Source of the DNA: Pseudooceanicola sp.
Lineage (GTDB): Bacteria; Pseudomonadota; Alphaproteobacteria; Rhodobacterales; Rhodobacteraceae
Direction: 5' to 3'
Assembly (NCBI GenBank): GCA_002709085.1
Contig: PAPR01000055.1
Coordinates: 1 to 43,510, forward strand
Length of the DNA: 43,510 nucleotides
The stretch's first letter is position 1, and each line of letters opens with the position of its first letter. A program made the translations under genes and the position numbers. Shown one piece after another: positions 1 through 43,510 of this stretch. The notes under the pieces were generated by a model. It had not been told where the DNA came from and did no database searches. It was given only the letters and a program-made list of their open reading frames with translations.

Positions 1-1
1 C

Positions 2-1894
2 GGCCCGCCCCCGGCCAACCAATCCTATATCGTCATCGAAAAGGTGATGGAGGCGGTCAAGGCGTCGGGCGCGCAGGCCGTGCATCCAGGCTACGGCTTC
101 CTGTCGGAGAACTCCAAATTCGCAGAGGCACTGGACGCCGCCGGTGTCGCCTTTGTCGGCCCACCCGTCGGCGCGATCGAGAAGATGGGCGACAAGATCA
201 CCTCCAAGAAGATCGCGCAGGAGGCTGGCGTCAGCACGGTGCCCGGCTACATGGGCCTGATTGAGGACGCGGATGACGCGGTCAAGATCTCCAACGAAGT
301 CGGCTATCCGGTCATGATCAAGGCCTCCGCAGGCGGCGGCGGCAAGGGCATGCGTATCGCCTGGAACGATCAAGAGGCGCGCGAGGGCTTCCAGTCGTCC
401 AAGAACGAGGCCGCGAACAGCTTCGGCGACGACCGTATCTTTATCGAGAAATTCGTCACGCAGCCCCGTCACATCGAGATTCAGGTCCTTTGCGACAGCC
501 ATGGCAATGGCATCTATCTGGGTGAGCGTGAGTGTTCGATCCAGCGTCGCAACCAGAAGGTGGTTGAAGAAGCGCCGAGCCCCTTCCTCGACGAAGCGAC
601 CCGCAAGGCCATGGGCGAACAGGCCGTCGCGCTGGCCAAGGCGGTTGGCTATGCCAGCGCCGGGACCGTGGAATTCATCGTCGATGGGGACAAGAACTTT
701 TACTTCCTCGAAATGAACACGCGCCTTCAGGTCGAGCACCCGGTGACCGAGCTGATAACCGGTGTCGACCTCGTTGAGCAGATGATCCGCGTCGCCAACG
801 GCGAAAAGCTGACGATGACGCAGGACGATGTAAAGCTGACCGGTTGGGCCATCGAAAACCGGCTTTATGCAGAGGACCCCTATCGCGGCTTCCTGCCCTC
901 CATCGGGCGACTGACCCGCTACCGGCCGCCGGCCGAGGTCGCCGCCGGCCCTCTGTTGGTGAATGACAAATGGCAAGGCGATGCGGCGGCTGGCGAGACG
1001 GCCGTGCGCAATGATACCGGCGTCTTTGAGGGCGGCGAAATCTCGATGTATTACGACCCGATGATCGCCAAGCTCTGCACCTGGGCACCGACTCGGGGTG
1101 AGGCGATCGAGGCGATGCGCGTCGCGCTCGACAGTTTCGAGGTCGAGGGCATCGGGCATAACCTGCCGTTTCTCGCCGCCGTCATGGACCATCCCAAGTT
1201 CGTCAGCGGAGAGATGACGACCGCCTTTATCGCGGAGGAATACCCCGAGGGGTTCGAGGGCGTGACCCTGCCGAAGGATGACCTCAAGCGGATCGCAGCC
1301 GCCACTGCGGCGATGAACCGGATCGCGGAAATTCGGCGCACCCGTGTCTCGGGACGCATGGACAATCACGAACGCCACGTCGGTGACGATTGGGTGGTGA
1401 CGATGCAAGGCGAGGATTTCAACGTTACAATTGACGCGGATCCCAAAGGGGCTTCGGTCACCTTCGACGACGGCTCCCAACTGCGGGTGGAGGGCGACTG
1501 GCGTCCCGGCGATCAACTGGCGACCATGACCGTTGATGGCGCGCCGCTGGTCTTGAAGGTCGGAAAAATCTCGGGCGGGTTCCGCATCCGTGCGCGCGGC
1601 GCGGACCTGAAGGTCCATGTCCGATCCCCCCGTCACGCCGAACTGGCGCGCCTGATGCCGGAAAAACTGCCCCCCGACACCTCCAAGCTGCTGCTTTGCC
1701 CGATGCCCGGCCTCGTCGTCAAAGTGGACGTCGAGGAGGGGCAGGAGGTGCAGGAAGGTCAGGCGCTCTGTACGATCGAGGCGATGAAGATGGAAAACAT
1801 CCTGCGTGCCGAAAAGAAGGGCGTTGTCACCAAGATCAATGCCGGGCAGGGCGACAGCCTTGCCGTCGATGAAGTCATCATGGAGTTCGAATGA
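2..1894 (+). CDS. pccA: Propionyl-CoA carboxylase alpha subunit (biotin carboxylase + biotin carrier), 5' end missing
   Basis: Carboxylates its own biotin with ATP and bicarbonate, so that the beta subunit can convert propionyl-CoA to (S)-methylmalonyl-CoA in the cytoplasm. The frame is open from the first bases, and the visible 630 residues lack only the extreme N-terminus. I see the biotin carboxylase HPGYGFLSEN motif, the ATP-grasp glycine loop (SAGGGGKGMR) and the ERECSIQRRNQK segment. The C-terminal biotinyl domain has EAMKMEN, with the biotinylated lysine codon at 1787-1789, 34 residues before the end. The linker between the BC and carrier domains fits a propionyl- rather than acetyl-CoA carboxylase. 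Methylmalonyl-CoA mutase about 0.9 kb downstream acts on the product after epimerisation, which supports the assignment. The window edge truncates it; nothing suggests a pseudogene. Confidence 0.96.
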   Translation, partial: GPPPANQSYIVIEKVMEAVKASGAQAVHPGYGFLSENSKFAEALDAAGVAFVGPPVGAIEKMGDKITSKKIAQEAGVSTVPGYMGLIEDADDAVKISNEVGYPVMIKASAGGGGKGMRIAWNDQEAREGFQSSKNEAANSFGDDRIFIEKFVTQPRHIEIQVLCDSHGNGIYLGERECSIQRRNQKVVEEAPSPFLDEATRKAMGEQAVALAKAVGYASAGTVEFIVDGDKNFYFLEMNTRLQVEHPVTELITGVDLVEQMIRVANGEKLTMTQDDVKLTGWAIENRLYAEDPYRGFLPSIGRLTRYRPPAEVAAGPLLVNDKWQGDAAAGETAVRNDTGVFEGGEISMYYDPMIAKLCTWAPTRGEAIEAMRVALDSFEVEGIGHNLPFLAAVMDHPKFVSGEMTTAFIAEEYPEGFEGVTLPKDDLKRIAAATAAMNRIAEIRRTRVSGRMDNHERHVGDDWVVTMQGEDFNVTIDADPKGASVTFDDGSQLRVEGDWRPGDQLATMTVDGAPLVLKVGKISGGFRIRARGADLKVHVRSPRHAELARLMPEKLPPDTSKLLLCPMPGLVVKVDVEEGQEVQEGQALCTIEAMKMENILRAEKKGVVTKINAGQGDSLAVDEVIMEFE

Positions 1895-1978
1895 TCCGAT
1901 GATTTTGCCACAGGACATGCAACCGGTTCGTCCCCTGTCCGTCATCGGATGGGCGGGCGCGGTGCCGTGTCCTGTGGC
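1894..1978. repeat. Two interlocked perfect inverted repeats between convergent pccA and the DUF4174 gene
   Basis: Repeat A is ATCCGATGA at 1894-1902 with TCATCGGAT at 1942-1950. Repeat B is GCCACAGGACA at 1907-1917 with TGTCCTGTGGC at 1968-1978. The order is A, B, A', B', so as RNA the two helices must either exclude each other or form a pseudoknot-like fold. The first arm starts on the last base of the pccA stop codon. A self-complementary AACCGGTT lies at 1921-1928. There is no U-tract after either helix, so it is not a textbook intrinsic terminator. It may act as a bidirectional end signal or 3' mRNA stabiliser for the convergent transcripts. Confidence 0.6.
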
Positions 1979-2020
1979 TCATGCGGGCCTCGCGCCATTG
2001 AGGGCAGCAAGGCCGGAACG

Positions 2021-2620
2021 TCAGGGCCCGCCGCGCTGGCCCTGGTCGCGCAGCTCCTGCTGGCGAAGCGGCGTTTTGTCGATGGCGCGTGAAATCTCGC
2101 GCACATCCCAGGGCAGGGGCTTGCGCAGCTTGATCTGCCCGTCCTTGCCGATCAGCACCATCATGAAACCGCGCGGGCGAAAGGTCTCGCGCAGCGCGCT
2201 TTGCGACGCCGGGTCGGTATCGGTCACCACGACGACATCACGATATGCAAGGTCATCGGGGCGCGCGCGCAATGCCTCCATTTGGCGGCGAAAGTTTGGA
2301 TCGACCGGACTATCGGAAAAGACCGCGATGACCCGCTTGACCCAGCGCAATTCGTCCAGCGACTCCGGCATGATGTCGAGAAAAACGCCATCCGTCGCCT
2401 CTGTCGCCGTGTCGCCTTCGGGCGGTGTGGCGGCAGCGTCATTCGCGACATCGGGCGCGGTGGCTCCCGAGCCGTCCGCCCCTGCGGCGGCCTGCGGATT
2501 GCCTGCTACGCCTGTCGTGCGCTGCACCTCCAAATCCGGCGCGGCGGCGCGCGCGCCATCCTGCGCCACCAGTGGGGCGGCGGTCGCCAGAACGATCAGG
2601 CAGGTCAATAGCTTGCGCAT
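2021..2620 (-). CDS. Secreted DUF4174 domain protein
   Basis: 199 residues. I chose the ATG at 2620 because the product then begins with a signal peptide (MRKLLTCLIVLATAAPLVAQ) and an AGGA lies about 12 bases upstream; the open frame continues to 2881 but without signal-like sequence. A low-complexity Ala/Asp/Thr-rich linker (about residues 25-85) precedes a C-terminal DUF4174 domain (about 88-185). That domain has a thioredoxin-like pattern, with RVIAVFSDSP in the first strand and FMMVLIGKDGQIKLR near the end, but no CxxC pair. DUF4174 proteins are secreted or periplasmic and have no assigned reaction. It sits between the two propionyl-CoA genes on the opposite strand, an arrangement I recall as common in Rhodobacteraceae, but nothing ties it to their chemistry. 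Confidence 0.8.
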   Translation of the reverse strand: MRKLLTCLIVLATAAPLVAQDGARAAAPDLEVQRTTGVAGNPQAAAGADGSGATAPDVANDAAATPPEGDTATEATDGVFLDIMPESLDELRWVKRVIAVFSDSPVDPNFRRQMEALRARPDDLAYRDVVVVTDTDPASQSALRETFRPRGFMMVLIGKDGQIKLRKPLPWDVREISRAIDKTPLRQQELRDQGQRGGP

Positions 2621-2820
2621 GGGGCGGTTATCCTTTGGCCGGACCGTTGCGGATGCATCCGATATAGGCATTGCAGGCGCATTCGTCATCCGCTTAGACC
2701 GGATTAGTCGATTTGGCATGGCGAAGAGCCACTGCCGAAACCCCAGAGATACACACGATAACTCACCCGTTCGCATGGGGATGTCCCCGTCGCCGGACCA
2801 CTGAGAAAGAGGATACCCAG

Positions 2821-4953
2821 ATGGCATCGAAAAAAGACGCATGGTCGGCACTCGCGGAGAAAGAGCTTCGCGGCAAGCCACTGTCGGACCTCAACTGGCA
2901 GACGCTGGAAGGGATCGAGGTCAGGCCGCTTTACACCGAGGAGGATGTCGAGGGGCTGGAACATATGGGCTCTATGCCCGGCTCCGCACCCTTTACCCGT
3001 GGCCCGCGCGCGACGATGTACGCAGGCCGGCCCTGGACGATCCGGCAATACGCGGGCTTTTCCACCGCCGAGGAATCCAACGCCTTTTACCGTCGCAACC
3101 TCGAAGCGGGCCAGCAGGGCGTTTCAGTCGCCTTTGATCTCGCGACGCACCGGGGTTATGACAGTGACCATCCGCGCGTCGTTGGGGATGTCGGCAAGGC
3201 GGGGGTCGCCATCGACAGCGTCGAGGACATGAAGATCCTCTTTGACGGCATTCCGCTCGACAAGGTTTCGGTGTCGATGACGATGAACGGCGCCGTGATC
3301 CCGGTGCTGGCCAGTTTCATCGTGACCGGCGAGGAGCAGGGCCACGATAAATCGGTTCTGTCCGGCACCATTCAGAACGATATCCTCAAGGAATTCATGG
3401 TGCGGAACACCTATATCTATCCGCCCCAGCCCTCTATGCGGATCATCTCCGACATTATCGAGTACACCTCGAACGAGATGCCGAAATTCAACTCGATCTC
3501 GATTTCCGGCTATCATATGCAGGAAGCCGGCGCGAACCTCGTGCAGGAGTTGGCCTATACACTGGCCGACGGACGGGAATATGTTCGCGCCGCCATCGAC
3601 GCCGGGATGGATGTCGACAAGTTCGCCGGACGGCTGTCGTTCTTTTTTGCCATTGGGATGAATTTCTTCATGGAGATTGCCAAGCTGCGCGCCGCGCGGA
3701 CGCTCTGGCATCGCGTAATGACGGAATTCGGGGCCGAAAAGGAAGGCTCCAAGATGTTGCGCACCCATTGCCAGACCTCGGGGGTCTCCTTGCAGGAGCA
3801 GGACCCCTATAACAACGTCATCCGCACCGCCTATGAGGCGATGAGCGCGGTTCTGGGCGGCACGCAATCGCTGCACACCAACGCGCTGGACGAGGCCATC
3901 GCCCTGCCGACCGATTTCTCGGCGCGGATCGCGCGTAACACGCAGCTGGTCCTGCAAGAGGAAACCGGCGTCACCAAGGTCGTCGATCCCCTCGCCGGGT
4001 CCTATTACATCGAAAGCCTGACCGACGAGTTGATCCAGAACGCCTGGACCCTGATGGAAGAGGTGCGCGAGATGGGCGGCATGACCAAGGCCGTCGCCTC
4101 CGGCATGCCCAAGCTGCGCATCGAAGAATCCGCCGCACGGCGTCAGGCCATGATCGACCGGGGCGAAGAGGTCATCGTTGGTGTCAATCGATACCGCAAG
4201 GATAAGGAAGACCCGATCGACATTCTCGATGTCGACAACGTCGCGGTGCGCAAGTCGCAGGTCGCGCGCCTTGAACGTATCCGCGCGGAGCGCGACGAGG
4301 ACGCCTGCACCGCCGCGCTGGAGGAATTGACCCGCCGCGCCAAGGAAGGCGGCAATCTGCTGGAAGGGGCGGTCGAAGCCGCCCGGGCACGCGCCACCGT
4401 GGGGGAGATCAGCATGGCGATGGAAAAGGAATTCGGCCGCCACCGGGCCGAGGTCAAGACCCTCGCCGGGGTCTACGGGGCCGCCTATGAGGGCGACGAA
4501 GGGTTCGCCGCCATTCAGAAAGACATCGAGGCCTTTGCCGAAGAGGAGGGCCGTCGCCCCCGTCTGCTGGTGGTCAAGATGGGTCAGGACGGCCATGATC
4601 GCGGCGCCAAGGTCATCGCGACCGCCTTTGCCGACATCGGGTTCGACGTCGACGTCGGCCCGCTGTTCCAGACCCCCGAAGAAGCCGCGCAGGACGCTGT
4701 CGACAACGATGTGCACGTCGTCGGCATCTCGTCGCAGGCGGCGGGACACAAGACCCTTGCCCCGCAGCTGATCGAGGCGCTGAAGGCGAACGACGCCGGC
4801 GACATCATCGTGATTTGCGGCGGCGTCATCCCGCAACAGGACTACGATTTCCTCAAGAAGGTCGGGGTCAAAGCGATCTTCGGGCCGGGCACGAATATTC
4901 CGGTCGCGGCCAAGGACATCCTGCAATTGATCCGCGACACACGCGCGACCTGA
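2821..4953 (+). CDS. scpA: Methylmalonyl-CoA mutase, single-chain adenosylcobalamin enzyme
   Basis: Interconverts (R)-methylmalonyl-CoA and succinyl-CoA by a radical mechanism with adenosylcobalamin, bringing propionyl-CoA carbon into the TCA cycle. 710 residues. The ATG at 2821 follows GAGG 8 bases upstream; the in-frame extension to 2713 looks non-coding. The N-terminal substrate barrel begins with [20 protein letters not shown] and contains [15 protein letters not shown]. The C-terminal domain (about 580-705) carries the base-off B12 motif DGHDRG, with the cobalt-ligating His at residue 592, and later GVIPQQDY and GPGT. Length and domain order match the catalytic large subunit or homodimeric form. 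Together with PccA it makes up the methylmalonyl-CoA pathway; the epimerase is not in the window. Confidence 0.97.
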
Positions 4954-4994
4954 TGCGTGGCCGACCTGATACGGGCCCAGACAGAGCGGCAAGT

Positions 4995-5021
4995 GCGGCG
5001 TCCCTTCCGAGGCGACGCCGC
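4995..5021 (+). terminator. Stem-loop downstream of methylmalonyl-CoA mutase
   Basis: GCGGCGTC (4995-5002) pairs perfectly with GACGCCGC (5014-5021) around an 11-base loop, 41 bases after the mutase stop. No U-run follows, so it may be a factor-dependent end or 3' stabiliser rather than an intrinsic terminator. The rest of the 224-base gap up to the acetyltransferase shows nothing I can support. Confidence 0.3.
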
Positions 5022-5177
5022 GCTCGGATCGGCTCGGCCTCTGATTGATCCTCGGGCGACGGGCGGGCGGAAATGGGGCGCTGTCCCGTCTCGGGCCAGA
5101 GGTGCCAACCACCCCCTGCATACCTGCCAGCAAGAAAAGGGCGCAGTGTCTGAGCCCGGTCGGGCGGGCAAGGGATA

Positions 5178-5675
5178 ATGCGTGAAGTCGACTTAAGACC
5201 AGCACGCGAGGGCGACTATGCTGCCATCCTCGCGTTCTGGATGCCGATGGTGCGCGACACCGCCGTCACCTTCTCTTTGCAGGAGAAGGACATCGCGGGC
5301 TTCACGGATTACGTCGACGCGCGGCGGCAGCGGGGACGCGAGGTGATCGTGGCGGACCATGCCGGAAAGATCTTCAGTTTCGCCACCTATGACCAGTTTC
5401 GCCCCGGCGATGGCTACGCCTGCACGATGGAACACACGGTGATCCTCGCACCCCAAGCGCATGGTCAGGGGCTGGGTCGTCGTTTGCTGCGTGCCGTCGA
5501 GGCGCATGCCCATAGGGGTGGGGCGCATGTCATGATCGCATGCGTCAGGGGCGAAAACGGCGCTGCGCTCGCGTTCCACTCAGCCATGGGCTACCGCGAA
5601 GTCGGACGCCTGCCCGATGCGGGGCAAAAGTTCGATCGCTGGCTCGACCTTGTGCTCTTGCAGAAAATCCTCTGA
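5178..5675 (+). CDS. GNAT family N-acetyltransferase, phosphinothricin-acetyltransferase type
   Basis: 165 residues, starting at ATG 5178 after AAGGGA. It transfers an acetyl group from acetyl-CoA to a small amine. The N-terminal LRPAREGDYAAILAFW is the usual beta1-alpha1 of this group. Motif A is visible as HTVILAPQAHGQGLGRRLLRA, where QGLGRR is the pyrophosphate-binding loop, followed by a C-terminal ALAFHSAMGYREVGRLPDAG segment typical of Pat/Bar-like and methionine-sulfone-type acetyltransferases. Genes of this class occur widely as housekeeping detoxifiers of methionine sulfone or sulfoximine, so the natural substrate is open. It is followed by the TerB-DnaJ gene 31 bases downstream on the same strand. 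Confidence 0.85.
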   Translation: MREVDLRPAREGDYAAILAFWMPMVRDTAVTFSLQEKDIAGFTDYVDARRQRGREVIVADHAGKIFSFATYDQFRPGDGYACTMEHTVILAPQAHGQGLGRRLLRAVEAHAHRGGAHVMIACVRGENGAALAFHSAMGYREVGRLPDAGQKFDRWLDLVLLQKIL

Positions 5676-5706
5676 CATTCTCGCTGCACCGCGCTAAAAT
5701 ACCCCC

Positions 5707-6408
5707 ATGTCGATCTGGACCCGCATATCCGAAGCTATCGCCGCGCTCGCACGAGGTGACTCTCTCGCAACCGTATTTGACGGGTTGCGCACGCCACCCG
5801 AGCGATCGGTGGCCTTTACCATCGCCGTCATCGCCCTCGGCGCGAAGATGGCCAAGGCGGACGGGCAGGTGACGCGCGACGAGGTCACCGCCTTTCGCGA
5901 GGTGTTTCGCATTGCTGACCGCGACGAGGCCGAGGCCGCCAAGGTCTTTGACCTCGCCCGTCAGGATGTAGCGGGATATGATCTATACGCGCGACGGATC
6001 GCGAAGATGTTCGGTGAGCGTAGCGATACCCTCTGCGACCTGATGGAGGGGCTGTTCCACATCGCCATGGCCGATGGTGGCTATCACCCGGCGGAGGACG
6101 AATTCCTGTTGGACGTCGCAAAAATCTTTGGCATCGACGAGGCGCGGTTTCGCAATCTGCGCGCTCGGTTTGTGCCGGACGCGACCGCCGACCCCTATGC
6201 CATCCTCGGTATCGACCCCGGTGCCAATTACGAAGAGGCGCGCAGCGCGTGGAAGGCAGCGGTGCGCGAATGTCACCCCGACCGGCTCGCCGCGCGTGGC
6301 CTGCCCGAAGAGGCCATCGGCATGGCCGAAAAACGGCTCGTCTCGCTCAACCGCGCGTGGGAGGAGATCACGGCCAGTCGTCGCCACGCGGGGGCGTCGG
6401 CGGTCTGA
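5707..6408 (+). CDS. TerB-like plus C-terminal J-domain protein (DjlA-like)
   Basis: 233 residues. The N-terminal two thirds is a TerB-type helical domain (about 30-150) with paired acidic ADGQVTRDE and ADGGYHPAEDE motifs, as in the tellurite-resistance TerB/DjlA family. The last 65 residues form a J domain: DPYAILGIDPGANYEEARSAW, the HPD signature in ECHPDRLA, and LNRAWEEI. J domains stimulate Hsp70 (DnaK) ATPase activity. Unlike E. coli DjlA, I see no N-terminal membrane anchor, so this is probably cytosolic. Its client is unknown. Only 7 bases separate it from the following endonuclease/phosphatase gene, which suggests co-transcription. Confidence 0.85.
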   Translation: MSIWTRISEAIAALARGDSLATVFDGLRTPPERSVAFTIAVIALGAKMAKADGQVTRDEVTAFREVFRIADRDEAEAAKVFDLARQDVAGYDLYARRIAKMFGERSDTLCDLMEGLFHIAMADGGYHPAEDEFLLDVAKIFGIDEARFRNLRARFVPDATADPYAILGIDPGANYEEARSAWKAAVRECHPDRLAARGLPEEAIGMAEKRLVSLNRAWEEITASRRHAGASAV

Positions 6409-6415
6409 GCCCCAC

Positions 6416-7426
6416 ATGCGCCTCGCGAGCTACAATGTCGAATGGTTCGATGCTCTCTTCACCGACGACGGGGACCTTGCGGCCACCGAGGCATGGTCGC
6501 GACGCCGGGACACCACGCGGCGCCAGCAAATAGCGGCGCTGGGCCGGGTTTTTCGCGCGATCGACGCGGATTCGGTCATGGTGATCGAGGCACCGGACCA
6601 CAGCGCTCGGCGCTCTAGTATCCGCGCCTTGGAGACCTTTGCGCGCGCGTTCGATCTGCGCACCAACCGCGCGGTGATCGGCTTTCCCAACCAGACGCAG
6701 CAGGAGATTGCCCTTCTCTACGATCCGGCGACGATGGAGCTCACGCACGACCCGCAGGGCATGACCGGCACCCCGGATGCACCGCGGTTCGACGGTGTCT
6801 TCCACATCGATCTGGATGTTGACGCTGCCGCGGATGAAGTGGTTTTTTCCAAACCGCCGATGGAGCTGTCGGTCCGCACCGCGCGCGGGACCGCCTTGCG
6901 CATGCTCGGCGTGCATCTGAAATCCAAGGCGCCACATGGCGCAGAGACGCGGGACGACGTGATGCGCCTGTCCATCGCGAACCGCCGCAAGCAATTGGCG
7001 CAGGCGATCTGGCTGCGCCGCCGGATCGACGCGCATCTGGCACGCGGCGAAAGCCTGATCTTGATGGGCGATCTGAACGACGGTCCCGGTCTCGATGAAT
7101 ACGAAGATTTGTTCGGCCGCTCCTCGGTCGAGATCGTGATGGGCGAGGCGCCGCTGGCGCTGCATGATCCGCATGCGCGTCAGGCTCTGCTCAGGAAACT
7201 GTCCGCCGCTCCGACCTCCGCGCGGTTTTTCATTCAGCCCGAGCAGCGCTATCTGCAAGCCTTGCTTGATTATATCATGCTGTCCCCCGACCTGATGGAG
7301 CACGCACCACGGTGGCGAATATGGCACCCTTTTGACGACCCCGAATGTTGGTCCAATCCAGACTTGCGCGCTGCCTTGATCGCAGCCTCCGATCACTTTC
7401 CCGTGGTGCTGGATATTGATATATAG
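6416..7426 (+). CDS. Endonuclease/exonuclease/phosphatase family protein
   Basis: 336 residues from ATG 6416, where MRLASYNVEWFDALF is the canonical first strand of the fold and N7 and E9 are metal/active-site positions. Other motifs are VIEAPDH (about 60), LGVHLKSKAP with the catalytic-type His, LILMGDLNDGPG with the Asp-Leu-Asn of the catalytic D-x-N pair, and a C-terminal SDHFPVVLDI with the conserved SDH. These are the hallmarks of the DNase I/ExoIII/sphingomyelinase superfamily. Which phosphodiester it cuts cannot be read from sequence. There is no signal peptide, so it acts in the cytosol. The start is 7 bases after the preceding stop, without a clear Shine-Dalgarno, consistent with coupled translation. 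Confidence 0.88.
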   Translation: MRLASYNVEWFDALFTDDGDLAATEAWSRRRDTTRRQQIAALGRVFRAIDADSVMVIEAPDHSARRSSIRALETFARAFDLRTNRAVIGFPNQTQQEIALLYDPATMELTHDPQGMTGTPDAPRFDGVFHIDLDVDAAADEVVFSKPPMELSVRTARGTALRMLGVHLKSKAPHGAETRDDVMRLSIANRRKQLAQAIWLRRRIDAHLARGESLILMGDLNDGPGLDEYEDLFGRSSVEIVMGEAPLALHDPHARQALLRKLSAAPTSARFFIQPEQRYLQALLDYIMLSPDLMEHAPRWRIWHPFDDPECWSNPDLRAALIAASDHFPVVLDIDI

Positions 7427-7463
7427 GCCCTTGATCTCGCTGCTACGGCCCTACATCATCCAT

Positions 7464-7826
7464 ATGAAACAGATTGCGCTGATCCTCGCTCTTGCCTTCC
7501 CGCTGCCCCTTGCCGCGCAGGAGACGACAGGAGAGGACGGTCCGTCGCTGATGGAGCGGGGGGCGAAACTGTTTTTCCGCGGTCTGATGGATGAAATGGA
7601 CCCCGCATTGCAGGGCCTACAGGATCTGATCGAGGAAGCCGGCCCCGCCATGCAGAGTTTCCTGCGAGAAATGGGGCCTGCTCTGGTGGACCTTTTCGAT
7701 CAGGTCGAGGATTTCGCGAACTATCATCCGCCCGAGATGCTGCCGAACGGCGATATCATTATGCGGCGCAGATCCCCGCTCGAAGACGCGCCGGCGACGG
7801 GCGAAGACGGCGAAATCGACCTCTGA
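7464..7826 (+). CDS. Small secreted protein, function unknown
   Basis: 120 residues. The ATG at 7464 gives a clean signal peptide (MKQIALILALAFPLPLAAQ); an in-frame TTG at 7416 would bury it. The mature part is acidic and amphipathic: ERGAKLFFRGLMDEMDPALQGL, LIEEAGPAMQSFLREMGPAL, and FDQVEDFANYHPPEMLPNGD with an arginine-rich RRR shortly after. I remember similar short proteins annotated in Rhodobacteraceae genomes with no known role; the repeated helical pattern suggests a periplasmic or membrane-surface protein. It lies 37 bases after the endonuclease/phosphatase gene and ends 10 bases before the convergent ppx stop. Confidence 0.7.
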   Translation: MKQIALILALAFPLPLAAQETTGEDGPSLMERGAKLFFRGLMDEMDPALQGLQDLIEEAGPAMQSFLREMGPALVDLFDQVEDFANYHPPEMLPNGDIIMRRRSPLEDAPATGEDGEIDL

Positions 7827-7836
7827 GCGCGCGCAC

Positions 7837-9390
7837 TCAGACGACCTTTTTGACATCCAGCTGTGCGTTGAGAGAGGCGGCCAGGGACTTCAGTCGCGCC
7901 ATCGCGACTTCGCCCAGCAACGGCCAGGCGGCGGAGGTCAGGCGCAACTCCAGCACCTTCTTCTTGGGGTACCAGCGGAATTCGCCGGGAATCGATTCCT
8001 TCTCCAGCCAGAACATCGCCCCGAAACGCATCGCTTTGCCGACAACCTCGGCAAGGGTCACTTCCTCGGGCGTGAGATACTGATAGAGGTCTTCAAACGA
8101 TGTCCCCTGCCGCTTGTTGCGGTAGCGGTGCAACAGGGCAAGTCCCAGCAAGACCCGTTCCGCATGTTTCAAGCCGCCGAGGTTCGCTCGGGTGGCATTG
8201 TCGAAACAAACTTCTGCGCGGTAGTCGGGATGCGCTCGCCATGTCACGTCGTGCAAGAGGCAGGCGGCCTTGATGATGCGCTTTTTCTCAGGGCGGGCGG
8301 ATTTGAATATCGGCAGGATGAAGTTGTAGAGGATGCGGCCGAAGCCTGGCAGCCGGGCGTCCTTGGCCTCGGCAAAGCGGCAAGCCTCGATCAGCGGGTC
8401 CCGGTCGCGCAGGGCCTGCGGCATCTGCTGGTAGAGCATGCCTTCGCGGATCCCATAGCTCGACACCGCGATATCATGCGGTCGGAACACGCGCACGATT
8501 TCGGAAAGCACCTCGGAGGCAAAGGGCACCAGTTCCATCCGTGCATTGGAGATGGAGCAGCGGTTCCGCAACTCGTTCAGATCGGATGTCCGAATGTACT
8601 CGGCGGTCGCGCGGATCGCCTTGGTGGACATGCGGTACTCGTGCAGGACATGCAGCGGATAGTTCTGACGGTCCATGTCGATCCGTGCGATCGCGCGCCA
8701 GGAGCCCCCCACCAGGAAAAGGCGGTCGCGCTGCGATCCCATCTCGTTGGCCAGCTTTTCCACCTCGGCCTTGATAAAGGCCCGACGTCCTTTGCGCCCC
8801 CCGCCGATCTCGCGCAGCTTCAACGGCCCCAGCGCCGAGGTCTGGCGACGCCCGACCTGTCCGCCCTTGATTTCGGCCAGCTCCATAGACGACCCACCGA
8901 TATCGCACACCAGCCCGTAGCTCCCGGGCCAGCCGAGCATAACGCCCTGCGCGGAGAGGCGCGCCTCTTCCTCGCCAGAGATGACGCGGATCGTCAACCC
9001 GGTCTCCTGCGCCACCTGCGAGACGAAATCGCCGCCATCCGAGGCGTCCCGCACCGCCGCCGTCGCCACCGCCGTCAAGGGTGCGGCGTCCATTCCCTGT
9101 GCGAGAATCTGAAACCGGTGGATCGCGGCCAGCGCGCGCTTGCGCCCCTCGGGGTTCAGATGGCCGGTCTCGGAGAGGCCAGCCCCAAGGGCGCACATGA
9201 TCTTTTCGTTGTAGAAATATGCGGGACTGCGCGCGGCGCCGTCAAACACCACCAGACGGACCGAGTTCGATCCGACATCGACCACGCCCACCCGGCTAAG
9301 GTGACGCACTGACGGGTCAGAGAATAGCGGTCGCTCGAACGGTCCCCATTCCGGGTCGTGCTCTGTCGAGGGGTCAGATCTCGTGTTCAT
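7837..9390 (-). CDS. ppx: Exopolyphosphatase / pppGpp phosphohydrolase family protein
   Basis: 517 residues. Ppx/GppA enzymes release terminal phosphate from polyphosphate or from pppGpp. The actin-like ATPase-fold motifs are clear: VGVVDVGSNSVRLVVFDG (phosphate 1 loop, about 34-51), ISGEEEARLSAQGV with the catalytic Glu, and VCDIGGSSMELAEI (phosphate 2). The last third (about 330-517) is the HD-like helical extension: AACLLHDVTWRAHPDYRAE keeps the HD pair. The first 30 residues are a family-specific extension. It is last in the minus-strand run perM-hdaA-ppk1-ppx, 218 bases after ppk1, so synthesis and breakdown of polyphosphate are encoded together. Confidence 0.93.
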   Translation of the reverse strand: MNTRSDPSTEHDPEWGPFERPLFSDPSVRHLSRVGVVDVGSNSVRLVVFDGAARSPAYFYNEKIMCALGAGLSETGHLNPEGRKRALAAIHRFQILAQGMDAAPLTAVATAAVRDASDGGDFVSQVAQETGLTIRVISGEEEARLSAQGVMLGWPGSYGLVCDIGGSSMELAEIKGGQVGRRQTSALGPLKLREIGGGRKGRRAFIKAEVEKLANEMGSQRDRLFLVGGSWRAIARIDMDRQNYPLHVLHEYRMSTKAIRATAEYIRTSDLNELRNRCSISNARMELVPFASEVLSEIVRVFRPHDIAVSSYGIREGMLYQQMPQALRDRDPLIEACRFAEAKDARLPGFGRILYNFILPIFKSARPEKKRIIKAACLLHDVTWRAHPDYRAEVCFDNATRANLGGLKHAERVLLGLALLHRYRNKRQGTSFEDLYQYLTPEEVTLAEVVGKAMRFGAMFWLEKESIPGEFRWYPKKKVLELRLTSAAWPLLGEVAMARLKSLAASLNAQLDVKKVV

Positions 9391-9556
9391 CAGCCTCGGC
9401 CTGCCGTCTGTCGTCGTGCTTTCATTGCAGCGTGGTGGCGGCCCGTCAACCTTCGGTGAACTTTTCGTGCCACTTCGCTCGGGCGGGGTCCGCGCCGCTT
9501 CAAAGTCGAATGCCCGAGGACCGACCCATCTGAGGGCTGAAAACCATCGCCGCGCG

Positions 9557-9589
9557 CTTCATCTCGTCAGAAATACTTCCGCCGGAGGC
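9557..9589 (-). repeat. Probable Rhodobacteraceae intergenic repeat between ppk1 and ppx
   Basis: Read on the minus strand this is GCCTCCGGCGGAAGTATTT followed by CTGACGAGATGAAG. I recall near-identical GC-rich-plus-GTATTT elements in many Rhodobacteraceae intergenic regions, often just after a stop codon; that part is memory, not seen here. The core CTCCGGCGGA is largely self-complementary and is followed by a T-rich stretch, so it could terminate ppk1 transcription, whose stop lies about 20 bases upstream. I found no second copy in this window. Confidence 0.45.
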
Positions 9590-9608
9590 CGCCGGACGCG
9601 GCCAGCCC

Positions 9609-11783
9609 TCACTCCGCATCGTGAGTCAAAACCGGCACATCGCCGGCGCCGGCGGAGCCGCGCCCGGAAAGCGAGGGGTTCTCCATGAAGAACCGGTGGC
9701 AGTTGAACGCGAATTCGCCGGGCGCCACCTCGGCGCGCGTGAAATGGCCCTCTGGCTGCATCACCCAGCTCTGCGCCTGATCGGCCAGGTTCGCCGCCAT
9801 GATCTGGCTGACGATCTGGGCACGCACCGTGGCGTTGGTGATCTCCACCAGCGTTTCGACCCGCCGGTTAAGATTGCGGCCCATCCAGTCGGCGGATGAG
9901 ATAAAGACGCGCGATTTCTTGGACGGCAGCCCGTGACCGTTGCCGAAACAAACGATGCGACTGTGTTCGAGGTATCGCCCGACGATGGACTTGATCCGGA
10001 TGTTGTCCGACAGGCCAGCGACTGCGGGACGCAGACCGCAAATGCCCCGGATGACCAGATCGATACGCACCCCGGCCTGCGAGGCGCGATAGAGGCCGTC
10101 GATGATGTCGGGATCAATCAGCGAATTCATCTTGGCCCAGATCTGTGCGGGACGCCCGGCGCGGGCGTGCTCCGCCTCGGCCTCGAACTGGTCCAGCAGG
10201 AAATCCTTTAACCAGTGGGGCGAAATCTTAAGGTTCTCAAGACTGTCGGGCTGCGCATATCCCGAGAGGTAATTGAACACCTTTGTCGCGTCTCGTCCGA
10301 GTGCGGCGTCGCAGGTAAAAAAGCTGAGATCCGTATAAATCCGCGCTGTGATCGGATGGTAGTTTCCCGTGCCGTAATGCGTGTAGGTGACCAATTGGTC
10401 ACCTTCGCGACGCACAACCGTGGAAATCTTGGCATGGGTCTTCCAATCGACAAAGCCGTAGACCACATGCGCGCCTGACCGCTCCAGTCGGCGCGACTGG
10501 CGGATGTTCGCGGCCTCGTCGAAGCGGGCCTTCAACTCCACCAGCGCGGTGACGGATTTGCCTTCTTCGGCAGCGTCACACAGCGCTTCGACGATGGGGG
10601 AGTTCTTGGACGTGCGGTAAAGCGTCTGCTTGATCGCGACCACGTCCGGATCCTGCGCCGCCTGCTGAAGGAAGCGCACCACCATGTCGAAGGTCTCGTA
10701 GGGGTGATGCAGCAGCATGTCCTTCTGCCGGATCGCAGCGAACATGTCGTTATCGTGGTCCTGCACCCGCTCGGGCACCCGTGGCGAAAAGGCGGGCCAC
10801 AGCAGGTCGGGGCGCGAATCCAGCACCAGCTCCTTGACGTCGGACATGCCGATCAACCCGTCGACCTCGATCACCTCTTCGGGCTTGACGTCCAACTCGT
10901 GCATGATGATTGATCTCAGAGATTGCGGGGCATCTGCCGAAATCTTCATGCGCACGACCTCGCCCCGGCGACGCCGTTTCAGGGCGGTCTCGAATTCGCG
11001 GACCAGATCTTCGGCCTCCTCCTCCACCTCCAGATCGCTGTCGCGCAGCACGCGAAAGGTGCAGGAGCCGGTGGTGCGATAGCCAGGAAACAACTGGTGA
11101 ATGTTGAGAAGCAACAGCTCCTCGAGCGGCAGGAAGCGGTTGGTCCCGTCCTCCGACGGCAGGGCAATAAACCGGTCGATCTGCTGCGGGATCGGCAGCA
11201 AAGCGCGCAACACGCGCCTGTCGCGCCGCCGCTCCAGCATCAGCGCAAAGGAAAATCCCATGTTCGGAATGAACGGAAAGGGATGCGCCGGGTCCACGGC
11301 GAGAGGGGAGAGCACCGGAAAGACCTTGTAAAGAAACACATCCGCCAGAAACTCCTGATCGCGGTCCGTCAGTTCGTCTTGTTTGAGGACAAAGATTCCC
11401 GCCTCGCGCATCTGATTCTGGAGGTCGGAGAGCGTGTCCTGCTGACGCGCCATCAGGCGGCGCGCCTCTTCGTCGATCAGCACGAGTTGTTCGGCCGGGC
11501 TTAACCCGTCGGCGGCGGGCGCGGTGCGCCCCTCGCGGGTCAATTCGCGCAGACCGGCAACCCGCACGGTGTAAAATTCGTCCAGGTTGGCCGAACTGAT
11601 CGACAAAAAGCGCAGACGCTCCAGCAGCGGGACGCGCGGATTCTCGGCCTCCTCCAGCACACGCCAGTTAAAGCTTAGCCAGCTCAGCTCACGATTAACA
11701 AAACGTCCGGGGCCGGCGAGGTCCACGTCAGGCAGTTCGCGCGCGGGCGGAACCTCGGTATGAAGAAAGTCGGCACTGATCAT
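9609..11783 (-). CDS. ppk1: Polyphosphate kinase 1
   Basis: 724 residues, the usual PPK1 length. It reversibly polymerises the gamma-phosphate of ATP into polyphosphate. The N-terminal domain starts with RFVNRELSWLSFNWRVLEEA; SANLDEFYTVRVAGL follows. The catalytic domains include QDPDVVAIKQTLYRTSKNSP, ELKARFDEAANI and the phospho-accepting histidine in DWKTHAKI (H450, the equivalent of E. coli H435), then YTHYGTGNYHP and a second HKD-like region near RGICGLRPAV. Start ATG 11783 is 57 bases after hdaA and has only a weak upstream AAGG, consistent with read-through expression from perM-hdaA. Confidence 0.97.
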   Translation of the reverse strand: MISADFLHTEVPPARELPDVDLAGPGRFVNRELSWLSFNWRVLEEAENPRVPLLERLRFLSISSANLDEFYTVRVAGLRELTREGRTAPAADGLSPAEQLVLIDEEARRLMARQQDTLSDLQNQMREAGIFVLKQDELTDRDQEFLADVFLYKVFPVLSPLAVDPAHPFPFIPNMGFSFALMLERRRDRRVLRALLPIPQQIDRFIALPSEDGTNRFLPLEELLLLNIHQLFPGYRTTGSCTFRVLRDSDLEVEEEAEDLVREFETALKRRRRGEVVRMKISADAPQSLRSIIMHELDVKPEEVIEVDGLIGMSDVKELVLDSRPDLLWPAFSPRVPERVQDHDNDMFAAIRQKDMLLHHPYETFDMVVRFLQQAAQDPDVVAIKQTLYRTSKNSPIVEALCDAAEEGKSVTALVELKARFDEAANIRQSRRLERSGAHVVYGFVDWKTHAKISTVVRREGDQLVTYTHYGTGNYHPITARIYTDLSFFTCDAALGRDATKVFNYLSGYAQPDSLENLKISPHWLKDFLLDQFEAEAEHARAGRPAQIWAKMNSLIDPDIIDGLYRASQAGVRIDLVIRGICGLRPAVAGLSDNIRIKSIVGRYLEHSRIVCFGNGHGLPSKKSRVFISSADWMGRNLNRRVETLVEITNATVRAQIVSQIMAANLADQAQSWVMQPEGHFTRAEVAPGEFAFNCHRFFMENPSLSGRGSAGAGDVPVLTHDAE

Positions 11784-11840
11784 GATCTGCTTTGAGATGC
11801 CTTTTGTTTCCGGTCGTTTACACCGGTACGTATGACAGCA

Positions 11841-12521
11841 TTATGACGTCTCGGTCGGAAACTTGTCCAGCACCTCACCCGCCAGTCGGACGGTGATCGT
11901 GCGGCGTTCCGCAAGCGATGCGCGATCCAGCGCCGCTACGATCCGGCCCGCAGCGTCGAAGGACCGGTCCATCCGTTTAATGAGGTATTCTATTACCGTC
12001 GACGCGACCTGCAACTGACGTTCGGCAAAGAGCTTGACCAGCAGCGCGCTCAGCAGAACATCGTCGGGGGCCTTGAGCACGGCGGATTGCGCGCCCTGCA
12101 CGCGGCTCCGCAGGTCGGGAAGGCGCAGTGGCCATGTGGCGACAGAGCGTTTGCCCGTCAACAGCAGCGGTTGCGCATTCGCGTGTATGAGGTTGTGCAG
12201 ATGAAATAGCGCTTCTTCTGTGGCGGGCGGTAGTGCTGCATCGACATCGTCGAGAGCCAGTGGCGCGGCGGCGAGCGCTGGCACGTCCTCTGACGTCAAA
12301 TCATGCGCGTCCAGTACCCGTGCGCCGACCTCGGCCGCCCAGATATGCGCAAGGTGGGTTTTGCCTGACCCGGATGGTCCGGTCAGCACCAGTTTGCCCC
12401 GCGGCCAATCGCGCCAGCTATCCAGCATCGCCAGCGCCACGGCGTTCGAGGGGGCGACGACGAAATCATCGCGGCTCAGCCCCGGCAACCGTGGATGGTC
12501 CATGGGCAGCGGTTCGCTCAT
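11841..12521 (-). CDS. hdaA: HdaA, DnaA-related AAA+ regulator of replication initiation
   Basis: 226 residues. In alphaproteobacteria HdaA works with the sliding clamp to convert DnaA-ATP to DnaA-ADP and so limits initiation. Walker A is GPSGSGKTH (about 47-55), followed by LAHIWAAE; Walker B is LALDDVD (about 91). SVATWPLRLPDLRSRVQG contains sensor and arginine-finger-type residues. The C-terminal domain IV that binds DnaA boxes is absent, as expected for Hda. The N-terminus MSEPLPMDHPR is a short extension that could carry a clamp-binding peptide, though I do not see a clean one. It begins 3 bases after the perM stop, so it is translationally linked to it. Confidence 0.93.
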   Translation of the reverse strand: MSEPLPMDHPRLPGLSRDDFVVAPSNAVALAMLDSWRDWPRGKLVLTGPSGSGKTHLAHIWAAEVGARVLDAHDLTSEDVPALAAAPLALDDVDAALPPATEEALFHLHNLIHANAQPLLLTGKRSVATWPLRLPDLRSRVQGAQSAVLKAPDDVLLSALLVKLFAERQLQVASTVIEYLIKRMDRSFDAAGRIVAALDRASLAERRTITVRLAGEVLDKFPTETS

Positions 12522-12524
12522 TTC

Positions 12525-13598
12525 TCAGGGCTCGTCGATGCGGTCGAAATCCCGCCCGCGATAGAGCAGACTGTCCTTGTACCGCGAGGTGACAAAGCGC
12601 ATCAGAACGCCGATTGCCGCTGCGACCGGCACCGCGACCAGCATCCCGACAAAGCCAAAGAGCGAGCCGAAGACCGACAGCGCAAAGATCAGCCAGACCG
12701 GGTGCAATCCGACCGAAGACCCGACGAGCTTGGGTGTCAGCACGTTGCCTTCGATCACCTGACCCAGCACAAAGATGCCTGCGACCAAGCCAATCGTCAC
12801 CCATTCTCCCCAGAACTGGAACAGCGCCAGACCGATGGCGAGCGCGCCGCCAACCACGGCCCCGACATATGGGATAAAGGTGATCAACCCGGCGAAGGCC
12901 CCGACGACGAGGCCGAACTGCAACCCGACCAGCATCAAGGCGACGGCGTAATAGGTGCCGAGAATCAGGCTAACCGTCCCCATGCCCCGGATGAAGGAGG
13001 CGAGCGTCTGGTCGATCTCGCGCGCAAGCTGGCGGATGGTGGGGGCATGTTCGCGTGGCAAAAGGCTGTCGACTTCTGCCACCATGCGATCCCAGTCGTA
13101 AAGCAGGTAGAACGCGACCACGGGGACGATTACGAACAGCATCACCACGTTCAGGATCGAACCGACCGACGCCAACGCGGTTTGCAACAACTGGCCGCCA
13201 CGCGACTGGATGGTTTCGCCAAGGCCGGTCAAGGACTGGCGCAGGGTCGATCCCTCATCCAGCAGATCGGGGAAGCGCGACATCAAGAAGGTCTGGAACC
13301 GCTGGAAGATCTTGGGCGCGACGTCGAACAGCGCGACCGTCTGGTTGATCAATGTAGGAATGACCAGCAGCGCCAGCAATACAAAGATCAGGATCGCGAC
13401 CAGCGTGATAATGGCGGTCGCGACGGCGCGGCTTGTCCCCGCGGCCTCTAGCCGGTCGGCGATCGGGTCGAGAAAATAGGCCACCGCGCCGCCCAGGAGA
13501 AACGGCAGGATCACATCGCCCAGCCACCACAGCGCGAGCATGAAGATCAAGGTCGCACCGCCCCAATATTTGAATTGTTCCCGTACCGGAAGCGCCAT
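12525..13598 (-). CDS. perM: AI-2E/PerM family membrane transporter
   Basis: 357 residues with about eight hydrophobic segments. Two lie near the N-terminus (YWGGATLIFMLALWWLGDVI and FLLGGAVAYFLDPIADRLE). A long amphipathic region (about 95-150) follows, then paired helices to residue 320. YFLDPIADRLEAAGTSRAVA and GNVLTPKLVGSSVGLHPVW are signature stretches of the AI-2E transporter-like (UPF0118/PerM) family. Family members export varied small molecules or exchange Na+/Li+ for H+; the substrate here is unknown. It is first in the minus-strand run with hdaA, ppk1 and ppx and probably carries their promoter in the 190-base divergent gap to the channel gene. Confidence 0.9.
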   Translation of the reverse strand: MALPVREQFKYWGGATLIFMLALWWLGDVILPFLLGGAVAYFLDPIADRLEAAGTSRAVATAIITLVAILIFVLLALLVIPTLINQTVALFDVAPKIFQRFQTFLMSRFPDLLDEGSTLRQSLTGLGETIQSRGGQLLQTALASVGSILNVVMLFVIVPVVAFYLLYDWDRMVAEVDSLLPREHAPTIRQLAREIDQTLASFIRGMGTVSLILGTYYAVALMLVGLQFGLVVGAFAGLITFIPYVGAVVGGALAIGLALFQFWGEWVTIGLVAGIFVLGQVIEGNVLTPKLVGSSVGLHPVWLIFALSVFGSLFGFVGMLVAVPVAAAIGVLMRFVTSRYKDSLLYRGRDFDRIDEP

Positions 13599-13631
13599 GA
13601 TCCGCCCTGTTCTCGATCGCGTTGCAGGCCC

Positions 13632-13661
13632 TTGGGCGGGCCCGTTATGACAGGCTATACT
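13632..13661 (+). promoter_or_regulatory. Candidate sigma-70-type promoter for the channel gene
   Basis: TTGGGC at 13632-13637 and TATACT at 13656-13661, spaced by 18 bases, in the divergent gap between perM and the channel gene. The -10 element is strong; the -35 is a moderate match. Confidence 0.4.
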
Positions 13662-13789
13662 CTTGCCTCAAGCCTGCCTGATTGGCAAGGTCGTGGCCCG
13701 ATCGCGCCACCTTGCGGACCTGAACGCCGAGCCAAGCGTTGGTCGGCACTGACCCTGGGCACTGCCCCGACCCGGAGACCCTCTTTCCC

Positions 13790-14224
13790 ATGCTTGCCCT
13801 CTTCATCGGATTTGTTGCCGTCAGCCTACTGGGCACCCTGCATTGCTTTGGCCTGATGGCGATCCGCCAGGTGACGCCGCTGGCCGATGTGACCAGTCAC
13901 ACCGGGATTGTGCGGATTTTCATTTCGCTTTTGACACTGCATGTCGCCGAGATCCTGCTGTTTGCCGCACTTTATGCTGGGCTGCAGCATGTCCAGATGT
14001 TGGGCATGCTGGCCTCGGATATCCCGCGAACCTGGACCGACTATGTCTATTTCTCCGGCATCAATTTCGTGACCCTCGGCTACACCCAGATCGAAACCCA
14101 AGGCTCGATCCGCATGATCGCGATGATGCAATCGCTCGGTGGGTTCATGGTGCTGACCTGGTCCGCGACCTTTGTTTATTCCGTCTGGGGGCGCATCTGG
14201 TCCTCTGACGGCGATCAGGGCTGA
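13790..14224 (+). CDS. Small two-helix ion channel domain protein
   Basis: 144 residues. ATG 13790 is chosen because GGAGA lies 10 bases upstream and the first helix (MLALFIGFVAVSLLGTLHCF) starts at once. There is a second hydrophobic segment at about 45-70, then a pore-loop region DYVYFSGINFVTLGYTQI and a last helix with MVLTWSATFVYSVW. The layout (helix, P-loop, helix) fits the Ion_trans_2 potassium-channel superfamily. The filter-like sequence is TLGYT where classical K+ channels have TVGYG, so conduction and ion preference are uncertain. No cytosolic ligand domain follows. It lies 65 bases upstream of proS on the same strand. Confidence 0.75.
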   Translation: MLALFIGFVAVSLLGTLHCFGLMAIRQVTPLADVTSHTGIVRIFISLLTLHVAEILLFAALYAGLQHVQMLGMLASDIPRTWTDYVYFSGINFVTLGYTQIETQGSIRMIAMMQSLGGFMVLTWSATFVYSVWGRIWSSDGDQG

Positions 14225-14289
14225 CGTTACAGGTTGTATGGCTTCCCGCCCTCTTTTAAACCGCTTGAAGCATCTTAAGAGAGGTCCCC

Positions 14290-15627
14290 ATGCGACTGTC
14301 CCGCTATTTCCTACCCGTGCTCAAGGAAACCCCGGCCGACGCCCAGATCGTCAGCCACCGTTACATGCTGCGGGCCGGCATGATCCGTCAGGCTTCCGCC
14401 GGGATTTATTCCTGGCTGCCGCTTGGCTTCAAGGTTCTGCGCAAGATTGAACAGATCGTGCACGAAGAACAGCAGCGCGCCGGGCATATCCCCATGCTGA
14501 TGCCGACGCTGCAATCCGCCGATCTCTGGCGTCAATCGGGCCGCTACGACGCCTATGGCCCCGAGATGCTGCGAATTTCCGACCGTCACGACCGCGAGAT
14601 GCTCTACGGGCCGACCAACGAGGAGATGATTACCGATATCGTCGCCAGTTACGTCACCTCCTACAAGGCGCTGCCGCTGACGCTCTATCATATCCAGTGG
14701 AAGTTCCGCGATGAGGTCCGCCCCCGGTTTGGCGTGATGCGGGGCCGCGAGTTCCTGATGAAGGACGGCTACAACTTTGACCTCACCAAAGAGGACGCGC
14801 TGCACGCCTACAACCGTCACCTCGTCAGCTATCTGCGCACTTATGAGCGTATGGGGCTACAGGCGATTCCGATGCGAGCGGATTCCGGTCCGATCGGGGG
14901 CGATTACACGCATGAATTCCTCGTTCTCGCCGAGACGGGCGAATCCGAGGTCTTCTACGACAGCGAGATCACCGACCTGAAATTCGGCGACCGCGAGATC
15001 GACTTTGACGACAAGGCGCAGTGCCAGGCGGTGCTGGAGGAGTTCACCTCGCGCTACGCCCGCACCGACGAGACCCACGAAGAGGCGGTGTTCAACGAGG
15101 TCCCCGAGGCGCGTCGCCGGAGCGCGCGCGGCATCGAGGTCGGCCAGATTTTCTACTTCGGCACCGAATACTCCGAAAAGCTGGGGGCCTACGTTCAGGA
15201 TTCCGCGGGCGCGAAGGTGCCGCTTCATATGGGGTCGCACGGAATCGGCGTGTCGCGTCTGCTGGGCGCGATCATCGAGGCGAGCCATGACGACAAGGGC
15301 ATCATCTGGCCCGAGGGCGTGACCCCGTTCCACGTCGGGATCGTCAACCTCAAGCAGGGCGACGCAGAGGCGGACGGCGCTTGCGAGTCGCTCTATTCCG
15401 CCTTCACGGACCTTGGTCTTGAGCCGCTATATGACGACCGGGACGAGCGCGCCGGTAACAAGTTCGCCAATATGGACATGATCGGCCTCCCGTGGCGCAT
15501 CACCGTCGGTCCGCGTGGTCTGAAAAATGGCGTGGTCGAGCTGACCTCGCGCCGCACCGGGGAAAGCGAAGAACTGCCGCCTGAAGAGGCGGTCAAGCGC
15601 GTGGCGGAGATTTACGCGGGGCTTTGA
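14290..15627 (+). CDS. proS: Prolyl-tRNA synthetase, short alphaproteobacterial form
   Basis: 445 residues. Charges tRNA-Pro with proline. Class II motifs are present: the motif 1 region [21 protein letters not shown], motif 2 in [22 protein letters not shown], and motif 3 near [16 protein letters not shown]. The anticodon-binding domain is at the C-terminus ([13 protein letters not shown] to the end). The insertion editing domain that makes E. coli ProS about 570 residues long is missing; this short form is usual in alphaproteobacteria, which clear Ala-tRNA-Pro with a separate ProX/YbaK protein. ATG 14290 follows AGAGAGG at 7 bases. Confidence 0.96.
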
Positions 15628-15851
15628 CGGGAAGCGCAGAGGATTGAGGCGAGGGGTTGAGAGGGTCGGGCAGGGTGGGTGACACGCCCGTCCTCAGTCG
15701 AATTGTCGCGCCCTCCTTACCGGGCGAGGCGGTCCTCGACGACCCACGCGCGCCGCACCCAAGTCCACCGTCCAACCTCACCTTCCCCCGCTATCGGCCC
15801 GCCCCGATCTCCGATAAGGTAGCGCCAAAACCCAACAACGGAGCAGGGCCC

Positions 15852-16358
15852 TTGATCGCACGCATTCTGACCCTCGCCGGCGGTCTCGCCGGGGCCGCCA
15901 GCCTGTCGCAGTTCCCCGAGTTCACCCAGCAATACACGCAGCGGCTGGCCGGTGCGGTCGATGAGCTCTCCCGCGTGGTCGAGGATTTCGACGCCTCCGC
16001 CCGTGCCGAAGGGCTGACCCGTCCCGAGGCCCTCAGCGCCATGACCGGCACGCCCTTTGTCGAGCGGCGGCGCATCGACATGACCCGCACCCTGCAGCGT
16101 CACGCGGAATTGCGCGCCGATCTCGCCGCCTTGCGCGGGGCGGGGCCCTTCACACGCGCCTACCAGATGTCGCACCTTGATGATTCCGTGATCGCCAAGC
16201 GCGCGGTGGAGGATTTTCGTCCTGCCTTGCCTCTGACCTTCGAGGGGATAACCTTTGCCGGGGTCGGGCTGGTCCTCGGCGCGCTCGCCATGTCGCTGAT
16301 CGCCAACCTTGTCGGCATGCTGCTCTGGCCGCTGCGGCGTCGCGCGACGACTTCCTGA
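15852..16358 (+). CDS. DUF2937 family membrane protein
   Basis: 168 residues from a TTG codon at 15852. This start follows GGAGCAGGG closely and opens with a hydrophobic helix (LIARILTLAGGLAGAASLSQF); no ATG is suitably placed. The open frame extends to 15657, but the extension is proline-rich and lacks a credible start. The middle is an amphipathic helical domain with FTQQYTQRLAGAVDEL and a conserved FDASARAEGL segment. A second transmembrane helix (ITFAGVGLVLGALAMSLIAN) lies close to the C-terminal RRR. DUF2937 proteins have this two-helix hairpin layout and no known function. The 224 bases between proS and this start hold no gene I can support. Confidence 0.8.
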   Translation: MIARILTLAGGLAGAASLSQFPEFTQQYTQRLAGAVDELSRVVEDFDASARAEGLTRPEALSAMTGTPFVERRRIDMTRTLQRHAELRADLAALRGAGPFTRAYQMSHLDDSVIAKRAVEDFRPALPLTFEGITFAGVGLVLGALAMSLIANLVGMLLWPLRRRATTS

Positions 16359-16482
16359 CGCCGGTACGCCGCGCCACGATTGACGCGCGCGGCGCGACGA
16401 TACCCCGACGGGCACGGCGTCGCGCCCCCTTGACGCCAGCGCCGTCGCGCCGCACATCTTCCCGAACCCTGCAGGAGCCACC

Positions 16483-17781
16483 ATGTCGGCCAATCCCCCG
16501 CCCTTTGCCCCGTTTGAATGGCAGATCGCCTGGCGCTACCTGCGTGCGCGCCGCGCCGAGGGCGGCGTTTCCGTCATGACGTGGATCAGCCTGATCGGGA
16601 TCGCGCTAGCCGTCGCCGCGCTGATCATCACCCTGTCGGTCCGTGCCGGGTTCCGCGCGGAATTCGTCGACACGATCCTCGGGGCGAATGCCCACGTCAC
16701 GATCTACAACGCCGGGGAACCGAACGACACCGGCCGGCTCGACCGCACGATCCCGGACTACACGGACATGGTCGCCCGCCTGGCCGCCGTGCCCGGCGTC
16801 ACGCGCGCCGCGCCGCTCGTCAAAGGGCAGGTCATGGCCTCAGGCGTCGGGGCGACCACGGGGGTCGAGGTCTTCGGCATCGCGGCGGCGGATCTGGCGA
16901 CGATCCCGCGGATCGCCCAGACCGACGCGTTTCAGGGCGACCTCAGCCGATTTGGCGAAGAGGGGGGCGAGGTGATCGCCATCGGGTCGGGCATTGCGCG
17001 CGGTCTCAACGTGACCATCGGCGACCGGATCAAGCTGATTTCACCGGATGGCGTAAAGACGCCCTTTGGCACCAGTCCGCGGGTCAAGACCTACGAAGTT
17101 ATCTATATCTTTACCGCCGGGCGCTATGACATCGACCAGACCCGCGTCTACATGCCCTTCACCGAGGCGCAGAGCTATTTCAATCGCGACGGCGTGGCCG
17201 ACGAGATCGAGATCATGGTGGAGTATCCCGAAACCGTCGACGATATGGCGATCCCCTTGTTGCGTGCCGCCGGGGAACGGGGGCTGATCTGGACGTGGCG
17301 CGATGCCTCCGGCAGTTTCCTGCGCGCGCTCGACATAGAAGATAACGTGATGTTCATCATCCTGTCGGTCCTCGTGCTGATCGCCTCGATGAACATCGTC
17401 TCGGGCCTCATCATGCTGGTCAAGAACAAGGGCCGGGACATCGGCATCCTGCGCACCATGGGCCTGACCGAAGCATCGGTGCTGCGGGTGTTCTTCCTCT
17501 GCGGCGCGTCCACGGGGCTGATCGGGACGCTGATCGGGCTGACGTTCGGATGCCTCTTCGCGATCTACATCGATCCGATCTTTGCGCTGGTGGACCGGCT
17601 GTCGGGGGGCAACGTCTGGGACCCTTCGGTGCGCGGAATCTACGCGCTGCCGGCGCTGTTGCAATGGAAGGACGTGCTGTCGGCGGTGGCGCTCTCGCTC
17701 GGCCTGTCCTTTGTGATCACCATCTTTCCCGCCCGCCGCGCGGCGCGGATGAACCCTGTCGAGGCGCTGCGTTATGAGTGA
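16483..17781 (+). CDS. lolC: Lipoprotein-releasing ABC transporter permease LolC/LolE
   Basis: 432 residues, start ATG 16483 after GGAG. Inner-membrane part of the LolCDE machine that extracts outer-membrane lipoproteins and passes them to LolA. The topology is typical of the MacB/FtsX class. A first helix (about 28-50, [19 protein letters not shown]) is followed by a large periplasmic domain (about 55-270, containing [19 protein letters not shown]). Three C-terminal helices start with [21 protein letters not shown], and [14 protein letters not shown] is the coupling loop. The end [16 protein letters not shown] is the family signature. It overlaps lolD by 8 bases. Many alphaproteobacteria have only one such permease gene, working as a homodimer. 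Confidence 0.96.
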
Positions 17782-18457
17782 TCCCATGCTCTCCCTCACC
17801 GGGATCGAAAAGGTCTACAACCGCGACACGCCGGGTCAGATCAACGTGCTGCGGGGCGTCACGCTGAACCTCATGCCGGGCGAGGCCGTCGCGCTGGTCG
17901 CGCCCTCGGGGGCCGGGAAATCGACGCTGCTGCACATCGCGGGCCTGCTGGATCAGCCCGACAGCGGCGAGGTCCGGATCGGCGGCGAAGCGATGCACCA
18001 CCTCGGCGACCGCCGCCGCACCGCCGCGCGCCGCGCCGATGTCGGTTTTGTTTACCAGTTTCACCACCTGTTGCCGGAGTTCTCGGCCGAAGAGAACATC
18101 GTCCTGCCGCAACTCGCCAACGGCGTGCCCCGCGGCGAGGCGCGCGACCGTGCGCGCGCCCTGCTGGACACCGTCGGCGTCGCGTCGCGCGCGGACCACC
18201 GCCCCGCCGCGCTGTCGGGTGGAGAGCAGCAGCGCGTCGCCTTCTGCCGCGCGCTGGCCAACACCCCCCGGATCCTGCTGGCGGACGAACCGACGGGCAA
18301 CCTCGACCCCGAAACCTCCGACCGGGTGTTCGCCGTGCTGATGGACCTCGTCCGCCAGACCGGCCTCGCCGCCCTGATCGCCACGCATAACATGGAGCTG
18401 GCGGCGCGCATGGACCGCGTCGTCAGGCTGGATGGTGGGGTGCTGGTGGAGGGGTGA
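17774..18457 (+). CDS. lolD: Lipoprotein-releasing ABC transporter ATPase LolD
   Basis: 227 residues. Supplies ATP-driven force to LolC. Walker A is APSGAGKST (about 43-51), the Q-loop is [12 protein letters not shown], the ABC signature LSGGEQQR, Walker [14 protein letters not shown], and the H-loop is ATHNME. The [10 protein letters not shown] segment after the Q-loop is typical of LolD. ATG 17774 overlaps the end of lolC by 8 bases, so translation is coupled. The next gene differs sharply in base composition, so the operon probably ends here. Confidence 0.97.
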
Positions 18458-18483
18458 GGGGGGCGGTGCGCTGAGATTTCGTT

Positions 18484-18511
18484 TTGAGCTGGATTGGTGG
18501 AATGTTAAAAT
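18484..18511 (+). promoter_or_regulatory. Candidate promoter of the BRCT gene
   Basis: TTGAGC at 18484-18489 and TAAAAT at 18506-18511 with a 16-base spacer, 34 bases ahead of the start codon. The sequence turns AT-rich exactly here, after GC-rich lolD. AAAAGGTGA just before the ATG is the ribosome-binding site. Confidence 0.5.
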
Positions 18512-18545
18512 GGAGTGAATCTATTAGTGTAAAAGGTGAATTTGT

Positions 18546-19421
18546 ATGGTTGCGCTTGAGGTCGGCGGCTCTGAGTTGGGCCGCATCCACCTGAAAAACA
18601 ATGAATTAAAGCTGGCTTGTCACTTCACGGGTTTCTTAGAAGGTATTTTGGCTAGCGGCTACTTAGAGCGCGGCGAGGTCGAACCCTTGATCGCGGAGTG
18701 CATAGAGTTCGTCCGTTATGTTAGCGATGGCGACGCCGATGACATTGTACAAGATTTCGAAATAAATCTCCTCAGCCATGACTTGATACAAGACACAGTC
18801 CTGTACCGATTGCGCGATATTGACCGCGCGTGTCAGAAAAGTGCTCTCAATCGCTTTTTGGGTTTCTGCCGAGGAATTGTCTGTGATGGTGTAATTACAT
18901 CCGGCGAGGCGGAGACCACGTTGCAGATGTTGGATGAGGCTCCAGGTCTACGGAACGTAGTCGGCATTAGGCAGATCGAGATCTCGTGCCGTGATGCACT
19001 CGAGGACGGAGTTTTAACGCAAGATGAAAGCCTCGAGATCTGCGATGCGATCGGCTGCGTCGTCGGCGACTGCTATGGGGATACAGGATTGGCTCAAACC
19101 ATGGGGGTCGCGAATTTTCATGAGTATCAATTGGGCGACCTAGATAGCTGCTTTGAAGGCGCGACCGTGGTGCTCACCGGTAAATTCGCTACCTTTCCTC
19201 GATCCAATTTTGAAGATTTGCTACAAGAATATGGCGCAAAGATTGCTCGTCACGTCTCCGGAAAAACAACGTACCTAGTAATCGGAGGTGAGGCTTCAAG
19301 AGATTGGGTCGAGTTAAATCGCGGCACCAAAATGCGCAAAGCTCAAGAGGTGCGCCTTAAATCTGAGGTCCCGTATTTCGTGTCGGAGAGCCAAATAACG
19401 CGCTTAATGCAAGAAGGCTAA
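18546..19421 (+). CDS. BRCT-domain protein with three N-terminal acidic repeats, probably acquired
   Basis: 291 residues. The C-terminal part (about 202-288) is a BRCT domain of the NAD-dependent DNA ligase type: FEGATVVLTGKFATFPRSNF, then YGAKIARHVSGKTTYLVIG, AQEV, and PYFVSESQI. BRCT domains bind phosphopeptides or DNA ends, but no ligase or nuclease domain is present. The N-terminal 200 residues are not a family I know. They contain three short related motifs of a TerB-like character: LASGYLERGEVE (36-47), CDGVITSGEAET (113-124) and EDGVLTQDESLE (153-164). Two 60-base stretches I counted (18841-18900 and 19261-19320) are 43% GC, against 72% in lolD (18241-18300). With rare AT-rich codons this points to horizontal gain. 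It ends 9 bases from the convergent parE stop. Confidence 0.8.
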   Translation: MVALEVGGSELGRIHLKNNELKLACHFTGFLEGILASGYLERGEVEPLIAECIEFVRYVSDGDADDIVQDFEINLLSHDLIQDTVLYRLRDIDRACQKSALNRFLGFCRGIVCDGVITSGEAETTLQMLDEAPGLRNVVGIRQIEISCRDALEDGVLTQDESLEICDAIGCVVGDCYGDTGLAQTMGVANFHEYQLGDLDSCFEGATVVLTGKFATFPRSNFEDLLQEYGAKIARHVSGKTTYLVIGGEASRDWVELNRGTKMRKAQEVRLKSEVPYFVSESQITRLMQEG

Positions 19422-19430
19422 ACCTCCGAT

Positions 19431-21389
19431 TCAAACATCCAAATCCTCGGCGAACCGCGCGTTCTCCTGAATGTATTGAAACCGCATTTCCGGTTTCTTG
19501 CCCATCAGCCGTTCTACCAGATCGCCGGTTTCGCCGGGCGCGTCTTCGTCCACGGTGACGCGGATCAGCTTGCGGGACTTCACGTCCATCGTGGTTTCCT
19601 TCAGGTCCTTGGCGTCCATCTCGCCGAGGCCCTTGAACCGGCTGACGTCGATCTTGCCCTTGCCGCCGAGACCCTTGGCGAGCCACAGGTCACGCTCTGC
19701 CTCATCGGCGCAATAGACGCGGTGCGCGCCCTGCGTCAGACGGTAGAGCGGCGGGCAGGCGAGGTAGAGGTGCCCTTTGTCGATCAGCGGGCGCATCTGC
19801 GAGAAAAAGAACGTCATCAGCAGCGCGGCGATATGCGCGCCGTCGACGTCGGCGTCGGTCATGATGATGATCTTGTCGTAGCGCAGATCGTCTATGTTGA
19901 ACTTCGTCCCCATGCCGACGCCCATGGCCTGACAAAGATCGTTGATCTCCTGGTTCGTGCCGATCTTGGCCGAGGCGGCGCCGAGCACATTCAGGATCTT
20001 GCCGCGCAGGGGCAGGAGAGCCTGCGTTTTGCGGTCGCGCGCCATCTTGGCCGTGCCGCCGGCCGAGTCGCCTTCGACCAGGAACAATTCGGTCGAACTG
20101 CGATTGGTGGCCGAGCAATCGGTCAGCTTGCCGGGCAGGCGCAGCTTTTTCGTGGCGGTCTTGCGCTGCGTTTCCTTCTCCTGCCGGCGGCGCAGGCGTT
20201 CTTCGGAGCGCAGGACGAGGTAGTCGAGGATCGCGCCCGCCGATTTCGTATCCGCCGCCAGCCAGTTGTCAAAGTGATCGCGCACCGCGCCTTCGACCAG
20301 TTTCTGCGCCTCGACCGTGGCCAGCCGGTCCTTGGTCTGGCCGACGAATTCCGGTTCGCGGATGAAACACGACACCAGCGCGCAGCCGCCGTAGATCAGA
20401 TCGTCGCGGGTGATTTGCGCGGCCTTGCGGTTGTTCACCAGCTCCCCATAGGCCTTGATGCCCTTGAGGATCGCGGACCAGAACCCGGCGACATGGGTGC
20501 CGCCCTCGGGGGTCGGGACGGTGTTACAGTAGGACTGCACAAATCCGTCGCGCACGGGGGTCCAGTTGATCGCCCATTCCACTCGTCCCGGCACGCCAAA
20601 GCGTTCCTGAAACGAGACGCGGCCCGCAAAGGGCGCGTCTGAATAGGTCATCGCCCCGCTCATCGTTTCGGTCAGGTAGTCCGAGAGGCCGCCAGGAAAG
20701 TGGAACGTCGCCTCGGTCGGGGTCTCGCCATCGTCGACTTCGGATTTCCAGCGGATTTCGACGCCGGAGAAGAGGTAGGCCTTGGAGCGGATGGATTTGA
20801 ACAGGCGCGCCGGCTTGAACCGGTGATGGCCAAAGATCTGCTCGTCGGGGTGGAACGTGGTGGTCGTGCCGCGCCGGTTGGGGGCAGAGCCGATCTCGGC
20901 CAGCGGTCCCTGCGGAATGCCGCGCGAAAAGCGTTGCTCCACCAGTTTGCGGTCCCGCGCGACCTGCACGACCATGGAATCCGACAGCGCATTGACGACA
21001 GAGGCACCAACCCCGTGCAGACCGCCCGAGGTCTCATAGGCCTTGCCCGAAAACTTGCCGCCCGCGTGCAGGGTGCAGAGGATCACCTCCAGCGCCGATT
21101 TGCCAGGAAACTTGGGATGGGGGTCGAACGGCATGCCACGGCCATTGTCGCGGATGGTCAGCGAATTGTCGGTGTGCAGCTCCACCTCGATCCGGTTGGC
21201 GTGACCCGCGACCGCCTCGTCCATGGAGTTGTCGAGGATCTCGGCCACGAGGTGATGCAGCGCGCGCTCGTCCGTGCCGCCGATATACATGCCAGGTCGC
21301 TTGCGGACAGGCTCCAGCCCCTCCAGCACCTCGATCGAGGAGGCGTCGTAGGCTTCGGGTCCGGTATCGCTCAGAAGATCGTTGGGCAT
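19431..21389 (-). CDS. parE: DNA topoisomerase IV subunit B
   Basis: 652 residues. ATPase subunit of the type IIA topoisomerase that decatenates daughter chromosomes with ParC. The GHKL ATPase domain has IEVLEGLEPVRKRPGMYIGG, EILDNSMDEAV, IRDNGRGMPFDPHP and the GGLHGVGASVVNAL loop. The TOPRIM domain shows LVEGDSAGGTAK and MTDADVDGAHI, followed by RFKGLGEMDAKDL and a C-terminal RLMGKKPEMRFQYIQENA. The length and the absence of the long GyrB insertion identify ParE rather than GyrB. It starts 217 bases from the divergent MATE gene. Confidence 0.96.
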   Translation of the reverse strand: MPNDLLSDTGPEAYDASSIEVLEGLEPVRKRPGMYIGGTDERALHHLVAEILDNSMDEAVAGHANRIEVELHTDNSLTIRDNGRGMPFDPHPKFPGKSALEVILCTLHAGGKFSGKAYETSGGLHGVGASVVNALSDSMVVQVARDRKLVEQRFSRGIPQGPLAEIGSAPNRRGTTTTFHPDEQIFGHHRFKPARLFKSIRSKAYLFSGVEIRWKSEVDDGETPTEATFHFPGGLSDYLTETMSGAMTYSDAPFAGRVSFQERFGVPGRVEWAINWTPVRDGFVQSYCNTVPTPEGGTHVAGFWSAILKGIKAYGELVNNRKAAQITRDDLIYGGCALVSCFIREPEFVGQTKDRLATVEAQKLVEGAVRDHFDNWLAADTKSAGAILDYLVLRSEERLRRRQEKETQRKTATKKLRLPGKLTDCSATNRSSTELFLVEGDSAGGTAKMARDRKTQALLPLRGKILNVLGAASAKIGTNQEINDLCQAMGVGMGTKFNIDDLRYDKIIIMTDADVDGAHIAALLMTFFFSQMRPLIDKGHLYLACPPLYRLTQGAHRVYCADEAERDLWLAKGLGGKGKIDVSRFKGLGEMDAKDLKETTMDVKSRKLIRVTVDEDAPGETGDLVERLMGKKPEMRFQYIQENARFAEDLDV

Positions 21390-21606
21390 CGGCTGCTCGT
21401 TTGCTTTGTTGGTGTGCAGTATTGCCGCGCGATGCCCTTTGATACAAGGGTTCCGGCGTCTCTATTCAGGCTGACCCTGCTGGTGGCGGTTAAATTTACC
21501 TGTCTCGGTCGGATCGCGTCAGGCCCGACCGGTCCGAGGCGCGCGGTTCGCCCGGTGAAGAACCCCGCCTCTTGCCCCGTCCAAACCGCGTGCCTATAGA
21601 AACGAC

Positions 21607-23070
21607 ATGGCCGGGATGACAGGATATAAGCACCACACCAAGGCGATCCTGTCGCTGGGCATGCCCTTGGTCGGCAGCCATGTGGCGCAATTCGCGATCA
21701 CGCTGACCGATACGATCATGCTCGGCTGGTACGATGTGACGGCGCTGGCGGCGCAGGTGCTGGCCAGCGGTTTCTTTTTCATCATCTTTATCACCGGGTC
21801 GGGATTCGCCTGGGCCGTCACGCCGCTGGTCGCGGAGGCCGAGGCGCGTGGCGATACCACGCAGGCGCGACGGGCCACGCGGATGGCGCTGTGGCTGGTG
21901 ACGCTCTACACGATCGTCACCTTGCCAGTCATGCTCTTTGCCGAGCTGATCTTCCTTGCCATCGGGCAGGAGGCGGTGATCGCGGAACTGGCGGGGATCT
22001 ACCTGAAAGTCGCCGGGTTGGGCCTCCTGCCAGCCGTGGTCGTGATGGTGTTCAAGAGTTTCCTTTCGGCGCTGGAGCGGACCCGCGTGATCCTGATCGT
22101 CACGCTGGCCGCGGTCGTGGTGAACGTGGCGTTCAATGGCGTTTTGATCTTTGGCAATCTCGGCTTTCCCGAGATGGGTATCCTTGGTGCGGCGGTGGCG
22201 TCGGTCGGCACGCAACTCGTCTCCGTCCTGCTGCTGATCGTCTATATCCTGCGCAAACTACCGGAACACACGATGTTCCAGCGCATGTGGCGCCCGGATT
22301 GGGAGGCCTTCGGACGCGTCTTTCACCTCGGCGTGCCGATCGGGATGACGACGCTGGCCGAGGTCGGGCTGTTCTCGGCCTCGTCCGTCATGATGGGCTG
22401 GCTGGGAGAGCGCGCGCTCGCCGCGCACGGCATCGCGCTGCAGATCTCATCGCTGACCTTCATGATCCATATCGGCCTTTCAAATGCGGCCACCGTGCGG
22501 GCTGGTCGGGCCTTGGGCAGGCGGGACTGGACGGGGATGCGGGACGGGGCCTGGGCGGCGATTGCGGTCTCGTTGCTGGTGGCTTTGGCGACCATCGCGC
22601 TTTTCCTCCTGATGCCGGAAACGCTGATCGGGTTGTTCCTCGACCCGGGCGACCCGCGCCGGTCCGAGGTGATTGCAATCGGGGCCGTCCTGTTGGCTGC
22701 CGCCGCCCTCTTTCAACTGGTGGATGCCGCGCAGGTCATGGCCATTGGCATCCTGCGCGGTGTGCAGGAGACGCGGGTGCCGATGATCATCGCCACGATC
22801 AGCTATTGGGTGGTCGGTCTGCCGGTGGCCTATGGCCTGGGCTTCCCCCTCGGATGGGGCGGGGTCGGCATTTGGCTGGGTCTCGCGGCCGGGCTTGCCG
22901 TGGCGTCGATCCTGCTGATGCTGTGGTTCTGGCGGCGCGTCTATCCGCGCCTGTCGCAGGGCGAGGGAAGCCTGTCAGCCGATGACGAAGCCGTCGAAAA
23001 TGCCGCCGACTCCGCCGCCCTGTTGGTCGCCGCGGATCATGACGGCGTCAGGCCATCCCCCGGTCCCTGA
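21607..23070 (+). CDS. MATE family multidrug/toxin exporter
   Basis: 487 residues with about twelve hydrophobic helices. Exports cationic drugs or metabolites in exchange for Na+ or H+. The family start KAILSLGMPLVGSHVAQFAITLTDTIMLG is clear, as is the repeated half beginning near FHLGVPIGMTTLAEVGLFS. DAAQVMAIGILRGVQETRVP is the typical TM10 segment, and WLGLAAGLAVASILLM the last helix. The substrate cannot be assigned. The last 23 bases overlap the end of the convergent gene on the minus strand. The C-terminal tail (GSLSADDEAVENAADSAA) is acidic and hydrophilic. Confidence 0.93.
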   Translation: MAGMTGYKHHTKAILSLGMPLVGSHVAQFAITLTDTIMLGWYDVTALAAQVLASGFFFIIFITGSGFAWAVTPLVAEAEARGDTTQARRATRMALWLVTLYTIVTLPVMLFAELIFLAIGQEAVIAELAGIYLKVAGLGLLPAVVVMVFKSFLSALERTRVILIVTLAAVVVNVAFNGVLIFGNLGFPEMGILGAAVASVGTQLVSVLLLIVYILRKLPEHTMFQRMWRPDWEAFGRVFHLGVPIGMTTLAEVGLFSASSVMMGWLGERALAAHGIALQISSLTFMIHIGLSNAATVRAGRALGRRDWTGMRDGAWAAIAVSLLVALATIALFLLMPETLIGLFLDPGDPRRSEVIAIGAVLLAAAALFQLVDAAQVMAIGILRGVQETRVPMIIATISYWVVGLPVAYGLGFPLGWGGVGIWLGLAAGLAVASILLMLWFWRRVYPRLSQGEGSLSADDEAVENAADSAALLVAADHDGVRPSPGP

Positions 23071-23461
23071 GCGTGCGATCCGCCTTCTTGCGCACGAGGA
23101 TCGTGCGCAGATCGTGCATCGCCAGCAGCATTGTGTCGGTGACAAGCTCCAGCTCCTCGTCGGTGGCCTTGGCCTGGGCCCATTGCGCGGTCTGGTTCAG
23201 CGTGTCGATGCTGCGCAGGATGTCGTCGACATCGCGCGCGGCGAGGATGTCGCGCCGCGCCGCCACCCAATCTGTGATCGCCGCTTGATCCCCGGCGGTG
23301 AGGTCGCGGTCGCCGTGCGGCTTGACCTCGCCGCTGCGGATGTTGACGGCCGCGATCTGGTCCATCTCGATCCGGCGGGACCGGTCGGCGGTGTTGACGC
23401 GGAACACCAACGCACCGTTGTCACGGACGCGGAAGAAGTATTCTGGCAGCTCTGCGCTCAT
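23048..23461 (-). CDS. Conserved hypothetical protein, 137 residues
   Basis: Starts at ATG 23461 with MSAELPEYFFRVRDNGALVF and is soluble. The N-terminal 45 residues look like a small beta-rich module (YFFRVRDNGALVFRVN, RRIEMDQIAAVNI). The rest is helical and highly charged (ALAAGDQAAITDW-like segment, DILRSIDTLNQTAQW, ELELVTDTMLLAMHDLRTIL, RKKADRTLRDRG). I do not recognise the family; I believe similar short proteins occur next to aspartate aminotransferase in related genomes, but that is memory only. It lies 88 bases downstream of that gene on the same strand, past a strong stem-loop, so it may be a read-through cistron. Confidence 0.65.
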   Translation of the reverse strand: MSAELPEYFFRVRDNGALVFRVNTADRSRRIEMDQIAAVNIRSGEVKPHGDRDLTAGDQAAITDWVAARRDILAARDVDDILRSIDTLNQTAQWAQAKATDEELELVTDTMLLAMHDLRTILVRKKADRTLRDRGMA

Positions 23462-23507
23462 GCTCTGGTGCTCCGGTTGCGAGGGATGACTGCGGGCAGG
23501 CTGAATC

Positions 23508-23543
23508 CGGTCCCGCTCGGCATTGGCACGCCGACCGGGACCG
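23508..23543 (-). terminator. Long GC-rich stem-loop after the aspartate aminotransferase gene
   Basis: CGGTCCCG (23508-23515) pairs with CGGGACCG (23536-23543). After one mismatch, TCGGC (23517-23521) pairs with GCCGA (23530-23534) around an 8-base loop. That is 13 pairs, starting 7 bases past the aminotransferase stop. There is no good U-tract on the minus strand, so it may attenuate or protect the transcript rather than terminate it fully. Confidence 0.5.
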
Positions 23544-23549
23544 CCGCGA

Positions 23550-24752
<1,203 letters not shown>

Positions 24753-24839
24753 TCAGGCCCCCGGGATTTGAGTTTCGGTCGGCCCTGTCATAGAAGCAAT
24801 AGGTCAGGCCCTCAAGCAGGGATCGGCGGAAAGGATCAC

Positions 24840-25301
24840 ATGGTGGACGAGATCACGAGCACCGGTGCAGATATGACCGGCGGCAGCGGCACAAGCGACG
24901 GTGCTGACGCGCTGAGCGATCTCAGCGGCTGGTATACCGCCGAGAGCGCGACCTTCGGGGATCGTCTGGCCGCGGCCCGCGAGGCGACAGGCATGACGCA
25001 GGGTGACCTCGCCAAACGTCTCGGGGTCAAGCTGGCGACCTTGCGCGCCTGGGAGGACGATCATTCCGAACCGCGTGCCAATCGCCTGTCGATGCTCAGT
25101 GGTCTGATGGGTGTCTCGCTCAAGTGGTTGCTGACCGGCGAAGGGGAGGGCGTCGCCCCTCCGGGGGACGGCGGCGACATGGCCGACGACCTGAGCGCGA
25201 TCCTGTCGGAGCTGCGTGACCTGCGCGCCGACCTTGATGGCAAGGTCGCGCGGTTGGGCGTGCTGGAAAAACGCCTCCGCACCCGATTGAAGGGAGCCTG
25301 A
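24840..25301 (+). CDS. XRE-type helix-turn-helix DNA-binding protein
   Basis: 153 residues from ATG 24840 (GGAAAGGA upstream). The large open frame ahead of it is an antisense shadow of the aminotransferase. Residues 1-38 are a low-complexity Gly/Asp/Thr tail. Residues about 40-100 form a Cro/C1-type HTH: FGDRLAAAREATGMTQGDLA, KRLGVKLATLRAWEDDHSEP, LSMLSGLMGVSLKWLLTG. The last 45 residues are a heptad-like helix (LSAILSELRDLRADLDGKVARL, LEKRLRTRL), probably for dimerisation. The target is unknown. It stops 4 bases before sdhE, so the two are surely co-transcribed, a pairing I recall as conserved in Rhodobacteraceae. Confidence 0.88.
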   Translation: MVDEITSTGADMTGGSGTSDGADALSDLSGWYTAESATFGDRLAAAREATGMTQGDLAKRLGVKLATLRAWEDDHSEPRANRLSMLSGLMGVSLKWLLTGEGEGVAPPGDGGDMADDLSAILSELRDLRADLDGKVARLGVLEKRLRTRLKGA

Positions 25302-25305
25302 CGCG

Positions 25306-25593
25306 ATGGCAATCGATCCCCGAGAGGCCCGCCTGAAACGCATGATGATGCGCTCGATGCGGCGTGGAACCAAGGAAATGGACATCCTGATGATGCGCTT
25401 TGCCAGTGCGCATCTGCACGAGCTGAGTGACGGCGAACTGGACAGCTACGACCTCGTCCTCGATCAGAACGACCAGGACCTTTATCAATGGGTGACCGGT
25501 CAGATCGCCGCCCCGCCCGAAATCGCGCCGATGATTGCGCGTATTTCAGAGACGGCTGCCGCCGACCCTGTCGCAAAGCGGCCTTTCGCCTGA
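25306..25593 (+). CDS. sdhE: FAD assembly factor SdhE
   Basis: 95 residues. Helps attach FAD covalently to the succinate dehydrogenase flavoprotein SdhA. The family fingerprint is complete: RLKRMMMRSMRRGTKEMDIL with the essential RGxxE motif, LSDGELDSYDLVLDQNDQDLYQWVTG. Length and charge match SdhE/Sdh5 (DUF339). It begins 4 bases after the XRE gene stop. The sdhCDAB genes it serves are not in this window. Confidence 0.95.
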   Translation: MAIDPREARLKRMMMRSMRRGTKEMDILMMRFASAHLHELSDGELDSYDLVLDQNDQDLYQWVTGQIAAPPEIAPMIARISETAAADPVAKRPFA

Positions 25594-25686
25594 AACATAA
25601 GGTTCCGGAGCCATTTATCTAAGGTCGAACCGCAGCCCAGAAGAGCCCGCGAAATCGGCCCACACAATTTAACTATTTTTTTGGCT

Positions 25687-25726
25687 TTCTCCGTCAAACT
25701 CACCCCGAGCAGTCAGTGACGGAGAA
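25687..25726 (+). promoter_or_regulatory. 10-bp perfect inverted repeat covering the ribosome-binding site of ldtR
   Basis: TTCTCCGTCA (25687-25696) and TGACGGAGAA (25717-25726) are perfect complements around a 20-base loop. The right arm contains the GGAG Shine-Dalgarno of ldtR, 8 bases before its ATG, while the left arm carries the matching anti-SD. As DNA it could be an autoregulatory operator; as mRNA it would hide the ribosome-binding site. A possible -10 (TAACTA, 25669-25674) would start the transcript just ahead of the left arm. Confidence 0.55.
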
Positions 25727-25732
25727 TTTCTA

Positions 25733-26233
25733 ATGTCCATATACGAACCCGCCCCCTTGCCGGCCGGTGAAAAAGCCTTCCTCGCCTCGTATCTCGATGC
25801 ACTCTCTCTTGTGGAGCGGCTCCATCGATTGTTGCTGGACGTGATCAAGGATGAATTCGAACGCATCGGCGTGTTGGATATCAACGCGGTGCAGGCCCTG
25901 TTGCTGTTCAACATCGGCGATAACGAGGTGACAGCAGGTGAGCTCAAGACCCGCGGATATTATCAGGGGTCCAACGTCAGCTATAACCTCAAGAAACTGG
26001 TTGAGATGGACTACATGCATCATCAGCGCTGCGAGATCGACCGCCGCTCTGTCCGGGTCAAGCTGACGCCGAAGGGCAGGTCGATCCGCGACACGATATC
26101 GAACCTGTTCAAGCGGCAGGCCGGTGAACTCGGCAGCCGCGACATCATCGACACCGCAGGCATCGATCAGATCACCACCTCCCTGCGCCGGGTGGAGCGT
26201 TATTGGTCTGATCAAATCCGCTATATCTATTGA
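25733..26233 (+). CDS. ldtR: LdtR-type MarR family winged-helix regulator
   Basis: 166 residues. The family is named after LdtR of Liberibacter, which controls an L,D-transpeptidase and envelope stress genes; that role is inferred for this member. The sequence has the N-terminal dimerisation helices (ASYLDALSLVERLHRLLLDV), the wing-helix part DINAVQALLLFNIGDNEVTAGEL, recognition helix GSNVSYNLKKLVEMDYM, and wing DRRSVRVKLTPKGRSI. The C-terminal helix ends RVERYWSDQIRYIY. The unusually long and exact inverted repeat over its ribosome-binding site suggests self-control. It converges on the DUF1194 gene. Confidence 0.85.
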   Translation: MSIYEPAPLPAGEKAFLASYLDALSLVERLHRLLLDVIKDEFERIGVLDINAVQALLLFNIGDNEVTAGELKTRGYYQGSNVSYNLKKLVEMDYMHHQRCEIDRRSVRVKLTPKGRSIRDTISNLFKRQAGELGSRDIIDTAGIDQITTSLRRVERYWSDQIRYIY

Positions 26234-26249
26234 GTTGCGGGTGTCTCAC

Positions 26250-26948
26250 CTACCGCGTGTCGGAAACCGCAATGATCTGACTCTCTCGCAGCAGCTTGCG
26301 CACCATGGCGTCCTCGAAATCCGCGAACCCCTGCGCAGTTTCCAAAAAAGCCTCCGTTCCGCGCAAGACATAAGCCCGGTAATAGGCCGCCAAAGCGCCG
26401 ATCCCCGTCGCTTCGTCATCGCCCCTGGCTAACGGCGGGCCAATGACCAACCCGTTAACGATGACCCCGGCCAGATCGACGCTGCCGGGCAGCGGGCCGA
26501 CGTTCGAAGTCCCGTCGCCGGATATGTCAACGACCTGACGCCAGCAGTCCGGTTGTGCGCGCATTTCTCCCGCACCGCGCAACATAGCCGACCCGATAGC
26601 TGTGGAATAATCTGCCTGCGCCCGCGTTGTTCCCCGCAGTTGGCGCGCCACCGCCTGAGCGGACCCGGCATCGACCATATCGCGCCAAGGCACGATCATG
26701 CGCTGAAAGTCCGGCCCCGACCATTCCATGACCGCCATACGGACAGGGGCGGCCGGCATGGCGTTCAGAGCCTCCAGAACCTGCGGGTTCAACAGCGCCC
26801 CCGCCACACCATCCAGTTGCAGCCGGTACTCCCGCGCATCGACGGAGCCGGAAACGTCCAGCGCCAACAACAGCGCCTGCCGACATTGCGCCGTAGTCGA
26901 CCCGGCCCACAGAACGAATATCAATACCGCGCTGAACCAGCGCTTCAC
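26250..26948 (-). CDS. DUF1194 von Willebrand A-like secreted protein
   Basis: 232 residues, starting at GTG 26948, which overlaps the TGA of gloA as GTGA. This start gives a signal peptide (VKRWFSAVLIFVLWAGSTTAQ). The mature protein opens with ALLLALDVSGSVDAREYRLQ, where DVSGS is the MIDAS metal-binding motif of VWA domains, and continues with GSAQAV, DYSTAIGSAM and DISGDGTSNVG. VWA/MIDAS proteins bind partner proteins through a divalent metal; DUF1194 proteins are exported and of unknown function. Translation depends on termination of gloA, an odd partner for it. Longer in-frame upstream sequence is a shadow of gloA. Confidence 0.85.
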   Translation of the reverse strand: MKRWFSAVLIFVLWAGSTTAQCRQALLLALDVSGSVDAREYRLQLDGVAGALLNPQVLEALNAMPAAPVRMAVMEWSGPDFQRMIVPWRDMVDAGSAQAVARQLRGTTRAQADYSTAIGSAMLRGAGEMRAQPDCWRQVVDISGDGTSNVGPLPGSVDLAGVIVNGLVIGPPLARGDDEATGIGALAAYYRAYVLRGTEAFLETAQGFADFEDAMVRKLLRESQIIAVSDTR

Positions 26949-27373
26949 CAATGGCCAGTGTTCCCCATGCTGCTCCAGGGTTCGGCCGGGGCGAGCGCCT
27001 TGCCCTCTTGCAGCAATTCGACTGAAATATTGTCGGGCGACCGGACAAAGGCCATGCGGCCATCGCGCGGTGGCCGGTTGATAGTGACGCCGTTGTCCTG
27101 AAGGTGCTGACACATCTCGTAGATATCGCTTACGGAATAGGCGAGGTGGCCGAAATGACGGCTGTCGGAGGGCAATTCATCGTCCCCATCCCAGTTGTAG
27201 GTCAATTCCACGGGGCATTCCTCCTGCCCCTCGGGCGCCATGAAAATCAGCGAGAAGCGCCCCTGCTCACTGTCTATCCTCCGGATTTCCTTGAGGCCGA
27301 GCAGTTCGTAAAATGCCATGCTTTTTTCCAGGTCCTTCACGCGGACCATTGTGTGTAGATAGCGGGTGGTCAT
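26945..27373 (-). CDS. gloA: Lactoylglutathione lyase (glyoxalase I)
   Basis: 142 residues from ATG 27373. Isomerises the methylglyoxal-glutathione hemithioacetal to S-lactoylglutathione. The VOC fold has two halves: YLHTMVRVKDLEKSMAFYEL with the first metal-ligand His and FMAPEGQEECPVELTYNW with a Glu; then HFGHLAYSVSDIYEMCQHL with the second His and RSPDNISVELLQEG with the last Glu. Length and all four ligand positions match single-domain Ni-type glyoxalase I. It is followed directly by the overlapping DUF1194 gene and lies about 200 bases from divergent thyA. Confidence 0.92.
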   Translation of the reverse strand: MTTRYLHTMVRVKDLEKSMAFYELLGLKEIRRIDSEQGRFSLIFMAPEGQEECPVELTYNWDGDDELPSDSRHFGHLAYSVSDIYEMCQHLQDNGVTINRPPRDGRMAFVRSPDNISVELLQEGKALAPAEPWSSMGNTGHW

Positions 27374-27575
27374 GGAATGCTCCCTCTTCGCGCATTTCCA
27401 ATCAGGATAGGCCCATTCCACGCCCTGTCGAGGGGCCTGTTGTCCTGCCCGGCATTTCGCACTCCCCCATCACGGCTTTGGAGACCAAGTCGTTGATGTG
27501 GGATCTGGATGCGCATGGCTGCATTGTCTAAGGTGCGCTACAACTTTCTCTCCGCACATCGATCGAGGCCCGCCA

Positions 27576-28472
27576 ATGCGCCATCCTGAATACCAATACC
27601 TCGACCTGCTGGCCCAAGTGCTTGAGACAGGAGACGAGCGCATCGACAGGACCGGCGTCGGCACGCGGTCCATATTCGGTTCAATGGTGCGCTTTGATCT
27701 ATCCAATGGGACTGTGCCGATCCTCACGACAAAGCGAGTCTACTGGAAGACAGCCGTGAAAGAGATGCTGTGGTTTCTGACAGGCGGGACGAACATTCAA
27801 CCGCTCTTGCGTGAGAATGTCCGCATCTGGACCGACTGGCCTTTGGCCGCCTATCGACGTGAGACATCCGAGGACATCACGCAGGAAGCTTTCGAGCAGC
27901 GCGTCATCGAGGATGACGCCTTTGCCGCGCGGTGGGGTGAGCTCGGCCCCGTTTACGGAAAACAATGGCGTCGGTGGCTGGGTTCGGACGGGAAGGAGCA
28001 TGACCAGATCGCTGATCTCATCCGGAGCCTTCGGGAAAATCCGACGAGCCGTCGCATGCTTTTCCACGGCTGGAACGTGTCGGAACTCGGCGCTATGGCT
28101 TTGCCGCCGTGCCACATGGTCTACCAATATCATGTCACCTCTGACGGACGTTTGAATTGTCTTTTGTTTCAAAGGTCTGTCGACCTTCTCCTCGGCGCGG
28201 CCTTCAATTTTGTCGGCGCGACCGCTCTGCAGTTGATGCTGGCGCAACAGGCCGGATTACGCCCCGGAGAGTTGGTGTGGGTCGGTGGTGACGTCCACCT
28301 GTACCTCAATCACCTCGAACAGGCCCGCGAGCAAATCTCGCGTGAGCCGCGCCCGTTTCCCCGGATGACACTCGCGTCCCGAGCCAGCAGCATCGACGAC
28401 TACCGGATTGAGGACTTTGAGGTTGAGGGCTACGCGCCCCATGCCGCGATCCGGGCAGACGTGGCTGTGTGA
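27576..28472 (+). CDS. thyA: Thymidylate synthase (ThyA)
   Basis: 298 residues from ATG 27576 (GAGG upstream). Methylates dUMP to dTMP using methylene-tetrahydrofolate and leaves dihydrofolate. Motifs: DRTGVGTRSIFG and the phosphate-binding arginine in TSRRMLFHGWNV. The catalytic cysteine is in ALPPCHMVYQYHV (C179); then CLLFQRSVDLLLGAAFNF and VWVGGDVHLYLNH. It is about 35 residues longer than E. coli ThyA because of an insertion at about 97-120 (TSEDITQEAFEQRVIEDDAF), as in many bacterial ThyA proteins. The dihydrofolate reductase gene folA that often follows thyA is absent here; a degenerate crotonase fragment comes next instead. Confidence 0.96.
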   Translation: MRHPEYQYLDLLAQVLETGDERIDRTGVGTRSIFGSMVRFDLSNGTVPILTTKRVYWKTAVKEMLWFLTGGTNIQPLLRENVRIWTDWPLAAYRRETSEDITQEAFEQRVIEDDAFAARWGELGPVYGKQWRRWLGSDGKEHDQIADLIRSLRENPTSRRMLFHGWNVSELGAMALPPCHMVYQYHVTSDGRLNCLLFQRSVDLLLGAAFNFVGATALQLMLAQQAGLRPGELVWVGGDVHLYLNHLEQAREQISREPRPFPRMTLASRASSIDDYRIEDFEVEGYAPHAAIRADVAV

Positions 28473-28559
28473 GCATCGCTCCGTCGATCGGGATAGTTAT
28501 TTATAAGCGATCCGTTAAGTCGTGACCTTTAGCCAACCTCGCAGCTTCACCTGCCTGAG

Positions 28560-28793
28560 GTGTTGGAGCCTGTAGCCTGTGCCATGATCAAAGAGTTTAC
28601 CCCCCTACCGTTCCGATTGGCGCGACAAGCCAAGCCGTCGATCACCAAGGGTTTGTACATGGCGCCGGCCAAGGGTATGATATTCGAGAGCGAATTCTAT
28701 ACGCCGCTGGTCGCGACCGACGACCAGCAAGAGGGCGCAGCCGCCAGGTCGGTGGTAAATGGAATTCGAGGACTGTTGAGGAGGATAGCATGA
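28560..28793 (+). pseudogene. C-terminal remnant of an enoyl-CoA hydratase (crotonase) gene
   Basis: The 77-codon frame reads like the last part of a crotonase. PLPFRLARQAKPSITKGLYM matches the usual helix of the type PLALRLAKQAINRGLD. The next stretch GMIFESEFYTPLVATDDQQEG matches the family pattern GLxxExxxxxxLxATxDxxEG. The catalytic N-terminal domain with the oxyanion-hole loops is absent. I see no continuation upstream, where thyA ends 87 bases before, so this is best read as a deletion remnant. The frame opens with GTG 28560 or ATG 28584 and its TGA overlaps the ATG of the lyase gene (ATGA), so the fragment may still be translated and couple to the lyase. It could equally be a short functional leader peptide. 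Confidence 0.65.
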
Positions 28794-29746
28794 CACACGT
28801 TCACATTCGGGAAGTCGGGCTTCGCGATGGCCTGCAACTGGTCAAGACCCTTGTCCCCGCTGAGGTCAAACTGGAATGGTTCAATGACTCCGCCGCAGCC
28901 GGGGTGCCGGAAATAGAGGTCACCTCCTTTGTGCCGTCGCATGTGATCCCGCAATTCGCCGACGCCGATGCCGTCATGCGGGGGGCGATGGGGCGGAGCG
29001 GGACGCTTGCCTCGGCCCTTGCGGTCAACTTGAAAGGCGCACAGCGGGCCTATGATCTGGGCGTGGCGAAACTGAACTATGTCGTTTCCGCCAGCGAAGA
29101 GCATAGCCTCTCCAACGTCCGTCGCACACCTGCGGTCGCGATGGAAGCTTTCTACGCCATGGTCGCGGAACGAAAGGAGCGGGGCCTGGAGGGATCGGTG
29201 GAGCTTAGCTGCGGTGTGGCGACCTCTTTCGGGTGCTCCTTGCAGGGCGAGGTTGCGCAGGACGAGGTGGTCCGGCTGGCCGTCTCCGCCGCCGAAGCCG
29301 GCGCGGACGAAATCATGATCGCGGACACGGTGGGTTTCGCCGATCCGGTGCGGGTCCGTACCCTGTTCAAGGCCGTGCGCGACGCTGTCGGCGACATCCC
29401 GGTCGCGGCGCATTTCCATGACACACGCGGGTTGGGCCTGGCCAATGTGCTGGCCGCCGTCGAGGTGGACATCCATCGGTTCGACGCGTCGCTCGGCGGT
29501 CTGGGCGGGTGTCCCTTTGCGCCTGGAGCCACCGGCAATATCAACACCGAGGACACGGTATACCTGCTGGAAACGATGGGGCTATCCACAGGTATTGACC
29601 TTGAGGCGCTGTTGGCTCTGCGCGCCAAGCTGCCCGGCTGGTTGCCCAATGAACGCATCGGCGGCTCTGTTCAACGTGCGGGTATTCCGCACTTGCCCAA
29701 GAGCTTCCCGTCGCTTGCGCGTGCAATGGCTGATCCGGTCGCGTAG
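28790..29746 (+). CDS. mvaB: Hydroxymethylglutaryl-CoA lyase family enzyme
   Basis: 318 residues. HMG-CoA lyase cleaves 3-hydroxy-3-methylglutaryl-CoA to acetoacetate and acetyl-CoA, as in leucine breakdown. The TIM-barrel features are EVGLRDGLQ with the catalytic Arg-Asp pair (D13), EVTSFVPSHVIPQF, and AHFHDTRGLGLAN with the metal-binding HxH. The signature GGLGGCPFAPGATGN carries the active-site cysteine (C241). Members next to acyl-CoA dehydrogenases, CoA-transferases and TRAP transporters often act on related hydroxyacyl-CoAs, so the true substrate is open. The ATG overlaps the stop of the crotonase remnant, implying a former hydratase-lyase pair. The GntR regulator lies downstream on the same strand. 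Confidence 0.9.
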   Translation: MTHVHIREVGLRDGLQLVKTLVPAEVKLEWFNDSAAAGVPEIEVTSFVPSHVIPQFADADAVMRGAMGRSGTLASALAVNLKGAQRAYDLGVAKLNYVVSASEEHSLSNVRRTPAVAMEAFYAMVAERKERGLEGSVELSCGVATSFGCSLQGEVAQDEVVRLAVSAAEAGADEIMIADTVGFADPVRVRTLFKAVRDAVGDIPVAAHFHDTRGLGLANVLAAVEVDIHRFDASLGGLGGCPFAPGATGNINTEDTVYLLETMGLSTGIDLEALLALRAKLPGWLPNERIGGSVQRAGIPHLPKSFPSLARAMADPVA

Positions 29747-29971
29747 CGATCGCGTTTGAGATGGGGTGGCGCCGCGCGATCAAATCCGGCGTCTCCGTTC
29801 AGATACCTTTACGCTCGCGGCGTCCGGTTCGCGGATCAAACTCGGCCCGACCCGGAGACTGTGCCGGGTTTGCACGACCCTTTCGACATCGCCGAGTGCC
29901 AGCATCGGATCGCTACGACGCGCCCGTCGCCCGCAGTTTGCAACCTGAGGGGGCGACACCCTACTAACTTG

Positions 29972-29987
29972 TTATGTTCGAATAAAT
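29972..29987 (+). promoter_or_regulatory. Candidate GntR operator, site 1
   Basis: TTATGTTCGAATAAAT, a 16-base site centred on TTC|GAA. It resembles three other sites at 30055, 33411 and 36915. Centre-to-centre distance to site 2 is 83 bases, close to eight helical turns, which would suit a looped repressor complex. Confidence 0.5.
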
Positions 29988-30054
29988 GCTGGATTTGGTC
30001 AGGGTACGGCTGATTTCGGACCGATGTGATGGTCGTGGGGGCTAGTCTAGGCTC

Positions 30055-30070
30055 ATTTATCCGAATACAT
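30055..30070 (+). promoter_or_regulatory. Candidate GntR operator, site 2
   Basis: ATTTATCCGAATACAT, with six of eight half-site positions symmetric about CC|GA. Placed 50 bases ahead of the inferred GntR start codon, where binding would repress the gene's own transcription. Confidence 0.5.
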
Positions 30071-30120
30071 TTGTGTGCAACCGCTGGTGGTAAGGCTTCA
30101 CTAGGAAAAGGACTTCGGCC

Positions 30121-30879
30121 CTGACAACGACAAGCAACAACAGCCAACAGGAGTCCGAGCGGGGATCAAGGGTCCGGGCTATCGCCGGAACACTTACCGA
30201 TGAAATAGCCTCCGGCATCCCCAAGGTCGGCGATCGCTTTCCTCGCGAGATGGAGCTTCAGGCCCGGTTCGATGTCGGGCGGCATACGATCCGCGAAGCG
30301 CTCAAACTGCTGACCGAGAAGGGGTTGATCTCTCGACGGCAGAAATCCGGCACATTCGTTCTCTCGGACACGCCGATTTCGCCCTATGTGCACACGCTTC
30401 GCGACCTGCCCGGCCTGCTGGACTTCGCGCAGACGACGCGGCTGGATATACGGCATATCTCTGGTGTCTCGGGCTCTTCGCAGCTGCTTGAGGGCTACGA
30501 TAATCTGACGACGTTTCGATGGCTGCGCGTAGCGGGCCTGCGCACCGTTCGGGCCAATGGAACACCCCTGTGTTGGTCCGAAGTGCTGATCCGGAAAGAC
30601 CTCGCGCCGCCGCGTGAGGTTATTTTGTCGACGGACCGGGCGCTGTACGACGAAACGATGCGGCACAATGGTACTCGGCTGGAGTACGTCGAACAGGAAG
30701 CCGTGGCGATGTTGCAACCACCGGCCATGGCCAAAATCTTCAACGTCCCAGAGAATTCCGCCGCCCTGCTGATCAAGAGGCGGTTCGTGTCCCATTCCGG
30801 CGAGACCTTCGAGGTATCACAAAACCTGTATCCGGCGGCGCGCTACAAGCTGCACAGCATCTTTCGTCAACGACCCTGA
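30121..30879 (+). CDS. GntR family regulator with UTRA effector domain (HutC type), probable CTG start
   Basis: 252 residues if translation starts at CTG 30121, preceded by AAGGA with an 8-base spacer. No ATG, GTG or TTG lies between the in-frame stop at 30091 and ATG 30250. Starting at 30250 would remove the first helix (IAGTLTDEIASGIP) of the winged helix-turn-helix. The wHTH (about 19-82) reads FPREMELQARFDVGRHTIREAL, then EKGLISRRQKSGTFV. The C-terminal UTRA fold (about 105-250) ends LEYVEQEAVAMLQPPAMAKI, ALLIKRRFVSHSGETF, SQNLYPAARYKLHSI. UTRA domains bind small carboxylates or sugars as inducers. Neighbouring uptake and acyl-CoA genes, with shared operator-like sites, make it the likely local repressor. 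Confidence 0.88.
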   Translation: MTTTSNNSQQESERGSRVRAIAGTLTDEIASGIPKVGDRFPREMELQARFDVGRHTIREALKLLTEKGLISRRQKSGTFVLSDTPISPYVHTLRDLPGLLDFAQTTRLDIRHISGVSGSSQLLEGYDNLTTFRWLRVAGLRTVRANGTPLCWSEVLIRKDLAPPREVILSTDRALYDETMRHNGTRLEYVEQEAVAMLQPPAMAKIFNVPENSAALLIKRRFVSHSGETFEVSQNLYPAARYKLHSIFRQRP

Positions 30880-31009
30880 CCTTTTAGCTAGCGGCGCACA
30901 CTTGGTCAGCGGAACCGAGAGCGAACAGTAGACTTTCTACCGGGGCGCTTTGAAGCGCGGGCCGCATACGGGCGCTTGCCGACACCGGCTCGAGACTCCT
31001 TGGCGGATA

Positions 31010-32170
31010 TCAAAGACCCAGAACGTTCTTGGCCACGATCCCACGCTGCACCTCCGAGGTGCCGCCGTAGATGGTTGTTTGCAAGGTGTGCACCCAAAGG
31101 GCCGACGTGTTGACCTCAGAATCCTGCGGCGCGACATAACCCGCGGCATCGCCGACCAGCTCCATCGCCTCCATCGCTATCCGCTGGTAAAGCTCGGTCT
31201 GGTTGATCTTGAGCAGCGACACATCCGGACCAATCTTTTCACCGGACTTCAGTTTGTCGACAAAGCTTTCGTACAACGACACATGGTCCGCAAGCTCTAG
31301 CGCCAGCAGCATGTACCGGTCGCGAAAGGCCGAATCCTCCCACGAGCCGGTTTCGCGCGCCACATCTTCGAGACGGCTCAGCGCCAGCGACGACTGCGCG
31401 GGCGACCCGACAAAGATGCGTTCAAAGCCGAGCAATGCCTTCGCGATCGTCCATCCGGAATTCAACTCCCCCACCAGCGCATCCAGCGGGACACGAACAT
31501 CGTCAAAGAAAACTTCGCAAAAATCGTCGGTTCTGGTTAATGTGAGGATCGGTCTGACCTCGACGCCGGGCGTGTCTGTCGGCACGAGGAAGAAGCTTAT
31601 CCCCTCCTGGTTCTTTGCGCTCTTGTCGGTGCGGGCCAGCAGGTAAATCCAGTTCGCGTCATTGCCGAGCGAGGTCCAGATTTTTTGTCCATTGATGACC
31701 CATTCATCACCGTCACGCACGGCTTCTGTCCGCAGGCTGGCCAGATCAGAGCCTGCGTTGGGTTCGCTATAGCCCTGTGCCCAGATATGTTCGCCCGTGT
31801 GGATCTTGGGGAGGAAATAATCGCGCTGGGCCTGCGTGCCGTAGTCGATCAGCAGCGGCCCCAACATGATGACGCCCTGATCGTTGACGCGGGTACAGCC
31901 GTGGCGTTCTAACTCCTCGATATAGATGACGCGCTTGGCCGGGCCCAATCCCATGCCGCCGTGTTCGCGCGGCCAGTTTGGCGCCAGCCAGCCCTTTTCG
32001 GACAGCAGGTCATACCAGACCTTGGAATCCTTGTGGTGCAGGCGGTTCAGCGGAAACCTCAGCTCCTCCGGGTAGTTTTTCTGAACCCAGTCGCGGACCT
32101 CGGCGCGAAAGGCCGCATCGGTCATCTCATTGTAATCGCGGCCCGAATGGGGGGTGGTCGTTGTGTCCAT
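31010..32170 (-). CDS. Acyl-CoA dehydrogenase, large (catalytic) subunit of a two-subunit type
   Basis: 386 residues; ATG 32170 follows GGGAAGGATAGG. FAD enzyme that oxidises an acyl-CoA to the 2-enoyl-CoA. Motifs: WLAPNWPREHGGMGL, QGYSEPNAGSDLASLRTEA (FAD/substrate), INGQKIWTSLGNDANWIYLL, and the C-terminal TTIYGGTSEVQRGIVAKNVL. The position of the MCAD catalytic glutamate is Gly in YGGT. The base is therefore probably E250 in ALLGFERIFVGS, as in isovaleryl-CoA dehydrogenase and in PimC/FadE-type heteromers. Its partner subunit gene lies 15 bases upstream. The pimeloyl-CoA (PimC-PimD) and steroid side-chain dehydrogenases have this pairing, so a dicarboxylic, branched or bulky acyl-CoA is a reasonable guess. 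Confidence 0.92.
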   Translation of the reverse strand: MDTTTTPHSGRDYNEMTDAAFRAEVRDWVQKNYPEELRFPLNRLHHKDSKVWYDLLSEKGWLAPNWPREHGGMGLGPAKRVIYIEELERHGCTRVNDQGVIMLGPLLIDYGTQAQRDYFLPKIHTGEHIWAQGYSEPNAGSDLASLRTEAVRDGDEWVINGQKIWTSLGNDANWIYLLARTDKSAKNQEGISFFLVPTDTPGVEVRPILTLTRTDDFCEVFFDDVRVPLDALVGELNSGWTIAKALLGFERIFVGSPAQSSLALSRLEDVARETGSWEDSAFRDRYMLLALELADHVSLYESFVDKLKSGEKIGPDVSLLKINQTELYQRIAMEAMELVGDAAGYVAPQDSEVNTSALWVHTLQTTIYGGTSEVQRGIVAKNVLGL

Positions 32171-32185
32171 GATCCTATCCTTCCC

Positions 32186-33253
32186 TCATGCGACCTGATC
32201 GGACGGCATGGCAGCCACCGTCCGCGACAGGGCGTCATAGCGCCGTCTGTGTGTGCTCGCGGTGCCGTATTGATTAAAGAGGGTTGCGATTTTGCGGGTA
32301 TAAAGTCCGATGTCGTGCTCGTCCGTGATGGCGACTGCGCCGTGCATCTGGGTGCTGTGACGCGAGATGAGCATGGCCGTGTCCGAGGCGCGGGCTTTGG
32401 CGCGTGACACGCTCATCCTGCGCGCATCGAGGGACTCTTCGGTCTCGAATTTGGCCACACAATCGGCCAGCACCGCCCTTGTGATCTCTAGCTGCAGCTT
32501 CATGTCCACGGCCCGATGCTGGATCACCTGAAAGGACCCAATGGCCCGGCCGAACTGGTGGCGCATCTTGACGTAATCGAGCGTCATTTCAAACGCGCGG
32601 TCCGCGGCGCCGAGCAGATAAGCCGCCGTTGCCAGCGTCGCACGTTCGCGCGCCATCGATAGATCGCCCAGCGGTCTGGCGTGAACCGCGTTAAACGTCA
32701 CTTTGGAATAGGTCCCGCCGTCGAGAGTATCAGAGGGCTCGATCGTGCAATCCTTAGCCGCGATATAAGCCGATCCATCGTTCGTCTGCACGACGAACCC
32801 ATGTGCGCAAAGGGCGCTGGGGACGCGGTCCGCCGAACCTGTCAGGGTGGCATTCTCGCCAACGGCCGAGAGTGAAGCATCGCCGACCAACTCTTGCCAA
32901 ATAGGCATGACGACCAGAGCGCCGGTAAGCGTATCCGCCAAGAGGTCCGCAGGCAGGTCAGGCGCAATCGAAGCCACCGCGATCAACGGTTCAGGCACCA
33001 GCGCACGACCCAACTCCTCGGCCAGGCCAAGGAATTCGCTCATGCCCAGGCCAATGCCGTCCGAGCTTTCGTCGACGAGTATCCCGATCCACCCAAGGTC
33101 GGCCATCTTTTGCCAAGTGGCGTCATCGGTGCCCGGCTTAGTGAAACGCAAGGCCCGGATCCGTTGCAAATCGCCGGGGGATCCGGTGATTGCGGCGGCG
33201 CTGTTCCGGATCATCCGAATATTTTGCGCGCGCTCATCGGCATTGTCGGTCAT
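32186..33253 (-). CDS. Acyl-CoA dehydrogenase, small subunit of a two-subunit type
   Basis: 355 residues. Of two adjacent ATGs, the one at 33253 has the better spacing (7 bases) from GGAG; the longer frame to 33412 is arginine-rich non-coding sequence. The N-terminal helical domain has WQKMADLGWIGILVDESSDGIGLGM in which several usual FAD contacts are replaced, and EFLGLAEELGRALVPEPLI. The C-terminal domain keeps YVKMRHQFGRAIGSFQVIQH, the FAD-pyrophosphate arginine motif. The middle beta domain is short and lacks the SEP/GSD flavin motif seen in the large subunit. These features fit the beta subunit of alpha2beta2 enzymes such as PimD or FadE29. It heads a two-gene operon with the large subunit. 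Confidence 0.88.
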   Translation of the reverse strand: MTDNADERAQNIRMIRNSAAAITGSPGDLQRIRALRFTKPGTDDATWQKMADLGWIGILVDESSDGIGLGMSEFLGLAEELGRALVPEPLIAVASIAPDLPADLLADTLTGALVVMPIWQELVGDASLSAVGENATLTGSADRVPSALCAHGFVVQTNDGSAYIAAKDCTIEPSDTLDGGTYSKVTFNAVHARPLGDLSMARERATLATAAYLLGAADRAFEMTLDYVKMRHQFGRAIGSFQVIQHRAVDMKLQLEITRAVLADCVAKFETEESLDARRMSVSRAKARASDTAMLISRHSTQMHGAVAITDEHDIGLYTRKIATLFNQYGTASTHRRRYDALSRTVAAMPSDQVA

Positions 33254-33406
33254 CATTCGTCTCCGGTTTGATTTGCGAGAAAGGGCAGGACCGGCCCAAC
33301 GTATTTGAGGAATCGAACTGTGACTTTTCCCCGATCCGCTCGACCAGATTTCACCCCGCCGAAGTCGCTCCACGACTGGGCTACGTTTTTCACGCGCACT
33401 GTTTTC

Positions 33407-33426
33407 TGTCAATAGTTCGAAGAATA
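33407..33426 (-). promoter_or_regulatory. Candidate GntR operator overlapping a -35 box, acyl-CoA dehydrogenase operon
   Basis: On the minus strand TATTCTTCGAACTATT (33426 to 33411) matches the site in front of the TRAP-TAXI operon at 13 of 16 positions. Its last bases run into TTGACA (33412 to 33407), a perfect -35 box. The -10 element 16-18 bases further on is weak. The site lies about 160 bases before the small-subunit start. The rest of the 262-base gap holds the TRAP terminator and nothing else I can name. Confidence 0.5.
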
Positions 33427-33493
33427 CTCAATGCCTGCGAGGCCTGCGCCGAGCCCTTAGTCATCTGCACGACCCATGGCGCCAATCTGAAAG

Positions 33494-33518
33494 GACACGA
33501 CGCCGCAACGTCGTGTCA
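33494..33518 (-). terminator. Intrinsic terminator overlapping the TRAP permease stop codon
   Basis: GACACGACG (33494-33502) pairs with CGTCGTGTC (33509-33517) around a 6-base loop. Read in the minus direction the 9-bp stem is followed by CTTTC. The permease stop codon TGA (33518-33516) lies in the first arm, so the hairpin forms only as ribosomes leave. It separates the importer operon from the acyl-CoA dehydrogenase operon. Confidence 0.65.
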
Positions 33519-35453
33519 GCTTTGCAGAGGTGTATCATCGGCGCTTTTGAACAGCAGTGGACGTCCATAGACCAGTACCAGGATAGCCAGACCGGCAAAA
33601 TCCGTCCGATGTTCCGGCGTCATGAGCAACAGCCCACCCGCAGCCAGCAGCAGCGTTTCGATCCAGGCCAATTTGCGCGCATGGAAATACAGGTAACGTT
33701 CTGTCGCAGAGGATATCATGAAGATGGCGACCGTAGCTGTCACGGCGGCCATCGCGATTGTTATCGCGTCGCCCTGCATGACGAGTGCTGGATTATAGAC
33801 GAACATGAACGGCAGGACAAAGAGTACAGCCCCCAGGCGCATGGCGGAGACACCGGTTCGCATGGCAGGGGATCCTGCGATCGATGCGGCGGCCACCGCA
33901 GCCAGCGCGACAGGCGGGGTGATGTAGGACAGCATGCCCCAATAAAGGATGAACAGGTGACTGGCGATCGGGTTCAGGCCGCTTTGCACGAGAACCGGCG
34001 CCAGAACGACCGCGAGGAAGATGTAGCAAGCCGAAGCTGTCATACCCATCCCGAGCACGAAACTGGTGATCGCGCCAAGTATGAGGATCAGGAAGAGGTT
34101 GCCATTGGCAAATTGCACAAGCTCGCGACTAAATGCATTGCCGACGCCGGTGATCGACAGAGACCCGACAATCAGTCCAATGCCCGCGACGATGCCGACA
34201 AGGCTGGCAATGCCAACGCCGGATTCCATGATGACATCGCAGATAGCCCGCAATGCGCCGTTCGATCGGTTGTAATAGATGGTGGTTGCGATCAACAGGA
34301 TCGTGACCAGATAGGGCGCCCTTGATTCCAGGGATAGCCCCAACAGCAGATAGACCAGCAAGGCCAGGCTGAGGCAGTAGATCCATCCGCTTCGGAATGT
34401 TGCTCCGACCTTGGGAAGCTGCGCTCTGGGCAGGCCTTTCAGGCCATTCAGGGCAGCAAAGCTGTCCGCCTGCAAAAGCAGGGTGGCATAAAACAATGTG
34501 GCCGGGATAATCGCCGCCACCATGATCGTCGAATAGGGCACGTTCAGAAACGACGCCATGATGAAGGCCACCGAACCCATCACGGGTGGCATAAGCGCGC
34601 CGCCGGTCGAGGCACATGCCTCGATGGCCGCTGCATATCTGGCCGGATAGCCGGTTCGGATCATGGTGGGGATCGTCATGGCCCCGGTTCCGATGACGTT
34701 GGAAATGACGCTTCCGGACAGCGATCCGAAAAAGCCGCTGGAGACGATGGCGACCTTTGCAGGTCCGCCCCTCGTTCCTCCGAGGAGCGCGTTCGCCATG
34801 TCCATAAAGAACCGCCCGCCGCCGGAGACGGTCAGGGCCACGCCAAAGATGATAAAGCCTATGACCAGATCGGCGAGGATACGGGTCGGCACGCCAATGA
34901 TGCTCTCCAGACCCATCGAATAGGCCCGTGTCGCTTCCAGGGGGGTGTACTGCATGCCCCAGAGCACGCCGGGCATTGAATCGGCGAACAATGGAAAGAG
35001 CCCGAAGGCCAGGCAGATAAAGAAGAGGATACCGCTGCCGCATCGCCGCACCGCCTCCAACGACACAGCGATCAGGCAGAACGAGGCCAGTGTTGGTAAG
35101 GGCGGGGCATCCAGCTCCCATCCCATCGCGATGATGCTTCGGGCCTGGGTCGATAGATACAGGCAAGATACGAGGGCGATCAGCGCCACGATCCAGTCAT
35201 ACCAGGGGACACGATCAGTATGCTTCGGGATTGCGGGGTAGGCCAGAAACGCGACCGCCATAAACAGACCCACCAGCATATAGTAATAGGTCGTGCTGAG
35301 CGGGCTGAAACCAAATAAACGCAGCAGGAATATTTGGTTAATGGATAGCAGGATACCTGCGGCGCTGAGTGCTATCACCGCGAACCACGCGACACCCCTC
35401 AGGCGCACCCCTTCACGTCGCCAGCCCCAAACAGGTTCGATCGTTTCAGTCAT
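33516..35453 (-). CDS. TRAP transporter fused permease (DctQM type, TAXI family)
   Basis: 645 residues from ATG 35453; TTG 35489 is an alternative. Secondary transporter driven by a sodium or proton gradient, fed by a periplasmic binding protein. The N-terminal four-helix part (about 25-150) corresponds to DctQ. From about 180 the DctM-like part begins, with RILADLVIGFIIFGVALTVSGGG, the conserved GGPAKVAIVSSGFFGSLSGSV, ACASTGGALMPPVMGSVAF, and later GMGMTASACYIFLAVVLAP and GMLSYITPPVALAAVAAASI. These blocks define the fused TAXI-associated permeases. A stem-loop separates it from the upstream binding-protein gene. The substrate is unknown; related systems take up C4-dicarboxylates, glutamate, 2-oxoglutarate and other organic acids. 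Confidence 0.93.
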   Translation of the reverse strand: MTETIEPVWGWRREGVRLRGVAWFAVIALSAAGILLSINQIFLLRLFGFSPLSTTYYYMLVGLFMAVAFLAYPAIPKHTDRVPWYDWIVALIALVSCLYLSTQARSIIAMGWELDAPPLPTLASFCLIAVSLEAVRRCGSGILFFICLAFGLFPLFADSMPGVLWGMQYTPLEATRAYSMGLESIIGVPTRILADLVIGFIIFGVALTVSGGGRFFMDMANALLGGTRGGPAKVAIVSSGFFGSLSGSVISNVIGTGAMTIPTMIRTGYPARYAAAIEACASTGGALMPPVMGSVAFIMASFLNVPYSTIMVAAIIPATLFYATLLLQADSFAALNGLKGLPRAQLPKVGATFRSGWIYCLSLALLVYLLLGLSLESRAPYLVTILLIATTIYYNRSNGALRAICDVIMESGVGIASLVGIVAGIGLIVGSLSITGVGNAFSRELVQFANGNLFLILILGAITSFVLGMGMTASACYIFLAVVLAPVLVQSGLNPIASHLFILYWGMLSYITPPVALAAVAAASIAGSPAMRTGVSAMRLGAVLFVLPFMFVYNPALVMQGDAITIAMAAVTATVAIFMISSATERYLYFHARKLAWIETLLLAAGGLLLMTPEHRTDFAGLAILVLVYGRPLLFKSADDTPLQS

Positions 35454-35528
35454 TTGAGGGCTCACAATAAAAGGGAAATATGCCGGCAACTGTCAGTTGA
35501 GGCGAAACAAAACATCTGGTGCCAAGGT

Positions 35529-35555
35529 CGGGCGTCCCGATAAACGCGACGCCCG
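35529..35555 (-). promoter_or_regulatory. Intercistronic stem-loop between TAXI binding protein and permease genes
   Basis: CGGGCGTC (35529-35536) and GACGCCCG (35548-35555) form a perfect 8-bp stem with an 11-base loop, 17 bases after the binding-protein stop. There is no U-tract. Such elements commonly shield the upstream cistron from 3' decay, giving more binding protein than permease. A second, 13-base palindrome CAACTGTCAGTTG (35487-35499) follows. Confidence 0.5.
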
Positions 35556-35572
35556 GTTTTGGCTGGGGGCTG

Positions 35573-36712
35573 TTATTTCAGCGCTTCGGCCTTGTAGGCC
35601 TCCCAATACGCGGGCCATTCCTTGTCGGAAACACCTTCGTCGAGTGCCTTTTCATTGGCCTCATCCCAAGCGGCCCTCAAGTTCTCGGAACGCTTCAGAC
35701 GACCCTGGTTCCAGGCTTCATCTTCCTCGGTCCACACGTTGATTTCCTTGAGGTACTTAATAGCTCCGGGGTGGAAAGGTGCATCCGATGGCGTCTTGCC
35801 CGACTCGGAGATTTGCCAGCTCGGCATAATCGCGTTCATACCTTTGTAAATTCCATAGGTTTCATCGACGGCTTTGATCATGGCGTATACCAGATCATCA
35901 TCGGTGTCGGCATAGGTCGCGACAATTGGATACCGGTAGCCCATAAGTTGTACCGGCGCATCCTCGGAAATCCCCGCGCCAATTGTTTCCTCAGCGGGCT
36001 TCAAGAAGGATATGCTCTCTTGTATCCGCGCCCAACCTTCGGTGTCTTCCGCCGGCAACTCGATCCAAGTTGCACCGCGCCCGGCTTCCAGTTCACGTAG
36101 CGCGGCAGCAGTTGGCACAGAGACAGCTGCCTGCACAGTACCATCAGAAAGCCCCAGGAGAGACGAGCCGTAGGACGGCATATTAATCCGGTCAACATCG
36201 TCCCATGTCATGCCAGCAAAGGCGAGAACGGCTTCGGTCTTGATATTTGCCGAAGGATTGGCTTCGACGTAGGCGACCCGCTTTCCTCTGAGGTCCTCAG
36301 CCGTCCGAATGTTGGCGTCGGTTGCCGAAACAACACCTGCAGTCGCCGGTCGACCCATCAGAACACGCAGATCCTGCGGCCCCCATTCACGGCCAGAAAA
36401 CTCATAAAGCGCTTCGCTGGAAAAATTCGCTTCACTGCCCAGGAAGGCAAACTGGACGCGTCCAGTCTTTAGGGGGAGCAAGCGGCCGATGCCCGAGCTT
36501 GACGGCATCAGTCGGATTCGGACGCCGTATTCCTTGATCAACGCGTCCGCGATGGCCGAGGCTTCGACGTAGCCGCTGGAGCCGACGTCATAGGTGGTCC
36601 AGGTCAATGTCTTCGGCAGCATGCCATCTTCGGCCGTTGCCGAAGCAGCGACTCCCAGTGACAATGCCACAGGCAGTATGGCCGCGGCGGCCAAGCGTTT
36701 AAAATATAACAA
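35573..36712 (-). CDS. TAXI family TRAP transporter solute-binding protein
   Basis: 379 residues starting at TTG 36712, which GGGAG precedes by 7 bases; no ATG gives a signal peptide. Residues 1-27 are a Sec signal (KRLAAAAILPVALSLGVAAS). The mature protein captures the solute in the periplasm. Family features: TYDVGSSGYVEASAIADALI, IRLMPSSSGIGRLLPLKTGRVQFAFLGSE (the hallmark early block), DLRGKRVAYVEANPSANIKT, and a C-terminal AWDEANEKALDEG. The W-rich tail (KEWPAYWEAYKAEAL) is unusually acidic and charged. The TTG start suggests tuned translation. It is first in the operon with the fused permease. Confidence 0.92.
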   Translation of the reverse strand: MLYFKRLAAAAILPVALSLGVAASATAEDGMLPKTLTWTTYDVGSSGYVEASAIADALIKEYGVRIRLMPSSSGIGRLLPLKTGRVQFAFLGSEANFSSEALYEFSGREWGPQDLRVLMGRPATAGVVSATDANIRTAEDLRGKRVAYVEANPSANIKTEAVLAFAGMTWDDVDRINMPSYGSSLLGLSDGTVQAAVSVPTAAALRELEAGRGATWIELPAEDTEGWARIQESISFLKPAEETIGAGISEDAPVQLMGYRYPIVATYADTDDDLVYAMIKAVDETYGIYKGMNAIMPSWQISESGKTPSDAPFHPGAIKYLKEINVWTEEDEAWNQGRLKRSENLRAAWDEANEKALDEGVSDKEWPAYWEAYKAEALK

Positions 36713-36789
36713 TGTTTATCTCCCTCAGGTCTTCCGTTTTCTGCGTTTAAATTACAGCAACTTGGTCAAATACTGAAACCGGCGTCGGG

Positions 36790-36814
36790 ATATGTCAATA
36801 TTAATCCGACATAT
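36790..36814. promoter_or_regulatory. Inverted repeat upstream of the TAXI binding-protein gene
   Basis: ATATGTC (36790-36796) and GACATAT (36808-36814) are perfect complements with an 11-base AT-rich spacer, 78 bases before the TTG start. Its size and placement fit a transcription-factor site or promoter-overlapping operator unrelated in sequence to the YC|GAA sites. Confidence 0.45.
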
Positions 36815-36914
36815 ATCGTCCGCCCTTGGGGGCTGCCGGTCTTTATATGACGTTTCTTTGATTTGGCTTTAGCGACAAGACATTTCTTAATAGGGATATA
36901 AAACATCAAGTACA

Positions 36915-36930
36915 TATTGTCCGAACTATT
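36915..36930 (+). promoter_or_regulatory. Candidate GntR operator upstream of the TAXI-TRAP operon
   Basis: TATTGTCCGAACTATT, 13 of 16 positions identical to the site before the acyl-CoA dehydrogenases. It is followed by ATTTATCCAAAAACA (36928-36942), whose first eight bases equal the left half of site 2 at 30055, so a degenerate second site may overlap it. Confidence 0.5.
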
Positions 36931-37256
36931 TATCCAAAAACAGACTTTGGCGATCAGAAAACCTCGGCCATTCGATAAATAACCGCAAGCCGCACTATTG
37001 CAAGCTGCGGGTATGGCTGTTCATTTCCGGAAATTTTGGCAGGCGGGGTGACTATGTGACGATCAGCGTTGTTCGGTCGCTTCCTGACCATAAACCTAAG
37101 GGCTAGGGTGCGCTGAAACCGACTGAATGGCGATCGGGTAGCCACGGCGATCTGCATCGCCGACGACCCGAAGTGCGTCGAGCTAGCTCCAACCCCCAAG
37201 ACCGACACCGGGGCCGACATCGAATCGCTAGTCTAACCCCAAGTACACAGGCGTTT

Positions 37257-38657
<1,401 letters not shown>

Positions 38658-38667
38658 CACGTCCCCC

Positions 38668-39942
38668 TTACAGGCTGATGCGCCGGAAATCCGCCAGCAG
38701 CGATTTCAGGCGAACGAGGAAACGGGCCGCCGCGACGCCATCGACCACGCGATGATCCCACGACAGACTGACCGGCTGGATCAGCCGGGGGCGAAAACCT
38801 TCGCCATCCCAAACCGGTTGGATCGTGGCGCGCGTCATACCTAGGATCGCGACCTCGGGGGCATTGATGATCGGGGTGAAATTCGTGCCTCCGATCCCAC
38901 CGAGGGACGAGATGGTGAATGTCGCCCCCTGCATAGACTGCGGAGAGAGCCGCCCCTTGCGCGCCTCGGCGGCAAGCTGCGCCATCTCCTCGGCGATTTC
39001 CGATACGTTCTTGGCATCGGCGGCCTTTATGACCGGCACGACGAGGCCTTCGGGCGTGTCCGCGGCGACGCCGATATTTATGTATTTCTTCAGCACCAGC
39101 TGGGAACCATCCAGCGAGGAATTGAATCTGGGAAAGCTTTTTAGCGTTGCCGCCGCCGCCTTGACCGCGAAGGGCAGGAGGGACAGCTTGATTTCTCGTC
39201 CGTCAGCATTGGCGTCCTGGCGGAATGCATCCAGATCGGTGACGTCGGCCTCGTCGAAATTTGTCACATGCGGAATGACCATCGCGTTGCGGGCCAGGGC
39301 AGGGCCGGAAATGCGGGCGATGCGGGACAGGTCGACCCGTTCGACCTCGCCGAACTTTGCGTAATCGACCTGTGGCCAAGCCGGCAGATCGCTCGCGGTG
39401 CTGGGGCCGCGCGGTGCGCTCAACGCCTCTCGGACGTGCGCGTGCAGATCGTCACGGGTGATGCGCCCCTTTCGTCCGGTACCGCTGACGCCCGCCAGCG
39501 CCACCCCCAGTTCTCGGGCCAACCGCCGCACGGATGGTGAGGCGTGGCTGCGCGCCGCACCGCCTGTATCAACAGGCGCCGTTGGATCAGGCACGGGCGA
39601 TGTGGGTGGCGCAGGCACCCCCTTTTCGGGCGACGCAGGTGGGCGGGCCGACGTCGGTGTCGGTTCAGGGGCGGGCGCTGCGGGGGGCTCATCCGCCACT
39701 TCGGTCGGTTCGATCCGCAACATCGGCATGCCCATGGACACATGGTCGCCCTCGGCCACCAGAATTTCGACGACCGTGCCGGCAGCTTCAGCCGGCACGT
39801 CGAGCGTCGCCTTGTCGGATTCCAGCACGATCACTGTGTCGTCGAGGCTGATAAAATCGCCCACTGCGACCGAGATCTCGATGACCGGAACATCCTTGAA
39901 ATCGCCGATATCGGGTATGTTGAGGTCCATAACCTGGCTCAT
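38668..39942 (-). CDS. aceF: Dihydrolipoamide acetyltransferase (E2) of the 2-oxoacid dehydrogenase complex
   Basis: 424 residues; ATG 39942 follows AGGGA. It accepts the acyl group from E1 on a lipoyl lysine and passes it to CoA. A single lipoyl domain (about 5-80) has the lipoylated lysine in ESDKATLDVP (K44). A Pro/Ala/Thr-rich linker (about 90-140) is followed by the E1/E3-binding domain (SPSVRRLARELGVAL, GTGRKGRITRDDL). The catalytic domain ends SWDHRVVDGVAAARFL with the active-site His and Asp. One lipoyl domain, rather than the three of E. coli AceF, is usual outside enterobacteria. It starts 11 bases after aceE. Confidence 0.95.
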   Translation of the reverse strand: MSQVMDLNIPDIGDFKDVPVIEISVAVGDFISLDDTVIVLESDKATLDVPAEAAGTVVEILVAEGDHVSMGMPMLRIEPTEVADEPPAAPAPEPTPTSARPPASPEKGVPAPPTSPVPDPTAPVDTGGAARSHASPSVRRLARELGVALAGVSGTGRKGRITRDDLHAHVREALSAPRGPSTASDLPAWPQVDYAKFGEVERVDLSRIARISGPALARNAMVIPHVTNFDEADVTDLDAFRQDANADGREIKLSLLPFAVKAAAATLKSFPRFNSSLDGSQLVLKKYINIGVAADTPEGLVVPVIKAADAKNVSEIAEEMAQLAAEARKGRLSPQSMQGATFTISSLGGIGGTNFTPIINAPEVAILGMTRATIQPVWDGEGFRPRLIQPVSLSWDHRVVDGVAAARFLVRLKSLLADFRRISL

Positions 39943-39953
39943 GCTGGTCCCTC

Positions 39954-42629
39954 TCACACGGTCCACGGGGCGGCGCCCGCATCCGTTTTCCCAAAGGTTT
40001 CCAAGGCCTCGCTCAGCAGCCTGCTTTCGATGTGCCCGTCCGAGACCAACGCCTCGATGGCGGCCAACGCGACGTGGTGACGATCCACCTCAAAGAAGTC
40101 GCGCAAGACCGGGCGTTGATCCGACCGACCGAAGCCGTCGGTGCCGAGCGTTACAAAGCGTGCCCGGATGTTCGGCGCGATCATGGCTGGCAGGGCGCGG
40201 ACATAATCGCTGGCCGCGACCACGGGCATGTCACCGGGCAACAGGCGCTCCACATGGCTGATCTGACCTGAGCCGGGGCTGTAACGATTGATCCGCTCGA
40301 CCTCAGCGGCCTCGCGCGCGAGTTCGATGTAGCTGGTCGCGCTGTACACATCAGAAGCGATGCCGAGATCGGCCAAAATTTCACCCGCCGCGATCACCTC
40401 GTTCAGGATCGACCCGGAGCCGAGCAGACGCACCCGTGTTTCAGCATTTTCATCTCCGAAACCGGTTACGCGGTAGAGTCCGCGCAGGATGCCGTCCTCG
40501 ACCCCATCGGGCATGTCGGGCTGGGCGTAGTTTTCGTTCATCAACGTGAGGTAGTAGAATTCGTCGCGTTCCTCACCATACATGCGCTGGATACCTTGAT
40601 GCATGATCACGGCTAATTCGTAGGCATAGGCGGGATCGTAGGACCGACAATTCGGCACGGTCGAGGCCACCAGCAGGCTGCTGCCATCCTGATGTTGCAG
40701 GCCCTCTCCGGACAACGTCGTGCGTCCCGCCGTGGCCCCCAAAAGAAAGCCGCGCGAGCGTTGGTCAGCCGCCGCCCAAATCAGATCCCCGACGCGCTGG
40801 AAGCCGAACATCGAATAATAGATGTAGAACGGAAGAGTGGCGACATCGTGCAGCGAATGCGCCGTGGCGGCGGCGGCCCAGGATGAAATCGCGCCTGCTT
40901 CGGTGATACCTTCCTCCAGCAATTGGCCGTTCTGTGCCTCTTTGTAAAACAGCATAGAGCCGGCGTCTTCGGGTTCGTAAAGCTGACCGTTCGGGGCGTA
41001 GATGCCGATCTGACGGAACAGGTTGTCCATCCCGAACGTACGCGCCTCATCCGCGACGATCGGCACGATCCGGGGACCAAAGGACTTGTCCTTGAGCAAG
41101 GTGCTCATCATCCGCACGGCGGCCATTGTCGTGGACATTTCCTTGCCTGCGGCGGTCAGCGCAAAGCGCGCGTAGCTGTTGCGCTCCGGCACGGCAGGGG
41201 GTTTGTCGCGCTGCACACCTCTGGCGCGGGCGGGCATCGATCCGCCCAGGGCTGCGCGACGTTCGCGCAGGTAGGTCATCTCTTCGCTGGTTTCCGCGGG
41301 CTTGAGAAAGCGCAGTTCGTCGAGGTCGGCATTCGTGAGCGGCAGGTCAAATCGGTCCCGGTATTCGGCCAGTGCGTCACGATCAAGACTCTTGGCTTGG
41401 TGGGCAGTGTTGCGGCTTTCGCCAGCGTTGCCCATGCCATAACCCTTCTTGGTCTTGGCAAGGATCACGGTCGGTCGGCCCTTGTGGGCCTTGGCGGCGG
41501 CGAACGCCGCGTAGAGCTTGCGAAAGTCGTGGCCGCCGCGTTTGAGCCGGTTGATTTCCTCGTCGGTCATATGGGCGACCAAGGCCTTGGTCGCCGGGTC
41601 CGCATCAAAGAATTTCGACCGGTTGTAGTCGCCGTCCTTGGAACCGAGGTCCTGATACTGCCCGTCGACCGTATCCGCAAAGCGGCGCAGCAGCGACATA
41701 TCCTTGTCACGGGCAAAGAGCCCATCCCATTCCGAGCCCCACAGAACCTTGATCACGTTCCAGCCGGCCCCGATGAACAGGCTTTCCAGTTCCTGAATGA
41801 TCTGGCCGTTGCCGCGGACGGGCCCATCCAGCCGTTGCAGGTTGCAATTGACGATGAAGGTCAGATTGTCGAGCCCTTCGCGCGTCGCCAGGGTCAGCCC
41901 GGCCATCGATTCCGGTTCGTCCATTTCACCATCGCCAAAGACGCCCCAGACATGGCGACCCTCGGTCGTGGCCAGCCCGCGATGTTGAAGGTACCGCATG
42001 TAGCGCGCCTGGTAGATCGCGTTCAGCGGACCGATCCCCATGGAGCCGGTGGGGAACTGCCAGAAGTCCGGCATCAGCCAAGGGTGGGGGTAAGAGGACA
42101 GGCCGTTCCCGCTGACCTCGCGCCGATAATGGGCCAGTTGATCCTCGCTGAGGCGGCCTTCCAGAAAGGCGCGAGCGTAGACGCCAGGGGCGGAATGCGG
42201 TTGGTAATAGACCAGATCTCCGCCGAAATCCTCGGTCGGGGCGCGGAAGAAATGGTTGAACCCGGTCTCGAAGATCTCGGCGGCCGAGGCGTAGGAGGCC
42301 ACGTGTCCACCCAGCCCGCCATAGGCATTGTTGGCCCGGACCACCATCGCCAGGGCGTTCCATCGCATGATCGAGGTCAGGCGCTCTTCGATCTCGATAT
42401 TGCCGGGATAGCTGCCCTGCTGCGCGACGGAAATTGTGTTTCGATAGGATGAATAAGGCTGGCCAGAGCGGAAGACGCCCTCGCGCTGCGCCGCCTCTTC
42501 GACCTGCCGCAACAAGAATGCCGCCCGGCCACTGCCGCCGGTGTCGATGACAGACGCCAATGCTTCGAGCCATTCGCGGGTTTCGGTTGGGTCCTCGTCA
42601 AAATCTTTTTGGCTGCGGATATCGGTCAC
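39954..42629 (-). CDS. aceE: 2-oxoacid dehydrogenase E1, homodimeric AceE type (pyruvate, possibly 2-oxobutyrate)
   Basis: 891 residues, starting at GTG 42629, which has an ideal GGAGGT 6 bases upstream; another GTG at 42653 lies ahead of that site and would not use it. Thiamine-diphosphate decarboxylase that loads E2. The N-terminal sequence includes ETREWLEALASVI and YPGNIEIEERLTSIMRWNAL. The ThDP motif runs from GDGEMDEPES (232-241) to VNCNLQRLDGPVRGN. AKTKKGYGMG, FGFQRVGDLIWAAADQ and GRTTLSGEGLQHQDG are characteristic of the homodimeric E1. Members of the group also include 2-oxobutyrate-preferring MdeB. The divergent Lrp regulator and lack of PdhR suggest specialised rather than central control. 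Confidence 0.94.
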   Translation of the reverse strand: MTDIRSQKDFDEDPTETREWLEALASVIDTGGSGRAAFLLRQVEEAAQREGVFRSGQPYSSYRNTISVAQQGSYPGNIEIEERLTSIMRWNALAMVVRANNAYGGLGGHVASYASAAEIFETGFNHFFRAPTEDFGGDLVYYQPHSAPGVYARAFLEGRLSEDQLAHYRREVSGNGLSSYPHPWLMPDFWQFPTGSMGIGPLNAIYQARYMRYLQHRGLATTEGRHVWGVFGDGEMDEPESMAGLTLATREGLDNLTFIVNCNLQRLDGPVRGNGQIIQELESLFIGAGWNVIKVLWGSEWDGLFARDKDMSLLRRFADTVDGQYQDLGSKDGDYNRSKFFDADPATKALVAHMTDEEINRLKRGGHDFRKLYAAFAAAKAHKGRPTVILAKTKKGYGMGNAGESRNTAHQAKSLDRDALAEYRDRFDLPLTNADLDELRFLKPAETSEEMTYLRERRAALGGSMPARARGVQRDKPPAVPERNSYARFALTAAGKEMSTTMAAVRMMSTLLKDKSFGPRIVPIVADEARTFGMDNLFRQIGIYAPNGQLYEPEDAGSMLFYKEAQNGQLLEEGITEAGAISSWAAAATAHSLHDVATLPFYIYYSMFGFQRVGDLIWAAADQRSRGFLLGATAGRTTLSGEGLQHQDGSSLLVASTVPNCRSYDPAYAYELAVIMHQGIQRMYGEERDEFYYLTLMNENYAQPDMPDGVEDGILRGLYRVTGFGDENAETRVRLLGSGSILNEVIAAGEILADLGIASDVYSATSYIELAREAAEVERINRYSPGSGQISHVERLLPGDMPVVAASDYVRALPAMIAPNIRARFVTLGTDGFGRSDQRPVLRDFFEVDRHHVALAAIEALVSDGHIESRLLSEALETFGKTDAGAAPWTV

Positions 42630-42959
42630 GGGGAGACCTCCAATTCTGGTCACTTTGCCTCAATCTAAAACGAAGCTGGAAACAGGTGGTGCTGAACGGG
42701 TCCGTTGCGCCCCACCTTTGCCGCATATTCTGCTGTTTACGCGACCGTTTCAGCAGCTTTTGCCGAAGTCGATGTGCCGGGCGGCGAAGACGGTAAGCCT
42801 GTGGCGCTGTCCTGTGCCGCAAAATGCTCAAGGCTCCAGGCAGACGCTGATCACTCCGACCGAGGAGAAAGGGAGGGGTGGCCGAATGAGAATTCCTTGT
42901 TCAGTGTCTGGCGGTATGTCGGTATAACCTACCGTGAACCTTGACTTGGACAGCACGAC
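42630..42959. other. 330-base divergent promoter region between aceE and the Lrp gene
   Basis: Short plus-strand frames here (for example 42705-42944) show no recognisable protein. On the minus strand an AT-rich TTTTAGATT near 42660-42670 could be an aceE -10 element. On the plus side a CGGTA repeat cluster at 42912-42934 precedes the regulator. A purine-rich stretch with two Shine-Dalgarno-like runs at about 42863-42878 leads nowhere I can support. Confidence 0.55.
42912..42934. promoter_or_regulatory. Candidate Lrp-type operator
   Basis: Three copies of one half-site: CGGTA at 42912-42916, CGGTA at 42920-42924 and its complement TACCG at 42930-42934. The last two form a 15-base imperfect palindrome, the usual length for Lrp/AsnC sites. 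It ends 25 bases before the regulator's ATG and lies in the divergent region with aceE. Confidence 0.4.
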
Positions 42960-43430
42960 ATGCCGCAAAGACAGCTCGATAGAATAGACCGCAAAATCCT
43001 CCGTGAACTTCAGGCGGATGGCAAATTGACCAATGTTGAGTTGGCCGCGCGGATAGGGCTGTCACCATCGCCCTGCCTGGCGCGTGTGCGCCAGCTTGAA
43101 CGCGACGGCGTTCTGCGCGGCTACGTCGCCCTGGCGGATCCCGAAGCTCTCGGGCTGACCATGACGGTGTTCATACAGGTCACGCTGGAGCGGCAAATTG
43201 AAAAAGCCTTGAGCAACTTTGAGACCAGGATGAACGCATTCCCCGAGGTGATGGAGTGCTATCTCATGACCGGAGACAGCGATTATCTCGTCCGCCTGGT
43301 GGTGCCCGACCTCGCCGCGCTGGAGCGTTTCATACTCAGTGAGCTGACCACCATTCCCGGTGTCGCAAATATCCGGTCGAGTTTCGCATTGAAGCAGGTG
43401 AAGTACAAAACCGCATTGCCCGCTGAGTGA
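42960..43430 (+). CDS. Lrp/AsnC family transcriptional regulator
   Basis: 156 residues from ATG 42960. The N-terminal wHTH is [41 protein letters not shown], followed by [13 protein letters not shown]. The C-terminal RAM ligand-binding fold (about 65-150) has [33 protein letters not shown] and the end [17 protein letters not shown]. Such proteins form octamers and sense amino acids or related 2-oxoacids. Divergent placement from aceE-aceF-lpdA, with a CGGTA site cluster between them, makes it the likely regulator of that operon. The upstream gap has no strong Shine-Dalgarno; only TTGGA lies about 13 bases before the ATG. No gene follows in the last 80 bases. Confidence 0.92.
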
Positions 43431-43510
43431 TCGGTCCGGGAAGGCTTGGATCACAGGCGTTTTCAGTGAGGTGCGGATCGGCGTTCAACTGAGGGAGCTA
43501 TACGGCGAGC

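Follow-up and report, generated by a model that had tools for sequence, protein, structure and literature searches.

A regulator gene of the GntR family, an importer operon and a pair of dehydrogenase genes lie side by side in the window (the whole stretch of DNA that was analysed, 43,510 nucleotides), and the question they raise is whether one short operator places them under common control. The initial annotation had proposed such an operator from four 16-mers, which the letters confirm, together with their seven invariant columns of 16, the 83-base spacing of the pair at the GntR gene (7.9 helical turns) and the two-base overlap of site O3 with TTGACA (33412-33407, minus strand); on recount, O3 and O4 agree at 14 of 16 bases rather than 13. 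The sites are imperfect (degenerate) inverted repeats, about wwwwRTYCGRAYwwww, a palindromic character that had been overlooked. A fifth site had also escaped attention: the TAXI site at 36915 is real but only the distal one, and a weaker proximal site lies at 36798-36817. The features concerned are as follows.

29972..29987, plus strand: operator O1, GntR gene, TTATGTTCGAATAAAT
30055..30070, plus strand: operator O2, GntR gene, ATTTATCCGAATACAT
30121..30879, plus strand: GntR-family regulator, HutC/UTRA type
31010..32170, minus strand: acyl-CoA dehydrogenase, large subunit; closest solved chains 4x28_A, 6wy9_A and 6wy8_B
32186..33256, minus strand: acyl-CoA dehydrogenase, small subunit; 6wy8_A
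33407..33412, minus strand: TTGACA, putative -35 of the dehydrogenase operon, also in L094
33411..33426, minus strand: operator O3, dehydrogenase operon, overlapping the -35, TATTCTTCGAACTATT
33516..35489, minus strand: TRAP transporter fused permease; TIGR02123, 557.6 bits (cut-off 320.65)
35573..36712, minus strand: TAXI-family TRAP solute-binding protein; TIGR02122, 192.7 bits (cut-off 84.35)
36793..36798, minus strand: TTGACA, putative -35 of the TAXI-TRAP operon, also in L094
36798..36817, minus strand: operator O5, proximal site of the TAXI-TRAP promoter, degenerate, 16.2 bits
36915..36930, plus strand: operator O4, distal site of the TAXI-TRAP promoter, TATTGTCCGAACTATT

The regulator carries the Pfam GntR (66.5 bits, cut-off 27) and UTRA (47.9 bits, cut-off 23.8) domains, both above the curated cut-offs. 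Its translation probably starts at the CTG at 30121, which stands behind AAGGA, as the frame contains no ATG, GTG or TTG from the stop at 30091 to position 30250; the GntR gene of locus L047 likewise begins with CTG, with GAGGA 8 nt upstream. TIGR02018, the model of HutC proper (the histidine utilisation repressor), reaches 73.6 bits against an equivalog cut-off of 220, its best stretch covering residues 20-87 only. A scan of genome contigs returned two relatives of the regulator only, and no site above 12 bits was found in the 5 kb around each of the genome's other two UTRA genes.

The importer belongs to the TAXI-type TRAP transporters, its solute-binding protein and fused permease both scoring above their cut-offs. 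On sequence grounds, the adjacent dehydrogenase genes probably encode a heteromeric enzyme, in which the two unlike subunits each have their own counterpart in a solved heteromer: the large one is related to 6wy8_B/6wy9_A (Tcur3483) and 4x28_A, while the single solved relative of the small one at E <= 1e-15 is 6wy8_A (Tcur3481). The small subunit lacks a Pfam middle-domain match, and its start context is the same in the sibling protein. Scores stay below the equivalog cut-offs for PimC, the pimeloyl-CoA dehydrogenase (273.9 against 623.85), and IpdE2 (112 against 450).

It is very unlikely that the four sites are merely AT-rich promoter DNA whose mutual likeness is accidental. In leave-one-out scoring, each site ranks fourth of 43,491 positions, below only its three training sites, and a matrix trained on nine sites of other genomes places O1-O4 at ranks 1-4 (21.2, 19.5, 17.7 and 17.4 bits) and O5 at rank 5, with no other window position above 13.1 bits. 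Across 200 dinucleotide shuffles, matches scoring no lower than the weakest of O1-O4 averaged 0.055, with at most one per shuffle. What speaks for chance is the frequency of loose patterns across the whole genome, where three scans returned 20, 25 and 126 matches against 22, 25 and 111 for reversed controls, i.e., little or no excess; the independently trained matrix and the cross-species conservation at three corresponding promoters strongly contradict it. Among the 21 non-window places of the scan with 25 matches, six were inspected: the matches in contigs C33, C37 and C38 lie inside mechanical reading frames, C4:11710 falls in AT-rich DNA, C26:59227 lies between two frames, and the sixth belongs to C67, treated below.

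The strict palindrome occurs at three places in the window's genome, namely O1, O4 and a third in contig C4, whose 6 kb read has 27% GC and where the match is explained only by AT content. In the congeneric genome G298, it likewise occurs at three places, all at predicted promoters, while the other 20 of the 22 congeneric genomes, which all lack a GntR match at E <= 1e-30, contribute 9 in total, between 0 and 2 per genome; the reversed control gives 4 in all 22. The strict palindrome alone is specific genome-wide, and looser forms are at background; the expectation of a motif rare outside this locus holds for the strict form. A sequence-only covariance model, R1, found no match in the window's genome and also missed the window's sites in a direct search; because it is too insensitive, its silence is given no weight either way. 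Its matches in 4 of 25 relatives include, as the best in G298, the site behind the permease. A 25.2-bit position before a MacB-like gene in G301 exceeds every window site and is taken as chance rather than as a regulon site; G301 itself lacks a GntR match at E <= 1e-30.

Conservation is most direct in G298 (titled Pseudooceanicola sp.), which carries the GntR orthologue (79% identity) on one contig and the TAXI protein (76%), permease (83%), small subunit (67%) and large subunit (86%) on another, with the motif present at all three corresponding promoters. With a matrix built from the window only, 16 kb of the TAXI/dehydrogenase contig contain three positions of at least 18 bits, two in the region that separates TAXI from a divergent ligase and one at the promoter corresponding to O3, against none in 300 shuffles, and the 15.4 kb GntR contig contains two of at least 16 bits (shuffle mean 0.057, maximum 1). 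Site by site, O1 shares 14 of 16 bases with the site at 6706-6721 preceding the orthologous GntR gene in L047, where a possible counterpart of O2 at 6792 is weak (11.0 bits) and lies 88 bp from its partner; in L094, the counterpart of O3 (8663-8682) is the top match (25.8 bits), O5 aligns with a strong site at 12016, and O4 corresponds to 12121, with 105 bp between it and the proximal site. The claim that one operator links the regulator to itself, the importer and the dehydrogenase therefore held in both tests run, on genome-wide frequency and on conservation beside orthologous genes. The description of the regulon as self-contained is unsupported, since in the sibling the motif also precedes an operon of MmgE/PrpD, acyl-CoA dehydrogenase and CoA-transferase genes and occupies the interval separating GntR from an enoyl-CoA hydratase - lyase pair; its proposed dedication to one organic acid is conjectural. 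Within the window, the HMG-CoA-lyase-like gene upstream of GntR has no motif before its start (best 6.0 bits in 28401-28900), and 33207-33226 (10.9-11.3 bits), which falls within the gene of the small subunit and is out of phase with O3 at a distance of 202 bp, was not counted as an operator. The whole gene set was found in one other genome only; the window-genome assembly is 77% complete.

Further afield, a site of at least 16 bits is found at 12 of 31 GntR homologue loci (about 25-50% identity) and at none of the other 19. In three of the four homologues of at least 47% identity (L047, L048 and L122), sites lie immediately ahead of the GntR gene; in L121 (49%), no site of at least 9 bits occurs in the 640 bases up to the gene. 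The Azospirillum locus L146, with two homologues of about 31%, has no position of at least 9 bits, and the Tritonibacter TAXI locus L145 none of at least 14 bits. None of 18 TAXI homologue loci (44-52%, from 17 genomes) carries a site of at least 16 bits; among the 13 of these genomes searched for GntR (all but G327, G348, G379 and G396), 11 have no match at E <= 1e-20, and G188 and G250 have remote ones (32% and 28%).

These distributions bear on whether the sites might belong to a different regulator that recognises a similar half-site, e.g., one of the IclR family, with the GntR gene a bystander. The idea draws on a look-alike in the same genome, an overlapping double site at 6897 and 6908 of L078 (18.3 and 17.1 bits), which precedes an acyl-CoA dehydrogenase - TRAP - CitE-like - MaoC - CoA-transferase operon on a contig carrying an IclR gene and is conserved in G044, a genome absent from the GntR matches at E <= 1e-20. 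However, the look-alike is centred on GAACA-N1-TGTTC, near the inner part of the IclR group 2 consensus TGRAACAN1-2TGTTYCA as given in PMC8222616, though with differences in the outer bases and in one G044 base, and the window sites lack that centre. The look-alike is probably an IclR site, and the operon on contig C67 was set aside as a less likely regulon member, its double site being conserved where GntR was not found and resembling an IclR arrangement. Given also that the window motif directly precedes the GntR gene in three of four near homologues and is missing, at 16 bits or more, from all 18 TAXI homologue loci, control by another regulator appears improbable.

On this comparative evidence it is highly likely that a GntR repressor of the HutC/UTRA type governs a small local regulon comprising its own gene, the TAXI-TRAP operon and the acyl-CoA dehydrogenases. 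We infer that the regulator binds the sites, that it represses rather than activates, that it binds cooperatively, and the class of its ligand. The ligand-free GntR dimer would bind the palindromic operators at its own, the TAXI-TRAP and the dehydrogenase promoters, and a proximal operator overlapping TTGACA (-35), or one base from it, would block RNA polymerase. As the operator pairs at the GntR and TAXI promoters are spaced near whole helical turns (O4 and O5 lie 115 bp, or 10.95 turns, apart), two dimers may cooperate on one DNA face. Release of the repressor would then follow when a metabolite derived from the imported carboxylic acid, be it that acid or its CoA ester, occupies the UTRA domain.

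That the regulon is real but the regulator activates, or weakly modulates, the TAXI and dehydrogenase promoters is unlikely. Activation would suit the position of distal O4, 115 bp above the proximal site, and putative promoters that combine TTGACA with poor -10 regions. An operator that covers or adjoins the -35 usually excludes RNA polymerase, however, and all four TAXI and dehydrogenase-operon promoters (two in each species) have their proximal operator over or beside a TTGACA, which suggests repression; at the GntR promoter, TTGACA was not found.

The shared switch very probably represents a genuine small control circuit, albeit an ordinary one, and no general idea about regulation is altered by it. 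Its value lies in linking a TAXI-TRAP importer that had been an orphan with a defined set of enzymes and a regulator that can be tested, thus offering a direct route to the ligand, and in an operator model transferable within a GntR clade in Rhodobacterales. More tentatively, there may exist a HutC-type clade with a YCGR operator, in which phased pairs (spacings of 83, 115, 105, 62, 83, 62, 64, 32 and 22 bp, all near whole turns) mediate cooperative or looped repression of TAXI-TRAP and a steroid-side-chain-like dehydrogenase module, with ChsH2-like parts in the sibling and a branched or cyclic carboxylic acid as substrate. Literature searches returned no paper pairing GTCCGGAC with GntR, none joining GntR, TAXI, TRAP transporter and regulon, and nothing related to TTGTCCGGACAA.

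PhnF is a member of the HutC subfamily. Like that subfamily (HutC, NagR/YvoA), the window system combines GntR DNA-binding and UTRA domains with a palindromic operator of the same layout. The survey PMC4494728 gives the subfamily operator as GT-N4-AC with the consensus GTMTAKAC (centre MTAK) and describes double sites near regulator genes. The window operator conforms to GT-N4-AC only loosely: layout and spacing fit, GT and AC are both complete in one of four sites (O4), and the base at the G of GT is G in four, A in three and C in one of eight half-sites. Full GTCCGGAC cores occur at the homologue loci L074 and L075. GTMTAKAC is not matched, the window centre being YCGR, which is read as a specificity variant because subfamily membership rests on domains. 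At specificity position 39, placed by our own alignment and FadR numbering, the window regulator appears to have His, whereas Met is commonest according to PMC4494728.

Loci L047, L048, L122 and the Pontibrevibacter nitratireducens plasmid L144 resemble the window in pairing a homologous GntR gene with catabolic neighbours. The alphaproteobacterial neighbours there are MmgE/PrpD, acyl-CoA dehydrogenase, CoA-transferase and enoyl-CoA hydratase genes, whereas the window has TAXI-TRAP and a heteromeric dehydrogenase and no adjacent MmgE/PrpD or CoA-transferase gene. The sites of the L144 GntR (32% identity) are weak, reaching 15.2 bits with the window matrix and not exceeding 12 at that place with the other matrix.

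The window enzyme, with its paired large and small subunits, is like 4x28, 6wy8 and 6wy9, which we take to be heteromeric acyl-CoA dehydrogenases of steroid side-chain degradation, although it is only a distant relative of them (93-172 bits). Its operon, unlike the sibling's, is without hydratase and thiolase genes, and a blastn search between O3 and the small subunit for remnants of them matched only the operator and the small-subunit start, the rest at E >= 0.16. The sibling operon also holds FAS1_DH-like, MaoC, thiolase-like and ChsH2-type zinc-ribbon/OB genes, a set as in the side-chain hydratase/aldolase operons that PMC12502768 and PMC11321319 deal with.

The initial annotation linked the GntR regulator, the TAXI-TRAP importer and the two-subunit acyl-CoA dehydrogenase through a common operator. 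This main inference is well supported by sequence comparison, and a GntR regulon with common predicted operators at its own, the TAXI-TRAP and the dehydrogenase promoters is highly probable. The minus strand adjoining the GntR gene carries the large and then the small dehydrogenase subunit, after which come a fused TRAP permease and a TAXI solute-binding protein. Each subunit is related to a different member of the solved pair 6wy8, and the large one also to 4x28. The window's own genome (3.0 Mb, 77% complete assembly) holds 43 matches to one acyl-CoA dehydrogenase versus 23 in the congeneric G192 (3.7 Mb). The predicted operators are as follows.

29972-29987, O1, before the GntR gene
30055-30070, O2, before the GntR gene
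33426-33411, minus strand, O3, before the dehydrogenase operon
36915-36930, O4, distal site of the TAXI-TRAP promoter
36798-36817, O5, degenerate proximal site of the TAXI-TRAP promoter

The 16-mers O1-O4 were confirmed in the window sequence, as were their seven invariant columns of 16, recounted from the letters; O3 and O4 agree at 14 of 16 bases rather than the 13 first counted. Compared with their own reverse complements, all four are imperfect palindromes, approximately wwwwRTYCGRAYwwww. When each was held out and a symmetrised matrix built from the other three, it ranked fourth of 43,491 positions, after the training sites only. The stronger test employed an external matrix of nine sites from the loci L047, L048, L094 and L122 and none from the window, which placed O1-O4 as the top four positions (21.2, 19.5, 17.7 and 17.4 bits) and O5 fifth (16.2 bits; next, 13.1 bits), although this matrix and the window matrix are not fully independent, the nine training sites having first been noticed with the window matrix or by eye. 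At the score of the weakest of the four, 200 dinucleotide shuffles gave a mean of 0.055 matches.

Among 22 congeneric genomes searched, the GntR protein was found at E <= 1e-30 in two, the window's own and the sibling G298 (79%), where its coordinates are those of contig NZ_JARGNH010000042.1, Pseudooceanicola sp. (L047). There, the gene and an enoyl-CoA hydratase - lyase pair are transcribed divergently, and the intervening site has 14 of 16 bases in common with O1, so that the motif is retained beside the orthologous regulator. A different contig of the sibling (L094) carries orthologues of TAXI (76%), the permease (83%) and the dehydrogenase subunits (67% and 86%). In the 16 kb read, only three positions reached at least 18 bits with the window-only matrix, and none did so in 300 shuffles. 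One, 8663 (25.8 bits), separates the permease from the dehydrogenase-containing operon (FAS1_DH-like, MaoC, thiolase-like, ChsH2-type zinc-ribbon/OB, small and large dehydrogenase); the others, 12016 and 12121, lie in the gap that divides TAXI from a divergently transcribed acyl-CoA ligase gene. In the window, unlike the sibling, no hydratase or thiolase gene separates O3 from the small subunit and no divergent ligase lies beyond O4; we infer that these genes were lost on the window side, or they may instead have been gained in the sibling. The proposal of a self-contained regulon does not extend across species, the sibling having sites beside the hydratase - lyase pair and, at L047 4325-4344, before an MmgE/PrpD - dehydrogenase - CoA-transferase operon. 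Rep3-type initiator, ParA-like and ParB-like genes at L047 10652-14865 suggest a plasmid or chromid location for this part of the sibling's regulon.

The strict palindrome, the narrowest form of the motif, occurs at three places in the window's genome (O1, O4 and one in contig C4), with O2 and O3 each one position off; it occurs at three in the sibling, all at predicted promoters, and at nine in total in the other 20 congeneric genomes, against four for the reversed control in all 22. Looser patterns gave no useful excess over controls in genome scans. Contig C4 (36 kb; 27% GC in the 6 kb read, the other stretches read from this assembly being 60-65%) is probably foreign or phage DNA and probably a source of false motif matches. 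Sites of at least 16 bits were found at 12 of 31 GntR homologue loci (25 from the family and six from the class, the window and L047 left out) versus none of 18 TAXI homologue loci from 17 genomes, four of them outside the GntR search and two with remote GntR homologues (one-sided Fisher p 0.0015); at 14 bits or more, the counts were 15/31 and 2/18 (p 0.008). Three of the four GntR homologues of at least 47% identity (L047, L048, L122) have sites directly before the gene. The contig of L048 (G004:C617) is titled Oceanobacillus sp. HTM 045, a title that looks wrong given the contig's GC content of about 71% here and the placement of its genome in the window's family. The fourth, L121, has no site directly before the gene, with 13.7-bit positions just after it and 19.1 bits further on; this, and a GT-N4-AC core complete in only one of the four window sites, slightly weakens the case for the regulon.

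Promoter architecture is alike in window and sibling, both on the minus strand: TTCGAA-3nt-TTGACA for the dehydrogenase operon and core-6nt-TTGACA for TAXI. The overlap with TTGACA noticed earlier at the window's dehydrogenase promoter holds for two bases of the 16-base operator, and at TAXI the operator ends one base away. The TAXI site originally reported, O4, is real but is the distal one, O5 being proximal. These two promoters are only putative because their -10 boxes are poor; at the GntR promoter, no TTGACA was seen.

Profile searches assign GntR and UTRA domains to the regulator, which scored below the NCBIfam equivalog cut-offs of all families listed. From the stop at 30091 to codon 30250, itself within the part that encodes the DNA-binding domain, the frame offers no ATG, GTG or TTG. 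A CTG at 30121 stands 8 nt after AAGGA (window 30091-30126), and L047 6826-6861 also keeps a CTG, with GAGGA 8 nt upstream and an additional ATG 33 nt earlier; a conserved CTG start is possible.

Ten neighbouring pairs 20-150 bp apart at >= 11 bits (83, 115, 105, 62, 83, 62, 64, 32, 123 and 22 bp) were found in 34 loci, nine within about 1 bp of whole 10.5-bp turns (R = 0.79, Rayleigh p about 0.002), with three periods tried and a matrix of 24 sites including the window's and members of several tested pairs. At >= 13 bits, seven pairs are left (p about 0.004); with the weak 88-bp pair of L047 included, although it fell under the threshold, p is about 0.011. Such phasing hints at cooperation on one helix face without proving it. 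Paired sites close to HutC-type genes are described in PMC4494728.

On contig C67 of the window's genome, another dehydrogenase operon is preceded by two overlapping sites (18.3 and 17.1 bits).

L078 1053-6920 and L077 14277-18776, C67 operon (acyl-CoA dehydrogenase - TRAP - CitE-like lyase - MaoC/mesaconyl-CoA-hydratase-like - CoA-transferase) and IclR gene

The centre of the double site, GAACA-N1-TGTTC, is similar to the inner portion of the group 2 consensus for IclR proteins given in PMC8222616. The double site is also conserved in G044, which by its handle is among the genomes searched for GntR and is absent from the GntR matches listed. We read it as a candidate IclR site, and it may also answer to GntR.

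Ligand-relieved repression is the ordinary mode of the HutC/UTRA-type GntR subfamily. The regulator would act as a repressor relieved by its ligand, which fits the operator position at -35. The window's dehydrogenases and the solved 6wy8 and 4x28 enzymes are only remotely related. The sibling's set of ligase, importer, heteromeric dehydrogenase, MaoC-like hydratase, thiolase-like protein and ChsH2-type zinc-ribbon/OB protein is similar to operons for steroid side-chain removal, an analogy that may point to a branched or cyclic carboxylic acid as the substrate.
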